A stretch of 64,000 nucleotides of DNA from assembly GCA_020186115.1 (NCBI GenBank), contig WSYJ01000149.1, positions 310,001-374,000 of the forward strand. The letters run 5' to 3'. Position 1 is the first letter of the stretch; each line of letters begins with the position of its first letter. The notes under the pieces were generated by a model, which saw only the letters and a program-made list of their open reading frames with translations, made no database searches and was not told the DNA's origin. The translations under genes and the position numbers were made by a program. Source of the DNA: Histomonas meleagridis (lineage: Eukaryota; Parabasalia; Tritrichomonadida; Dientamoebidae). Below, one piece after another: positions 1 to 64,000 of this stretch.

Positions 1-375
1 TAAATATCTTTTGCATTAATATCAATTCTTTCTTGTTCAAGAAGTAATTTGGATACATCTATGTGTTTGCTATTCAATGCCAACAAAAGAGCTGCATTAA
101 ATAATTGTTATAAATTCCAAATATTACATTGAAATATCAAAATGTTAAAATAAATTTTATTTAAAACAAAAAAATATCTTTAGCATTAATATTAATTCCT
201 TCTTGTTTATGAAGTAATTTTACTATATTTATATAACCTTTGCCAGATGCTTGAATAAGTGCTGAATTGATTAATTCGATTTTATGCTTGTTATTAATTA
301 ATTCTTGATCAAGTATAAATTTCACGATATCAAAATGGCCATTTCTAGCTGCATTTAGAAATGGAGCTTTAAATT
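1..375 (-). pseudogene. Ankyrin repeat relics (3' part of an array)
   Basis: On the minus strand three ankyrin repeats can be read in pieces. The TAL-type repeat starts (read as gctg on the plus strand) lie at 91 and 261, exactly 170 bp apart, as in the other arrays here. The most upstream repeat (about 265-370) instead joins the next one directly in frame, with no AT-rich spacer, through a linker reading INNKHKIELINSALI. There is no start codon or complete ORF, and the window edge cuts the locus. It could be the end of a real ankyrin gene running off the left edge, or a relic. Confidence 0.6.
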
Positions 376-1295
376 TTTTGAATAAATTCCAAATGTTTTC
401 AAGAAATTTTCAAAAAATTTATTAAAATTTAATAAAAATTATTAAAAAATTTCATTTTTATTTTTAATATATTTCTCCTTTAATAGGAAACTAAAAAGTT
501 CTTTATTTCCAGATAGAGATGAAATTTGTGAGAAATTAATCGAAATCCGATTTATCTCAAGGAAATATTTCCTGTTTCAATTGATTTAATAATAACATTA
601 TTTTTTAATCCCCTTGTTTTTGATAAGAATAATTAAAAAATTTTATAATTATCATATGAAATACATTTGTAGATTAATGCACTTTTTGACCGTAATGCAC
701 AATTTTGTACAGAAAAATATATATATATATAAATACATATATTCATGAAAAAAATATTTAAATGAAGATAAAATCCAGGTCCTAGTAATATAACCAAATT
801 TAATTTATACACCAAACCTGATTCAACTAACATATTAATATACGAATATCCGAGATTTCGAATCTCAAATATGTTTCAAATTTAAACTTTACTCACTAAA
901 ATAAAATAGTATATTAACTTCTTTCACGTTAAATAGTTCCCTCCGTTTAAGATGATACAGGTGTATTTGCCCTTGAATTTTTTATATTGACCTGCTTTGT
1001 TCGATTATTCTGTATTGAAATTTCATTTTAATGAGGTAACTGCCGCATTGACAGCTCGAAAAAATTCATTTGAAACGAATATACCTATCAAAAAGTGGGC
1101 TGTGTGGGGTTTTGTTCAAACGAAAATATTTCTTTCTTCTCCATATTTATCACAATATAATTTATTCTAAAACAAAACAAATGAGTATGTAAATATAATT
1201 TATAGTTGTTTTTTCATTTACTGCTTGATTCGATGAGGTTTGAAGCGGAAATTTTTCTTATTTTCAGATAACATGTCATAATTAAGGCTGGATCA
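376..1295. other. Intergenic region upstream of the Akt-like kinase
   Basis: Very AT-rich. It holds an AT microsatellite near 717-730 and a small palindrome around 847-861 (GAGATT/AATCTC). No credible coding region is seen. A TCATAA sequence at 1275-1280, about 20 bp before the kinase ATG, fits the trichomonad initiator consensus TCA(+1)Y(T/A); this match is short and could be chance. Confidence 0.5.
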
Positions 1296-2717
1296 ATGAG
1301 TAATCTTCCGAATGAAAATAACAACGCCTCACCAGATTATTTCAGCGGCTCTCTAAAACGAAAGGGGTTCTTTTTTGGTATGTACCAGACTTGTTATGGC
1401 GAATTAAAGAATAAAGTTTTCTCCATCAAAAAAAACAAAACATCTCCAAAACCAGAACTCCAGATCAAAATCAAACCAACTACACTTGTTCATGTTTACG
1501 AAAACGAAAAAGTCCCTCGATTTGTTATTTCAAATGAAGGTGAAAGCGATGTTTGTTTAGCAGCCGAAACTCCAGATGATGTTATGGCATGGGTTGTTGC
1601 TCTTCGTTCAGCCACCTTTCAGAATCAAGTCAAGCTTAGTATGGATTCCTTCAACATTATATCAGTTATTGGACGAGGTTTTTATGGAAAAGTCATGCTT
1701 GTTGAAATGAAATCCGATGGCAATCTTTATGCAATCAAAACAGTGCACAAATCCCGACTTATTTCCAGTCGAAAAGTTCATACGATTTTAAATGAACGAA
1801 ACATTCTAGTTCGTGCCAATAATCCCTTTATTGTTCAACTCAAATATGCCTTTCAAACCGACACCAAATTTTATCTTGTTATGGAATATGTTCCAGGTGG
1901 TGAATTATTTCGACATATTCGAGAGAATGGAAAACTTACACATCAAATGGCAATTTTATATATTGCTGAGATTGCTCTTGCCCTTGATTACCTTCACAGC
2001 ATTGGTGTCATTTACCGTGACCTTAAAACTGAGAACATTCTTCTTGGCGCTGACGGTCACATCAAATTAACCGATTTTGGGCTCTCAAAAGACCTTAGTT
2101 ACCTCGAAGTAACGTCATCATTTTGCGGGACAACCGAATACATTGCCCCCGAGATTATCAAACGCGAGCCATACTCATATATGATCGATTGGTGGGCGCT
2201 TGGGATATTAACTTATGAATTACTTTTTGGGGTGACCCCATTTTTTAACCGTAACCGCTCGAGAATGTTCCAAGCAATAACGAACGATAGCCCTCCTTAT
2301 CCTCCTGATACTGATCCGAAAGTTTCCGATTTCATTAATAAACTACTGACAAAGGATCCTAAGAAAAGATCAGGATTCTCCCAACTTAAAAATCATCCGT
2401 TTTGGAATGGTTTGAATTTTGATGATGTAATGGCGAAAAAAATAAAACCGGCATTCATCCCTGACGTGAAAGATAAGGTGCCAAATAACTTCGATTCCGA
2501 ATTTACGGAAGAACCGGCCGCAGATTCTATCGCATCTGCAGTCGAACAATCATCTTCGAATTTTCCGGGATTTTCATACGCTGCAATGGATATTGAGAAT
2601 AACGAAAATAATAACGTGAATGGAACAGATGGAGATTTGAAGGTAGAACATAAAACGGATCTGAAGGCTACAGAGATAGATCCTGATATAACGAACATTC
2701 CCACTGAAATAGAATAA
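1296..2717 (+). CDS. AGC-family Ser/Thr kinase with N-terminal PH domain (Akt/PKB-like)
   Basis: The 473-residue product has an N-terminal PH domain (about 16-107, with the conserved C-terminal helix Trp near 99), then a full AGC kinase domain (about 119-372). Visible kinase motifs are the glycine loop GRGFYGKV (126-133), the lysine in AIK (148), YRDLKTEN with Asp242, DFG (260-262) and the activation segment CGTTEYIAPE (277-286). The C-terminal tail carries a turn-motif-like TEEPA (404-408) and the hydrophobic motif FPGFSY (423-428), very close to the FPQFSY motif of Akt. PH plus AGC plus hydrophobic motif is the Akt/PKB architecture. Akt responds to phosphoinositides at the membrane and is activated by T-loop and hydrophobic-motif phosphorylation; the same regulation is inferred here. 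The stop lies in TAAA. It converges on the profilin gene. Confidence 0.93.
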   Translation: MSNLPNENNNASPDYFSGSLKRKGFFFGMYQTCYGELKNKVFSIKKNKTSPKPELQIKIKPTTLVHVYENEKVPRFVISNEGESDVCLAAETPDDVMAWVVALRSATFQNQVKLSMDSFNIISVIGRGFYGKVMLVEMKSDGNLYAIKTVHKSRLISSRKVHTILNERNILVRANNPFIVQLKYAFQTDTKFYLVMEYVPGGELFRHIRENGKLTHQMAILYIAEIALALDYLHSIGVIYRDLKTENILLGADGHIKLTDFGLSKDLSYLEVTSSFCGTTEYIAPEIIKREPYSYMIDWWALGILTYELLFGVTPFFNRNRSRMFQAITNDSPPYPPDTDPKVSDFINKLLTKDPKKRSGFSQLKNHPFWNGLNFDDVMAKKIKPAFIPDVKDKVPNNFDSEFTEEPAADSIASAVEQSSSNFPGFSYAAMDIENNENNNVNGTDGDLKVEHKTDLKATEIDPDITNIPTEIE

Positions 2718-3198
2718 ATTATTTGAATATGTATGAAAAATAATCAGAAATTTTATGATGTTTTTGTACGAAATGATAAATTTATATCCATGTAAAAATA
2801 TCAATTAAATTCTTTTTGTAATTTGATTTAGATTTAATTGTTGTGATCAATAGACAAAATGAGCTTTATCATATGATGTAAAACTTGCTTATAATGATAA
2901 TATATCTTGGAACTCATTCGGATTTGTTTTCATGTTTCGATTGCCGAAAGACCGTTTCCTTTATTGAAAGCTGATTAAATGCTTTTTCGAAATATCTTTT
3001 ACACACACAAATATATCAACGAAAAACTGTATCAATACCATGTATTTAAGTGGTTGGTTCTTGGAAATTAAGCAATAATTTTATAACAAATAATTTATGA
3101 TGATTCATCAAAGTGATATATGAAGATGTTAGCAAAAACAAATAGCACACACCTTTAAAAAAAGAGAAAGAATAAATTAACGTTAATTTATTGGGAAT
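2718..3198. other. Convergent intergenic spacer
   Basis: AT-rich gap between the 3' ends of the kinase and profilin genes. Nothing recognisable as a gene or repeat is seen beyond the TAAA signals at both stops. Confidence 0.5.
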
Positions 3199-3570
3199 TT
3201 AATAACCATAGGAGCGGAGGATGTCAGCAACTTCAACGACAGCTTTGTAACAATTTTGTGGTTGAATTCTATCATTGTGGTAAGCAAATACAAAGCAAGT
3301 TTTGCATCTTGACATCATTAATCCATATGAATGAAAACGCATTTGGAGGTTCTCGCTATCAGCTTTAAGGATAGAATACTCGTTTCCTTGGAACTTCATG
3401 TGTGCTGATAAAAAGGCAGATCCTTTATCATAAATATTAAAAATTTGCATTAATTCATCTTCCGAAAGAGAGAATCCTTCTGTTGATGCTAGTACTTGAC
3501 CATCAAACCTAAAGATAGATGCGCTTGTAACATTGGTTCCAAGGAGATCAATAAACTGAGCCCAAGACAT
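3199..3570 (-). CDS. Profilin
   Basis: The 123-residue product begins MSWAQFID, as profilins do (MSWQxYVD). It has the central strand pattern ASIFRFDGQVLASTEGF, then a YSILKAD segment, and the typical C-terminal block NDRIQPQNCYKAVVEVADILRSYGY. Profilin binds monomeric actin and poly-proline and promotes nucleotide exchange and formin-driven assembly. Length (usual 120-140) and both terminal signatures fit, so the start is secure. The stop codon forms TAAA. No signal peptide or extra domain is seen. Confidence 0.92.
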   Translation of the reverse strand: MSWAQFIDLLGTNVTSASIFRFDGQVLASTEGFSLSEDELMQIFNIYDKGSAFLSAHMKFQGNEYSILKADSENLQMRFHSYGLMMSRCKTCFVFAYHNDRIQPQNCYKAVVEVADILRSYGY

Positions 3571-3819
3571 TCAAAAGTGTCAAAAAAGAAACCGCTTTTT
3601 TCAATACTCTTCCACAGAAAATCTGAAACGTAATTAATTGCGTTTTCTTCAGCGTTGAGGGGAATTGTGGAAATTTAATTTTTATTTCATGTTGAGCAAT
3701 TAAAGTTATAAGTATAACGAAAATATTTTTAACATTTCTTATACAAAAATCATATGATGAAGATATCTTCAATGCTTAAATCTAAATCGACTGAAATCTT
3801 TAAAAAGGTTTTAAATTAT

Positions 3820-4640
3820 AAAGAATTTTCAAGTCAAAGCCAACACAATTGGTTCAGTCATGTTATGTATTGCCGGAATAATTACAAATCTCTTTGGAGG
3901 ATTAAGTCTTGCACAACGTCTTATTAAAGAAGGACATAATCCAAATGAAATTTCAAAAATAATTCGAAATGATGAAATCGAAAAACTTCACGAAATATCT
4001 TCATAAGCAAACTTTGATTTTAGTCAAACATCACTTTATGAAAGATGTTCATTTATTAAAAAAAAAATGTTACATTAATTGATTATGCAGCATTTTTTTT
4101 CTTCAGTTAAATGTTTTAAATATTTACTTATGAATAATGCAAATGTAAATAACACAGGTAAATATGCAATTGCAGGTGGAAATGAAGAAATAGTTCATTT
4201 ATGTGAACAAAATCATTCATCATTTGCAGGTGCATATAGAACAGCAATTTAATTTCATCAAAATAATATCTTTAAATATATTTATGAAAATAAAATTATC
4301 GAATGTCTGGAAATATAACTTATGATTTAAATAGTTTTTGTATTAAATAAGATAATTATGATATTTTAGCATTTTTGGAAGAAAAAGGAATTAATATTAA
4401 TGCTAATAATATAAACGAATCAGCTAGAAATGGAAATTTATATGTTGTTAAATGTTTCCTCCAAAAAATATTTTGCCATTTGCTTCAGAATCAGATAATA
4501 TTGAACTTGTGAAATGTGATTTAGAACAAAAAGGAATTGATGTTAATGCAAAAACTATTCATTTGAATAATTTATAATATGCTTTAATAATTTAGAATAT
4601 GTTTTAATAATTTGAAACAGCACTTCATATAGTAGTTTGA
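3820..4640 (+). pseudogene. Degenerate DUF3447-ankyrin gene
   Basis: Plus-strand translation shows disconnected pieces homologous to the DUF3447 genes at 20.0 and 39.5 kb: NPNEISKIIRNDEIEKL, then FDFSQTSLYERCSF, a LIDYAAF-like piece, AGGNEEIVHLCEQN and LAFLEEKGI, followed by ankyrin repeat scraps ending near 4640. Internal stops (for example after HEISS) and several frameshifts break it, and no start codon heads it. It is closer to the 39.5 kb copy in wording (NEI..IIRNDEIEKL). It lies next to an unrelated 29 bp word shared with ERCC1. Confidence 0.8.
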
Positions 4641-4643
4641 AAC

Positions 4644-4672
4644 CAATTGGTTTCCTTTTTGCCGATTCGAAA
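4644..4672. repeat. 29 bp word shared with the ERCC1 gene
   Basis: The 29 bases 4644-4672 are identical, in the same orientation, to 5731-5759 inside the ERCC1 coding region (codons for SNRQKGNQL). Similarity stops sharply on both sides. It looks like a small filler or microhomology-driven insertion at the edge of the ankyrin relic. Confidence 0.75.
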
Positions 4673-5184
4673 AAAAATTAACATAATTTCTGCCAAAGCG
4701 ACAAAATCCTCAAAAATCCATAAAATCTTTTTAATAAGGTATACATAATAATGTAACTCAATAGCGTTTTTGACAACTATATATTTAATCAATGGATTTG
4801 GAATATGATTTATTTCCTTGAAAGAATCATTACCAACATAATTTCTTAATAACAACCTTATGGTTTTACGAAAACATTCATTTTTTAACATTAACTTAAA
4901 TATTTTCGACTGTTTATTTGTCCAAGCAATTTCGTATGAAAATCGAAATGACATGTGATGTGGTATACTTGATCACTTTATCTTTCATATAAAAAATGTT
5001 ATCTTATTTTTAAAACTTTCACAATCTTTGGAATAAATCAAAATAGTGCCATATGCAAAAAGATTGAGTATGATGAAAATTATTCTATTTTATCAATAAT
5101 ATTATATGATAATAAATACACCAAAGCATTTATAGTCTTATTGATATAGAAACTAAAAATAGATAAATCAAAACAAAACAACGT
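4673..5184. other. Intergenic region with an unsupported 109-codon ORF
   Basis: A minus-strand open frame at 4625-4954 starts MSFRFSYEIAW but matches no family I know, has AT-driven composition and ends inside the ERCC1-derived 29 bp word. I do not call it a gene. The rest is plain AT-rich DNA. Confidence 0.4.
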
Positions 5185-5880
5185 TTATTGAAATGGTTCA
5201 TCGAGCACTGCTAGAAATTGTTCCATTTTAAAATCGCTCAATATATTCGTTTTCGTCAAACTATCTCTGCTTTGCAGTAAACAATCACTAACTGTACCAT
5301 AAGAATCAATCATAGAGGCAGCGTCTTTCCGAGAAACACCAATTGCATTCAATGCATTGATTGCAATGTCATATGTTGTTTCATTTGTTGCTTTTAATTC
5401 ATCAACTTGTGATTCTTGTGTATTGTAAATTGTTAAGATCCATCGTCCTGCTTCCTCTAAATTAAATGCTAAAACAAGGTTAAGGTTGTTTGCAATTGAT
5501 TGAGCTGTTAGTTTTGAGATAACACGATCTGGATTTTTGCCATCTACAACAAGAAGTAGTATTCTTGTAGCATAGCCTCCCTTAAAGTTTGCTATTCTTT
5601 CGCTTAGATAGTTAGGATGTTCACGATGAAATTTTAGTGATAAAAATAATATTCCAATTTTATAACCAATTGAATAATCGCATGTAGAACTATCACTCCA
5701 CACCGTTTGAGCAGGTGCAAGTATTTTGATCAATTGGTTTCCTTTTTGCCGATTCGAAATTGTGATTGGGAGTTTCAAGGTGATTGGTTCACCACACCAT
5801 AAACGATAGGAAATTGTATGTTTTACATTAAAAAACAATGGGCTGAATAAAAAATAAACATAAAGCTCCAAAAAAATCAT
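5185..5880 (-). CDS. ERCC1: ERCC1/Rad10-like nucleotide excision repair subunit
   Basis: The 231-residue product carries the ERCC1 central domain (about 46-155): GNQLIKIL, then CDYSIGYKIGILFLSLKFH, REHPNYLSERI, RILLLVVD and NNLNLVLAFNLEEAGRW, in the same order as human ERCC1. A helix-hairpin-helix region follows (about 168-231), with DAASMIDSYGTVSDCL and the C-terminal DEPF. ERCC1 is the non-catalytic partner of XPF; together they cut 5' of DNA lesions. No XPF gene is in this window. The first 40 residues are hydrophobic and unlike other ERCC1 proteins, but no other Met exists before residue 190, so the start is uncertain. The stop is in TAAA. Confidence 0.88.
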   Translation of the reverse strand: MIFLELYVYFLFSPLFFNVKHTISYRLWCGEPITLKLPITISNRQKGNQLIKILAPAQTVWSDSSTCDYSIGYKIGILFLSLKFHREHPNYLSERIANFKGGYATRILLLVVDGKNPDRVISKLTAQSIANNLNLVLAFNLEEAGRWILTIYNTQESQVDELKATNETTYDIAINALNAIGVSRKDAASMIDSYGTVSDCLLQSRDSLTKTNILSDFKMEQFLAVLDEPFQ

Positions 5881-6433
5881 TCAATAAAGCAAGAAGTCAA
5901 CCAAAACCATAAGAAAACTTTTTTAGAATTATACTTCAAGCTAGTTATAATAAATGACTTTTCTAATCAAAATATGTAATAATATGCATTAATATATGGA
6001 GATCGATTTGTCTGATTTAGCACCATTAAAATAAAAAAGAATTTCACTACATAATATTAGAAATAATATTTGGAACTTCGCATATGTCACATTTAAAAAA
6101 TAATTCAAAAAATCATGAAATTCCCTTAAAAGAAAATTGATACCGGTATTTAAGTAAGGGATATTAGTTTATTTTAATTGATGTGAATTTTGTAAATTTA
6201 TTGTTCCAATATAAACAAATGATATTTTTTTGTAATATTTTTTTTTCACTATTTCTTTTCTTTTCACAAATTTTTCATTACTCAATAAGACTTATTAAAA
6301 AAAAATGTGAACAATATATCTCTCTTTAAAATTATCATTGAATATAAATGCCTCATAAATATTATCGAAGTTTTTCATTTTATTATATTTCAATTCACAT
6401 TTCATATATAAATAAAAATTTATAAATTTTCAT
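5881..6433. other. Divergent intergenic region (ERCC1 / presenilin)
   Basis: AT-rich spacer between divergent starts. The only possible signal is TCATATG at the presenilin start, which fits the trichomonad initiator consensus and would imply a 5' UTR of a few bases. Confidence 0.4.
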
Positions 6434-7609
6434 ATGAAAACAGATAAAGAAGACCCTACAGAATATCTTGAAGACCAATCATATCGGGTCATAAAAATAG
6501 CAATTCCTGTCATCATAACATTAATTCTCGATGTTATTTTAACTCGGGTTATCGAAAATACGCATGGATCTACATCATACGATCGATCTTTTTCACAAAC
6601 AATGGTTTCAAATAATCTTGGTTTAGACACAGCAACTTCAATTTATCTTGCACTAGGATTAATTGGAGGCATAATTGTTGTTACAGCAATTTTACTCCTT
6701 TGTTATTATCACGGATGCACAAAAGTTATTTATGTTTGGATGATTATTGCAGTTACTCTTATTCTTTCATATTATGTTTATCAAACATTTTCTCAAATTC
6801 CAGCAGTTCTAAATATACCAACAGATTACCTTTCCGGTGCCATCTTTATCCTCAACCTTGTTGTTGTTGGTAATATGTCCATATTTTGGAGAGCTCCTCA
6901 AATTGTTACACAGATAATTTTAATTTTCATATCAGTTCTTATTGCTATTGTTTTTCTTTCTCTTCCCGATTGGACTGTTTGGGTGCTTCTTGCGCTTCTT
7001 GTTATCTATGATTGTTGTGTTGTTCTTTGTCCGTTTGGTCTTTTGAATATGCTCATCAAAAAATCCGAAGAAAGAGGCGATGAGATTCCAGCTCTTGTCT
7101 ATGCTTCAGCTGCTTATCATATGCCAGAGCATAATGAATCAGATGAATCTGATGAAAGCCAAGAATCAGAATCTCAGCCATCTTCATCCTCATCTTCTTC
7201 CTCCAGATCTTCGGCTCAGAACAACGAGAGTCATCGTGACGAAACTCAAAACGAAGAGCATCAAAATCTTAACGTTCCCCATATCGTTCCACAACCGCCG
7301 GAGGAATCGTTTGTTCTTCCGCCACCGCCAAAGAAAGAACGCGATGGTGTTCGACTTGGTTTAGGTGACTTTTGTTTTTATGGTATCCTTATAACAAGAG
7401 CAGCAAGGCAAGGATGGGATTTGACTATTCTTTGTATTTTTGCTGTTATTTTGGGACTTTCATTAACATTATTAATTTTAGCATGGCTGAAAAGACCTCT
7501 CCCAGCTCTCCCATTGTCACTCATCCTCGGTATTGTGTTCTTTATGATTGGCGCTCTTACTTTCAGAAGATTTGATGCAAATCTCAATAATTTACTTTTG
7601 GCTTTTTAA
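6434..7609 (+). CDS. Presenilin (gamma-secretase catalytic aspartyl protease)
   Basis: The 391-residue polytopic protein has all three presenilin signatures: the YD motif in IYDCCVVL (Asp193), the GxGD motif in LGLGDFCFYG (Asp312) and PAL (357-359) in the last membrane region. Downstream of the first Asp, CPFGLLNMLIKKSEERGDEIPALVYAS matches the conserved CPxGPLRMLV...PALIYSS block. About nine membrane segments are visible, with a long acidic, serine-rich loop at about 232-300 between the two catalytic Asp residues, where autoproteolysis occurs in other presenilins. Both catalytic residues are present, so it should be active within gamma-secretase. The start is the first Met, followed by a short cytosolic tail. 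Confidence 0.93.
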   Translation: MKTDKEDPTEYLEDQSYRVIKIAIPVIITLILDVILTRVIENTHGSTSYDRSFSQTMVSNNLGLDTATSIYLALGLIGGIIVVTAILLLCYYHGCTKVIYVWMIIAVTLILSYYVYQTFSQIPAVLNIPTDYLSGAIFILNLVVVGNMSIFWRAPQIVTQIILIFISVLIAIVFLSLPDWTVWVLLALLVIYDCCVVLCPFGLLNMLIKKSEERGDEIPALVYASAAYHMPEHNESDESDESQESESQPSSSSSSSSRSSAQNNESHRDETQNEEHQNLNVPHIVPQPPEESFVLPPPPKKERDGVRLGLGDFCFYGILITRAARQGWDLTILCIFAVILGLSLTLLILAWLKRPLPALPLSLILGIVFFMIGALTFRRFDANLNNLLLAF

Positions 7610-8799
7610 TTTATTTATTTATTAAATCTATTTTTTATATAACGTTTTTTAATATAAAAGTGCGTATATGCAGAATTCGTTGCTTTGATCTCTATTCATA
7701 TTGTCTCCAGATATTTTACAAATTCAAGAATTTTTATCAGCACCAATAAGTAATTTAACTAATTTTGTTCGATCATTTGAAATTGTTCTCATAAGCTGTT
7801 TTAAATTAAATAATTTCCAAGTATCTATATATTAAAATTTAAAAAAAGTTTGCACTAACTATATTAGAATTATTATTATAAAATTTCTTGAAATTAAAAA
7901 CATTCGGTTCGCACTGGATTTAGTGAAGATTATTAAGATTCCTAAGAAAAATATCAATCATTTAATAAAATTTCTTATTAAATTTGAAATTATTTATTTC
8001 TGGAAAGTGACACTTCAAGGAAACTTGAAGAGTAGTATCTATTAACACCATATATTAAACTCGACTTGCGATTTCCACCCATCGTATATAGCGATCATCC
8101 TACGATCTTGATATCATAAATATATAATATATATACATAGTTACATCTATGATTAATATAAATCTACGAATAATATTATGATTAGCACGAGATAAATCTA
8201 TTCTATCATTCCAAAAAGTGACAAAAATCGACTTTTGCATGATTTATATCAAACGATAGCAGCAACGATAAGTGACGATATGAGCGAATTTGAATGATGG
8301 TAAATATTATCAAAATTTTACCCTTTCCTCGAAAAAATGTTTACATCATTGTAATTTGTCAACAGCCAAATTAAATGATTCTTGGTTTGTTAAAAAATAA
8401 AAATATTGATATTTTATCATAGAATCGTGATTTGTTATTTATTCCAAATAATTATATGAAATCTTGATTTTCTTAAATTTATGAATTTATTGAAAAAATG
8501 AATGATGTGATAATTTTGGTAATACCTTAATGATGTACAAATTTAACCTGATTAATCATTTATAAACAATAAAAAAGTTTCTGTATGAGTCCATTCTTGA
8601 TATATCTTGGTATGGTCTAAATATTTTTTATGAACAAAACGATTTCTGATCATTGAATTCATTTGATGATTTTTTTTTGTTTATTTATTTATTTTTATTT
8701 ACCTATTTTAGCAAAATGTTTAACCTTATTTAATAAATATCAATACAAATGCAATTTGCAAATTATCTTTTAAAATACTGACTTATGATACATTTATCG
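7610..8799. other. Long intergenic region with one ankyrin scrap
   Basis: At about 7735-7825 (minus strand) there is a single broken ankyrin repeat: LVKLLIG-type codons and a gctg start at about 7795, followed by the usual AAATAATTTCC spacer sequence. The remaining kilobase is AT-rich and has no gene I can recognise. Confidence 0.45.
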
Positions 8800-9177
8800 A
8801 TTTTTTTTATCTCATATTACTTGTTGTTTCAAAAATCCAAATCATCAAAATTGTAAATATAATTTCATTAAACCTTCATGTATTACAACAACATTAGATT
8901 CTAATGGACAATATCATTTAAAAAGAAGTGAAGAAGAAAAAAGAGTTGTCGAATATTAACCCCTTATATATTACTTCGGAAAGGTTATGTATATCTAATG
9001 TTATCAAAAAACAGCTGAAAACCCTGATAAGATTACTTCTACAGGTCATTATGTATTAAAATATAATACGAAACCTGAACCATCATATAATGTAAATTTA
9101 TCTGTTGATGATTCAGTTTTGCACAAATTCATGCACGTGTAGTTTCATCAGAAAAATGCATTTAAAGGATATAATGC

Positions 9178-9828
9178 TTGAAATTTTGTATTCATGATAC
9201 AAAATGCATTCATCAAAGTGGTGCACCTCCTGAATTACGAAATGCTTCATATGATAGTTCAGGTAATCAAATTCGAATGGATCCAGTACAAATATATTTT
9301 AATATAACTTCAGAACTTGAAAAAATTGGTTTTGCTGATCTTTGGTCTTGGTATGAGATCAAAATTGATACAAGTGGTATAAAATGGCAAGGTGACCCAC
9401 CAGATTTCAATCGTATTAGACCTCCAAATATATTAAATAGAAATGATGATAATTTTTCTTATTTAGATCAATTTGGATTACATGAAGAAATATTAACACC
9501 TATGCCAATATATTTTGATCTAAATTTAGTCAATGCAAAACAATTAGTTGTTATTAGAAGTAGAAAATATGCAATAGTGGGTTTATACAAATATAATTTG
9601 AATTCAAATCGAAAACATTATTGTTCTCATTTATTATTTTCTGCAGGATGTTGGCGTTCAGATAAAGAAATTATATGTGATTTTGATTATTATGAAGAAG
9701 CTTCTAAATTCCATGGTATTTTTACTGATTCTAATTATTCTGAAATTGATCAATTCTTCATAATGTATATTAATTACATGATTAATTCAAATCGATATTC
9801 ACCTGGAGAAATTGCTAGAAATATATGA
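9178..9828 (+). pseudogene. Helitron Rep/middle region fragment
   Basis: An open frame of about 216 codons lies inside the Helitron relic. Its upstream part (SSEKCIFKGYNAWNF, in pieces) resembles the SxxEAxWRILGF segment of Helitron polyproteins. The part around 9178-9828 (WSWYEIKIDTSGIKWQGDPP, LDQFGLHEEIL) has no motif I can name, and no catalytic site is visible. The ATG at its head is probably not a real start, since coding similarity continues upstream in broken frames. Confidence 0.5.
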
Positions 9829-9941
9829 ATGATAAAACGATCTTCAAATATATTAGGTATTGAACAATTATCAAATGAATTCTCAACAACAATTCCTCAA
9901 CGAATAAATCAATTTAACAATAATTATTAAATCAATTCAAT

Positions 9942-10913
9942 ATGTTAGAATCTTTGAACAATCATACTCATCCAATAGAAAATGATAATACTAATGAGAT
10001 TAAAGAATTAATCGGTTTGGATTATTCTATTAATCAAAAAATAGCAGCTAGAAATTTGAATGCTGATATTAGTAAACTTAATTCAGAACAACCTTCAGCT
10101 TCTAATATGATTGTAGATGCATTTATTAATAATAATGGAAATGATTCTAGATTATTTATTTATGGCAAAGCTGGAACAGGTAAAAGTTTTTTAATTAATA
10201 TTATACAAAAATTCTGTGTATCTGGATCACATAGTTTCATTACAACAGCCTCAACAGGAATTGCGACTTTATCAATTAATGGTATTACATTCCATAGTGC
10301 ATTTCCTATTTAAATGTCACCTGACGGTCCTGTTAGTATCTTAAATATTTCTACACATCATGGACTCGCAATTTCACGAGTCAATGTAATTATTGTAGAT
10401 GAAGTAACAATGTTAGATAGATCAGTAATAAATGCTGTATCTAAAAAATTAATAGATTTATGTGGTTATACAGGAAATCATATTCAAATCCCATTTGCAA
10501 AGAAAATAGTTATTTTTCTTGGTGATCCATCACAAGTACCAGCAGTAACTCATACTCATGATGACATATCTGAATGTGCTGAACAATTTATGCACATTAC
10601 TGGATTTGATGGTTTTATACCAATCCATTCGAAAAAATTAATGCGTCAGAATGATCCAAGTCAAGAACAATTTAGAAATTTACTTGATGAAGTATCTAAA
10701 ATGACAAATGATGGACATTTATCTGACGTTCATCAAGCAATGTTAAGATCAAGTTTTCATCAAGAAAATATTACTGAAGATCAAAGTATTCAACTTGCAT
10801 TTAATCATGCTTCTTCTAACGTTTTCGCTGACAAAAGTATGATTATTACTTATACAAATGATCGGGCAAATATCTTTAATCAATTTGGTATCATCACACA
10901 GAACTCCTATTGA
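9942..10913 (+). pseudogene. Pif1-family helicase fragment (Helitron-encoded)
   Basis: One reading frame is interrupted only by a TAA at 10311-10313. It carries Walker A GKAGTGKS, ITTASTGIATLSINGITFHSAF (motif Ia region), Walker B IIVDEVTMLD and motif III-like FLGDPSQVPAV. These are Pif1/Helitron helicase motifs. The frame ends at 10913, before motifs IV-VI, so the helicase is truncated and non-functional as it stands. It is not the cellular Pif1, which would be longer and unbroken. Confidence 0.8.
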
Positions 10914-11358
10914 TATTGCATTTAATCATTTTTCTAACAGCATCATTACATTTTGTTCTGTCTTGACGTATGTTCAACTTTTCGAAAAAAAAAGTCAGAT
11001 TCGTTATTTTTTTGTCGAATATTTTCCATTTTAAAATGATTTGCTTTATACTTAAATGTTTAAGCATTTGGCCAAATTCAGAGCTTGCTAGAGAGAAATC
11101 ATAAATTTTAAAAAAGATTAAATGGTTCAATTCCATTTGGAATATTTTCTTCTTTTTTGTATATCTTTTTATAGATTTCGTAATTACAACATGATATCAT
11201 TTCAAGGTTCTTCATGACCTTCTATAAATTCAATTCAAAAAGTATGGCTATATTTACATTTGAAAATAGCATAAAATGACAACAACAAAATTTTTAACCT
11301 TTTCCACATATCATTTAGCTGTTATTTTTCACAGATAATCAAGTCGTTAATCAATTGT
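10914..11358. other. Intergenic region
   Basis: AT-rich DNA between the truncated helicase and the p47-like gene. A minus-strand open frame at 10894-11136 has no recognisable features. Nothing else is seen. Confidence 0.4.
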
Positions 11359-12228
11359 TTAGAGAACTGTCAACTTTAATTGTGTCATTTTCAAGTTTTC
11401 CTCGGCAACTGTTTTGAAGTCTTCGCTAAGGACTCTCGGGGGGAATTGCACAGATAGTTGTAATCTCTTTCCGCGCAATTGTGGATCATTTTCGATAACA
11501 TATCTCTTCAGGTCACCAACTGTGGCATTCATATTTACGGAGAGGACAATGATTCCGTTCGGAAGTTGAATGCGGACTTTGGTCGATGGTAGATCTGGAT
11601 CGGCATAATTCGTTTTTGTGGGTTTAAGTGGTGCATTGCTGACTTGCTGTGTGGGAGCAGATGGTCCATCGTTAAGCTTATGTGCTGTTCCGCTCCATGG
11701 ATCTTTTGGCTTAGGTTTTTCAACATAATTCTTTTCTCGATTATCTTCAATCTCAACATCAACTTCTGATCCAGGTTTGTAAAGCTCACGTGGAATAACA
11801 CCGCGTGATATGGATTGGAGAAATTCATGGTTGGCCGGATCTTCGTTAAGACGAAGTTCCCCATCATTGACTTGAAATCCATTCTTCCAAAATGTTACCT
11901 TGACTTTATCAACCTTAGTATTAGGTGGGTCTTCAGGTTGTGTTTGCTGATGATTTGCATGATGAAAGATATCATCAATAATTTGTCTAGAATCTTGATT
12001 TGGTTGAGTAGGTTGTGGTGCAGGCCTTGGTGTAGGTTTTGGCGTTGGTGCAGGTCTTGGTGAAGGTGCGGGATGTGGTGCAGGCTGAAATGATGATTGA
12101 TCATTATAGAAAAGATTAATTGCAACTTCTAAATTACCATTTGCAGATTCTAACATTTGCCTTGCGACTGTTGGTGAAACACCTGTTATATCTATAAATT
12201 CTCTCACTACTGATTCGTTGCTGCTCAT
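11359..12228 (-). CDS. p47/Shp1-type Cdc48 cofactor (UBA-SEP-UBX)
   Basis: Using the Met at 12228 (MSSNESVV) the product is 289 residues; the frame is open to a Met at 12288. I prefer the inner start because the UBA domain follows at once, as in p47. Domains in order: UBA-like (about 4-44, FIDITGVSPTVARQMLESANGNLEVAINLFY), a proline-rich linker (48-76), SEP (about 107-170, VTFWKNGFQVNDGELR, with GVIPRELY) and C-terminal UBX (about 215-289), including FPPR in the S3-S4 loop, the Cdc48-binding motif. The p47 family recruits Cdc48/p97 to ubiquitylated cargo in membrane fusion and protein degradation. The stop is in TAAA. The gene is divergent from pyrophosphatase. Confidence 0.92.
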   Translation of the reverse strand: MSSNESVVREFIDITGVSPTVARQMLESANGNLEVAINLFYNDQSSFQPAPHPAPSPRPAPTPKPTPRPAPQPTQPNQDSRQIIDDIFHHANHQQTQPEDPPNTKVDKVKVTFWKNGFQVNDGELRLNEDPANHEFLQSISRGVIPRELYKPGSEVDVEIEDNREKNYVEKPKPKDPWSGTAHKLNDGPSAPTQQVSNAPLKPTKTNYADPDLPSTKVRIQLPNGIIVLSVNMNATVGDLKRYVIENDPQLRGKRLQLSVQFPPRVLSEDFKTVAEENLKMTQLKLTVL

Positions 12229-12366
12229 TTGGTTTGGTTCCAACCGCTTGTTTAAGGGCACCCCGAAATTGGCACATTTTATGTTCATCCGCCAAAAAGT
12301 TTATTCATTGAATTGTTTGTATAAAACCGTTTACGTATTCATCAATTTTTTATAAATTTTTTTACA

Positions 12367-13032
12367 ATGTCAGTAGAAATCGTGGATGACGAGGAAGAAG
12401 AAATTACCACACAAGAAAAAGAAAAAACTCAACCCACCAGTGAAGGACCTCATCTTCCAAATGCACCTAAATATCCAATTTACAAACGTACTAAAATGAT
12501 ATGCCATCCGTGGCATGCTGTTCCATATAAAGGCCTTAACGATGATGAAATTCGAGCTGTAATTGAAATTCCGGCTTTGTCTAGAATTAAAACAGAGCTT
12601 GATAAACAATCAGGATTATTGAAAGTTGATAGGGTTTTACATTCATCAGTAATCTATCCAGCAAACTATGGGTTTGTTCCTCAATCTTTAGCAGAAGATA
12701 ATGATCCGTTGGATATTCTGGTTCTTTGCCAATTATCAGTTCCCCCATTATCAATAATGAGAGTTAGACCTATTGGCGTAATGCCAATGAACGATGGAGG
12801 TGAAGCAGACGACAAAATCATTGCTGTTGCAGCTACTGACCCTGAATATAACATATATTATGATATCTCAGAATTACCTCCTTTCAAGTTATTAATGATA
12901 AACCAATTCTTTAACGATTACAAAACTTTGGAAAGAAAGAAAGTTAAGACATTCAAGCCACTTGGAAATAGTCAAGCAAGAAAGATCATTCAGAAAGCGT
13001 TAGAAGCGTACAAGACAAAGTATGGACTATGA
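12367..13032 (+). CDS. Soluble inorganic pyrophosphatase, family I
   Basis: The 221-residue product has the family I signature EDNDPLDILVL (DxDPxD at 111-116), preceded by VIYPANYGFVP and followed by GEADDKIIAV, which holds the metal-binding Asp residues. It hydrolyses pyrophosphate and so pulls biosynthetic reactions forward. The acidic, lysine-rich N-terminus (1-25) is an extension compared with bacterial enzymes; it is not an obvious targeting signal. Start and length fit eukaryotic soluble forms. It is transcribed away from the p47-like gene, from a short shared promoter region. Confidence 0.95.
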   Translation: MSVEIVDDEEEEITTQEKEKTQPTSEGPHLPNAPKYPIYKRTKMICHPWHAVPYKGLNDDEIRAVIEIPALSRIKTELDKQSGLLKVDRVLHSSVIYPANYGFVPQSLAEDNDPLDILVLCQLSVPPLSIMRVRPIGVMPMNDGGEADDKIIAVAATDPEYNIYYDISELPPFKLLMINQFFNDYKTLERKKVKTFKPLGNSQARKIIQKALEAYKTKYGL

Positions 13033-13150
13033 CCAAGCATTAGCTATCCCGAAGGACAATATATTTTAATGAATTAGTAAAATATTTTTCTAATATGTCA
13101 TATTAGATAAACACTTTACTTTTTACTAATGCAAAAGTATTCACTTGGAA

Positions 13151-13230
13151 TATGTTTTAATAATTTGATATATGTTTTAATAATTGTGGATTTATTTTAA
13201 TGATTTAGAATATTTTTTAATAATATTTGA
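13151..13230. repeat. 20 bp AT-rich minisatellite, four copies
   Basis: Four degenerate copies of a unit like AATATGTTTTAATAATTTG recur at exactly 20 bp spacing; the TTTTAA core is at 13155, 13175, 13195 and 13215. The same unit occurs twice at about 4575-4612 and once near 15510-15530 (minus), each time as the spacer after an ankyrin repeat. It is therefore probably ankyrin-spacer sequence that has lost its coding part. Confidence 0.7.
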
Positions 13231-13241
13231 CACCAATTAGT

Positions 13242-13685
13242 TCAATCACTTAGAGATTAGATCTGATGAAAATTTTTGCCTTCTTAAAGACAATCTAATC
13301 AGTAATGTGTAAACATTAAATTATTACCAAAGAAATGAATTGTTTATACCAGACGTGTTTTGATTTCTTTCGTAATTTTTTGTTCTGGTGTTACAATATA
13401 AACAATTCCACCCCAACCACTGAGTCCATCGCGTTCGATAGCTGATATCAAACATGTTGAAATTGTTTTAAATAACTCATCAGGATTCATTCCTGGCCTC
13501 CAAAGACTTTCACAAATACCATACAATGAATCACTTGATGTTCCTGCAACAGCAAAATCATTCGGTTCTATCATAGCACCAATACTATCTGATGGATTAT
13601 TTGTACCTGGTTCAAGTCCAGCTATAATTGGTTGAACTAAATATTGATCAAATCGATGTTTGAAAAGAAATGACTTTACAAACTA
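13242..13685 (-). pseudogene. 5'-truncated copy of the proteasome beta-3 gene
   Basis: This segment copies 63008-63465, covering the last half of proteasome beta-3 and about 95 bp beyond its stop. The open part (13344-13574 and upstream to about 13685) reads KHRF, VQPIIAGLEPGTNNP, then SDSIGAMIEPNDFAVAGTSSD to the end. A 12 bp in-frame deletion removes the ILAT residues of the intact gene. The N-terminal half, with the first beta strands, is missing, so no functional subunit can be made. Substitutions such as the KTRLV end (KTRMD in the parent) suggest it is not very recent. Confidence 0.9.
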
Positions 13686-13969
13686 AGTGTGGAGTAGCTA
13701 ACTTAAAGAGGTGTGAATTAATCTTCATAGGTAATTTGCCTATTCATAAAAAATGCCTAATCAACAAAAAGTGGTTTTCAAAAAGTGGATTTTGAAAGAA
13801 AAATGGCAGTTATGTCAAAAACAAGGGTGATGTGAGCTGGAAATGAATTATTTATTAAAAAGTGTCTACCAGATCAAGTATTTTGAATCAGTAACTGGTC
13901 GGGAATTTTATTCATTGAAAATTTTGATAAAGAAATAACGGTTTTCTTCTGTCTTGAAGACCACAAAAA

Positions 13970-15202
13970 ATGGAGAGTTTTGAAGCAATTGGACTTTTAA
14001 TTCTCATATTAGAAACACTATTTAAAGTATATCTTAATTACCGCCAGCTTTCATTTATCAAGAAACAAAAATCACCGCCAGAAATATATCGCAAAGAAGT
14101 CACCTTTGATGAATTTGAAAAATCAAAGGAATACGAAACAGTTTGCATGAAGTTTTCTGTTGTAAGTGAATTTGTAGGCCTAATACCAAATGTACTAATT
14201 CTTCTTAATTTACATAAATTTTGGACATTTACAAGATTTATCCTTGAAATCATACACCTTCCACTTTTTATTTTAGCCACCACGATTCTCTCTACTATTT
14301 TTGAAATCCCATTACGTTATTATAAAAAGTTTGTTATTGATGAAAAATATGGCTTTAACAAGTCCACTGTCTCACTTTTTGTTTCTGACACCATCAAGAG
14401 TTTTCTTGTATCCTTTATTCTTCAATCTATTCTTTATTCAGTTTTATCGTTTATCTATAAATTATCAAGTATCTATTTCATATACATAAGTTTAGTATTT
14501 CTTTTCGTCTTTGTTATTATTGTTCAAGTGTTATATCCCATTATTATCATGCCATTGTTTACAAAGCTGACTCCACTCGAAGATGGCCCCATCAAAGAAG
14601 CCGTTACTAAAGTTGCAGCTGATTCATCGTTCAACTTAAGCGAGATATACCAAGCGGATGATTCCAAGCGCAGCACCAAGCAAAACGCCTTTATGTTTGG
14701 TATGTTTAAGCACAAGGTTGCAATTGCTGATACTGTTTTAACAAATGGTACACCTGATGATGTCGCTGCAATTATTGGACATGAAATTGGGCATTCAAAA
14801 CATCGCCATATCCTTAAGTTATTATTTATTTCACAAATATCGAATCTTTTGACTTTGTTATCTTTCGTTAAAGTAATGCAAAGTGATTCAATATTCCAAA
14901 GTTTCGGTTTCGTCGATGAGAAACCTTTCATAATTGGAATACAACTTGTGTCGTTCTTCGTTGTGCCTGTGTATGAGTTGTCTAACATGGGATTGAATTT
15001 GATTAGTTGTATGTTTGAGTATCAAGCAGATGAATACTCTGCAAAAATGGGCCTGAAAATCGACGACGCATTGTTGAAACTGTGCCAGGAAAATAAGGCA
15101 ATTGTCGATACAGACCCAATTTATTTGGCATTCAATGCAAACCATCCAACGTTGGCACAAAGAATTGATAGGATTCGGAAAGTGCAAAAGAAGAAAGAAT
15201 AA
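13970..15202 (+). CDS. CAAX prenyl protease 1 (Ste24/ZMPSTE24, M48A)
   Basis: The 410-residue multipass membrane protein has the zinc motif HEIGH (271-275) and the third zinc ligand Glu350 in FEYQADEYSAKMG, typical of M48 peptidases. Upstream GFNKSTVSLFVSD and QADDSKRSTKQNAFMFGMFK match conserved Ste24 blocks. About seven membrane spans are visible. The C-terminus (NANHPTLAQRI, then QKKKE) matches the HPxxxxRI motif and ends in a lysine-rich tail, as in ER-resident Ste24. It removes the AAX tripeptide from prenylated proteins in the ER membrane. The stop is in TAAA. Confidence 0.95.
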   Translation: MESFEAIGLLILILETLFKVYLNYRQLSFIKKQKSPPEIYRKEVTFDEFEKSKEYETVCMKFSVVSEFVGLIPNVLILLNLHKFWTFTRFILEIIHLPLFILATTILSTIFEIPLRYYKKFVIDEKYGFNKSTVSLFVSDTIKSFLVSFILQSILYSVLSFIYKLSSIYFIYISLVFLFVFVIIVQVLYPIIIMPLFTKLTPLEDGPIKEAVTKVAADSSFNLSEIYQADDSKRSTKQNAFMFGMFKHKVAIADTVLTNGTPDDVAAIIGHEIGHSKHRHILKLLFISQISNLLTLLSFVKVMQSDSIFQSFGFVDEKPFIIGIQLVSFFVVPVYELSNMGLNLISCMFEYQADEYSAKMGLKIDDALLKLCQENKAIVDTDPIYLAFNANHPTLAQRIDRIRKVQKKKE

Positions 15203-15783
15203 AGAAATTAATTATTTATGTTGAACGTTTCTTTTATATAAATTTGTATATGTGGCTTTCAAAGATATTTTTTCGATGATTGCAAAATATGGCGTACAAA
15301 ATTCATCGTGATAAAGTGATTAGTAATTACAATCTTCATCTGAATACGTAAACAAGTATCCCCCAAGTACAACAGTATATTAAATTATTAAAAGATATCC
15401 AAAATTATTCAAATAAATAGTTTTTGTATTAACATCAATTCCTTTATCTAAAAGTAATTTTACTATTTCTATATTATTATTTCTAACTGCTATATGAAGT
15501 GCTGTTTCAAATTATTAAAACATATTCAAAATTATTCAAATGAATATTTTTTGCATTAACATCATACATATGTAGAAACATCAGACTTTATAATAGCTGT
15601 TTTAAACTTATAAATCTAATGCTTCTTTCATCTCAAAATATGTATCACACATTAATTTGAACTTAAAAAGTCATCATAGAAAAATGTTGTTAAACATTTT
15701 AATAATCAATTCATCGACTTCAACATATTAATTTAAACCACTACAGACTTAGAAATGCATTTATTTTATAACATTTAACTTTT
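15203..15783 (-). pseudogene. Intergenic region with ankyrin relic on the minus strand
   Basis: At about 15414-15560 (minus) one ankyrin repeat reads TALHIAVRNNNIEIVKLLLDKGIDVNTK; its start is at about 15499. It is flanked on both sides by the short spacer type (TTGAATAATTTTGAATATGTTTTAATAATTTG), not the 70 bp type seen in the larger arrays. The preceding unit survives only as its end (DVNAKNIH). No start codon or longer frame exists. The rest is AT-rich without features. Confidence 0.6.
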
Positions 15784-17238
15784 TTATTCACATTTTTCTT
15801 CTGAGTTATTTGGCGCATCATGAAACTCATTACACGGTATAATTATCGGGGTTTTCAGCTTATTTATTTGTTGCACCGCTCTCTCCATTTCTTCCTGAAT
15901 AGCCATATCTTCCGGGTCCGCTTCGATTGCCTTTTGGTAAAACTCTTTTGTCTTTTCGAATTCTCCCATAAAGAACAAACAATTTGCTTTTTTCCTTAGC
16001 ATTTCAGCGCTTGGATTCATTTCTATTACACTTTCATAATCACTTAAACATCTCTTAAACTCTCCTATCTTCACAAACAAGTCAGCTCTTCTTATGAAAA
16101 CATCTTCGTTTTTGTCGCCGTTATTAATCGCCTTTGTAAAGTTGTCAATTGCATCGATAACGTTCCCTTTCTTTTCTTCATCGATACCTTTTTCTTGATA
16201 TTGTTCATATGATTCATCATTTTCTTTTGTTAATGCTTTAAGTATTTGTTCAAGTCGTTCTTTCTCGCGTTCAATTTCTCGAGATTCTTTTTCTTGAAGT
16301 GACATTTCAAGCGCTTCAATTGCTTTATCAATGTTACCAAGAGCTGATTGATTTGTAGCAATCTTTTGATACGCACGAGAAATCATATCTTTACTCGCGT
16401 TGTGATCGCGCCCAATTTGAATGGCTTTCTCACAAATTTCGATCGCATCAAGAAAACGGTTTTGCTTAGTGTGAACTGATGAAATGTTCGTGTAATAGAT
16501 CATGTTCGTAGGGTCAATGGAGATTGCTTTGTTGTAATGCTCCATGGCGCTATCATAATCGCCACGTCTAAAGTCGGCATTTCCTAAGTTTTTCTCATCT
16601 TCGGCTTCTTTTCTGTTTCCTGATAACTTTTCAGTGGTTGATGCGGGTGATGGAGGCGTTTGTTGTTTATCTTGGTTAAGAAGAGGCTCAAGTAATGCCC
16701 GAATGACAAGAATTAGTCGTGGATCTGATTGATATTTATCTGAAAATTGTGGATTTGTGGTTATGTCTTCAACCATTTTGACAAAAGAAGGATCACTAAA
16801 CATCGGAGCTATTAAGGGATTCATTCGAAGACGATCTATTAAATCTGGTGGGAATAACGGATTTAGAGGAGAGGGTGCTGGCTTCTTGTTTTGACGTACA
16901 CGTTTGAGATCTTCGGCAATAAGGTTGTTTGTTGGGTCGAGTTGTTGTGCTTTTAAATAAGCAGCTTCGGCACCATTCCAATCTTTGATTGCTTCTAAAG
17001 CTGCAGCGAGACGAGTGTGTCCACGAGCCCAATCTGGTTTTAATTCTATTGTTTTTCTAGCATCATCAATTGCTTTATCATACATTTGGAGAGATAAATA
17101 AGCTCCACTTCTATTTGAATAAAGAGTTTGGTTGAGTGGATCAATTGCTATTGCTTCTGTATAATATGAAATTGCTAGCTCATAGTCTTGTGAAGCAAAT
17201 GCTGCATTTCCTCTTGATTTAAGCTCTTCGCTTGTCAT
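15784..17238 (-). CDS. Sti1/Hop-like TPR co-chaperone
   Basis: The 484-residue product starts with three TPRs (about 2-118; SRGNAAFASQDYELAISYYTEAIAIDP), then a DP/STI1 domain (about 125-190; NPLIAPMFSDPSFVKMVEDITTNPQF). A second TPR block follows (about 210-330) and a third (about 345-465). This is the Sti1/Hop order TPR1-DP1-TPR2A-TPR2B. Sti1 bridges Hsp70 and Hsp90 during client transfer through EEVD-binding carboxylate clamps. The terminal DP2 domain of Sti1 is missing; the protein stops about 20 residues after the last TPR. Trichomonad relatives may simply be short. The stop is in TAAA. Confidence 0.88.
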   Translation of the reverse strand: MTSEELKSRGNAAFASQDYELAISYYTEAIAIDPLNQTLYSNRSGAYLSLQMYDKAIDDARKTIELKPDWARGHTRLAAALEAIKDWNGAEAAYLKAQQLDPTNNLIAEDLKRVRQNKKPAPSPLNPLFPPDLIDRLRMNPLIAPMFSDPSFVKMVEDITTNPQFSDKYQSDPRLILVIRALLEPLLNQDKQQTPPSPASTTEKLSGNRKEAEDEKNLGNADFRRGDYDSAMEHYNKAISIDPTNMIYYTNISSVHTKQNRFLDAIEICEKAIQIGRDHNASKDMISRAYQKIATNQSALGNIDKAIEALEMSLQEKESREIEREKERLEQILKALTKENDESYEQYQEKGIDEEKKGNVIDAIDNFTKAINNGDKNEDVFIRRADLFVKIGEFKRCLSDYESVIEMNPSAEMLRKKANCLFFMGEFEKTKEFYQKAIEADPEDMAIQEEMERAVQQINKLKTPIIIPCNEFHDAPNNSEEKCE

Positions 17239-17643
17239 TTGGCCTAGCTTTTGGGATAACGTTTCCTTGAATCATCCTTGAAGTCAAAATTGACTCAGTC
17301 TGTTGGCATTGCAAAATATATTTCAAATCATATGTCAGATAAAGAAACCAACACATCAGAAATCGACAAACCAATTCCAAATAAATTATTTATTCAATCA
17401 AATACATTCTTTAGACAATATCGATATGCTTATTATTGTGATAATAATTCAAATTCAAAATAAAATTAAAAAAATAAATGAAAATGAAAACTAACGAAAC
17501 TTTATTTTTTTCCCATTAATTCAGAAATGTTAATCCGATCACTTACGTATGTAATTAACAAATAAAGCTTTTAAAATTTTTTTATGACAAATAGATCTAA
17601 AATATTAACGAGCGAAACTTGTTTGAAAAATGGTAATTAGTGT
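17239..17643. other. Intergenic region
   Basis: Open frames of about 60 codons at 17278-17494 are low-complexity Asn/Lys/Ile-rich and overlap each other in two frames. I see no gene in this stretch. Confidence 0.4.
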
Positions 17644-18057
17644 TTACTCAGTAGCTGGTTTAGTTTCTTCTTCGGCCTTTGAGAAATCAACATCTTCTGG
17701 AACATCGCCAAGATCATTATTTTCTTCTTCTTTCTTATCCTTAAGTCCAGAAAGGTTCATTCCTGAAATGAGGTCAGTTAAAACTTCAACAATTGGTTTC
17801 TTTTCAACCTTTCCCATGATAGCATATGTATTTGCATGCATGTTGAAAGCAAGTTCTGGCTTTTGGAAGGAAAGAGCTTCTTCGCTGCCTTGGAGGATGA
17901 TTGATGCTGAGTCTAATTCACCAAATTCACGGCATCCGAGACGTTGTGCAGCCAACCATACCTTAAGTCCATTTTGATTTCCGTTCTTTTGTGTTTTCTT
18001 TGTTTTGCGGCGCCATGAGCCACGGCCTCCTGTTTTCATACCCACACCTGGTGACAT
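17644..18057 (-). CDS. BTF3: Nascent polypeptide-associated complex subunit beta (BTF3)
   Basis: From the Met at 18057 (MSPGVGMKTGGRG) the product is 137 residues. It shows the ribosome-binding motif in the form GGRGSWRRKTKK (RRK-x-KK), then the NAC beta-barrel with LGCREFGELDSASIILQ, FQKPELAFNMHANTYAIMGKVEKKPI, and an acidic C-terminus. NAC binds ribosomes and shields nascent chains. The frame is open upstream to 18132, adding a hydrophobic stretch (ATVIEILGVVTVVFGLLL) that no NAC beta has, so I take the inner Met. An alternative is a real membrane-anchored variant. The stop is in TAAA. Confidence 0.88.
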   Translation of the reverse strand: MSPGVGMKTGGRGSWRRKTKKTQKNGNQNGLKVWLAAQRLGCREFGELDSASIILQGSEEALSFQKPELAFNMHANTYAIMGKVEKKPIVEVLTDLISGMNLSGLKDKKEEENNDLGDVPEDVDFSKAEEETKPATE

Positions 18058-18132
18058 CAGTAAAAGGCCAAACACAACCGTTACAACCCCCAAAATCTCG
18101 ATAACGGTCGCCATAAAAGTGCTTGATATCAT

Positions 18133-18426
18133 ATCGTTCCTTCAAAAAAATGATTTTGTTTTCTTTAATAAAACTAATTAAACTTAATCCCTGTTTTTAA
18201 TCAATAATTAAATAGAGCACAATTTCGTGTATGCATAAAATACAGAACAGCAAACTATACTTTTTTTCACAATTGAATTTACTCGGACATCCACCTAAAA
18301 CTAATCCAACAATTAAAGCATATGACGTTTCACCAGAAATGAAATATGTTCACATAATTCTTTTTAACGCTTTGTTATTTTTGAAGTTACACAAACATTT
18401 CAAATTTTACTCATAATAACAAAAGT
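18133..18426. other. Intergenic region
   Basis: AT-rich spacer between the NAC beta start and the end of the B55 gene. No gene is seen. Confidence 0.4.
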
Positions 18427-19623
18427 TTATTCATCCGTACCATAATAGAAGAATAGCGCTGCTGTTGATACCACTGCGACAATTTCGCTTCTTGGGTGTG
18501 CCTCGCACACTGTTACTCTTTTGTTAAAATCTTTACCAGGCTCAGGAGGTAGTCTTTGATTTCTTGCGCTTACAGCCTTATGCTTTGTCGCTTTTTGTCT
18601 TTTCCAATCCCAAGCAATATAATCCGCAGAATAACAACCAGTCACAATTTTATCTTTCGCCGTAAACGCAGTTCGAAATTGATCTTTCACATAATCCTCA
18701 CTTAAAAGATATTCCATCTGATTAGGAAACCATTGAACCTCAAGTTTCGCACATGGAGAATTAAGATTACGTATATCCCAGACTTGTAAATCGTTAAAGC
18801 GTCGCACTACAAAATTGTTTCCATCACGTGAAAATGATATACTTCCAATCATGCTGCATTCGTCTGAAAATTGTTGGCGTATTGAAAATTTTGATGTGTT
18901 TATGTCAAAAAGTGGCATCAGATTTTCTGCTTCTTGACGAAGATCATACATCTTGCAGAAGCCGCCGTCATTACCAACCATGAAAGTGGATGATTGATTC
19001 GGCTGTATACCAGATGCAGTGATTTCGGAATCTTGTTGAGATATTTTACAAAGACAAACAGATTTGATATCTCGTTCAATATCCCACAATTTAACACACG
19101 TTACATCAACCATAAGAAATGACCGTTGATCTGATAACGTCTGAAGATCGACGATGTACTCGGTTTGGATATCATTGAAAGTACGAATACATTCGGGGGC
19201 GTACTTTGTATCGCTACGTTGTGGCATGGGAAAAATGTATGTGTCTTTTAATTTGGTGTTCCATGCAATTCGTGGTGTGGAATTAAAGTGCCATAGTTTG
19301 GCATCATGGCTATTACAGGATATAAGGAGAGGATTAATAGTTTGTCGTGGAATCCATTTTAATGAATTTACTCTCATCTCGCTGATTTCGCTTCGGAAAT
19401 AATCAAACTGTGATTTATGTGCATGAATTTGATTAGAAAACGAAATGGTTGGTCTACCACTGCTTGAATATGTAAGTTTGAAAACTACCACCCTTCCTGC
19501 TTGATCACCTGATGCAAGAAATTGTCCATCATGACTGAATGCAAGTGTGGAAATGGTGTCGTCTGGTTTGAATTGAGACAGTGGAACATGATCACCGAAA
19601 GCAGCAAGGAATTTGAGGTTCAT
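18427..19623 (-). CDS. Protein phosphatase 2A regulatory subunit B (B55/PR55), WD40
   Basis: The 398-residue WD40 protein begins with the B55 opening FGDHVPLSQFKPDDTISTLAFSHDGQFLASGDQAGRVVVFK. It continues with the family-specific HKSQFDYFRSEISEMRVNSLKWIP (human: [22 protein letters not shown]). Further B55 blocks include FNDIQTEYIVDLQTLSDQRSFLMVD and the late KDQFRTAFTAKDKIVTGCYS. B55 forms a seven-bladed propeller on the PP2A scaffold and selects substrates, including mitotic ones. The protein is slightly shorter than animal B55 (about 447). The stop is followed by TAAAC. Confidence 0.93.
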   Translation of the reverse strand: MNLKFLAAFGDHVPLSQFKPDDTISTLAFSHDGQFLASGDQAGRVVVFKLTYSSSGRPTISFSNQIHAHKSQFDYFRSEISEMRVNSLKWIPRQTINPLLISCNSHDAKLWHFNSTPRIAWNTKLKDTYIFPMPQRSDTKYAPECIRTFNDIQTEYIVDLQTLSDQRSFLMVDVTCVKLWDIERDIKSVCLCKISQQDSEITASGIQPNQSSTFMVGNDGGFCKMYDLRQEAENLMPLFDINTSKFSIRQQFSDECSMIGSISFSRDGNNFVVRRFNDLQVWDIRNLNSPCAKLEVQWFPNQMEYLLSEDYVKDQFRTAFTAKDKIVTGCYSADYIAWDWKRQKATKHKAVSARNQRLPPEPGKDFNKRVTVCEAHPRSEIVAVVSTAALFFYYGTDE

Positions 19624-20036
19624 AGAATTATTTTTTTTTTGAATTGGAAAATTTGACCTTTTTACAACAAATCTGACTTCTCACTTCACATGAGACCGTT
19701 TATTATGTAAACTTAAGCTTAACTTTTGTTTTTATGTTGAATAGCTAATATTTTTTAATAGATTTTAAATCAATCGTTTCCTTTCATTGAAAATAAGACA
19801 ATTTTTTGTTCGATGGGGTATGATAAATTTAATGCTCGAAATTTAAATCGATAAATAATCGATATTTTATTAGAACACTTCCGCTTTTTATCGTAAAAAT
19901 ATTTTTCACAAAAAAACAATCAAGTTTTCTGGAAAAAGATGCATAAACATAAAATCTTTACTTTTGAAGTTCTTCAATCTAGCGGTTATGATCGGTATGT
20001 ATTGAAAAAATTCTAAACTGCTGATATTTATATTTA
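19624..20036. other. Divergent intergenic region
   Basis: AT-rich DNA between the B55 and DUF3447 starts, containing a near-palindromic ATCGATAAATAATCGAT at 19847-19863. No coding sequence is recognised. Confidence 0.45.
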
Positions 20037-21212
20037 ATGCTTCCATCAATCCAAACAATTCATACAATAGAAAGAATTATTTTTGATATTACTGAAGATA
20101 ATATAAAGCAAACAGTAGATTTAACTCTAGATTTATTTGAAAACCAATTTCCAGATTCATTTAATCTTCTTGTTTCTCAATTTTTATATTCGGCTTTTAT
20201 TTCAAAAGTATGTAATAAAAATCTTATTATAAATTATTTATTAATTTTAAATTCAAATGAAGAAGAAATATTCAAAACTAAAAATAATATTATTTATATA
20301 TTTAAACATTATTTACTCCAAAAGACTTCGCAAGAATCATATTTTCTTATAGCGAATATGATAAAACAAGAAATACTCGATGCAAGTTTTGTAAAAAATA
20401 TAAATTCTTTATATTTTGCACATTATAAAACATTAGAAGAAATTTTAAGAATGAAAGATTTAAAGTTTTATGATGAATTTATTTCAAATCTTGAAATTCT
20501 TTCTAAAAATGATTGGAAACTTCATAAAATGTTAATTGATGAAGGAGTTAATCCACTAATAATAACAAAAGTTTTACGAAATGATAATTTAGAACAATTA
20601 CAAGAAATATCATCACAAAAAAAATTTGATTTTAATCAATTCATTGAACCATCACTTTATGAAATATGTTCATTTGTAAACAAGAAATATGTATCATTAA
20701 TTGATTATTGTGCATTTTATGGATCATTTAAATGTTTTAAATATTTATTAATGAATGGGTCAAATGTAAATAATACATTAAAATATGCAATTGCTGGAGG
20801 AAACTTAGAAATTATTCGTTTATGTGAACAAAATATTTCATTATTATCTGAAGATCCAATTGAATGTTTCGAAACAGCAATAGAATTTCATCGAAATGAA
20901 ATTTTTTATTATTTTTATGAAAAGAATTTTGATCAAATATATGATTTAACTAAATTAGGTAGAAAATGTATCGATTTTAGTAACTATGAAATTTTTTCAT
21001 TTTTAGAAAAAGAAGGTATGGAAATAAATGATATGATCATAAAAAATATAGTAACAAATGGTAACACTTTCTTACTTAAAGATTATACTCAAAAGAATCA
21101 AATTCCAAACATATTAATATTTGCAATTCCATCTGGAAATCTTGAAATTGTTCAATTACTCCTTGAACAAGAAGAAATTGATATTAATACTAAATATATT
21201 TTGTTTCAGTGA
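20037..21212 (+). CDS. DUF3447/ankyrin-repeat protein (N-terminal ORF)
   Basis: The 391-codon ORF has the trichomonad DUF3447 layout: a helical N-terminal region (1-170), then LIITKVLRNDNLEQLQEISS, FNQFIEPSLYEI, VSLIDYCAFYGSFKCFKYLLMNGSNVN, KYAIAGGNLEIIRLCEQN (degenerate ankyrin repeats), and the first good repeat ending LLLEQEEIDINTKYILF. The frame stops at the first AT-rich spacer (21210-21212), and further repeats follow with spacers (separate entry). Paralogous to 39496-40608. Function unknown; ankyrin repeats usually bind proteins. Whether the downstream repeats join by splicing is the open question for this locus. Confidence 0.75.
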   Translation: MLPSIQTIHTIERIIFDITEDNIKQTVDLTLDLFENQFPDSFNLLVSQFLYSAFISKVCNKNLIINYLLILNSNEEEIFKTKNNIIYIFKHYLLQKTSQESYFLIANMIKQEILDASFVKNINSLYFAHYKTLEEILRMKDLKFYDEFISNLEILSKNDWKLHKMLIDEGVNPLIITKVLRNDNLEQLQEISSQKKFDFNQFIEPSLYEICSFVNKKYVSLIDYCAFYGSFKCFKYLLMNGSNVNNTLKYAIAGGNLEIIRLCEQNISLLSEDPIECFETAIEFHRNEIFYYFYEKNFDQIYDLTKLGRKCIDFSNYEIFSFLEKEGMEINDMIIKNIVTNGNTFLLKDYTQKNQIPNILIFAIPSGNLEIVQLLLEQEEIDINTKYILFQ

Positions 21213-22175
21213 ATATTTATACTTATTAATTGAAGCTCGTTTTCATAATTTGGAAATTATTCATATTATTTGAAACAGCACTTATTTATGCATCTAAATA
21301 TGGTCAAATTGAAATTGTTAAATTCCTTCTTAAACAAAAAAATATTGATATAAATGTAAAAGATGTTTATATATTATATTGGATATTTGTTTTAAATAAT
21401 TTTTATTTAATTTAAAAATTTTGGATTTATCTGATTTATTTAGAATTTATTTTAATTATTTTTAACAGCATTTCTATGGGCTATTTTATATAATCATATT
21501 GAAATCGTTAAATTATTTCTTGAGCAAAAAGAAATTAATGATACAAATGATATTTATTTACTTTATTGGATATTTACACTTAACATTTGTAGAAGGTCTA
21601 ATGTTTGCATCTCGATATGGACGTATTGATACAGTTAAATTCCTTATCAAGCAAAACAAAGTTGATCTAAATGCAAAAAATGTTTTTATTTTCTATAAAA
21701 TATTTGTTATAAAAATATGAAAATTATTTTAATTATCTGGAATTTATTTTAATAGTTTTGGACCGCATTAATGTGCGCATCTCGACATAATCAAATCGAA
21801 ATTGTTCAATTCCTTTTTAAACAAAAAGATATCGATATCAATGCAAAAGATATTCCAATATTTTATAGAAAATTCATTTTAATTTATCGATATTAATTTT
21901 AAATATTTGGAATTCATTTAAATAATTTTGGACAGCACTAATGCATGCATCTCGATTTGGTCAGTTTGCTGTGGTTGAATTCCTTCTTGAACAAAAAGAT
22001 ATTGATATAAATGCAAAAGACATTTCAACTTTTTATAGAAAATTTATTTTAATTTATTGAAATTAATTTTAAATAGTTGGAATTTATTTTAATTATTTAA
22101 AACAGCACTTATGCTTGCATCTGAAAATGGTCATATTAGGATAGTTAATTTACTTCAATCGATTCAATTCTAATT
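21213..22175 (+). repeat. Ankyrin module array, six modules
   Basis: Six ankyrin repeats continue the 20037 gene on the plus strand; all keep good codons (for example GLMFASRYGRIDTVKFLIKQNKVDLNAKN) but each is followed by an AT-rich spacer. Repeat starts (GCA of TAL or its equivalent) are at 21278, 21468, about 21595, 21765, 21935 and 22105. The last three intervals are exactly 170 bp; the first two are 190 and about 127. No single frame crosses a spacer. The last unit (ALMLASENGHIRIVNLLQSIQF) ends in a stop at about 22170, like a natural C-terminus. Confidence 0.8.
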
Positions 22176-22370
22176 TTAAAATCGAAATTAATCATCTAAA
22201 CTATGTTTGTAATATATAAATCCGACATTTTTTCAAAATTCTGATGTTTTGGGTTCAAAATCGAATAAGTTTGTTTTTAGTGCAAAATTGGAACTGCTCT
22301 CAATTTTTTATCGTCTTTTAGCTTCAGAACAAACCGAAAAAAGCATTGAAAACGAAAAAACGAGCTCCGT

Positions 22371-23831
22371 ATGAATAGTGAGGATTTGCCCCCTGTTCCT
22401 GGGGTTCTTCACAAGACTTCTCATGACGGAACCAAGGTAAGCTATGTAATTGGGGAGAAAGCTGGCTCTGGAGGTTTCGGTACTGTTTATGCAGGAGAAG
22501 AACTCCCATCTCATACACCAATTGCAATTAAATGCATCTCAAAAACACGCATCACAAGCGAAAGAATTAAGCGCAAAATTTTTAGCGAGGTTGATATTCA
22601 ACGTTCTCTTCATCATCCACATATAGTAGAATTTCGCGGGGTTTTTCAAGATGATAATTACATTTATATCCTTATGGAATATTGTCCCAATGGAACCCTT
22701 TTAGATATTCTCAGACAAAAACGTGTTTTCTCAGAAGATGAAGCAGCAGATTATTGTCGACAAATTCTTGAAGGTCTAGTTTACTTACATGACAATCATG
22801 TTATTCACCGTGATTTGAAGCTTCAGAATTTTCTACTTGATAGTGAATGGAAATTAAAAATTGCAGATTTTGGATTAAGTGCCAAAATCATTGATGACGA
22901 TGAAAAACGAATGACAATATGTGGCACTCCAGGATATCTTTCACCTGAAGTTATTGGTCATCGCGAAGGCCAAACTACTAGTGTTGATATATGGGCCACA
23001 GGTGTTTGTGCCTTTCTAATGCTTACAGGGCACCAACCCTTTCAGTCCAAAGATAAACATCAAACGCTTAAAAAGATTCGTCATGTTGCATATTCTTGGC
23101 CGGAAAATTGCGGAGTTTCTGAAGTCGCAAGAAACTTTGTAGATTGTCTTTTGCAACGTGACCCAGCCATGCGGCCACCAGCACGCGCCCTTCTCTCCCA
23201 CCCGTTCATCACTCGCCAGGTCACCGGCAGCTTGAACCGTTTTCCGGTTTTGTCAGAGCGACCGTTAACTCTTCCAAGCACATCAGTGCGAATTTGGTGG
23301 GATTATTCCCATCGTTATGGGCTAGCTTATTTACTACACAACAGTATTTGTGGAGCATGCTTTAATGATTCAACTCGGATCTTAATGACACCTGATGAAT
23401 CATTAGCACAATATTGGGACTCACCTCAAAAGCCAGCTCCTGAAATAATATCCATGAAAGGTATCGAGGAATCGCCACATCGAAAGAAACTACTTTTGAT
23501 CAAATATTTTGCATCTGAATTAAAACAAAAAGCAAATGAATTAACTGCACCTCCATTACGTATTAATATGCCAACAGATGTAATTGGACATGTTAAATAT
23601 TGGGCTAGAACTAACGATGGGGTTTTGTTTAGAATGGCAAATCGAGATATCCAAGCAAATTTTAGAGACCACACAAAACTGGTCATCGAATCTGCATCGA
23701 AAATTGTTTACTTTGACAACGCTAGCGAAGTAATAAAAGTGAATTTGTCGGACTTGAGCGATAAAGAAAAATACCATGAAATTAGAAAGAGATTCGCAAT
23801 TGTAAAAGAAATGGCTCAACATTTAGTATAA
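22371..23831 (+). CDS. PLK: Polo-like kinase
   Basis: The 486-residue product has an N-terminal kinase domain (about 24-280) with GSGGFGTV (32-39), Lys54, HRDLKLQN (146-153), DFG (166-168) and CGTPGYLSPE with the T-loop Thr186. Two polo boxes follow. PB1 starts VRIWWDYSHRYGLAYLL (306-322; Trp309 matches PLK1 Trp414). PB2 has ANFRDHTKLVI, where His434 and Lys436 match the PLK1 phosphopeptide pincer (His538/Lys540). So this is a PLK1-type kinase able to read primed phosphosites, acting in mitosis and cytokinesis. The linker between kinase and PB1 is short. The stop is in TAAA. Confidence 0.95.
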   Translation: MNSEDLPPVPGVLHKTSHDGTKVSYVIGEKAGSGGFGTVYAGEELPSHTPIAIKCISKTRITSERIKRKIFSEVDIQRSLHHPHIVEFRGVFQDDNYIYILMEYCPNGTLLDILRQKRVFSEDEAADYCRQILEGLVYLHDNHVIHRDLKLQNFLLDSEWKLKIADFGLSAKIIDDDEKRMTICGTPGYLSPEVIGHREGQTTSVDIWATGVCAFLMLTGHQPFQSKDKHQTLKKIRHVAYSWPENCGVSEVARNFVDCLLQRDPAMRPPARALLSHPFITRQVTGSLNRFPVLSERPLTLPSTSVRIWWDYSHRYGLAYLLHNSICGACFNDSTRILMTPDESLAQYWDSPQKPAPEIISMKGIEESPHRKKLLLIKYFASELKQKANELTAPPLRINMPTDVIGHVKYWARTNDGVLFRMANRDIQANFRDHTKLVIESASKIVYFDNASEVIKVNLSDLSDKEKYHEIRKRFAIVKEMAQHLV

Positions 23832-24060
23832 AGCACTTTTAGTGTTACGGAAATAAATTATATATATATTAAATTTTCCATTTTTTTTAAAATGACAAAC
23901 AATTTATTATGATAAAAATAATGTTTGAAATGCTTAAAAAGTCAAAACCTAAAGATGTTCATATTTTTTATTCATATTTATACAATTGATTTCAATAAAA
24001 ATTAAGAAGTTCATTTTGTTTAATATTTTTGGTGAAAATGGAACAGGGTGCCCCAAACCA

Positions 24061-24387
24061 ATGTCTCAACCACTGAAAGCAGAATGGATTCCTGCACATA
24101 TTAACTATGATGGACCTGCAAAGGTAAGTCAGTACTTTGATAGCAGAATTTCAGAAAACAAAAATGGACAATATATTGGATTTTTTAGAGGACATCAATT
24201 ATTTGGAAAGTATTTAGAACTTCCAGATGGTTACAAGCCTGTCATAGTAACAACAGATGAAGGTGAACTTAAAAAAATTGCTGATGTTGGACAAGTTAGA
24301 CTTTGGGATCTTGACACTCCTTCACTCGAATTTTCTCTTCAGTGCACTGATGTTATTAAAGTTAGCGACATTTTAGCAGAGGATTAA
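24061..24387 (+). CDS. RNASEH2C: Ribonuclease H2 non-catalytic subunit C
   Basis: From the Met at 24061 (MSQPLKAEWIPAHINYDGPAKV) the product is 108 residues. The pattern INYDGPAKVSQYF, FRGHQLFGKYLELPDGYKPVIV matches the RNASEH2C core (HDGPAPVSxYF...FRGRxLxGxxxxLPxGxxGxV). RNase H2 removes ribonucleotides from DNA; subunit C forms a triple-barrel heterodimer with subunit B that supports the catalytic A subunit. The frame is open upstream to 23986, but that part is Ile/Lys/Phe-rich and lacks similarity, so I use the inner start. No A or B subunit is in this window. Confidence 0.82.
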   Translation: MSQPLKAEWIPAHINYDGPAKVSQYFDSRISENKNGQYIGFFRGHQLFGKYLELPDGYKPVIVTTDEGELKKIADVGQVRLWDLDTPSLEFSLQCTDVIKVSDILAED

Positions 24388-24714
24388 TATATTAAACTTT
24401 TATTATTATTTCTAATTTTTAAAAATCATATCTTGTAATTTAAGTGAACTTGAAATCACTTTAATTCTAAAGCAACACTCATGACTTTTATTATACCTGG
24501 AATTTTAAAGCCATTATTTTGAAAAATTAATAAATGTTTAATTTAATATATTTCGATAAAACTAAGTAATACCTGAAAGGCACTCCTTCTATGCAAAAAA
24601 AACTATGAATTATTTTCTAGATTTTGATACAATGGTATTATTTTTTCTTGTTTTTCCAGTGATCAATAACCGCCTGACCATTTATTTTCAGAATTCCATC
24701 CAAGACGTCTTGAA
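24388..24714. other. Intergenic region
   Basis: AT-rich spacer; a 69-codon open frame at 24605-24814 overlaps the USP7 start in another frame and is not a gene. Confidence 0.4.
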
Positions 24715-27700
24715 ATGGAACCAATCATCCAAGAATACTCTTCACAAAGTGAAGGGGTATCTGCGCCAAATGAAACGGATTCTGGCTTCCATATCAAAGA
24801 AACGTGGAAATTAGAAAATTGGTCAAACGTCGAAAACGAGTTCAACCTTATTTGTCAGCATGGGGATTATACATTTAGTTTTACACTCACTAGATGCGAA
24901 TCAGATTTTGTAAAGATAACAGTTGAGATGCCGGAAGCCAAAGAAGAGAAGGAATTTTCATTTCAATTTTCAGTCATTAATGAAATACCAAAAGAAACAA
25001 CTACCAATCCAAATCCCATAAAATGTTCTTTTTCGGAAGGTCAAACCAAGCACACAATAAGAATTCCAGTTTTTCAAAGTGCAGTATCAAATATCCAGAA
25101 AGGATATATACATGATGACGTTGTTATTATCGAAATTGAGATTACATATACTCCCACAGTCAAAGTAATCCCAGTACAAACGCCAATATATCATGTTTCC
25201 GAGCCCGAAGTCATCCCATATGTTGGACTTCGTAACCAAGGTGCCACTTGTTACATGAATTCCATGCTTCAATCACTTTTCCACATTCCCGCGTTTCGCT
25301 TATTAATATATACCATGGATAGTACCATGCAAAACAAATCAGATGATCAAAACATCTGCTTAAATCTTCAACGATTATTTGGCCTTATGCAATTATCTGA
25401 TTCGCCAGTCTCAACCAAATCATTAACGCGTTCATTTGGTTGGAGTGATTCAGATAGTTTTATCCAACATGACATCCAAGAGTTTTGTCGAGTTTTATTA
25501 GATAATCTTGAAGAGAAGATGAAGAAGACCAACTTGGAAGGTCGGATTCCCGATTTATTTCGTGGGGAATCACGTTCATTCATCAGATGTCGTAATGTTG
25601 ATTACGAGAGTTCACGTAGTGAATATTTTTATGATTTACAACTTGACGTTGTGAATTGTAATTCCCTTGAAGAATCATTTGTGAAGTATGTTGAGCATGA
25701 AGAATTAGATGGCGACAACAAATATGATACAGAAGAATATGGGAAACAAGAAGCAGATATGGGCGTCGAATTCATTGAGTTTCCGAAAGTATTACATTTA
25801 CATTTACGAAGGTTTCAATATGACTTTAATTATAATCGGATGACGAAGATAAATTCATATTTTTCATTTCCAAAGACTATTGATTTAAAGCCATATTTAA
25901 TACAGACAGAAGAGAATCAAGACGAAGATTGGGAATATGAATTATTTGGTATATTAGTTCATTCTGGTTATGCATATGGAGGACATTATTTTGCATATTT
26001 AAGAACTACTCCAGAAGAAAAATGGTATAAATTTAATGATTCGAGTGTATCAATAGCTACTGAAGCAGAAGCAATTGATAATAACTTCGGAGGTGTTGAT
26101 AAATATAGCACGAGTAATTATGAACGTACATATTCGGCATATATGTTAATATATATTAAACAAAGTGAAATCCAAAATATTTATCATCCAATTTCGAATG
26201 ATGATATACCGAAATCAATCATAGATTATTATCATGATTTCTTAACAAAGAAGAAAGAAAAAGAAGAAAAAAGATATCAAATACAAAATACATTACATAT
26301 TGGTTTAGTAGATGATACAATATTAGAATATAATGCACAAAATAATAACTTTTCATTTAAGACAAAGAAATTTTTATGTGAAAAATTCGATGTTAAACGT
26401 TATGATAAATGTGAATATTTATATGCACAAGTCGAACAACAAATCAAGAAATCCGAGTTTAAGTTATGTTTAATTGAACATTATAATACTATTAAATGTA
26501 TATTACCTAATTCTTCTAATACATTAAATCAATATATATCATTATATTCAAGTAAAGATGTGTTAATATTTGTATATTATTATAAGAATGAATTATTACA
26601 TGAAGAAACTCCAAATGATGAATTAATATTTGAATATGATTCTGATGATGAAGATGATTATTTTAGTAATACAAATTACAAGAAAATTATTTTGTTCGTT
26701 TATACTTATTTATGGAATAATTATTTTCCGATACATTACTTGTTTTCAGTAATAATTTCAATCGATGATAGCCCTGAAAAAATTTTGGAAATTTATCGAA
26801 TGAAATTTAATATGCCGCCTGAAGCGCCTTTAAAATGTTTCTTTATTAGTAATAATGAAATAGAAGAAAATGTTAATATGAATGATTTGTTCTCGAAGAG
26901 TTCTGCAATGATCTTAATACAACCAAATCATATAACTCAAATAAATCGTAAAATTAAATTTAAAGATATCTCAAAGTATGGGAAAGTAATTGATAACAAA
27001 TCGACGTATTTAAAAATTTTAAATCAAAACCCTTTAAACCCAATAAATTATTTGGATTATTGTAGAAATACTTTCGAAATTAAAGTCACATATTTAAGTA
27101 ATGAAAAAAAAGTTAAAAACGTTGTAGTGCCTGAAACTATATCATTTTTGAAATTTAAAATTTTTTTGGCAAAATGTTTTAATATTAAATTCGATTATAA
27201 ATTCGATTTAATATTAATTTATTTGACAGCAAAACAAGAGTTTATAGAAAGTGACGATGAAATACCATATGAAATTTGCACGAGGGCAAAAAGTATTGAA
27301 TTCCACTTCTTCAGAAAAATATCAATTGAATGCTTTACTTATACAAAACGATTATTAATATACTTCGTCTTAGCAAATGGGGAAACTAATGACGTTCATG
27401 TGATTTATCCAAAAAGATTAAGTATTAGAGCTATCATTCATGACATACGTCAAAAATTCGAATTAAAACTTAATCATCCTCCTTTAAGACTTTTATTAAT
27501 GCAGAAAAGAAATGTAATCGAAAGAATTTGTCCTGAAAATAGCTTTGTTAGTGATATACCACATAATCCTTTACGTTTGGAATACATTCCAGATGATCAA
27601 ATAGAATTAAATGAAGGTGAATGGTTAATTCCAACAATGAATGTTTGGGATTATGATGATACAACCATTAAATTTAACCAAAGATATCCACCAAAAGTAT

Positions 27701-27999
27701 TTAAAGTTATTCCTGGTGAAATGTTCGGCGAAACGAAAATTAGATATTTTCAATGTTTGGGTATACAAGAAGACAGATATGACGAGGTGAAAGAAATTAG
27801 GTTTTATTATAATGATGCAAACTCATTACAATTACTTTATGATAATTCAGTGTTGTCAGATTTTAGTCCTTATGGTGCAAGGTTAAGAGTGGTATTCCCC
27901 ATGTCTTCTCAAAGAGAAATTAGTAGACCATCTCAAATTCTCCCTCGAATAACAACTTCCTTCTCAACGAGGAGTTCATCCGTCAAAATTTACAATTGA
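24715..27999 (+). CDS. USP7-like ubiquitin-specific protease
   Basis: The 1094-residue length is close to USP7 (about 1100). Residues 28-148 form a MATH/TRAF-like region (ETWKLENWSNVENEF...). The catalytic domain starts at YVGLRNQGATCYMNSMLQSLF (nucleophile Cys179), has the QHDIQEFCRVLLDNLEEKMK block, and ends with the His box YGGHYFAYLR (His424) and KWYKFNDSSVS (Asp442). The remaining 600 residues carry USP7-type ubiquitin-like segments (the VFKVIPGEMFGETKIRYFQCLG region). It should cleave ubiquitin from substrates, probably in the nucleus. All catalytic residues are intact. Unlike animal USP7, the middle section is very Asn/Tyr/Ile-rich. Confidence 0.92.
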   Translation: MEPIIQEYSSQSEGVSAPNETDSGFHIKETWKLENWSNVENEFNLICQHGDYTFSFTLTRCESDFVKITVEMPEAKEEKEFSFQFSVINEIPKETTTNPNPIKCSFSEGQTKHTIRIPVFQSAVSNIQKGYIHDDVVIIEIEITYTPTVKVIPVQTPIYHVSEPEVIPYVGLRNQGATCYMNSMLQSLFHIPAFRLLIYTMDSTMQNKSDDQNICLNLQRLFGLMQLSDSPVSTKSLTRSFGWSDSDSFIQHDIQEFCRVLLDNLEEKMKKTNLEGRIPDLFRGESRSFIRCRNVDYESSRSEYFYDLQLDVVNCNSLEESFVKYVEHEELDGDNKYDTEEYGKQEADMGVEFIEFPKVLHLHLRRFQYDFNYNRMTKINSYFSFPKTIDLKPYLIQTEENQDEDWEYELFGILVHSGYAYGGHYFAYLRTTPEEKWYKFNDSSVSIATEAEAIDNNFGGVDKYSTSNYERTYSAYMLIYIKQSEIQNIYHPISNDDIPKSIIDYYHDFLTKKKEKEEKRYQIQNTLHIGLVDDTILEYNAQNNNFSFKTKKFLCEKFDVKRYDKCEYLYAQVEQQIKKSEFKLCLIEHYNTIKCILPNSSNTLNQYISLYSSKDVLIFVYYYKNELLHEETPNDELIFEYDSDDEDDYFSNTNYKKIILFVYTYLWNNYFPIHYLFSVIISIDDSPEKILEIYRMKFNMPPEAPLKCFFISNNEIEENVNMNDLFSKSSAMILIQPNHITQINRKIKFKDISKYGKVIDNKSTYLKILNQNPLNPINYLDYCRNTFEIKVTYLSNEKKVKNVVVPETISFLKFKIFLAKCFNIKFDYKFDLILIYLTAKQEFIESDDEIPYEICTRAKSIEFHFFRKISIECFTYTKRLLIYFVLANGETNDVHVIYPKRLSIRAIIHDIRQKFELKLNHPPLRLLLMQKRNVIERICPENSFVSDIPHNPLRLEYIPDDQIELNEGEWLIPTMNVWDYDDTTIKFNQRYPPKVFKVIPGEMFGETKIRYFQCLGIQEDRYDEVKEIRFYYNDANSLQLLYDNSVLSDFSPYGARLRVVFPMSSQREISRPSQILPRITTSFSTRSSSVKIYN

Positions 28000-28089
28000 A
28001 AATTTGAACAAAAAACGATCAGACCAATCAAACAAACTTACTCAAATCGAAAGTGAACTTCCTCAAAAATAAACGTATAAAATATTTTT

Positions 28090-28791
28090 ATGTGCGGTAG
28101 ATTCGCTTTAAATAGAGCACTTGCACAAATCAGAAGAGTTGCTGGTGTTCAAAACGTGAATACAAATGGAAAGACTTTTACTCCTTCTAATAACATTTCC
28201 CCAGGATCAGTTGCACCAATTGTTACAGCTGAGGAAATTTCTCTTTTATTATGGGGTACTCAGGTTTTAACTAACACAGTTATTAATGCTCGCGTTGAAA
28301 CTGTTATGAAAAAATTCCAAAATGATATCACTCAAAGAAGATGTGTTGTTCCAGCTGATGGATATTTCGAATGGAACAAGGAGAAACAGCCATATTTCTT
28401 CCATAAGCAAAATGATGAAATTATGTTCCTTGCTGCATTTTATAATCAAAGAGGAGAATTTGTTATTTTAACAAGAGAAGCAACAAAACAAGTTAACTCT
28501 ATACACCATAGAATGCCAATCATCTTTGGAATTGATCAATTAGCGTTATGGTCAAGTCCAAAATGGGAAATCTTGATCAAAGAAAATGAACCAATAGTTT
28601 CATTTTATCCTGTTTCAAGACTTTCTCTTCGTCCAGGATATACTGGTGCTGAATGTATTGCACCAATTAAAGTTGAAACAAAAGTTCAAAAGTCATTATT
28701 AGATATGCTTAAAACTAAAGAAACAAAACCAAAAATAGAAGAGATTAGTAGAAGTACAACAGACAAAGAACGCAGTACGACAGAAATTTAA
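28090..28791 (+). CDS. HMCES: SRAP-domain protein (HMCES/YedK family)
   Basis: The 233-residue product begins MCGRFALN, so after Met removal Cys2 is the catalytic residue that crosslinks to abasic sites. Further SRAP signatures are RRCVVPADGYFEWNKEKQPYFF (catalytic Glu in YEW/FEW), FVILTREATKQVNSIHHRMPIIF (active-site His in HHRMP) and the late VSFYPVS. HMCES shields abasic sites in single-stranded DNA and is protease-like. The Ser/Thr/Lys-rich C-terminal tail (from about 210) may carry regulatory motifs; I see no clear PIP box. Confidence 0.95.
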   Translation: MCGRFALNRALAQIRRVAGVQNVNTNGKTFTPSNNISPGSVAPIVTAEEISLLLWGTQVLTNTVINARVETVMKKFQNDITQRRCVVPADGYFEWNKEKQPYFFHKQNDEIMFLAAFYNQRGEFVILTREATKQVNSIHHRMPIIFGIDQLALWSSPKWEILIKENEPIVSFYPVSRLSLRPGYTGAECIAPIKVETKVQKSLLDMLKTKETKPKIEEISRSTTDKERSTTEI

Positions 28792-29285
28792 TATTACATA
28801 ATATTGATATTAATTTGTAAAATTTAATTAAAACTGTAATTTATTTTCTTGTATATATCTTGAAACAGTAAATTTTGTTGTGCTTATAACACTTTTGTAT
28901 TAAAATATTTTAATTGAATCAGATATATCGTTTTTCTTTGTTATAGATGCTATTATTAATTGAAGTTATTGTTTTACTCACTGACCGTAGATGATATTTC
29001 ACCTTCTATGAACCGAAAGCGAACTATTATTCAGAAGATGGAAAACTTTTTTCTTTTCAAAAACACTTTTGATCGTGCGCACGTAATTTTTATCAAAAAG
29101 TTCGGAATAAATTCGATTTTTTCTGCGTGTTATCGTCCAAACGTCTGGCAAAAAACCTCCGCCGTTTAATTTTAAATTGCACTAGTTGAGAGCCAAAAAC
29201 GCAGAAAATTTGAATGAAATGTACAGATTTGACAAATTTTTGATTGAAAAGAAGTTGAAATAATAAAAAGTTTCATTGTTTAGTA
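28792..29285. other. Intergenic region
   Basis: An open frame of 69 codons at 28960-29169 lacks any family resemblance and is not called. GTTTCATTG at 29271-29279, just before the next ATG, fits the trichomonad initiator consensus. Confidence 0.4.
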
Positions 29286-29855
29286 ATGCCTTGCAAACCA
29301 AGCTGCTGTAAAAACGCACTCATTATGCTCTTCTCAATAATAGGAGTTCTCCTTTCATTAGCACTGATGATTGTTATTGTTGTTAAGTTTGGAATGATCA
29401 AAGATCTTTATGATAATCAAACATTCTTTATTATCTTAATTGTAATTACTTGTATTGGCGTTTTCGTTCTTTTTATGTCGATTTCTGGTGGTTGCGCTGG
29501 TTCCAAAGGTTTCAGAATTTCTGTTTCCGTTTTCCTTTATATTTATGGGGCTATTGGAGCAGTATTTGCCATTCTAATATATATATACAAGGGTGGCTTC
29601 GCACAAGATGTTGTAACTTACTTGGGAATCCATTTCTACAATGATAAACTAACAGAAGCAATTGAAAAAGCATTTGGCTGTTGTGCAATACTTTCGTTAA
29701 GAACAGAATGCTTGTCATTAGAAGCAAAAAGATGTGTTTCTTCCATTCCGGATGATATTGAGATTTTTTCATACGTTTCGTTGGGTGTCTTCTTCGCTGC
29801 TTTTGTTTTGATGATCATAGCAGGTGTTCTTTTAGATTGCACGTCTTGCGGATGA
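29286..29855 (+). CDS. Tetraspanin-like four-TM membrane protein
   Basis: The 189-residue product has four hydrophobic segments (about 10-33, 45-63, 75-99 and 160-184) with a cysteine-rich N-terminus (PCKPSCCKNAL) and a larger loop (about 100-158) between the third and fourth. That loop holds FGCCAI plus two more cysteines (TECLS, KRCVSS), echoing the CCG motif and disulfides of tetraspanin large loops. Tetraspanins organise surface membrane microdomains. The loop is short and the CCG motif is imperfect, so assignment is to the general fold only. A Cys pair near the C-terminus (LDCTSC) could be palmitoylated. Confidence 0.65.
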   Translation: MPCKPSCCKNALIMLFSIIGVLLSLALMIVIVVKFGMIKDLYDNQTFFIILIVITCIGVFVLFMSISGGCAGSKGFRISVSVFLYIYGAIGAVFAILIYIYKGGFAQDVVTYLGIHFYNDKLTEAIEKAFGCCAILSLRTECLSLEAKRCVSSIPDDIEIFSYVSLGVFFAAFVLMIIAGVLLDCTSCG

Positions 29856-29916
29856 ACAAAATTAATTAAAATTTCACCATTTGATTTCATTTCACATTTC
29901 TCTTTATTTATGTAAT

Positions 29917-30066
29917 TGAGTTTTTTTAAAGCGGGTTATCATTAAAAGGACAAATGGATATCAATTTACTGCAAAATTGTTTCCTCAAGAAATTGGAACT
30001 AATACAGAAGATATTTTTCGAAATTATTTTGAACTATTTGACGCATCGCTTACAAAAGCACAGTAA
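29917..30066 (+). other. Orphan open frame, possible gene 3' end
   Basis: A frame from the TGA at about 29914 to TAA at about 30066 reads VFLKRVIIKRTNG, YQFTAKLFPQEIG and FELFDASLTKAQ. It looks protein-like (mixed composition, few Asn/Ile runs) but has no ATG and is only about 47 codons. It could be the end of a broken gene or of a spliced small protein; SRP14-like C-termini came to mind, but the match is too weak to call. Confidence 0.3.
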
Positions 30067-30129
30067 AATTAGGAATCGTCATTACTTAAAATAGTGAAAT
30101 AACAACTTAAAAAAAAATAACAGATTTAT

Positions 30130-33100
30130 TCAATAACAAATATCGATATAAGTTTGACACAAAGTTTGCGCCTTAGCCTCCGGGTGATTTGGCTTTTCCA
30201 TTTTATGTGTCTGGGGGCTTATGAATTCATTTATAAAAATGATAATTGTACGAACGAAAAATGTCAACATTCTCTTTAACACAATCTGTGTTTTCACCAT
30301 TGCTTTTCCCGTAGAAGTTAAGTCAACTCTGAATAATCCATTTTCTAATGGATAAACTAATATGTAATATTTATTTGAATTTGATAAAAATATATTTTCA
30401 TTAAAACCTCTGCCACTTTCTATCCAAACAATAACTATTGGATTCTCAAGTATTAAATTCATTTTCTTGATTTTATAAGGATCATCAAAAGTTGGCTTAA
30501 AAAGTGTCGGAGTTTGGAACGATATTTCATATAACAAGTCCGAGTAAAGTAAAACATTCAATTTACTATCGTTTGATGTAAAGCTGTCATAACCGCTCTT
30601 CATAACGGTTAAATTTCCTAATGAAACTAAAAACTCTTGGAATCTTGGAGAGGTTTCTTCTAATGTCATTGTAAGCAAATCAGATTGCTTTGAATGGTTT
30701 TCATCCGTGAATAATAAACCTACTTTCAAATGTTTCTTTGATAGATTATCTTGAAATGATTTTAAAAATTCCTTTGTTTCTTGATTCTTAGGTAAAGATA
30801 ACAATGTTTCGGGTTCAAGTGGATCAAGAATTCCAAGTAATGTCATTGGTGTTGATGGTTGTAATGGTGAAATTTCACTCATTTCAACAACATTTACAGG
30901 ATCTGATACTTGACGCATGACCTTTTCATACGATGATTCTATGCTTTTAAGTGATGCCATAATTTCATTAATCAATGGAAAAGAATGTAATGAATTTGTT
31001 AGATCAGATCTTAAATTTATAATATTCATGACCTCAGCCAAAGGCCTTGTAAAGTTCTGTTGAAAGTCTGGGACAAATTCATCAGTTAACTTAATTGTTT
31101 CCAAATCTTCGAAAATATTTGGTAATATTTTTTCGTCTGATTTAAATGGCTTAAATTCCCATGAAAATATTCCAGAATCACTTAAGCACATTAAGCCATC
31201 TTTTGAAGGAATATAATAATTTCCAAATTGAGTCAAAAACACGTTTTTTGTTTCCGCATCAAAGATTTGATTGAATGGGTATAACCCAAATTGAGATGTT
31301 AACAACAAAAGTGACAATTCAAATTTTTGATTTTTGTTTTCTTTGTTCTCCATTAAAAAATTCAAAAAAATTTCATAAACTTTGGACTTATAGATCAAAT
31401 TATAATTATAAATTAATAAAGATGAACAATATAATAGAAATGTATTATACCAATTTATGTTTTCAATATTTTTTAAAACTAAACAAAGTCTGACAATTTT
31501 TTCAATGAAATCGGAAGTTTCGGTTTGATACAATTCTGAGATTGAATGAAATAACGGCAACGAACTCAGTAAAGCATACAAAACTATGTCACTTTTTTGG
31601 TTAATTCCTTCGATAATTCTGTCAAATGAATTTATAATGTAATTATTCACTTTATTATTTGAAAGTAAAACGAAAGAAATCAATTGAACATATGAGTGAA
31701 TAATTAACGGAAATTCCTTGAATGAAATTTTATTTAAAATTTCAATTACTGCATCGAATAAATTCTCATTTTTATAATCCAAAACATATTCGTAATCATT
31801 AATTAATTGATCTTTTTCATCATTTAACATCGATTTAACATCATTAATGAAATCTTCTGGAAAATAAAACGTTTTAATGAACAATGGATATGATGTAATG
31901 AATCCAATTATTAAATTTGTTAATTTAATTTTTTCTTTTTCTATTAAACAAATTAAAATCGGAATTAAAAATTGCGAACCAGAAAAACTATTTTTTATGA
32001 ATTTGATCGATGCTTTAAATGCTTTGTAACGAATTTCTTCATTTTGATTTAATAACATCTCAATAACAATTGAATATAATTTCGTTAATGAATTTATATC
32101 AAAACAATTTTTATATGATAATTTCGTTATTAATTTATATAAAATGTTAAATGATATAAATGAAATTTCATTTTTTTGATATGTAATAACATTAATCAAA
32201 TATTCAAACGAATATAATATTAAGTTATACTCGTTTTGTTCTATTTCCATTGGCCAAACATTTAATTTTACCAATGAATAAAAATATGATAATAATGGAA
32301 AACAGAAATTTTCATTTGACATGTCATCGAATAATGAAATGTAATAATTTATCATTGTTTTGTTACATTCTGTAATTCTTGGAATAGATATAAACGAAAG
32401 TTCTTTTTGAAAAGTTTCGAATTTTTGTATTTTTAACGATATTTGTGGAATCGGCTTTAAATTCGACTCATTAAATATGTTCCGAAGATTGGAATATAAC
32501 CAATCATTTTTGTGGTTGATAATATGTTCATTCTTTTTAAGTTGTAAATATTTATCACAATATTCAAATAATTCATCGATTTGCATTTCGAACATTGTTA
32601 AAAATGATTCGACTGCGAATATTTGTGAAAAATGAACAGCAATTGATAAATATAATGTGTTATTATTAATTAATATATGTATTAAATCTTTTAAGTCGAT
32701 TTGTCTTATTGTAATAAATTGTAATAAGAAACAAAATAAAAATGAAACACTGACACTTTTGGATGAATATTCTTTAAATATGAAAACAAAAAATTCCGAA
32801 ATTTGTTGTATGTTTTGTAAAGAAAAAATCGAATCAAAAAAGGTGGTAACAAATCGTTCGGCAACTGTTATTACAACTTTGTTCTCTGGATCCGGATCTT
32901 CTAATATTTGGATAAATATTTTGATGATTTTAATGGCTTTGTCCATCGAATCATTAAATAATTCTTTGATCTTGACAAGCGATGTTAAAAATGTTAATAT
33001 CGCAATTAAGTCGCGTTTGTTAAGTGTGGGAATGGTTGCCTCAAAAAAGTATATGAAAATGGATAAAATCGCTGAAGATTGTGATATTGGTAAAATGTCA

Positions 33101-33843
33101 TTTTTGATGTCATTGAATTGATTAACAAAATAATAAAGTTGTGAAACAAAGGTTTCGGGTGGAGGACTTTTGAAGCCAACATCTAAAGCACATTTTGGAC
33201 ATGATTCTGCTATGCTATGATAGGTGATGGAGAGAATGTATTTGGAAAGAATATGAACACATGTACGAGGAAAAGCTGACCAATTGTTGTTAATAAACTT
33301 AAGAATAAGGTTAAGTTGTGATTCAGCAGATTCTAAGGTGGACGTTGATGGATCAGGATTATATATGTGCTTAACATTTTGAAAGAGAGATATAAGACTT
33401 TGCTCTTCTTCTGGATCACGAGAAAATCTGTTATATGGAATCATAAAAGTTAAGGAATCATGAAATAAATCTAAATTTGGTTCATCGACTAAAACAATTA
33501 ACTGAAGAAGTAGGTTGAGAGCTGTTGTACGTATGCTTTCAGGTGAAAGTGGATGCATCAAAATTGAGAAAATTGTATTTAAAGTGCTCGCATTATGTAG
33601 AATTGTACTCTCTGTTAAGTAAGGAAATATTTTTGAAAATGAACTAAATATTTTATTGAATATTTTTTCAATTTCTTTGTCTTTCTTTGACTTATTTCGA
33701 CCATTTTGAGGTGATTCAGACTGAATACTTATAAATTCAAGGACTAGATTCAGAAACTCAGCAAAGCTATTTGTTATAAATTGTTTTGGTGCAAATGTTT
33801 TATCTTTAAGGATAAATTTTAGTTGGCTCGAAAGAGAAGGCAT
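30130..33843 (-). CDS. RalGAP/tuberin-type large GAP with C-terminal Rap-GAP domain
   Basis: The 1237-residue product is a long helical (HEAT-like) protein with a C-terminal Rap-GAP-type domain at about 1040-1200. There KHLKVGLLFTDE, FQEFLVSLGNLTVMKSGYDSF, LNVLLYSDLLYEISFQTPTL and NPIVIVWIESG follow the RalGAP/TSC2 order (KVGVIYV...FxxFLxxLG...EIxFHVxTxMP...GNDxVxIVW). The family stimulates GTP hydrolysis on Ral, Rheb or Rap. The catalytic Asn of the HIGND motif is not evident; the matching stretch reads MNLILENPIVIVW, so activity is uncertain. The N-terminal part shows no other domain. The stop is TGA, with TAAA two bases later. Confidence 0.78.
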   Translation of the reverse strand: MPSLSSQLKFILKDKTFAPKQFITNSFAEFLNLVLEFISIQSESPQNGRNKSKKDKEIEKIFNKIFSSFSKIFPYLTESTILHNASTLNTIFSILMHPLSPESIRTTALNLLLQLIVLVDEPNLDLFHDSLTFMIPYNRFSRDPEEEQSLISLFQNVKHIYNPDPSTSTLESAESQLNLILKFINNNWSAFPRTCVHILSKYILSITYHSIAESCPKCALDVGFKSPPPETFVSQLYYFVNQFNDIKNDILPISQSSAILSIFIYFFEATIPTLNKRDLIAILTFLTSLVKIKELFNDSMDKAIKIIKIFIQILEDPDPENKVVITVAERFVTTFFDSIFSLQNIQQISEFFVFIFKEYSSKSVSVSFLFCFLLQFITIRQIDLKDLIHILINNNTLYLSIAVHFSQIFAVESFLTMFEMQIDELFEYCDKYLQLKKNEHIINHKNDWLYSNLRNIFNESNLKPIPQISLKIQKFETFQKELSFISIPRITECNKTMINYYISLFDDMSNENFCFPLLSYFYSLVKLNVWPMEIEQNEYNLILYSFEYLINVITYQKNEISFISFNILYKLITKLSYKNCFDINSLTKLYSIVIEMLLNQNEEIRYKAFKASIKFIKNSFSGSQFLIPILICLIEKEKIKLTNLIIGFITSYPLFIKTFYFPEDFINDVKSMLNDEKDQLINDYEYVLDYKNENLFDAVIEILNKISFKEFPLIIHSYVQLISFVLLSNNKVNNYIINSFDRIIEGINQKSDIVLYALLSSLPLFHSISELYQTETSDFIEKIVRLCLVLKNIENINWYNTFLLYCSSLLIYNYNLIYKSKVYEIFLNFLMENKENKNQKFELSLLLLTSQFGLYPFNQIFDAETKNVFLTQFGNYYIPSKDGLMCLSDSGIFSWEFKPFKSDEKILPNIFEDLETIKLTDEFVPDFQQNFTRPLAEVMNIINLRSDLTNSLHSFPLINEIMASLKSIESSYEKVMRQVSDPVNVVEMSEISPLQPSTPMTLLGILDPLEPETLLSLPKNQETKEFLKSFQDNLSKKHLKVGLLFTDENHSKQSDLLTMTLEETSPRFQEFLVSLGNLTVMKSGYDSFTSNDSKLNVLLYSDLLYEISFQTPTLFKPTFDDPYKIKKMNLILENPIVIVWIESGRGFNENIFLSNSNKYYILVYPLENGLFRVDLTSTGKAMVKTQIVLKRMLTFFVRTIIIFINEFISPQTHKMEKPNHPEAKAQTLCQTYIDICY

Positions 33844-34539
33844 TTGCTTGTCACTTTTTCAGTAGTTAAGCAAATCGACCTAGTCAAAAAAATCATATCG
33901 TCTGATATTTAGAGCAGTTTTCTGCGGTGATATTTATGAATTTGATAGCAGTGTCAAATATTTGTCAAACAAAATTGAAGCAACTGAACGTTTTCAAGAA
34001 AAAAAAATGAGGCAAGACTTCAATTTAATCATGACTAAAAAACATATAATCTAGCTCTGTAGTATTACTAAGCAAGAGGACAGTGAGTTCACTGTATTTT
34101 TTTGAATTCGTTTCGAAATATATTTTCATTTCTTTTGTTATAACAATGATTTTCGATATATTAACATGTCATCATAAAGATGCTCAAGCAAGTATATATA
34201 ACTTTATTATTAAAAGTTATAAATGAAATTTTCATTCACAAATCAATTGATTTATAATATTTCACCATATTTTCCATAAACACTATTTAGTGCATCATAA
34301 ATTCATAATGAGGGCAATATTACTGTTTAAATTTAAAAATTAATTTCAATTATATTCCACATCCCATGTGTACCAAAATTATTTAATGTTACTGTGATTA
34401 TGTAACACAGATATAAATTAATAATCATGCCTTTTTCAATAAATGTCTTTCTAACAACAGGGAAAATAAGAAAACTTATAAGTTGACAATTAATTGACAA
34501 AAATAAAACGATTCAAAATTTTCTGACATATTTTATTGA
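33844..34539. other. Divergent intergenic region
   Basis: About 700 bp of AT-rich DNA between the RalGAP and UBX-protein starts. I see no gene or repeat. Confidence 0.4.
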
Positions 34540-35364
34540 ATGCAACAGGATCCATTTTGCAATAATGTCACAGAGGCGCTTAACAGAAAATCTCAACACC
34601 CTTATATGACTTTAATCGTATCTATTGAAACTGATCAAAACATCATGAATTATTTTTGGGATAATCCTTTAGTTCATGCTACTGTTTCAGAAAATTTCAT
34701 CATTTTGAGAATATCACAACTTTCAAACCAAACAGAAATAACACAATTTTCACAACTTTTTCCTGTTTCAAATATTCCATCTTTATTTGTATTTGGTCCA
34801 AATTCAAATGGGGTTACCTATTCCTGGTCTGACAATTATCCATCTGCTCAAGAATTTTATAATTATTTCAATAAAAATGAAGAACAATCTGATAATATCA
34901 AATCAGATATTTCCGACCAAGAAGTAAAATCCAATCAAAAAACTAAAATTGCTGTATACTTTAATAATCGTGTTGTCACTAAAGAATTTCCAATCAATTC
35001 AAGACTTCAAGAATTACGTGAATGGATCGAGTCAGAATTCGGACCAGGATTTTCAATCTTCTTAACACATAAACGAAAGAGCATTGATGACTTGGATGAC
35101 TCTTTAACGATTAAGCAAGCACAAATGTGTCCATCTTCATTTTTAAGATTAATTCCGAAATCAGATAAAACAACGCAAGAAAATATGTCAATCAATGAGA
35201 ACGAGGACTTGCCATACATAGGCAACGAAGAAACAGCAGAAGTTCCGGTGGAAGATGACCAACCACAAAATACATTCACGAAATATTTGCTGAAGTTTCT
35301 TTCGATTTTTAACCCTTTTGATGACGTTGTTGAAGTCGAAGATTTCTTCCAAAGCAAAGAATGA
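34540..35364 (+). CDS. UBX-domain protein, UBXN4/erasin-like
   Basis: The 274-residue product has an N-terminal thioredoxin-like (UAS) region (about 15-115; YMTLIVSIETDQ, IPSLFVFGPNSNGVTYSW), a linker, and a UBX domain (about 136-212; TKIAVYFNNRVVTKEFPINSRLQELREWIE). After an acidic stretch, a short hydrophobic segment near the C-terminus (YLLKFLSIFNPF) resembles the membrane hairpin of UBXN4/erasin. UBXN4 tethers Cdc48/p97 to the ER for protein degradation. The UBX loop lacks a clear FPR, so p97 binding is inferred. With the p47-like gene, this gives two Cdc48 cofactors in the window. Confidence 0.75.
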   Translation: MQQDPFCNNVTEALNRKSQHPYMTLIVSIETDQNIMNYFWDNPLVHATVSENFIILRISQLSNQTEITQFSQLFPVSNIPSLFVFGPNSNGVTYSWSDNYPSAQEFYNYFNKNEEQSDNIKSDISDQEVKSNQKTKIAVYFNNRVVTKEFPINSRLQELREWIESEFGPGFSIFLTHKRKSIDDLDDSLTIKQAQMCPSSFLRLIPKSDKTTQENMSINENEDLPYIGNEETAEVPVEDDQPQNTFTKYLLKFLSIFNPFDDVVEVEDFFQSKE

Positions 35365-35949
35365 AATAAATATGTAAATAAAGCATTGTTTAAACGACTA
35401 ATGTAATTTAATATTGAGAATTGTTGGTTCTTAAAAAACTGAAGCTATTAATTTTGTATATTCGCGCTTACGAGTTATTCTTTTTCAAAAAATATTTACA
35501 AGTTTTGGATAACAATTATGGATGCAAGCAACAATTTATAAAATTATATAATTTTTATATAAAGAGTGAATGATCTTAACCACAAAGGAAATAGATTTTT
35601 AGTCGAAAATGTACACAAAGTGGGACCCTCAAAAAATTTGTCAATATATTTTTTCAATTCCATCCATTGGAGTATTTTGGCTATCGTCGGAAAAAAAACA
35701 GTTATCAAATTTGAGACGCACTTTTTCTGATAAAAAAACGTTGGTTTGAAAACAAAAACAATTGATGTTGATAATCGTGTCGATAAAAATTGGGCGAAAA
35801 TTGTGTTTGATATAAATAATTAATAATAATTACCATAAAAACTTCGTTGTTGCTCGGTGAAAGGAAAGACATACCAAACTTAAAACAGAACATTTAAATG
35901 AATAAAAGCATTCGGTTGGCGCTGTATCAATTAATACCATATCATATTA
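35365..35949. other. Intergenic region
   Basis: AT-rich; no gene seen. The 62-codon open frame at 35705-35893 (minus) is not credible. Confidence 0.4.
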
Positions 35950-36620
35950 TCCCTTACATTTTTGTGTATATTGATAAAGGTTTTCAATTTCATTTTCAAA
36001 TTGTTTATTTTTATCATGTCTAATTATATTATACAATTGACTAGCCAAAAAATTGGTTGCATTAAAACGGCGAATGAGATCGTAGGCATTCCAAATCTTG
36101 CTTCTTTATTCATTTTGTCTTTTTGATTTGAAGTTAAAAGGGGAAACTTGCTTTCTACTAGATTATCGATTCTCGAGACTATGACAATGATAAAGGCTTT
36201 CATTATTAATCCGATATATTATATTTTTTTGTATTCTAATTGTAAAAGTCGTTGGACATTCATATAATTTCTTTGCATGAAACTTGCATACGAATTTCGT
36301 ATATTATATATTGACATTTTTTCTAATATAGATTCGAATCATTACATGAAAATGGGCAAATCTTTTTAATTGATTCATCTTTTATTGTTGTCTTTATTTC
36401 ATTATATTCAGTGATGTTTCTTCCTTTCAAGTTACCTAAAAAGTTAATGAAATCAGTTGGTGTTTCATATCATTCGTCATTTTTGGGCGATGGATTTGTA
36501 AGTCCTAAACTTTCTAATTCGTGATTTATTTTGTCTGAAATGCTTAATAGAGCATAAGAAAAATCAAAATGGTTATCATTTAAAGTTTCTTCTGGATGGT
36601 TACTTTTTCATTTGAATTAA
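35950..36620 (-). pseudogene. Unidentified gene relic
   Basis: Two stretches on the minus strand look like former coding sequence. One near 36333-36605 reads HFDFSYALLSISDKINHELE...PTDFINFLGNLKGRNITEYN, with one in-frame TGA. Another at about 35955-36110 reads SKIWNAYDLIRRFNATNFLASQLYNIIRHDKN and ends QKCKG-stop. The region between them is frame-disrupted. I do not recognise the family. It abuts the left end of the Tc1-like element. Confidence 0.4.
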
Positions 36621-36740
36621 TGAACATCGTTTCGTTTTATTTTAAAATAACGTTCTAATTATATATATATATACCACCACTCAGAACGTTAATAGCATAT
36701 AAGGTTAGTAATAATATAGATAATAGTAATAATATAAACT

Positions 36741-36760
36741 TGTGAAAATAAATCGGCATT
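36741..36760. repeat. Left terminal inverted repeat (inner part)
   Basis: Reads TGTGAAAATAAATCGGCATT. Its complement recurs at 38142-38161 with two mismatches. Confidence 0.75.
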
Positions 36761-36807
36761 GAGGAAACTCAATGAATTTTTTGAATACAGACCGTTAATT
36801 ATTAGGG

Positions 36808-37974
36808 ATGAACAAGGCTGAGAACATAATCAACCTTTACAAACAAGGATTCAGCCAAAAACAAATAGCAGACATACTGCATGTTGGAACTCATCGAGTT
36901 GGTGATACAATTCGACAGTTTACCTCAACGAATGAAATTCCAAAACAATCAAAACGTGGAAGGCCTCAAGTAATTAATAATCAAATAAAAGAATATATCG
37001 AAATTAAAACACTTCAAGACGCATCATTAACATCAGTTAAATTATCACAACAAATAGAAGATATTTTTCATAAATCAATTTCACCACAATATGTCTCAAA
37101 AATTAGAAACGAAATGAGATTTCAGTATCGACCTCCTAAAACAGAACAGCTTTTAAACGAAGAACAGATTAATGCAAGAAAAAAATTTTGCTCAAAAATG
37201 TTAACACAAACACAATTTTTGGATAAAATTGCCTTTTCAGACGAATGTAGATTTGTATTAAGTAAAGACAATAGATGGGTGTGGGTAAGCAAAGGAGATT
37301 ATACTCCAAATTCAATATCAAGAAATGTAAAATTTCCCCAGTCAATTATGATTTTTGGGGTAATTTCATGTAACTATAAGAGCAAACTTGTAATAATACA
37401 AAAATCTGTGAACTCTGAGCAATATATAGAGAATATGATTAAATCTGATTTCATCAATGGGATGAATGAACTACATGGAAAATTAGATTGGGTGTACATG
37501 CAGGACGGAGCTAGGTGCCACACATCTGTTGATTCTATTGATTGGTTGGAGGAGCGACTCGATGTGATTACTGATTGGCCACCCAACTCCCCCGACTTAA
37601 ATCCCATAGAATTACTATGGGCAATAATGAAGCGTATTGTAGCTGAACAAATGCCGAGCACTGTAGAGGAGCTTAAAAAACTGCTTGAAAAAACTTGGAA
37701 TGAACTTGACATGGAATTAATTAACAAGCTTTGTTCGGGTTTCGTCGACCGTTTACGCCTCTGCTTGGAAATGGAGGGGCAGTCGATTTTAAGATTCTTA
37801 GGATTAGCGAAAGATTTAAAAGAGGCTACACTAAAAAAAAGAGACTATACGCGATGGACAGAAGAAGAGGACATGTTACTTCATGATTTGGTAACAAAAA
37901 TTGAACATCAAAAATCATCAAAAATTGATTTCCCAACATATAAACAAAAGAGATCCGATTTCATGCAAAAATAG
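36808..37974 (+). CDS. Tc1-like transposase with C-terminal Myb-like segment
   Basis: The 388-residue product has an N-terminal helix-turn-helix (6-40; LYKQGFSQKQIADILHVGTH), the basic GRPQ motif (51-54) and a second DNA-binding region to about 110. The catalytic domain carries Asp145 (FSDECRF), Asp233 (MQDGARCHTS) and Glu268 (SPDLNPIELLW), with 34 residues between the last two: DD34E, the Tc1 signature, not mariner DD34D. It cuts and inserts the element at TA sites. After the usual end near 335, a tail reads RDYTRWTEEEDMLLHDLVTKI, like the start of a Myb/SANT helix; this is unusual for Tc1. The ORF is unbroken, with all catalytic residues present. The stop is not in TAAA, unlike many host genes here. 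Confidence 0.93.
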   Translation: MNKAENIINLYKQGFSQKQIADILHVGTHRVGDTIRQFTSTNEIPKQSKRGRPQVINNQIKEYIEIKTLQDASLTSVKLSQQIEDIFHKSISPQYVSKIRNEMRFQYRPPKTEQLLNEEQINARKKFCSKMLTQTQFLDKIAFSDECRFVLSKDNRWVWVSKGDYTPNSISRNVKFPQSIMIFGVISCNYKSKLVIIQKSVNSEQYIENMIKSDFINGMNELHGKLDWVYMQDGARCHTSVDSIDWLEERLDVITDWPPNSPDLNPIELLWAIMKRIVAEQMPSTVEELKKLLEKTWNELDMELINKLCSGFVDRLRLCLEMEGQSILRFLGLAKDLKEATLKKRDYTRWTEEEDMLLHDLVTKIEHQKSSKIDFPTYKQKRSDFMQK

Positions 37975-38141
37975 GTGGTACACATGTGTAAGAAAGAAGC
38001 AGGCAGAAATATTGGAAAAAAAATTAAAAAATTTATTAATAAAAATTGAATAAAAAAGAGATTTTCGAAATTAAATCGACAATAATTCAGTTGTCAATTT
38101 TGAGAAGTTTACATACTATCTTATCATTTTTCAATCTATCG

Positions 38142-38161
38142 TAATGCCGAATTATTTTCAC
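38142..38161. repeat. Right terminal inverted repeat (inner part)
   Basis: Starts AATGCCGAATTATTTTCACC; complement of 36741-36760 with two mismatches. Confidence 0.75.
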
Positions 38162-38216
38162 CAGTTCATATAATAATAGCAATATTTCTTATAGTAATAA
38201 TATGTTTATGATTGGT

Positions 38217-38479
38217 ACAATAATGAAATTCTTTCAATCTTACATACAAGATGATTTTTTGATTTAAATTATTTTTATTCAATTCTGATCCCATTCAATT
38301 TTTTTAATTTAATTTTATATGATACAAAACGGCACTTATTTTATTCAATTTTATTCATTTAATTTCACTTGGCGTAAAGAGTCACTACTTATCCAAAAAA
38401 ACAAAAAATTTGAAAACATAAATTTATAATAATTCAATGGAAACGACCGTCATGCCCTGGAATACGATTCCTCGCAAAT
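38217..38479. other. Intergenic flank of the transposon
   Basis: AT-rich, without recognisable genes. Similarity to the BEACH 3' end starts at about 38480. Confidence 0.4.
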
Positions 38480-39400
38480 ATTTTGTATTATGGGACTGAA
38501 AATAATAAGGTGTACTCAATAGACTTCCATTAAACTTTAAGAATAAATAATACTATGAATAATAATTAATTTTTTGTTGTTATGAATTTTTCATCATTTT
38601 TTTCACAAAAATTATCATCAAATTATATGAAAATCATACAATGAAATATGATATAAAATATTCGATTTATCAAATTTAATGCGTTAATAATAATAATAAT
38701 ATATGAAAACAAAATGAATTTAGGAAATGTTTATTTCAATATTTAAATATTTCCTCTTTTATCCTTGTGAATCTTTTAATTTTATTATGTCGTCACATTT
38801 ATGATGTTGAATTTTGTCTGCAAATAATCGAATAATTTCTGCATTTTTCTTTTCTGATGCTATCATAAGCGCTGTTTTATATGTTTATAAGTAATTCCAA
38901 ATGTTTATATGAAATTTCATATTTTTTAAAAATATTTTAAATAAAACAAAAAAATATTTTTAGCATCGATATCAATATTCTCTTGTTCAAGAAGTAATTT
39001 AACGATTTCTGTATGACCTTTTGAAGATGCTAACATAAGTGCTGTATAAAATAATTTAAATAATTTCCAAATATTATTTTGAAATATCAAATTATAAAAA
39101 TAAATATTAAATATAACAAATAAATATCTTTATCATTAATATCAATTCCTTTTTGTTCAAGAAGTAATTTAACTATTTCTGAATAACCATATATAGATGC
39201 ATCAATAAGTGCTGTTTCAAATAATTTAAATAATTTCCAAATATTATTTTAATACTAAAAATTATTAAAATAAATTTTAAATAAAACAAACAAATATCTT
39301 TAGCATTAATATCAATTCCTTCTTGTTCAAGAAGAAATTTAACTATTTCTGTATAACCATTTTTTGAAGCATTTGTTAGTGCTAAAAATATTTAAAAAAA
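38480..39400. repeat. Third copy of the BEACH 3' end / ankyrin array junction
   Basis: From 38480 this matches 60254 onward in the same orientation: the last BEACH codons (VLYYGTENNKVYSIDFH and stop), the intergenic AT tract, then ankyrin modules on the minus strand. The left arm (49240 downward) is the same in inverse orientation. Some differences (gcgtta, atgaaaac near 38685) agree with the left arm against the right arm. Upstream the similarity ends at about 38480, so only about 50 bp of BEACH coding sequence came along. Confidence 0.88.
38800..39400 (-). repeat. Ankyrin module array, four modules at 170 bp pitch
   Basis: Minus-strand repeat starts (gctg on the plus strand) are at 38871, 39041, 39211 and 39381, three intervals of exactly 170 bp. 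Modules read for example TALIDASIYGYSEIVKLLLEQKGIDINDKDI and, last, TALMIASEKKNAEIIRLFADKIQHHKCDDIIKLKDSQG followed by a stop. The last module equals the end of the 47.4 kb array, whereas the upstream end joins a DUF3447 gene. Confidence 0.85.
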
Positions 39401-39495
39401 AATTTAAAAATTTTTATGAAACGATGAAATATTTTAATAAAAATCTAATGAAATAAACAAACAATCTTGCTAAAATCAATGTATCTATTGTTAAT

Positions 39496-40608
39496 TCAAT
39501 TGTTATAAAGTTCCACATTTCCAGAAAAACCCGAAATTTTCAAAAAATCAATAGGAATATGATTACTTTCGAGAAAATATTGAGTAATATATAAATTCCC
39601 TGTTATGATTGAAGCAATGAGAATATTTTCATTTATTTTCATTCCTTCTTTAAGTAAAAATGATAAAAGTTCATAATTATCATGTAAAACACATTTTACT
39701 CCTAATTCTTCTAAATTCTTAATTTCTTTTAACTTATTATCATAAAAATATTTAAAGATATCATTTCGATGAAATTTTATTGCTGTTTCATATGCCCCTT
39801 CAAATGTTGAATGATTTTGTTCACATAAATGAATTATTTCTTCATTTCCACCTGCAATTGCATATTTACCTGTTTTATTTACTTTCGAACCATTCATAAG
39901 TAAATATTTAAAACATTTAATTGAAGAAAAAAATGCTGCATAATCAATTAATGTAACATTTTTATGATTAATAAATGAATATCTTTCATAAAGTGATGGT
40001 TTAATTCTTTGATTGAAGTCAAAATTTGTTTGTGATGATACTTCTTGAAGTTTTTCTATTTCATCATTCCGAATTATTTTCGCAATTTCATTCTGATTTA
40101 TTCCTTCTTTAACATATTTCTGATGAAGTTCCCAATTATTCGCTTTAAGTTTTTCAAGGTTTTTGGAGAAATATTCAGAAAATTGATAGCGATAGTTTAA
40201 AACGAAATGTGCTTTAAAATGTGAAAAAAATAAATTTTTCATATTTTTAGTAATCGATGAGTTAATTAAACCTTTTTCTATCAACTTTCCGATAAGATAA
40301 TTAGATTCTTGTGAGTTATTTTTCCGAAGGAATTGAGAAAAGACGTCAATTATTGAAACTTGATTTTTATTTACATCTCGTTCAATTAAATTCAAAAACT
40401 CAATAATTATATCTATATTTTTCAGTCTTGTTACAAACAAAGTGTAAATGAAACGGCAGATGATCAAGTTGAATGAATACGTTCGTGAATTATCATAAAA
40501 TTCGCGTAATGAAGAAACAGATGTATCAAGATTGTTTGTATTTATGTTATAAATTATTTCTGTAAGTGCAATTAAGTCTGGAAAAGAATTTATCTTTGAT
40601 GTACTCAT
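39496..40608 (-). CDS. DUF3447/ankyrin-repeat protein (N-terminal ORF)
   Basis: From the Met at 40608 (MSTSKINSFPDLIALTEIIYNI) the ORF has 370 codons. I take this start because it lines up with MLPSIQTIHTIERIIFDI of the 20.0 kb paralogue; the frame is open upstream to 40740. Shared blocks are EGINQNEIAKIIRNDEIEKLQEVSSQTNFDFNQ, KPSLYERYSFINHKNVTLIDYAAFF, CFKYLLMNGSKVNKTGKYAIAGGNEEIIHLCEQN and FLLKEGMKIN. The frame ends SGNVELYNN at the first spacer, and four ankyrin modules follow downstream. Function unknown. The join to the modules is the same problem as at 20.0 kb. Confidence 0.75.
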   Translation of the reverse strand: MSTSKINSFPDLIALTEIIYNINTNNLDTSVSSLREFYDNSRTYSFNLIICRFIYTLFVTRLKNIDIIIEFLNLIERDVNKNQVSIIDVFSQFLRKNNSQESNYLIGKLIEKGLINSSITKNMKNLFFSHFKAHFVLNYRYQFSEYFSKNLEKLKANNWELHQKYVKEGINQNEIAKIIRNDEIEKLQEVSSQTNFDFNQRIKPSLYERYSFINHKNVTLIDYAAFFSSIKCFKYLLMNGSKVNKTGKYAIAGGNEEIIHLCEQNHSTFEGAYETAIKFHRNDIFKYFYDNKLKEIKNLEELGVKCVLHDNYELLSFLLKEGMKINENILIASIITGNLYITQYFLESNHIPIDFLKISGFSGNVELYNN

Positions 40609-40740
40609 TCCAATGCTATTAAATAACACTGAAAAAAATTTTAATGGACATGTGATATGAATTTTTATATAAGTATTAATATATAAGAACAAAACAGTCG
40701 GTTGACACTCTAACCGTAATTTCTTCTCAAAAATTATCAT

Positions 40741-41071
40741 TCAATTTCATCTATCAAAGCGGCTCACATTTTTTCCTAGAAAATTTCGGTTATTTTTCTG
40801 ATGTTTATTCTTTACATATATCGTCATTCAATATTGAAAAGTTTATTATTAGAAAAAGTTTCATCTTCGAATTAAATGATTTACTTACGTACTTTTTCCT
40901 TCTTATCCTTCGCGCTGGTTATTTTTTACTATATCATGTCAATCAGCGAGCTCTTATATATAATGATTTGTTTCATTTTTTTTATCAATTTTTTTCTTTT
41001 TTTATCTTCTCTTTATTTTATTCTTAACTTATTATTCTTCTTTTATCAGGATCCAGTATAAACTGCCCTAC
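40741..41071. other. Intergenic region
   Basis: Pyrimidine-rich on the plus strand. A 61-codon frame at 40876-41061 is a run of Phe/Leu/Ile/Tyr codons and is not considered a gene. Confidence 0.4.
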
Positions 41072-41735
41072 TTAAAATTTATTTTTTTCCAAGAAATCTC
41101 GGCGGTTGAATGCATTACTTACGATTAAAAATAAACAATATTTCTTCCATATGATGTACTATTTATTTCTTGAAATATTAAGATTTTTGATAAAATTTGA
41201 CAGATAATCAAAATTTATATTGAAATAAATTGAAAAAATCTTTCTATTACATTTTTACAAAAAAATAAAATAAATACATTTTGAATTGAAAAAATAATAG
41301 TTTTGAATTCAATTTTTTTGATGTATTTTGCGTTTTTTGTTTTTTCTCTCTTCTTTTTCTAAATTCTAAATTTATTTCAGAAAATATATTATCACATTAT
41401 TACATGGAATTTCTCATATTAATTTCAAAATTGAATTATGCTTTCATGATGATTTATTCATCATTTCTCTTAATTTTTTTCCTTTTCTTCTACTTTTTCA
41501 ATTTCTTCTTTTTCAAGACCCGGGGAAGATATCTTCGGAAAATTTATAAAAATGTAAAAGAACCATTTTTTTTATTTTATTTTTATATAGAATTTAATTA
41601 TCTGTCATATTTTATCAAAAATCTTAATTTTTCAATAAATAAAAGATACATTATTAGGTAGAAATATTGATTATTTTTAATCGTAAGTATTACATTATTC
41701 CACGAGATTTCTTGAGAAAAAATAAATTTCCGAAG
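41072..41735. mobile_element. Fold-back element with arms of about 180 bp (MITE-like)
   Basis: The left arm (about 41072-41265) and right arm (about 41560-41735) are imperfect inverted repeats. Examples: CCAAGAAATCTCG (left) pairs with CGAGATTTCTTGA (right); TTACGATTAAAAATAA pairs with TTATTTTTAATCGTAA; ATTTTTGATAAAATTTGACAG pairs with its near complement near 41605-41625. The centre (about 41266-41560) has only a low-complexity open frame (41404-41661). No transposase and no clear target duplication are seen. Confidence 0.65.
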
Positions 41736-42940
41736 AGACCGTTTATGAATTTATCGAATAATCGTTTTTTATTCAATTTAGTGTGCCGCACCTTTAAATA
41801 AGATTTTCTTTTCTTTGTTAAATTTGATGCCTTTGAAAATTATATAATTTTCCTACAAATCAATTTTTTTATGATAATATAAATAATGGTTATTCTAGGT
41901 ATAATAATTTAATAATTTCTTTCCTATCATAAATATCAATCAATTGATATATCAATTATATAGAAGTCCAATGATTTTCCCGTTGATTGATGAATAATTT
42001 TTTTGAACTAAGAACAAAATAATTGTATTAAACTTTGATTTTAATCTTCATATATGGATTAAAATTTCTTCTTACATTATTTATATTATCTCTCACAGAA
42101 ACTCGACTTATTAAAAACACACATCACGATAGAAAGTGGGTAATTAATGTTATGTTTCAGAATTATATTTAAAAATTATTCTAAACATTCAACACAGCAC
42201 TTATGAAAGCATCTAATAATGGTAATCTAGAAATAGTTAAATTACTTCTTGAACATTAAGGAGTTGATATTATGGTTATGATCTATGTTTATTATAAAAT
42301 CAGTTTAACCGATTTAAATAAAAAGTGATTGAACCTCAAAATATCTTCTTTAATAAACAATATTTTTTAAGATTAATAAATACATTTATTATGAAAATAG
42401 CTATTTAAATTCAAATTGTAATATTATATTCAGAATTTAAAGAGAGAAAGAAAATTAGTAAAATTGATTATTTATAAATTCGAGCCTTTTCTTCCTGCTT
42501 ATAGGATATTGATCTAAGTTATTTTTTAGATATTAACTTCAATCATTTCCATGATTTTGTTCTCGTTATTTTTGATTTTGTGCGTAATCTGTAGTTGATA
42601 TATTATTGGTTTTTTCAATAAAATATGATATTTTCTTAATCATCTTTTTCTCGAAGTCAATACAAATTGTCATGTGAATTACATTATTAATTAATATTAA
42701 AATTAAATTAATTTATTTTCTTAATAATAATTTTGTAAAAATAGAAAAGAGAGATGGCGGAGACACTTTTTGAGCTTTGCTCAAAAAGTGGCATTACTTG
42801 TAAAAAATTAATAAATAAAAACATAGAATGAATCTCATGGTGAAATCCATTCACATCTTTAATTTTATTTGGAATACTTAAATTTTGAAATATGTTAATA
42901 GGTAATATATGCCCGAATGTGCATTCACATATCGAAAATA
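41736..42940. other. Intergenic region with one ankyrin scrap and a hairpin
   Basis: A single ankyrin repeat relic lies at about 42195-42275 (plus), reading TALMKASNNGNLEIVKLLLEH and then TAA. A perfect short hairpin is described separately. Otherwise AT-rich without genes. Confidence 0.5.
42764..42790. repeat. Perfect 12 bp stem hairpin
   Basis: CACTTTTTGAGC, TTT, GCTCAAAAAGTG: a perfect 12 bp inverted repeat with a three-base loop. It stands alone in an AT-rich intergenic stretch. It could be an RNA stem or the end of a lost element. Confidence 0.85.
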
Positions 42941-43690
42941 ACTTATATACTACAATTCATTAATGAATAACTTTATTATCTTTCTGCCATCCCAAAGGCA
43001 GCTCATCATTTATCTCATATACTTGAAGTTTTTCATTAAAAAATATTTCATTATTCAACCGAAACGCATCCATCTTGCCCAAATCGTTTTATGAAAATAT
43101 TCTGAATCTTCTCAGATCCCTTTCCGAAGGAAGTAAAACCTGGTTCAAAAAGTTGAAAATCCAATTTTTTTCAAATAAAAATGACGGTTGAAAACCGCTA
43201 TAAATGATGAGATTGGAACAATTGCTAAATGAAACTTGTTCGATTTCAGGATATGTAAGAAAACATAAATTTTTATCATTTATTATATTCATTTTCCATT
43301 TTAGAGCATGTCCATTCGAGGCTAATAAAAAACATATCTGCAATTATTATTATTTGAAAAAATATGATATATTAAATTAGATCGAATAAAAAATCGGTTT
43401 GGGTGGTAAATTCTCATCTACTTGATATTTTAATTATACATTCTATAGTCTTTGGTAAATATTAAAAAAAAAAAAAACTAAAATAATTCATTACAGAATT
43501 ATCAGGAAGAACGAGTAATGGAATGGGTTTTCTTCCTTTAATTTGTTTTAGTTTGAATTGAAACAATTCACATAGCGATGGCATTAAAAAAAAGGTTTTC
43601 TTTTTGGAAAAGTGCTGAGCAAATTTGATAACTTTTTTTGCTGCCCCAATCAGAGTATTTCCTTTAAAAATTATATGGTCTTTAAACATG
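42941..43690 (-). pseudogene. Unidentified gene relic
   Basis: Minus-strand pieces in different frames look formerly coding: MFKDHIIFKGNTLIGAAKKVIKFA (from 43689), then SNGHALKWKMNIINDKNLCFL and VSFSNCSNLIIYSGFQPS (43343 down to 43089), then MDAFRLNNEIFFNEKL and INDELPLGWQKDNKVIH with a stop at about 42960. HALKWKMN is reminiscent of a WD-repeat end, but I cannot name the family. Stops separate the pieces. Confidence 0.4.
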
Positions 43691-44028
43691 AATGTTTATA
43701 ATTTTCTATAATAAAAAAAAATGATCATTCATTAATTTCCTATAGAAAGTTTATAATTTCATTTCACACATGAAAATACACAACCATTTACATATTTAAT
43801 AAATTTTCTATTTATTAAAATTACACATAGAGGCATATTCCCAATTTTATATCGAATCAAAAAACGTCTTGCGAAGAATTACAACAACTTCCATCACTAC
43901 ATTTTCAGTCAACAAAAGTTTTTTGCTTTGTATATCAAGAGCAGATGTTACAGCCAAACACTTTTGTGAAGGCTGTATTTAAGAGCTGCTGTAGCCTTGT
44001 TCGTATATGAAAAAAAAATATCTAATTT
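43691..44028. other. Intergenic region
   Basis: AT-rich, no gene seen. Confidence 0.4.
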
Positions 44029-46092
44029 TCATATTAATATATAATTATCTTCCATAAAATCTTGAGCAAATGGATCTTCTTCAATACTCAGTGGTTTGTC
44101 ATTTAATGAAAAGTTTTCTGATGTTCCTGCTGTAGGAACAATAATTTCACTATTTTCTTTACTTGATTTATTTTGCTTATGTCTACGTATAATAATAAAC
44201 ATTATCAATATACCACAAATTATTATTATTATCACTGCAATTGGAATACTTATTGCAATAGCAATGTTCGTTTTGCTATTATCTCCATCATTTTGTGTAA
44301 AAAGTGTGAAAAAATTAGAATAAAAAACAAAATATTTGGAATAAATTATAACAGTGTATTTATAATATATAGAATCGACATAAACGTAACTGAGACCGGA
44401 ATATTTCATTTGAGTCTTTGATATATATGAGTAAAGAATTATTGTTTGAGTAAATGAAATAGAATGAATCGAAACAAAAGTATGTGATAAACTGTTGTCA
44501 TATTGATTAAATGCATTTGATTTATTTGTTGTACTTGATTTAGTGATAACATTCGAATCAGTAAATGCATTTGATTTAGAAAAAGTATTGGATTTAGTAA
44601 ATGATTTGGTTGGCTCTGGAATTGGTATTTTGATACTTGCTATTTCACCAATGTTTCCTGCATTATCTACAGCCGCAACGTGTACATAGTTTCCGTTTTT
44701 TATTTGTTCTTTTATTAATTTGATAAAATTATTTTTTGTTTGAGATAATAATTCACTTGAGGTAGAACTATTATTTGGAGTTATTTTATATTTATATATT
44801 TTGATTCCTGAAGATACTTCAACTTCAACCTCAGCCGTTGAAGCGATTAAATCATCATTATTCCTTGAGTATGCTTCAATTTTATATTTATACAATGATC
44901 CAACATCAGTTCCTTTGATCATAACTGTATATTCTTCTTCATTATAAGAAATATTAACTACTGGTGGCTCAAAATCTTGTGCTGAATGATCCTCAATAAA
45001 ATTATCATAAGTCCTTTGCTTTAAATAAAATATTGTATTTGCAATAATTTGACCTTCTATTGGCCTTGAATTACTTAAACCTGATTGAATCACTGCCGTA
45101 TTATTATTTGTTGTTAAGTAATAACCATGAAGAAGTCCGAATTCACCTCTTTCTGTATTACCGTATGATGCCCAAACATCTCCTGTAGATGCACCAGATG
45201 CAGATATAGAATTCAAATATATAGTTGATACTTTTGAACCAATTTTATAAGGGTAGTTCATAAGTAATCCATCTTGTATAACTTTTGCATTGTTCGTACT
45301 ATAGCCCACATAAGATGGTTTTCCGCCATTAACAGTTGAATCAGCTCCTGATACTTTAATTCCAAAAAGATCCCGAATTGCAAGCAGGCTTTGAGCATTA
45401 CTTTTGATATAAAAATTATCATCAATGGAATCATATCCAGTAAATACACCATACCCTTTTTTTATATATTCAGCAATAACATTTGTGGCTGTTGTTGTAA
45501 GAATATTATAACCAGAACTATACTTCGCTGAACCAAAGAAAATCACATCATAGTCATATATGAAATTTGGTTCTACTGAAATATTAGATTCAAAATTATT
45601 TATTGAAATTGGTGTGACATATATTACTTGTTCGCCTGTTCTTGGATCAACTCCATTTGGATTGAAGATTGTGGTGCTGGTTTTTGTTGACATAGTGCCA
45701 CCTTCTAATATAGCCTTAAGGGCAGCTGATGAAGGCAACGAATACTGTGTAAAATCATTACCAAATGTGAAATTAACTAAAGATGTGTTATAGTCGCCTT
45801 TATCCAAATTTGTTTGACCATTGTAACCATCAATTTGACTTGGGTAAACATTTAGAACATTTATAAAAGTCCCTTTTATATATGTGCTAATTTGTCCCCA
45901 ATTGGTCAATTCACCATTGAGATTACCTTTGCTTTGAAAAATTTTATAATACACATTACTCTCTGATAGATTCGTCCAAGAAAGATATGTTCCTCCTCTT
46001 TTATATGCATATGATGAATTACAAGTTGCCCTAGATGTAAATGTAAGTGGTTCTGAGAGTGCATGAACAAGGAAATAGATCATAAAAACCAT
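44029..46092 (-). CDS. Single-pass surface protein with signal peptide and Ser/Thr-rich stalk
   Basis: The 687-residue product starts with a hydrophobic signal-like segment (MVFMIYFLVHALSEP), followed by a large ectodomain. Its core, YDYDVIFFGSAKYSSGYNIL...VIAEYIKKGYGVFTGYDSID, resembles a flavodoxin-like (ThuA or DUF5057-like) fold; this is a weak guess. An immunoglobulin-like section follows (PPVVNISYNEEEYTVMIKGTD; YVHAAVDNAGNIGE-like), then a Ser-Asn-Phe repeat stalk (SNTFSKSNAFTDS). One membrane span (about 618-645, IPIAVIIIIICGILIMFIII) precedes RRHK and a short acidic tail. This is the usual trichomonad surface-protein plan. Ligand unknown. The N-terminal Met pair leaves some start uncertainty. 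Confidence 0.75.
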   Translation of the reverse strand: MVFMIYFLVHALSEPLTFTSRATCNSSYAYKRGGTYLSWTNLSESNVYYKIFQSKGNLNGELTNWGQISTYIKGTFINVLNVYPSQIDGYNGQTNLDKGDYNTSLVNFTFGNDFTQYSLPSSAALKAILEGGTMSTKTSTTIFNPNGVDPRTGEQVIYVTPISINNFESNISVEPNFIYDYDVIFFGSAKYSSGYNILTTTATNVIAEYIKKGYGVFTGYDSIDDNFYIKSNAQSLLAIRDLFGIKVSGADSTVNGGKPSYVGYSTNNAKVIQDGLLMNYPYKIGSKVSTIYLNSISASGASTGDVWASYGNTERGEFGLLHGYYLTTNNNTAVIQSGLSNSRPIEGQIIANTIFYLKQRTYDNFIEDHSAQDFEPPVVNISYNEEEYTVMIKGTDVGSLYKYKIEAYSRNNDDLIASTAEVEVEVSSGIKIYKYKITPNNSSTSSELLSQTKNNFIKLIKEQIKNGNYVHVAAVDNAGNIGEIASIKIPIPEPTKSFTKSNTFSKSNAFTDSNVITKSSTTNKSNAFNQYDNSLSHTFVSIHSISFTQTIILYSYISKTQMKYSGLSYVYVDSIYYKYTVIIYSKYFVFYSNFFTLFTQNDGDNSKTNIAIAISIPIAVIIIIICGILIMFIIIRRHKQNKSSKENSEIIVPTAGTSENFSLNDKPLSIEEDPFAQDFMEDNYILI

Positions 46093-47219
46093 TGAAGCAA
46101 CTTTTAAACTAAATCATTTTTGAATGAGCGATCAAATTTTCATAGCAACTGTTCTGAATTGAATGTTGTTCAAAAGTGTTTCGGCAGTTATCAGGCTTTC
46201 TTTGAACGATTGGTACGAATAAAACATAAGTGGAGAAACTTCAAATACCGGGAGTCAATACTTTTTTGACTACATGGGCTATACTGTAAATTGATTACCC
46301 CAAGTCTCAAGGAAATTCTGATGGACAATATTGAGATATTATAACGAATTTGTTGATTATTTTTGTTATGTAAATTGACAGAAAGGGCGACAAGTACGTT
46401 TATTTTTTACATTTTTTGACAAAATGAAAATATCTTTCCTTTTAAAGATATTATTTAGATATTATTATAATATTTATATATAGAATATGTGTTGAACATT
46501 TTAATATATGTGAATAAATTCGATTCAATATTTTTGTTGAGTTATAAGAATAATTAAAAAAATAAATGAGTTTTCTCCGATACGTACAAAAGAAATCTTA
46601 CAGTGCCATCAACGAACAGGTTTAAAGCCAAAAAGACGATCAAATATTTTTTTTAGTTAAAAAGTGGAAAATTTTTAGCTTCCAATGGTCAAATTTTTGT
46701 TCATAGCTATATAAGAGTGTTCCTCTATATATAGTAGAGGTTTGATAATTTTCATCAAGAATTTTTTATTTTTACCACACCTATGATATGCATAGAGAAC
46801 TATTTAGAAAAATAGCTAAAACTTGTCCATCAGCTTTTAAAAGATATTCTAAATATAAATATTATACATTGAATAAATTGAAAATATTCCAAAAAAATGG
46901 AACATTGTGTCGGTACTTCATAAGGTATTTTTTTTTTTTATCATAGAAAATTTTATAATTGCTAAACATTACTATTGATTGTGACTAGTCATCATATTCA
47001 CCTCCGAAAAGTATGGCAAAAAATATAATTTTTATGTTAAAGTTGAGTGAAATCATGACTTTTTTGAAGACTTAACAACAATTACGAAATTTTGGAGAGA
47101 AAAAAAATGGCAGCGACAAAAAACATTGTGTCAAATGCAAATAAAATGTTAGAGAAAGACAGGTACACCAAATTCAGCAGTAAAAGTTAAAAAAATGAGA
47201 ATGAACTTATTTTAGTTTA
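46093..47219. other. Intergenic region
   Basis: AT-rich, no recognisable gene. The left arm of the large inverted duplication begins at its right edge. Confidence 0.45.
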
Positions 47220-50200
47220 TTAATAATATTTTGTAAATAAAATAAAGTGTTTAAAATCCTTTCCCATCAATAAAGCAAATCTGAGTACAATGTTTGAATA
47301 TAGGCTTAATGATTTATTGTAAAGATTTGGTTCAGAGCGACGTCGCAAAATCCGTGGCCGTTACTTACACAACAACATTGCTGCTAACATTCTGTGGTTT
47401 ATCTGAAAAAAATTTTCGATGCGATTCAGTTAGTTAAGATCGGCGAGTGATCCAACTGTTGAAGAAAAAAAATGCCGAATATAAAAATGTCAAATATATT
47501 AAAAACCAGATGCTTCCTCAACACCAAAAAGAATTTGTATCATTTATTGAATGGCAAATCGAACAAAAAATATTTGATATTAATGGTAAATATGTTTCTC
47601 ATGAAGATTTAACGTTTAATATTTTTTTTTGGAATTTATATAAAATTAATGAAACAGCACTTCATTGGGCAACACGCAAAGGTCATTCTGAAGTTACAAA
47701 AGTTCTTCTTAAACAAAAAGGAATTGATGTTAATGCTAAAGATATTTATTTGTTTTATTTGAAATTTATTATAATAATTTGATATTTCAAAATAATATTT
47801 GAAAATTATTTAAATTATTTTGGACAGCACTTATTTGGGCATCTTATTATGGTCATACAGAAATAGTTAAATTACTTCTTGAACAAAAAGGAATTGATAT
47901 TAATGCTAAAAATATTTACTTGTTTTATTTGAAATTTATTTTAAGAATTTGATATTCCAAAATAATATTTGGAAATTATTTAAATCATTTTGGACAGCAC
48001 TTATTTATGCATCTTCAAATGGTCGTACAGAAATAGTTAAATTACTTCTTGAACAAGAAGGAATTGATATTAATGCTAAAGATATTTATTTGTTTTATTT
48101 GAAATTTATTATAATAATTTTATATTTCAAAATAATATTTGGAAATTATTTAAATTATTTAATACAGCACTTATGTTAGCATCTTCGAATGGTTATACAG
48201 AAGTAGTTAAATTACTTCTTGAACAAGAAGGAATTGATATTAATGCTAAAGATATTTATTTGTTTTATTTAAAATTTATTTTAATAATTTGGAAATTCAA
48301 AATAATATTTGGAAATTATTTAAATTATTTAAAACAGCACTTATTTGTGCATCTATAAGTGGTCATACAGAAATAGTTAAATCACTTCTTGAACAAGAAG
48401 GAATTGATATTAATGCTAAAGATATTTATTTGTTTTATTTAAAATTTATTTTAATAATTTTGGATTTCAAAATAATATTTGGAAATTATTTAAATTATTT
48501 AAAACAGCACTTATGTTTGCATCATTTAAAGGTCATACAGAAATAGTTAAATTACTTCTTGAACAAAAAGGAATTGATATTAATGCTAAAGATATTTATT
48601 TGTTATATTTAATATTTATTTTTATAATTTGATATTTCAAAATAATATTTGGGGGTTATTTAAAATATTTAATACAGCACTTATGCATGCATCTGAAAAT
48701 GGTCATACAGAAATAGTTAAATTACTTCTAGAACAAGAGAATATTGATATCGATGCTAAAAATATTTTTTTGTTTTATTTATAATATTTTTAAAAAATAT
48801 GACATTTCATATAAACATTTGGAATTACTTATAAACATATAAAACAGCGCTTATGATAGCATCAGAAAAGAAAAATGCAGAAATTATTCGATTATTTGTC
48901 GACAAAATTCAACATCATAAATGTGACGACATAATAAAATTAAAAGATTCACAAGGATAAAAGAGGAAATATTTAAATATTGAAATAAACATTTCCTAAA
49001 TTCATTTTGTTTTCATATATTATTATTAACGCATTAAATTTGATAAATCGAATATTTTATATCATATTTCATTGTATGATTTTCATATAATTTGATGATA
49101 ATTTTTGTGAAAAAAATGATGAAAAATTCATAACAACAAAAAATTAATTATTATTCATAGTATTATTTATTCTTAAAGTTTAATGGAAGTCTATTGAGTA
49201 CACCTTATTATTTTCAGTCCCATAATACAAAACATTTGTTCTTGAGTCGAAGTACATCGTTACGACTGCGTCCTGTAACTCGAAAGTCCTTAAAATCCTC
49301 AAACACGGCAAACTTAACAATGTCAACTTGTTATTTAAGTCGGACACTGCCAACACGTAATCCTTATGTGCAATAATCATTTCGCACCATTGTATTTTCG
49401 GACTTTGAATTTCCAATTCTTCAATTTTATTTAAATCCATTCCATATGAAAATATTTTTAAAATTTTATTTTTAATAATTTCACAACATATCAATATACA
49501 AGGCGATGCACTAATTTTTAACATTAAAATATTATAATCTAATGAATAACTATATTGATAAGAACCATTTAAGAAATTAAATGATGAAATTTGTCGTGAT
49601 TTATAACCACAAATTAATGCATTACTTACAATACCGATATCAAAATCAATAATCGTCGCTGGATGTGCACTAATTTGGAATTTCATTGTCGCTGGTTGTG
49701 TAAAATTCCATTTAATAATAGAATAATTTCGTGAAGCGGTAACAAAATCATTCGTACTCGTAACTTTTAATGAATTTATTAATGAATATTGTCGTTGTGA
49801 ATTAATTAATTTAATAGTTAAATTATTAATATCAATTTGAAACATATGAAATGTACAATCATTACATGTTGATATAATTAAAATATTCTTTTTTTAAATG
49901 ATATGAAATTGTCCTTTCTGAAATACCTTGAAATCCTGTTAAACAATAACTAATATCAAAAATATTTTCATTTTTATTATTCTTTAATATTAATTTACCT
50001 AATGATGTAATAATAATTAAAATATTATTGAATGTCGTTCGAAGAAATATTGGCTTCGATTTTATTTCAATTTGTAATGTCGGTGTAAATAAAGATAAAA
50101 TAAAATTAATCGTAGAAAAATTAATTTTCATTGGATGTGGATTCTTAAAGATTTGATTTGGAATAGTACCAAAACTTTTTACTAAATTGTTGATATAAAA

Positions 50201-51913
50201 TTAACTTTTCTGGATCTTCTATTACTTGTTTAGTCATATTCGTAGGGATATGTATAAGGATGAAATGTATTATTAGCTAAAATTGCTTCTTTCCCATTTT
50301 GTTTATATCCAAATATTAAATCAATCCATTTAGGTAAATTTAAACTTACATAATCACTTTCTAATGCTGCTCGATGTTTCTCAATGAAATCATACGCATT
50401 TTTACTCCATGGTGGTAATATAACATCATTAATTTTACTTCCATCTGATTTGATTCCTAAATCAAAATTATCTGAATTAATTAAAAATCGTGGGGTACTA
50501 TAAAAATTCTGGTATTAATTCTCGATAATCTGTTAAATCTGGTGATGTAATAGATTCCCATAAATGAGGAATTGATGAAAAAAATTCGACTTGATTTATC
50601 AAATTTATTATCTTGCATTTTAATATTAATACTTGTAAATGGTTCTAATCGTATTAAATAATATGATACAAAAATATGAATTAGAATAATGAACTTTATA
50701 TAAAAATTTGTTTTCTTCATCCATTTCTGTAATTAATTCCTTTAAATGTTCTAATCGATCTTCATTTAATGCTCCAATAGGTTTACTTAAATCTCGATAA
50801 ACATTCGGATCATTTAAATCAATAGTTTCACTCGTATAATCTTTTAATACCCATGGAAAAACTGGATATTGTGTTAAATCATTAAAACTTCGTCCTGAAA
50901 ATAAATTAATTATGATTAAATATTTATAATTAGAAATTTCTCCATTAACCCATTTTTCAGTAATTTTTTCTTGTTCTAATAATGATGAATTCGATGTTTG
51001 TAAATATTTTAAATTAGGTAATTTTAATTTTTTAAGAATTTTAATAACTGTTTCCTTAATATTTTGATTCGGAAATATTATTAAATAACTTTTTTGTGTA
51101 GTTAAAAAAAATTCTAAACCACATGGAATATGATATTGATTTCTTTGTAAAACCATATATAAATCTTTAAGTTTAATTTCTATTAATCGATGTTTAATAT
51201 TATTATTAATATTATCTGGTGTGAAAAAAACTTGATTCTTATTAAGATAAAATGTACCTTGAAATGAATTATTTAATTTAATATGTTGTGCTGGTGAAGC
51301 AAATGAATATGTATATGTATCTTCTTTAGAATCATCAATATTTATGTCATTTTCATTATTATTATTATTATTATTATTACTATTATCTTCAATAGTTGTA
51401 GTCTCTGTTGAATTAGTTGTCCCTGAATTTATTTGTTTAAATGATTGTAATCTTTGTAATGCTTCTGTTTGATCACGTGAATCACGTAATAATGATGCAA
51501 TTTGATGTTGATCAAAATGTTTATTCGGTCGTAATATATTATGTCTCCAATCTAAATCTAATGTCGATGATAATTTCCAATGTTGTTCTTTATTAATATG
51601 AATATTTAATGAATAATTAATTTCTAATTCTTGTAATAAATCTTTATATATCTTTTGGATATATTCTTGATTATGTAAATTATATAAATGTTGTTGTTTA
51701 ATGGTAGAAATTAAAATATTATTATATTTAGAAAAAATTGTTTTATTAAATATAAGTTCATTATTAAATAAATTATTTATCGTAGTACATATTTTTGTAA
51801 AGTTTTGCATCATTTGTGTTTGTAATGGAACTGTTAAAATAAATATCGATTGTAACCATTCACTTGATGTAATTCCATAAATTTCAGGAATAGGTTCTTC
51901 AATAACTTTTTGT
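47220..51913. repeat. Left arm of large inverted duplication
   Basis: Matches the reverse complement of 57577-61430. Outer edges are at about 47220 / 61430 (TTAATAATATTTTGTAAATA). Inner edges are at about 51913 / 57577 (ACAAAAAGTTATTGAAG). It contains the ankyrin-module gene and the 3' third of the BEACH gene. It is about 840 bp longer than the right arm, which equals five 170 bp ankyrin modules minus small indels. Confidence 0.93.
47447..48960 (+). CDS. Ankyrin-module gene, eight modules at 170 bp pitch (split frames)
   Basis: A unique N-terminal part (AEYKNVKYIKNQMLPQHQKEFVSFIEWQ, FDINGKYVSHEDLTFNIFFWNLYKIN) leads into eight ankyrin repeats. Repeat starts (GCA/GCG of TAL) lie at 47657, 47827, 47997, 48167, 48337, 48507, 48677 and 48847: seven intervals of exactly 170 bp. 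Every repeat keeps intact codons (for example TALIYASSNGRTEIVKLLLEQEGIDINAKD), but the spacers shift frame. The last repeat ends RLFVDKIQHHKCDDIIKLKDSQG with a stop, like a natural C-terminus. No in-frame ATG heads the left copy; the inverted copy has MPIKNAEYKNV. Either a multi-intron gene or an amplified pseudogene. Confidence 0.5.
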
Positions 51914-54900
51914 TTAGGAAATCCATTGATTAAATCTAATATTAAAATTTCTATTTGTTTATATATTGTTGGATTTTTACAACCAATAGGATATAAATAC
52001 ATTAATATTATTGATAAACATTCAATTATAATATCATAATTATTAATTAATAATAAATGTGATTTATATAATGGTAAAAATTGATTAATATATTTCGAAT
52101 CAATTCTAAATATATTACCCATTAAAAATGTTAAAGCTGAAAATAAATTGATATTATTCTTTTGAATATTAATTTGTTTATCATATAATGAAGAATTAAT
52201 CGTTTTCAAACTAAATATTAATAATTTAATTGATAATTCAATATCATCCCATGTACCATTTGATGTTCGTAATGATAATGAAAAGAATATATCAAAATTC
52301 GTATTATTATTATTAAATATATCATTAATAAATTCTAATAAAGTAAAATCACTATCAAATCGTTTAACTAAAAATATTCGATTTTGAATACCATGTCTTT
52401 GATATAAATCATTATTTTGATAATTTTGATCATAATTTGGTATAAAGAATAAATAATTAAATATTTCAGGAAATACATTCATAAATATATTTTCATCTTT
52501 AATTTCAGTATTATCTAATAACTTCAAAAAAATCATTTTTAAGTAACTTACTGTTTCTAATTGTTTTTTATATTGTATTATATGTAAAAATGAAATTGTA
52601 TTTTGCAATAAATTAATTTTTTGTTTTATTACTATATAACTAACAATATGTGAAAATATATCAATTAAAGTTTTATTATGTAAAGCTATTGAAGGTTTTG
52701 AAGATTGTGTATATATATAAAATATATATAAATGCCATAAAGAATTAATTAATTGATCCAATGATTTTTGTATCAAAATAAATGAAAGAAAATTATTCAA
52801 AAATTCCATACATTTATCACTAAAATGATTTGAAATAAATGCTATTAATTGTAATAATCCATAAGAAAGTTCAGGATTACTAAATAATAATTGTGTTGAT
52901 TCATCCCAAATTTTGATAGTTTCATTTTCATAATTATAAAATTTAATATATAAACTAATTGCTATATCTAAAGGATAAGGTATAGTTTGTAATTGATTCT
53001 TTTGATATAAGTTTTGTGATAATATTATGAATCTTAATCCATAACAACGAATTTCTTCATTAGGATCAGAAGATAAATTAATTAATGCTAAGTAATAATT
53101 TTGATGTAATAATATATTTCGACTATCAAAGATTTTTTGTTCAATTAATTTATACATTAATTCTAATGATTCTAATCGAATTTCAATTTTCGTATTATTT
53201 AAACAATTTTGAAATAGATAATTCATATTAGATAAAGAAAATTTCTTTTTAACATATAATAATAAAAACTCATATAATATTTTACGTGATTCACTTGATT
53301 TAATACTAATAATGAAATTAAACAAAAAGATAAATCCTAAATTTTGTAATAAATTAACAGATGTATTATTTTGTAATAATTTTTTATATATTTTCTCAAC
53401 TAATATTTGTATTGTTAATTTTTGATGATTTTTCCATATGTTAATATTAAAGAATATATATTCTAAAATTTCATTCTTATGTGAAACATCAATTAATGAA
53501 TCATATAAAGTATTTAATGAATCGAAAAATGTTAATGAGAAATTATTACGATTAACTTTAGTTAATTGATAAGCTAATAATTTAGCGCAATCATTCGAAA
53601 AGAATAAATTTTGGAATTCTTCAGAATAACTTATTAAACCAGTGAAAAGTGATATTAATGTATTAAAGAATGAAGCATTATCTGTTTCTGCTACCATAGT
53701 TAATACTGGCATATCAACTTGTTCGAACAAAGGTATTAATAATTGAAATCCACTCATGTTAAATACATTTCCAATAAAATTACAAGAATATGGTACTATA
53801 TCACCTTCAACTAATGCTGGATTCTTAAATTTTTGAGAATAATTTAAACAGATATTATTTTGTGTCATTCTTGAATTATATAATAAAACTAAAGAATTTT
53901 CTAAATCATTTTCTTTGGAAAATAATGTATTAGGTAATGATGGGAATAATTTACTATTAGATGATATAAATGAATAAAAATAATCTAATGGTAAATTAGT
54001 TATATCTTTTTGTAAATTAGGTTTGATAAATTGATTAAATAAATAGATTACACTAATATTACATGTTAATGAATTACCATTTTGAAATCCTCGTGCAATA
54101 TAAAAACATTTTATTGTATCAGCTCTAAAATTATTTGCGGATAATTTATCAAGTAATTGTCCATCAACAAATATCTTAAATTCATTGTTATGATATGCTA
54201 ATGTAAAGAAATACCATTTACCTGAATCTGATGAAAAGTTTATATCATGAACATTTTTTTTGGATTTTTTATTTGTTTGAATTTCATATGATATTATATT
54301 ATTCTTTAATATGATTTCAATCATTGTATCATTAGCTGTTTGGAATGATAATAATCGAGGTTCATTACTATAAAATCGTATTGTGTTATCTAAATAAAAT
54401 CGTATCATTAATGTCCATGATTTATTTGGTGTAGAAAATGGATTCGTAGTTTTCATTCCTGTATTTAATCCACTAAAATGGATAAATGATGAAGGTAATG
54501 AAGATTTATTATGTAATACATTTTGGAAACATGTTAATAAATTATAAGTCCACCAAACTCGATGACCTTGATAAGGTTTTAATAAATCAAATGACTTTAA
54601 AAATGTCTTTGGCATAAACAAAAATGATGTTGTTCTTTTAATAATATCCATTGTTTTAACAATTGAAGTAATTTTATTACCTTCTTCAAAGATAGATAAA
54701 TCTGGATAATTACGTATATAATCTAATAAAATAATCAAAAAATTCGATTGACAAATATGTAAACAATTTGAAAATGATTGTTCACATATAGATAATATAA
54801 ATTGGATAATTATCGAATGTTGTGGTAAATGACATGTAGAAGAATGTAAAAATGATAAAGCTTTCGGAAATTGTATTTCAATTAAATCTGGTAATGACTT

Positions 54901-57246
54901 TAAATATATATCTTTTTCAAATACTATTCTTAAAATTATATCTATAATATTATCATCAAATGTTAATTGTGATAATAACTTTGAAAATTGATCAAAATAT
55001 CGATTAGGTTTACAATACATAAATCGTTGACCCTTTAAACATTTAAATGTTAATGTAGAAATCCATAAAATTATATTTTGGATAATTCGAATTGAATTTT
55101 GACCAATTTTATCAATTAATGTTTGTGCTTTTTCTATTACAAATGGAAAAACATTCAGTTTTTCTATTTGTTCAATCATTGTTAATTGATATTGTGTAGA
55201 TTTTAATATATAAAATAACTTTTCAACTAATTTAATCCAACGTTCATCTTCAAGATTATTAATAGATTCATTAATAACATCTTTGAAATAATTAAAGAAT
55301 GGTTCATATTGTGTAGTATTAACAAAAGTAATTTCTTGGATATCAATATTCTTAACAAAGAATGAATTAATTAATATCGTAGTAACAATTTCTGTTGTTT
55401 CTTCTTCAAAGATTAAATGAAACATAAATCCAATGAAATATTTCGATGATGATAATACATAATTTGCAATAACATTATTCTTTAAACTTAAATGTCCCAA
55501 TAAAAAGTTTTGTCTAATTTCAGAAATTTGTCTTTTCTCTTCAACATCATTTGTTAAGATATGAACTCTTTGTAATTTATATTGATAATTATATATAAAT
55601 TCTAAAAATGGTAATGTTACCATTGCTTCAAAAAATTGTGGATTAGTAATAGTTAATAAAGAATTATACAATTTCGATATTAAATAACCAAATTCGAGAC
55701 CAGTTCCATTAAAAAATTGTAAAAATGTTTTTAATATATAATATGAATCACTTGAATTTGCAACTTTTAATGATAAATACATTAAATAAAATATTGACGC
55801 ACGTAATTTATCATAAAAATCATTTGTTGTCGAATTAAATACTGATGTTTGGAAAATCGATTCCCAAAATTTCTCTTTTGTTAATAATGGATTAATAATT
55901 GATTTTTCATAATATATTAAAAATGATAAAATCGTATATAAAAGTGATAAATTCGATTCATTAATATCATTTTTAAATGACATAAAAAGTTGTATAACTT
56001 TCGATGGTACCGAAGAACTTAATACACCTTCAGCAAGTTTTTGTGTTGTAGATAATAAACGATGTGAAAACTTATTAACAAATATAACTTCGCTTTGATC
56101 TAATTGCTTATAAGTTAAATCATTTGTTAATACACGTTCAAATGTTTTGTTCTTTATCCAATCAAATTTCGGATATTTAATTTCATCATTTTCATCAAAT
56201 TTAATTGTGTTAATTTTAGGTAATTCATTTTGTTGTTGTTTTGTTAAAAATGGATAATTCTTATTATACCATAAAATTACTTTAATATAACATTGTGATA
56301 AATAATTTTCGGGTACTATATCTGTGATTTTACATACTGATATACAATACCTAAATAAATAATCAGATAAAAATGATAAATAATCAAAATAATTCGGTTC
56401 AACATTTTCTGCTGTCGCTAAGTCAATAACCATTCGATAGATGGATGTAATAAATGGTAATATAATATCATTCTTAAATTTCTCTGAATAATCAGGTGGA
56501 ATCTTATCAAATACTTGCGCAGCTTTACATGATATCGTAAATTCTGTTTGCGTATGATCAGGAACTTTCGATATAGCCGAAAAATATTTTAAATATGCAA
56601 CTAAGTATTGATACGCTTCATAAAAGTCATCAAAGGTTTCGATACCTATGTTTAATAATGAATTTACTGTCATGTTAGTAAAGTTACGTATGGATTGTTT
56701 CATCGTTGGAGAATATGTCTTGAAATTTAAGTTTTGGAATATTTTGGTTGTAAGAAAACTATATACACTCTTCATTGGGATAAAGGCTTCAATGGAATAT
56801 TCAATAGGTAATGCAAAAGAAACTTGAAAGGCTGCAATAGTATCACTAAATGATTTAACATTCTCATCATTATCAAGTGCTAATTGAAAGATCTTTTGAA
56901 ATGATAAGCTAATGGCTATAAGAAACTTGAACAATGTAGGAATAAGTGGGTCAAATGCATGAGGATCATCTTTAAGAAGATTAAGATTATTGACTAAAAG
57001 AACTGCAAGTTGGAAATAAGCTGGATTAGGAATTAAACCTAAGCTAAGCTTTTCTTTGATGGTGGAAATATCAAATTTTTTCCCCTGGAATGGTTTGGTT
57101 GAATAATGTTGATCTGGAATTTCGGGAAAAATTGTGTCAAATCCTTGAACCCCCTTTAAATCAAGATTTTTAGGCTTAGCCTTTTTGAACCAATGCTTAA
57201 TCATGTCATCAATGGTTTCTCTTCTGGAATTTGACTTCTTCATCAT
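49180..57246 (-). CDS. BEACH-WD40 protein (neurobeachin/LYST family), 3' part frame-disrupted
   Basis: An unbroken 2206-codon frame runs from 57246 to 50626. It holds a helical N-terminal half, a ConA-like lectin insert (about 915-1045; LMIRFYLDNTIRFYSNEPRLLSF, WYFFTLAYHNNEFKIFVDGQLL), a poly-Asn tract, a PH-BEACH domain (about 1990-2080) and the start of BEACH ([30 protein letters not shown]). The rest of BEACH ([11 protein letters not shown] to LPPWSKNAYDFIEKHRAALESDYVS...WIDLIFGYKQNG) and WD repeats (to 49180) continue in other frames. Shifts are one-base homopolymer changes (about 50670, 50578, 50502, 50244, 50176). BEACH proteins act in vesicle trafficking. I treat it as one gene of about 2,680 codons; the breaks may be assembly errors. 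Confidence 0.85.
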
Positions 57247-57576
57247 TTTGTCTGAAAAAAAACCGCAGTTCTAAAAACACTTTTTCGGTTTAACCTAAAA
57301 AAGTTTAGAAAAGCTCTACAATTTTACATCGCAACTTTTTTGTTAATGTTCAGAAAAATTCACTCAATTATCTTGACGAATTTGATGGTATCGGGTTTTG
57401 ATAACTTTATTGATGATTGAAAAGTTCCGATAGACATTTGCCCAAATACAAATATCATATGACGATTCGGAATTCAATGATAAAAAAATTGGGTACCTAA
57501 ACGACCCCTTCGTGCACAAAATAATCTGATTCAAAGGGAATCAAAAACAATTTACATCATGGACTCAGCTTACATT
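57247..57576. other. Unique spacer between BEACH start and inverted arm
   Basis: This 330 bp separates the BEACH start codon from the right arm and should hold its promoter. No clear motif stands out. Confidence 0.45.
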
Positions 57577-60307
<2,731 letters not shown>

Positions 60308-60499
60308 ACTTTAAGAATAAATAATACTATGAATAATAATTAATTTTTTGTTGTTATGAATTTTTCATCATTTTTTTCACAAAAATTATCATCAAATTAT
60401 ATGAAAATCATACAATGAAATATGATATAAAATATTCGATTTATCAAATTTAATGCATTAATAATAATATATGATAACAAAATGAATTTAGGAAATGTT

Positions 60500-61178
60500 T
60501 ATTTCAATATTTAAATATTTCCTCTTTTATCCTTGTGAATCTTTTAATTTTATTATGTCGTCACATTTATGATGTTGAATTTTGTCTGCAAATAATCGAA
60601 TAATTTCTGCATTTTTCTTTTCTGATGCTATCATAAGCGCTGTTTTATATGTTTATAAGTAATTCCAAATGTTTATATGAAATGTCATATTTTTTAAAAA
60701 TATTTTAAATAAAACAAAAAAATATTTTTAGCATCGATATCAATATTCTCTTGTTCAAGAAGTGATTTAACTATTTCTGTATGACCATTTGAAGATGCTA
60801 TAATAAGTACTGTATTAAATAATTTAAATAATTTCCAAATATTATTTTGAAAGATTAAATTATTAAAATAATCATTAAATAAAATAAATAAATATCTTTA
60901 GCATTAATATCAATTCCTTTTTGTTTAAGAAGAACTTTTGTAACTTCAGAATGACCTTTGCGTGTTGCCCAATGAAGTGCTGTTTCATTAATTTTATATA
61001 AATTCCAAAAAAAAATATTAAACGTTAAATCTTCATGAGAAACATATTTACCATTAATATCAAATATTTTTTGTGCGATTTGCCATTCAATAAATGATAC
61101 AAATTCTTTTTGGTGTTGAGGAAGCATCTGGTTTTTAATATATTTGACATTTTTATATTCGGCATTTTTTATTGGCAT
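60500..61178 (-). pseudogene. Inverted copy of the ankyrin-module gene, three modules
   Basis: Begins MPIKNAEYKNVKYIKNQML at 61178, with the same N-terminal part as the 47.4 kb gene. Three ankyrin modules follow with starts (gctg/actg) at 60979, 60809 and 60639, two intervals of exactly 170 bp. The last ends with the same DSQG stop. As in the other arrays the frame shifts at each spacer. The ATG arises from a 13 bp insertion relative to the left arm, so one of the two has a changed 5' end. Confidence 0.7.
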
Positions 61179-61430
61179 TTTTTTTCTTCAACAGTTGGAT
61201 CACTCGCCGATCTTAACTAACTGAATCGCATCGAAAATTTTTTTCAGATAAACCACAGAATGTTAGCAGCAATGTTGTTGTGTAAGTAACGGCCACGGAT
61301 TTTGCGACGTCGCTCTGAACCAAATCTATACTATAAATCATTAAGCCTATATTCAAACATTGTACTCAGATTTGCTTTATTGATGGTAAAAGATTTTAAA
61401 CACTTTATTTTATTTACAAAATATTATTAA

Positions 61431-61740
61431 CAATCTGAAAATATTTTTGGGCCAAGCAAACGCTAAAAAGTCAGAATAAAGCATTGATTTATATTGTATT
61501 TGTAAGTCCAAATGTTGCTGAAATTAACGGTCAATAAACGATCGCCAATTTTCAAAACTTTATTGATTCAAAAAGTCGAATATGTCAAAATATTTTGAGG
61601 TGGCTGTTATTATTTTTAACTTATCTATCGTGTTTGAATCAAGTAAAGTATTTAATTTCATTGGTCATCTACAAGAAAGTGACATTGAAACAAACTGAGT
61701 AAGGAGATAAAAATTCCAAAATTAACAAATGAACAAATTT
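61431..61740. other. Intergenic region
   Basis: AT-rich DNA beyond the right arm; no gene seen. Confidence 0.4.
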
Positions 61741-62310
61741 AGTATATCAAAAATAATAACAAATGACGTGGGGTGCTGGTATATTTGATAGGTATGGAGC
61801 GACTTCGAGTAAAATTTTAAAGAGATTCAAAGTGACAAATCCACATATTGACAAATAGATAAAGTTGCTAAAAAACAAGAACAATTCTTGGTTGAATATA
61901 AACCGGTTCAAATAATTCGACATTACGATAGATTGAAAATTGACATGAATTTTTGTATTCTTGTCAAAATTGACAATGAGATTAATGTCGAAATAGTTTC
62001 TAAAATCTCTTTTATGTTTTTGTTTATTTACCAATATATTTCATGTAACGTTTTAGTTCTTTAAGGAGGTAATTATCTTGTCTTCTTCTTAATGAGATAA
62101 TCATCTTGTCTTCTGTAATTTTTGGTTTAGCACCTCTTCTTTATATATTTATATTTACTGGTAATGGTATTTTACCAGTTTCATTGTATTCATTTATTAC
62201 TCTTCATACCCTAAGGCTACACACATGTAGGATTTGAGTTATTTGTTGGTGCGTACAACCATTTTGATAAAGATCAACAATTAATTTTTCGACCATTTTT
62301 TTTAATGAAC
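61741..62310 (-). pseudogene. Tc1-like transposase relic (N-terminal part)
   Basis: Minus-strand pieces read MVEKLIVDLYQNGCTHQQITQILHV, then VINEYNETGKIPLP, RRGAKPKITEDK and LRRRQDNYLL. This parallels the HTH and GRPQ region of the 36.8 kb transposase (IINLYKQGFSQKQIADILHV ... TNEIPKQSKRGRPQVINNQ). Stops break the frame, and the catalytic domain is missing. Downstream codons (62034-61747, KHKRDFRNYFDIN...) remain open but unassigned. It is a different, older family member than the intact element. Confidence 0.65.
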
Positions 62311-63007
62311 GGTCTCAATTCAAAATATTCAATGACTTGACTCAATGTCGAATTATTTGAACAAGTTTATAATTTTTAAATTATTAGAAGCAGAAGAAGA
62401 ATTATGATCATTTTAAAAAGGCAGTTACATAAATATAAAAAGAATAAAGTTTTTAGATTATTAAGGTCAAAAGAAGATAATCAGATTTAGTGTGTAGATA
62501 AAATGCTTGACCAATTTTCGTTTGACTATTAATTTATAATACATCCGGTAGGAATGGTTTTAAGAAATCTTTCGACTTATATATGGGTTATTGACCTTTG
62601 AATTCGTGGAGTGCCCCAGCATCTGAATTTGTTCAAAAAGCTCTATCGTATTTCTATCATAAAAGTGATATCAATGTAAGAGAATTGAATAGTTTACATC
62701 GAATATAAAGTATTGAAGAAGATCAAAAATATTTTGACGTCAAATATGTAAACTATGCAAAAATTGGTAACCGTTTATTGACCGTTAATTTCAGCTTACT
62801 TAACTGGTGGAAAAAAATCGGCAGTATCGGTTCCACTTTTTGAACGAAATTCTATTAAAGTATTTTTCGATCTGAAAATAAAGTCCTTTTACCACGTACT
62901 CTCCTTCCTTGTTTCAAGGCCATGTAAATGTGATACAGTGCAATGCATTATTGATATTTGGGCATATGGATTTTTGGCAACAACAATTTCACAGTTTCAT
63001 TATTCGT
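62311..63007. other. Intergenic region with possible coding scraps
   Basis: Plus-strand pieces such as WSAPASEFVQKALSYFYHKSDINVRELN and a later IIDIWAYGFLA (about 62950-62985, like kinase subdomain IX) hint at a decayed gene, but too little remains to name it. Similarity to the 13.2 kb proteasome copy starts at about 63008. Confidence 0.35.
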
Positions 63008-63105
63008 TCAATCACTTAGAGATTAGATCTGATGAAAGTTTTTTGCCTTCTTAAAGACAATCTCAATTGAGTAAACATAAAATTATTACCAAAGAAATGA
63101 ATTGT

Positions 63106-63729
63106 TTAATCCATACGTGTTTTGATTTCTTTCGTAATTATCTGTTCTGGTGTTACAATATAAACAATTCCACCCCAACCACTGAGTCCATCGCGTTCGA
63201 TAGCTGATATCAAACATGTTGAAATTGTTTTAAATAACTCATCAGGATTCATTCCTGGCCTCCATAGACTTTCACAAATACCATACAATGAATCACTTGA
63301 TGTTCCTGCAACAGCAAAATCATTCGGTTCTGTCATAGCACCAATACTATCTGATGTCGCAAGAATTGGATTATTTGTACCTGGTTCAAGTCCAGCTATA
63401 ATTGGTTGAACGAAATATGGACCAAATCGATGTTTGTAAAGAAGTGACTTAACAAGATTTATGAAACGTTTTGGATCCAAAGGACGTTCTTCACGTAATT
63501 CAAGAAGATTTACTTCATGTCTAAGTTTCTCATGAACTGTATCGGCATCAGTCATAAGACCACTTAAACCAATAAATATTGAATCATTTATTTGAAATAT
63601 TTTCTTACAATTTATCGATACTGTTTGCATTTGTGCGCCAAGTCGTTTGTCTGATGCAATGGCAACACAATGATCTCCAATCATTGCAACCATTGTTGAT
63701 CCATTTTGTGAATCAATTGATCCAGACAT
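63106..63729 (-). CDS. PSMB3: 20S proteasome subunit beta type-3
   Basis: The 207-residue product starts MSGSIDSQNGSTMVAMIGDHCVAIASDKRLG and keeps beta-3 blocks: KIFQINDSIFIGLSGLMTDADTV, KHRFGPYFVQPIIAGLEP, DFAVAGTSSDSLYGICESLWRPGMNPDELF, and the end TKEIKTRMD (human LKARMD). Beta-3 is a non-catalytic ring subunit, and no processed Thr1 is present, as expected. A TCATAA eleven bases before the ATG fits the trichomonad initiator, and the stop lies in TAAA. A truncated copy sits 50 kb away at 13.2 kb. Confidence 0.96.
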   Translation of the reverse strand: MSGSIDSQNGSTMVAMIGDHCVAIASDKRLGAQMQTVSINCKKIFQINDSIFIGLSGLMTDADTVHEKLRHEVNLLELREERPLDPKRFINLVKSLLYKHRFGPYFVQPIIAGLEPGTNNPILATSDSIGAMTEPNDFAVAGTSSDSLYGICESLWRPGMNPDELFKTISTCLISAIERDGLSGWGGIVYIVTPEQIITKEIKTRMD

Positions 63730-64000
63730 TAGGATTTATGATTGACAGACTTTGTTTGGCCAACTTTCAAATGACCCATTAAAATACACTCAAAGGAATA
63801 CTTAAACATATATTATTATACACTATTTTTTTAAGTCATCAGAAAAATATAAAAATTTCCAAATTCGGATAAAATTATTAAAATTTAATTTTCTAAAATC
63901 ACTTTTCGTTTTATACTCAAACAAAACTACATTCAGAAACAAACATTTTGCGACCAAATAAAAAACATATTATGAAAAGAAATAAGTAAAAAAAAAATTA
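63730..64000. other. Upstream region of proteasome beta-3
   Basis: AT-rich. TCATAA near 63732-63740 and GGTCATTTG at about 63770 (both read on the minus strand) are possible initiator elements. No further gene is visible before the window end. Confidence 0.45.

Follow-up and report, generated by a model that had tools for sequence, protein, structure and literature searches.

How can a run of ankyrin repeats be read as one protein when the DNA between the repeats breaks the reading frame? The question is raised by an array in the window, by which we mean the whole 64,000-nucleotide stretch of Histomonas meleagridis DNA analyzed here (contig WSYJ01000149.1, positions 310,001 to 374,000; mean G+C 27.6%). 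Eight ankyrin repeats start, at the GCA of T-A-L, at 47657, 47827, 47997, 48167, 48337, 48507, 48677, and 48847, and all seven repeat-to-repeat intervals are exactly 170 bp. These coordinates, together with Tandem Repeats Finder (period 170, 6.8 copies, 88% matches), bear out what a sequence-only reading of the window had noted. That reading was also right that the ankyrin parts are free of stops and that the last one has a real-looking C-terminus, since it ends in TALMIASEKKNAEIIRLFVDKIQHHKCDDIIKLKDSQG with a stop at 48958-48960. When tested singly against Pfam Ank (cut-off 21.1 bits), exons 47651-47743 and 48671-48763 scored 37.4 and 36.3 bits, and the last exon scored 15.8 bits, below the cut-off. 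A DUF3447 first exon is missing from the array, which may be an incomplete gene.

The sequence-only reading had proposed coding modules with removable non-coding DNA, in the form of one repeat per exon and a single intron of 68-71 nt. The first part stands, as the repeats are exon-like and 68 nt per module must leave for the frame to hold, but the single intron does not. We found that the spacer within each 170-bp module is itself periodic (20 bp), with codons inside, which had been overlooked: it consists of four 17-nt elements (approximately RTTT-N9-ATTT) parted by single codons. When the elements are taken out, what is left is an ordinary 34-residue repeat, ...NAKD-x-x-G-x-TAL, and 102 + 4x17 = 170. 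The array holds 31 elements in total and was parsed into the following predicted features.

47510..47593, + strand: putative first exon, frame set by hand, with an inferred start codon (ATG 47510) in frame with ...FDINGKY and no DUF3447 N-terminus here
47588-47593, + strand: AAATAT at the first-exon end, placed by the parse
47594..47653, + strand: three 17-nt elements (47594-47610, 47614-47630, 47634-47650), then codons AAC, GGA, GAA (N, G, E)
47654..47743, + strand: ankyrin exon 1, TALHWATRKGHSEVTKVLLKQKGIDVNAKD (Pfam Ank 37.4 bits)
47744..47823, + strand: elements 47744-47760, 47764-47780, 47784-47800, 47804-47820; codons GAA GAT GAA TGG
47824..47913, + strand: ankyrin exon 2, TALIWASYYGHTEIVKLLLEQKGIDINAKN
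47914..47993, + strand: elements 47914-47930, 47934-47950, 47954-47970, 47974-47990; codons GAA GAT GGA TGG
47994..48083, + strand: ankyrin exon 3
48084..48163, + strand: elements 48084-48100, 48104-48120, 48124-48140, 48144-48160; codons GAA TAT GGA AAT
48164..48253, + strand: ankyrin exon 4
48254..48333, + strand: elements 48254-48270, 48274-48290, 48294-48310, 48314-48330; codons AAA GGA GGA AAA
48334..48423, + strand: ankyrin exon 5
48424..48503, + strand: elements 48424-48440, 48444-48460, 48464-48480, 48484-48500; codons AAA TGG GGA AAA
48504..48593, + strand: ankyrin exon 6
48594..48673, + strand: elements 48594-48610, 48614-48630, 48634-48650, 48654-48670; codons AAT GAT GGG AAT
48674..48763, + strand: ankyrin exon 7, TALMHASENGHTEIVKLLLEQENIDIDAKN (Pfam Ank 36.3 bits)
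48764..48843, + strand: elements 48764-48780, 48784-48800, 48804-48820, 48824-48840; codons ATA GAC GGA AAA
48844..48960, + strand: last exon, TALMIASEKKNAEIIRLFVDKIQHHKCDDIIKLKDSQG, with stop TAA at 48958-48960 (Pfam Ank 15.8 bits, below the cut-off)

If the single codons are coding, they should be free of stops. We aligned modules of pitch 170 from across the genome, thinned of identical and near-identical copies (397 to 355 distinct and then to 174, 121, or 85), and counted stops per triplet in every frame, with offsets taken from the T of TAL. Among 85 non-redundant modules (no more than 75% alike), offsets 107, 127, 147, and 167, which lie 20 nt apart, contained no stops, compared to a shuffle mean of 23.8 and a minimum of 12 in 2000 column shuffles; because the modules are relatives, the shuffles overstate certainty and do not give exact probabilities. 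The choice of these four offsets drew on the substitution pattern and a period of 20 nt, and the stop table was by then known. Across the 44 remaining spacer offsets where at least 2 stops were expected, the same modules held 462 stops pooled compared to 485.7 expected, the lowest being offset 105 (1 vs 3.5) and offset 125 (1 vs 2.5). In the stop table, the off-frame exon offset 49 had 0 vs 3.1 expected. Stops reappear in the registers shifted by one base (offsets 106, 108, 126, 128, 146, 148, 166, and 168), which fixes the boundaries between exons and elements. Splitting the data by origin gave 0 vs 20.9 for loci found by DUF3447 (100 distinct modules) and 0 vs 51.2 for the others (255), although this only re-divides the same data. 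The new data are loci L065-L067, fetched after the idea had formed, where 80 single codons contained 0 stops vs 11.5 expected. The first 100 dyads listed genome-wide included one TGA single codon vs 17.9 expected, with tandem copies not independent. The modules had been gathered from open frames no shorter than 25 aa, so exon stop counts are biased and were not used as evidence, while the single-codon positions are unaffected.

The identity of the single codons agrees with their place in the repeat. In 121 modules, the main residues were N33 K32 D14 E9 at offset 107, D26 N23 Y10 E9 at 127, G87 E12 at 147, and K21 N19 W18 E18 at 167, which match the ankyrin turn D-x-x-G-x-T, the third being Gly in 87/121. 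The Pfam Ank alignment to the exons starts at profile position 3 or 4 and stops at 32 of 33, leaving each exon short of about what the single codons supply.

The spacing of modules elsewhere in the genome follows the same arithmetic. We ran a protein profile of the repeat on 58 loci as well as the window. It detected modules in the window and in every locus but L045 (57 loci), with pitches of 170 (n=397), 171 (n=21), 153 (n=20), 173 (n=18), 150 (n=9), 167 (n=9), 172 (n=6), 156 (n=6), and 102 (n=4). The count of 397 includes the overlapping loci L001 and L008, which overlap the window and L002 and were excluded from the counts of module integrity, 153-loops, loop number, and pitch fit. Uninterrupted repeats in this genome have a pitch of 102, or 34 codons (L049); 153 is 102 + 3x17, 190 is 105 + 5x17, 173 and 167 are one codon more and less than 170, and 171 and 172 require an 18-nt element or so. 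In the DUF3447-found loci, which were not picked by array DNA, the pitch was exactly 170 in 101/158, and 36/51 of the other pitches between 147 and 193 fit 102+17k+3m (m from -2 to 2), as 14/46 of other integers would.

Whole units are both lost and multiplied. Most of the 500 loops parsed have four elements (433), and the rest have three (53), none (5), or another number (9); the 20 loops of pitch 153 lack either element 1, between D and x (15), or element 2 (5). One gene, L065 (G000:C9:163700-165700), has loops of 4, 18, 23, 4, and 4 elements, so that its long loops hold unbroken series of 17 and 22 single codons, and its sixth loop reads by eye as ten elements, provided that one diverged 17-mer is counted. 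The loops of 18 and 23 elements are a natural extreme. L065 and L066 are ankyrin genes, as is L067 by eye. Dyads of the variant ATATGTTTTAATAATTT, 20 bp apart, occur at 2255 genome places (up to 2 mismatches) vs 74 for the reversed pattern. We propose that the 20-bp unit of a codon and 17 nt duplicates in tandem, so that the loop can grow by single codons; the loop codons are diversified. The earlier idea of amplification module by module was judged right, while the suggestion that the pitch relates to the nucleosome repeat was not supported; it was rejected because of pitch steps of 17 and 3 nt and loops of 4, 18, and 23 elements within one gene.

The elements are near constant in length, with 1716/1756 being 17 nt, 30 being 18 nt, and 10 being 16 nt in cleanly parsed loops, where the parser allowed 16-18 and favored 17. 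Their weight-matrix consensus is approximately RTTTATTTDWWWWATTT, with a first base of A in 75% and G in 18% and the last three bases T in 89, 87, and 91%, and the four loop positions carry their own variants (ATTTATTTGTTTTATTT, ATTTATTTTAATAATTT, ATTTCAAAATAATATTT, and AATTATTTAAATTATTT). Elements start with AT in 286/484, GT in 73/484, and AA in 73/484, and end with TT in 389/484 and ATTT in 302/484. None of 696 elements has GT...AG, and AG stands at the end in 2/696. In line with the sequence-only reading, the spacers lack an invariant GT start and the trichomonad canonical 3' motif, as ACTAACACACAG is at background in the genome (3 hits vs 2 for the reversed control in 43 Mb). Some element types (consensus and variant) contain a TAATAA-like string, a possible branch-site motif, though weak against the AT-rich background. 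Within the window, element matches are enriched inside the arrays relative to a reversed control (71 vs 14 at up to 2 mismatches; 107 vs 47 at up to 3), and show no excess outside the ankyrin arrays (13 vs 17 and 105 vs 92, respectively); 4 of the 13 outside matches belong to a relic loop at 13150-13226.

The sequence-only reading had suggested comparing substitution rates in codons and spacers, with equal rates counting against exons. In 135 close paralogous module pairs, elements differ at 3.6-5.6% of sites and exon codons at about 8% (synonymous 8.3%, nonsynonymous 8.0%; pN/pS 0.96, or 0.73 when five hypervariable codons, chosen post hoc, are left out). Single codons change far more, with nonsynonymous differences of 25% and synonymous differences of 7.6% (ratio 3.35; 329.5 vs 24.5 changes). 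These rates indicate that the elements are constrained and that the loop codons change fast; recombination among modules could contribute. The spacer is the more conserved part of the module, unlike an ordinary intron, and equal rates as a refutation do not simply apply here. In diverged modules, a set chosen for pitch 170, elements are 61% and exons 62% alike. By pN/pS, purifying selection on the exon is weak, which, of all the results, speaks most against a plain functional gene.

At the DNA level, 417/435 near-full modules have an intact exon, 12 are frameshifted, and 6 have a stop; another 129 of the 564 nhmmer hits were not near full length and were left out, and the nhmmer profile was built from modules derived from open frames. 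Seven of the 12 frameshifted modules are in L016 (G000:C72:127000-136900; 7 of its 39 near-full modules), the locus with the most profile hits (48) and the most frameshifted modules of any.

Since stops occur in the spacer near the expected rate in each frame, the elements would be untranslated, and either absent or skipped when the codons are read. Elimination from DNA is unlikely because the assembly contains the elements, and ribosomal bypassing lacks the matching codons, so excision from RNA remains. We consider it probable that the ankyrin loops are interrupted by 17-nt elements that are removed from RNA as non-canonical ultra-short introns, and our findings suggest that they are an undescribed kind of tiny intron. 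The array would then be the repeat region of an ankyrin gene from a large family, in which the beta-hairpin loop D-x-x-G-x-T is cut between codons, usually by four 17-nt elements, leaving three exons per repeat that would be only one codon long. As phase-0 introns with R-T...T-T-T ends, the elements would leave the RNA before translation, most simply through the organism's own U2-type spliceosome working with relaxed rules for the ends, and the product would be a normal ankyrin protein of 34-residue repeats.

The genome offers candidate machinery. In 43,276,120 bases on 121 contigs, a U2 snRNA was found at two places over the cut-off (80.5 and 79.3 bits) and includes the sequence GTAGTA that binds the branch site (as read on the reverse complement of L062). 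A U6-like RNA containing ACAGAGA scored 43.7 bits, just below the cut-off of 44. U12 snRNA had no match at E<=1 among the 42 scored out of 3226 candidates, and the best U6atac score was 19 bits (cut-off 33); U12-type introns were ruled out as a candidate on these grounds. With U2 and a U6-like RNA present and no U12 match, a U2-type spliceosome is favored despite the R-T...T-T-T ends. PRPF8 is named in the H. meleagridis proteome table in the portion of the source considered (PMC10063853). Several points count against this explanation. None of the 696 elements has GT...AG, a series of 3-nt exons set among 17-nt introns makes high steric demands on a spliceosome, and 18/435 modules have a broken exon. 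In addition, the first element is retained in ENA contigs from relatives, and this would count against excision if any of these contigs is cDNA.

Excision need not be spliceosomal. A cut-and-ligate pathway of another kind could take out the elements, as with the nuclear non-conventional introns of Euglena or the HAC1 and tRNA introns, and would suit the non-GT-AG ends (0/696), the rigid length, and the absence of an excess outside the ankyrin arrays of the window. However, the variant RTATGTTTTAATAATTT looks by eye like a 5' splice site of the GTATGT kind together with a branch site similar to TACTAAC, which speaks for the spliceosome, and we regard this pathway as unlikely. We regard it as less likely still that the ribosome skips each 17-nt stretch kept in the mRNA by programmed translational bypassing, for which T4 gene 60 and the mitochondrial byps of Magnusiomyces are reportedly precedents. 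The codons flanking every element are sense, as skipping also needs, and the length is nearly fixed, but known bypassing requires a landing triplet that re-pairs with the take-off tRNA. Here, TTT is the usual triplet ahead of the codon where reading would resume (ATTT ends, 302/484), and the common take-off codons are GAT, AAT, GAA, AAA, and GGA; moreover, four and up to 23 successive hops per loop would be required, and 31 in the window array.

Two further explanations are both highly improbable. One long intron per loop, spanning all the elements and taking in the single codons as non-coding sequence, would need only a single splice event per loop. It predicts stops at the single codons at the rate of their neighbors, whereas we found 0 vs 23.8 (0 vs 11.5 in the new loci) and Gly at the third single codon in 87/121. 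The same data, together with the frame, rule out a single 68-71-nt intron with any ends. An amplified pseudogene or satellite array without a product, the alternative raised by the sequence-only reading, is consistent with the very high copy number, the tandem spread, the 18/435 broken modules, relics such as 13150-13226, and the exon pN/pS of 0.96, but these are outweighed by the intact exon in 417/435 near-full modules, the sense-only single codons, and the fact that the frame holds even in modules whose exons are only about 62% alike. Read-through of the spacer as a hydrophobic segment was ruled out, as spacer stops are near the expected rate, and so was recombination between TTATTT-like ends, where the distance of 69 does not restore the frame (by hand).

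It is about as likely as not that the elements represent a new RNA-level class of intervening sequence, 17 nt long with R-T...T-T-T ends, with thousands of copies within a single parabasalid genome and unbroken strings of single-codon exons in the binding loops of a large, diversified ankyrin family. If so, single-codon exons could be skipped without loss of frame, and skipping together with duplication of the 20-bp cassette would make the loop variable residue by residue. If removed from RNA, the elements would be near the shortest known introns (15 nt in the sources considered), lack GT...AG, and separate 3-nt exons in strings of up to 22. They would offer a direct test of the smallest exon and intron that a splicing machine handles and of how a 3' end can be located where AG is lacking. 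The diversity of the loops is suggestive of a repertoire of binding surfaces assembled one codon at a time, which supposes that the proteins are made and bind something.

Several known systems resemble the Histomonas elements in part. Ciliate IES undergo DNA elimination and are bounded by TA, and the take-off and landing codons of bypass elements re-pair. Both are likewise short intervening sequences in genes, but neither signature is seen here, with TA at the start of only 2/484 elements. The tiny introns of heterotrich ciliates lie throughout ordinary genes and have GT-AG ends. In the portions of the sources considered, they are mostly 15 and 16 bp in Blepharisma (PMC9942806) and as short as 15 nt in Stentor (PMC6679479), and they share with the Histomonas elements an ultra-short size and strongly preferred lengths. 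Unlike them, the Histomonas elements are 17 nt, have R-T...T-T-T ends, flank single-codon exons, and are found in one loop of one family. Type B introns of Trichomonas vaginalis and T. stableri, as described in the part of PMC12316389 considered, are 23-28 nt, GT/AG, with a branch site fused to the 3' motif and one, rarely two, per gene. They are likewise parabasalid and short, and one Histomonas variant has a GTATGT-like start by eye, but they differ in their GT/AG ends and ACTAACACACAG-type 3' motif, which is at background in Histomonas. That a genome can carry ends other than GT/AG in the majority of its introns is seen in Fritillaria borealis, where AG/AC and AG/AT are most frequent (PMC13326754); it differs in being an animal with other terminal dinucleotides and, in the portion examined, has no strings of one-codon exons. 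Tritrichomonas foetus P0017 likewise combines DUF3447 and ankyrin repeats, but its repeats adjoin in one open frame (annotated protein, by eye). In openly licensed literature, searched by title and abstract opening with subscription papers outside the scope, we found no paper on trichomonad introns of 17 nt or trichomonad exons of a single codon; one human paper contains the words '17 nt intron' (PMC2174484). The published H. meleagridis genome is described, in the portion considered, as having scarce introns and at most one per gene (PMC8529796).

The array belongs to a very large gene family. In the genome, at least 113 matches to the window array at E<=0.001, itself included, were found among 40 of 1807 candidates scored, which, together with the 397 pitches of exactly 170, is far more than chance would give; a DUF3447 search gave at least 150 matches (150 of 1695 candidates scored), and at least 103 scored places match the first-exon protein P0001. 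Members commonly begin with a DUF3447-bearing exon of about 400 aa, followed by ankyrin modules. First-exon proteins also came from ENA contigs (P0001-P0010, P0012, and P0022). P0001, the only one placed, has full-length matches in the genome of 75% at best and 55% next, which suggests that these proteins are from another species or strain. Ten of the 12 break where an element would begin, after D, N, G, or Y and with I or V following; P0004 breaks at its second repeat, and P0003 and P0008 are without such a break. P0021 ends ahead of the element point, and the break is absent from the caskin-like P0011 and P0013, which are the only named H. meleagridis proteins of the family within the length window of the protein searches. 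Standard gene prediction appears to cut members at the first loop. The word 'ankyrin' is absent from the main text of a proteome paper (PMC6250841), and the portion considered of a table in PMC10063853 lists a KANK1-like ankyrin protein with no tie to this family. A scan of viral contigs with the first-exon profile gave 54 pattern matches and no relative.

The window contains further arrays and remnants of the same kind.

20037..22155, + strand: second array, with a 391-aa first exon (DUF3447 and Ank above the cut-off), then ankyrin exons
38822..40740, - strand: third array, with a 414-aa first exon with DUF3447 (39496-40740) and three pitch-170 loops of 4 elements each
60590..60983, - strand: fourth array fragment, with two loops of 4 elements each
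3..522, - strand: fifth array fragment, at the window edge, with one loop of 4 regular elements, one of none (pitch 102), and one irregular
4473..4629, + strand: one ankyrin exon, then three elements (codons ATA, AGA, GAA) and TALHI, apparently a damaged ankyrin-array gene, the loop parsed by eye
13150..13226, + strand: relic loop of four elements with codons GAT, TGG, AGA between (by eye) and no ankyrin exon recognized

In the second array, the final three loops have 4 elements each and a 190-bp loop has 5, and the 167-bp and 127-bp loops parse irregularly, with two elements lacking a codon between them, which suggests that this array is partly degenerate or misparsed. The first exon of the third array ends at an irregular junction, and its C-terminal exon is similar to the one in the window array. 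By eye, two arrays have a near-identical last exon and 3' flank, at 48840-49200 (+) and 38875-38500 (-), which suggests that whole gene ends have been duplicated. A lone ankyrin module lies outside the arrays at 15413-15505 (-). An Rfam search of 46801-49500 returned no match. A 2206-aa open frame occupies 50626-57246 (-), a stretch of its C-terminal sequence being repeated in a short frame at 58767-59459 (+) by eye, and a 388-aa open frame at 36808-37974 (+) looks by eye like a Tc1/mariner-type transposase.
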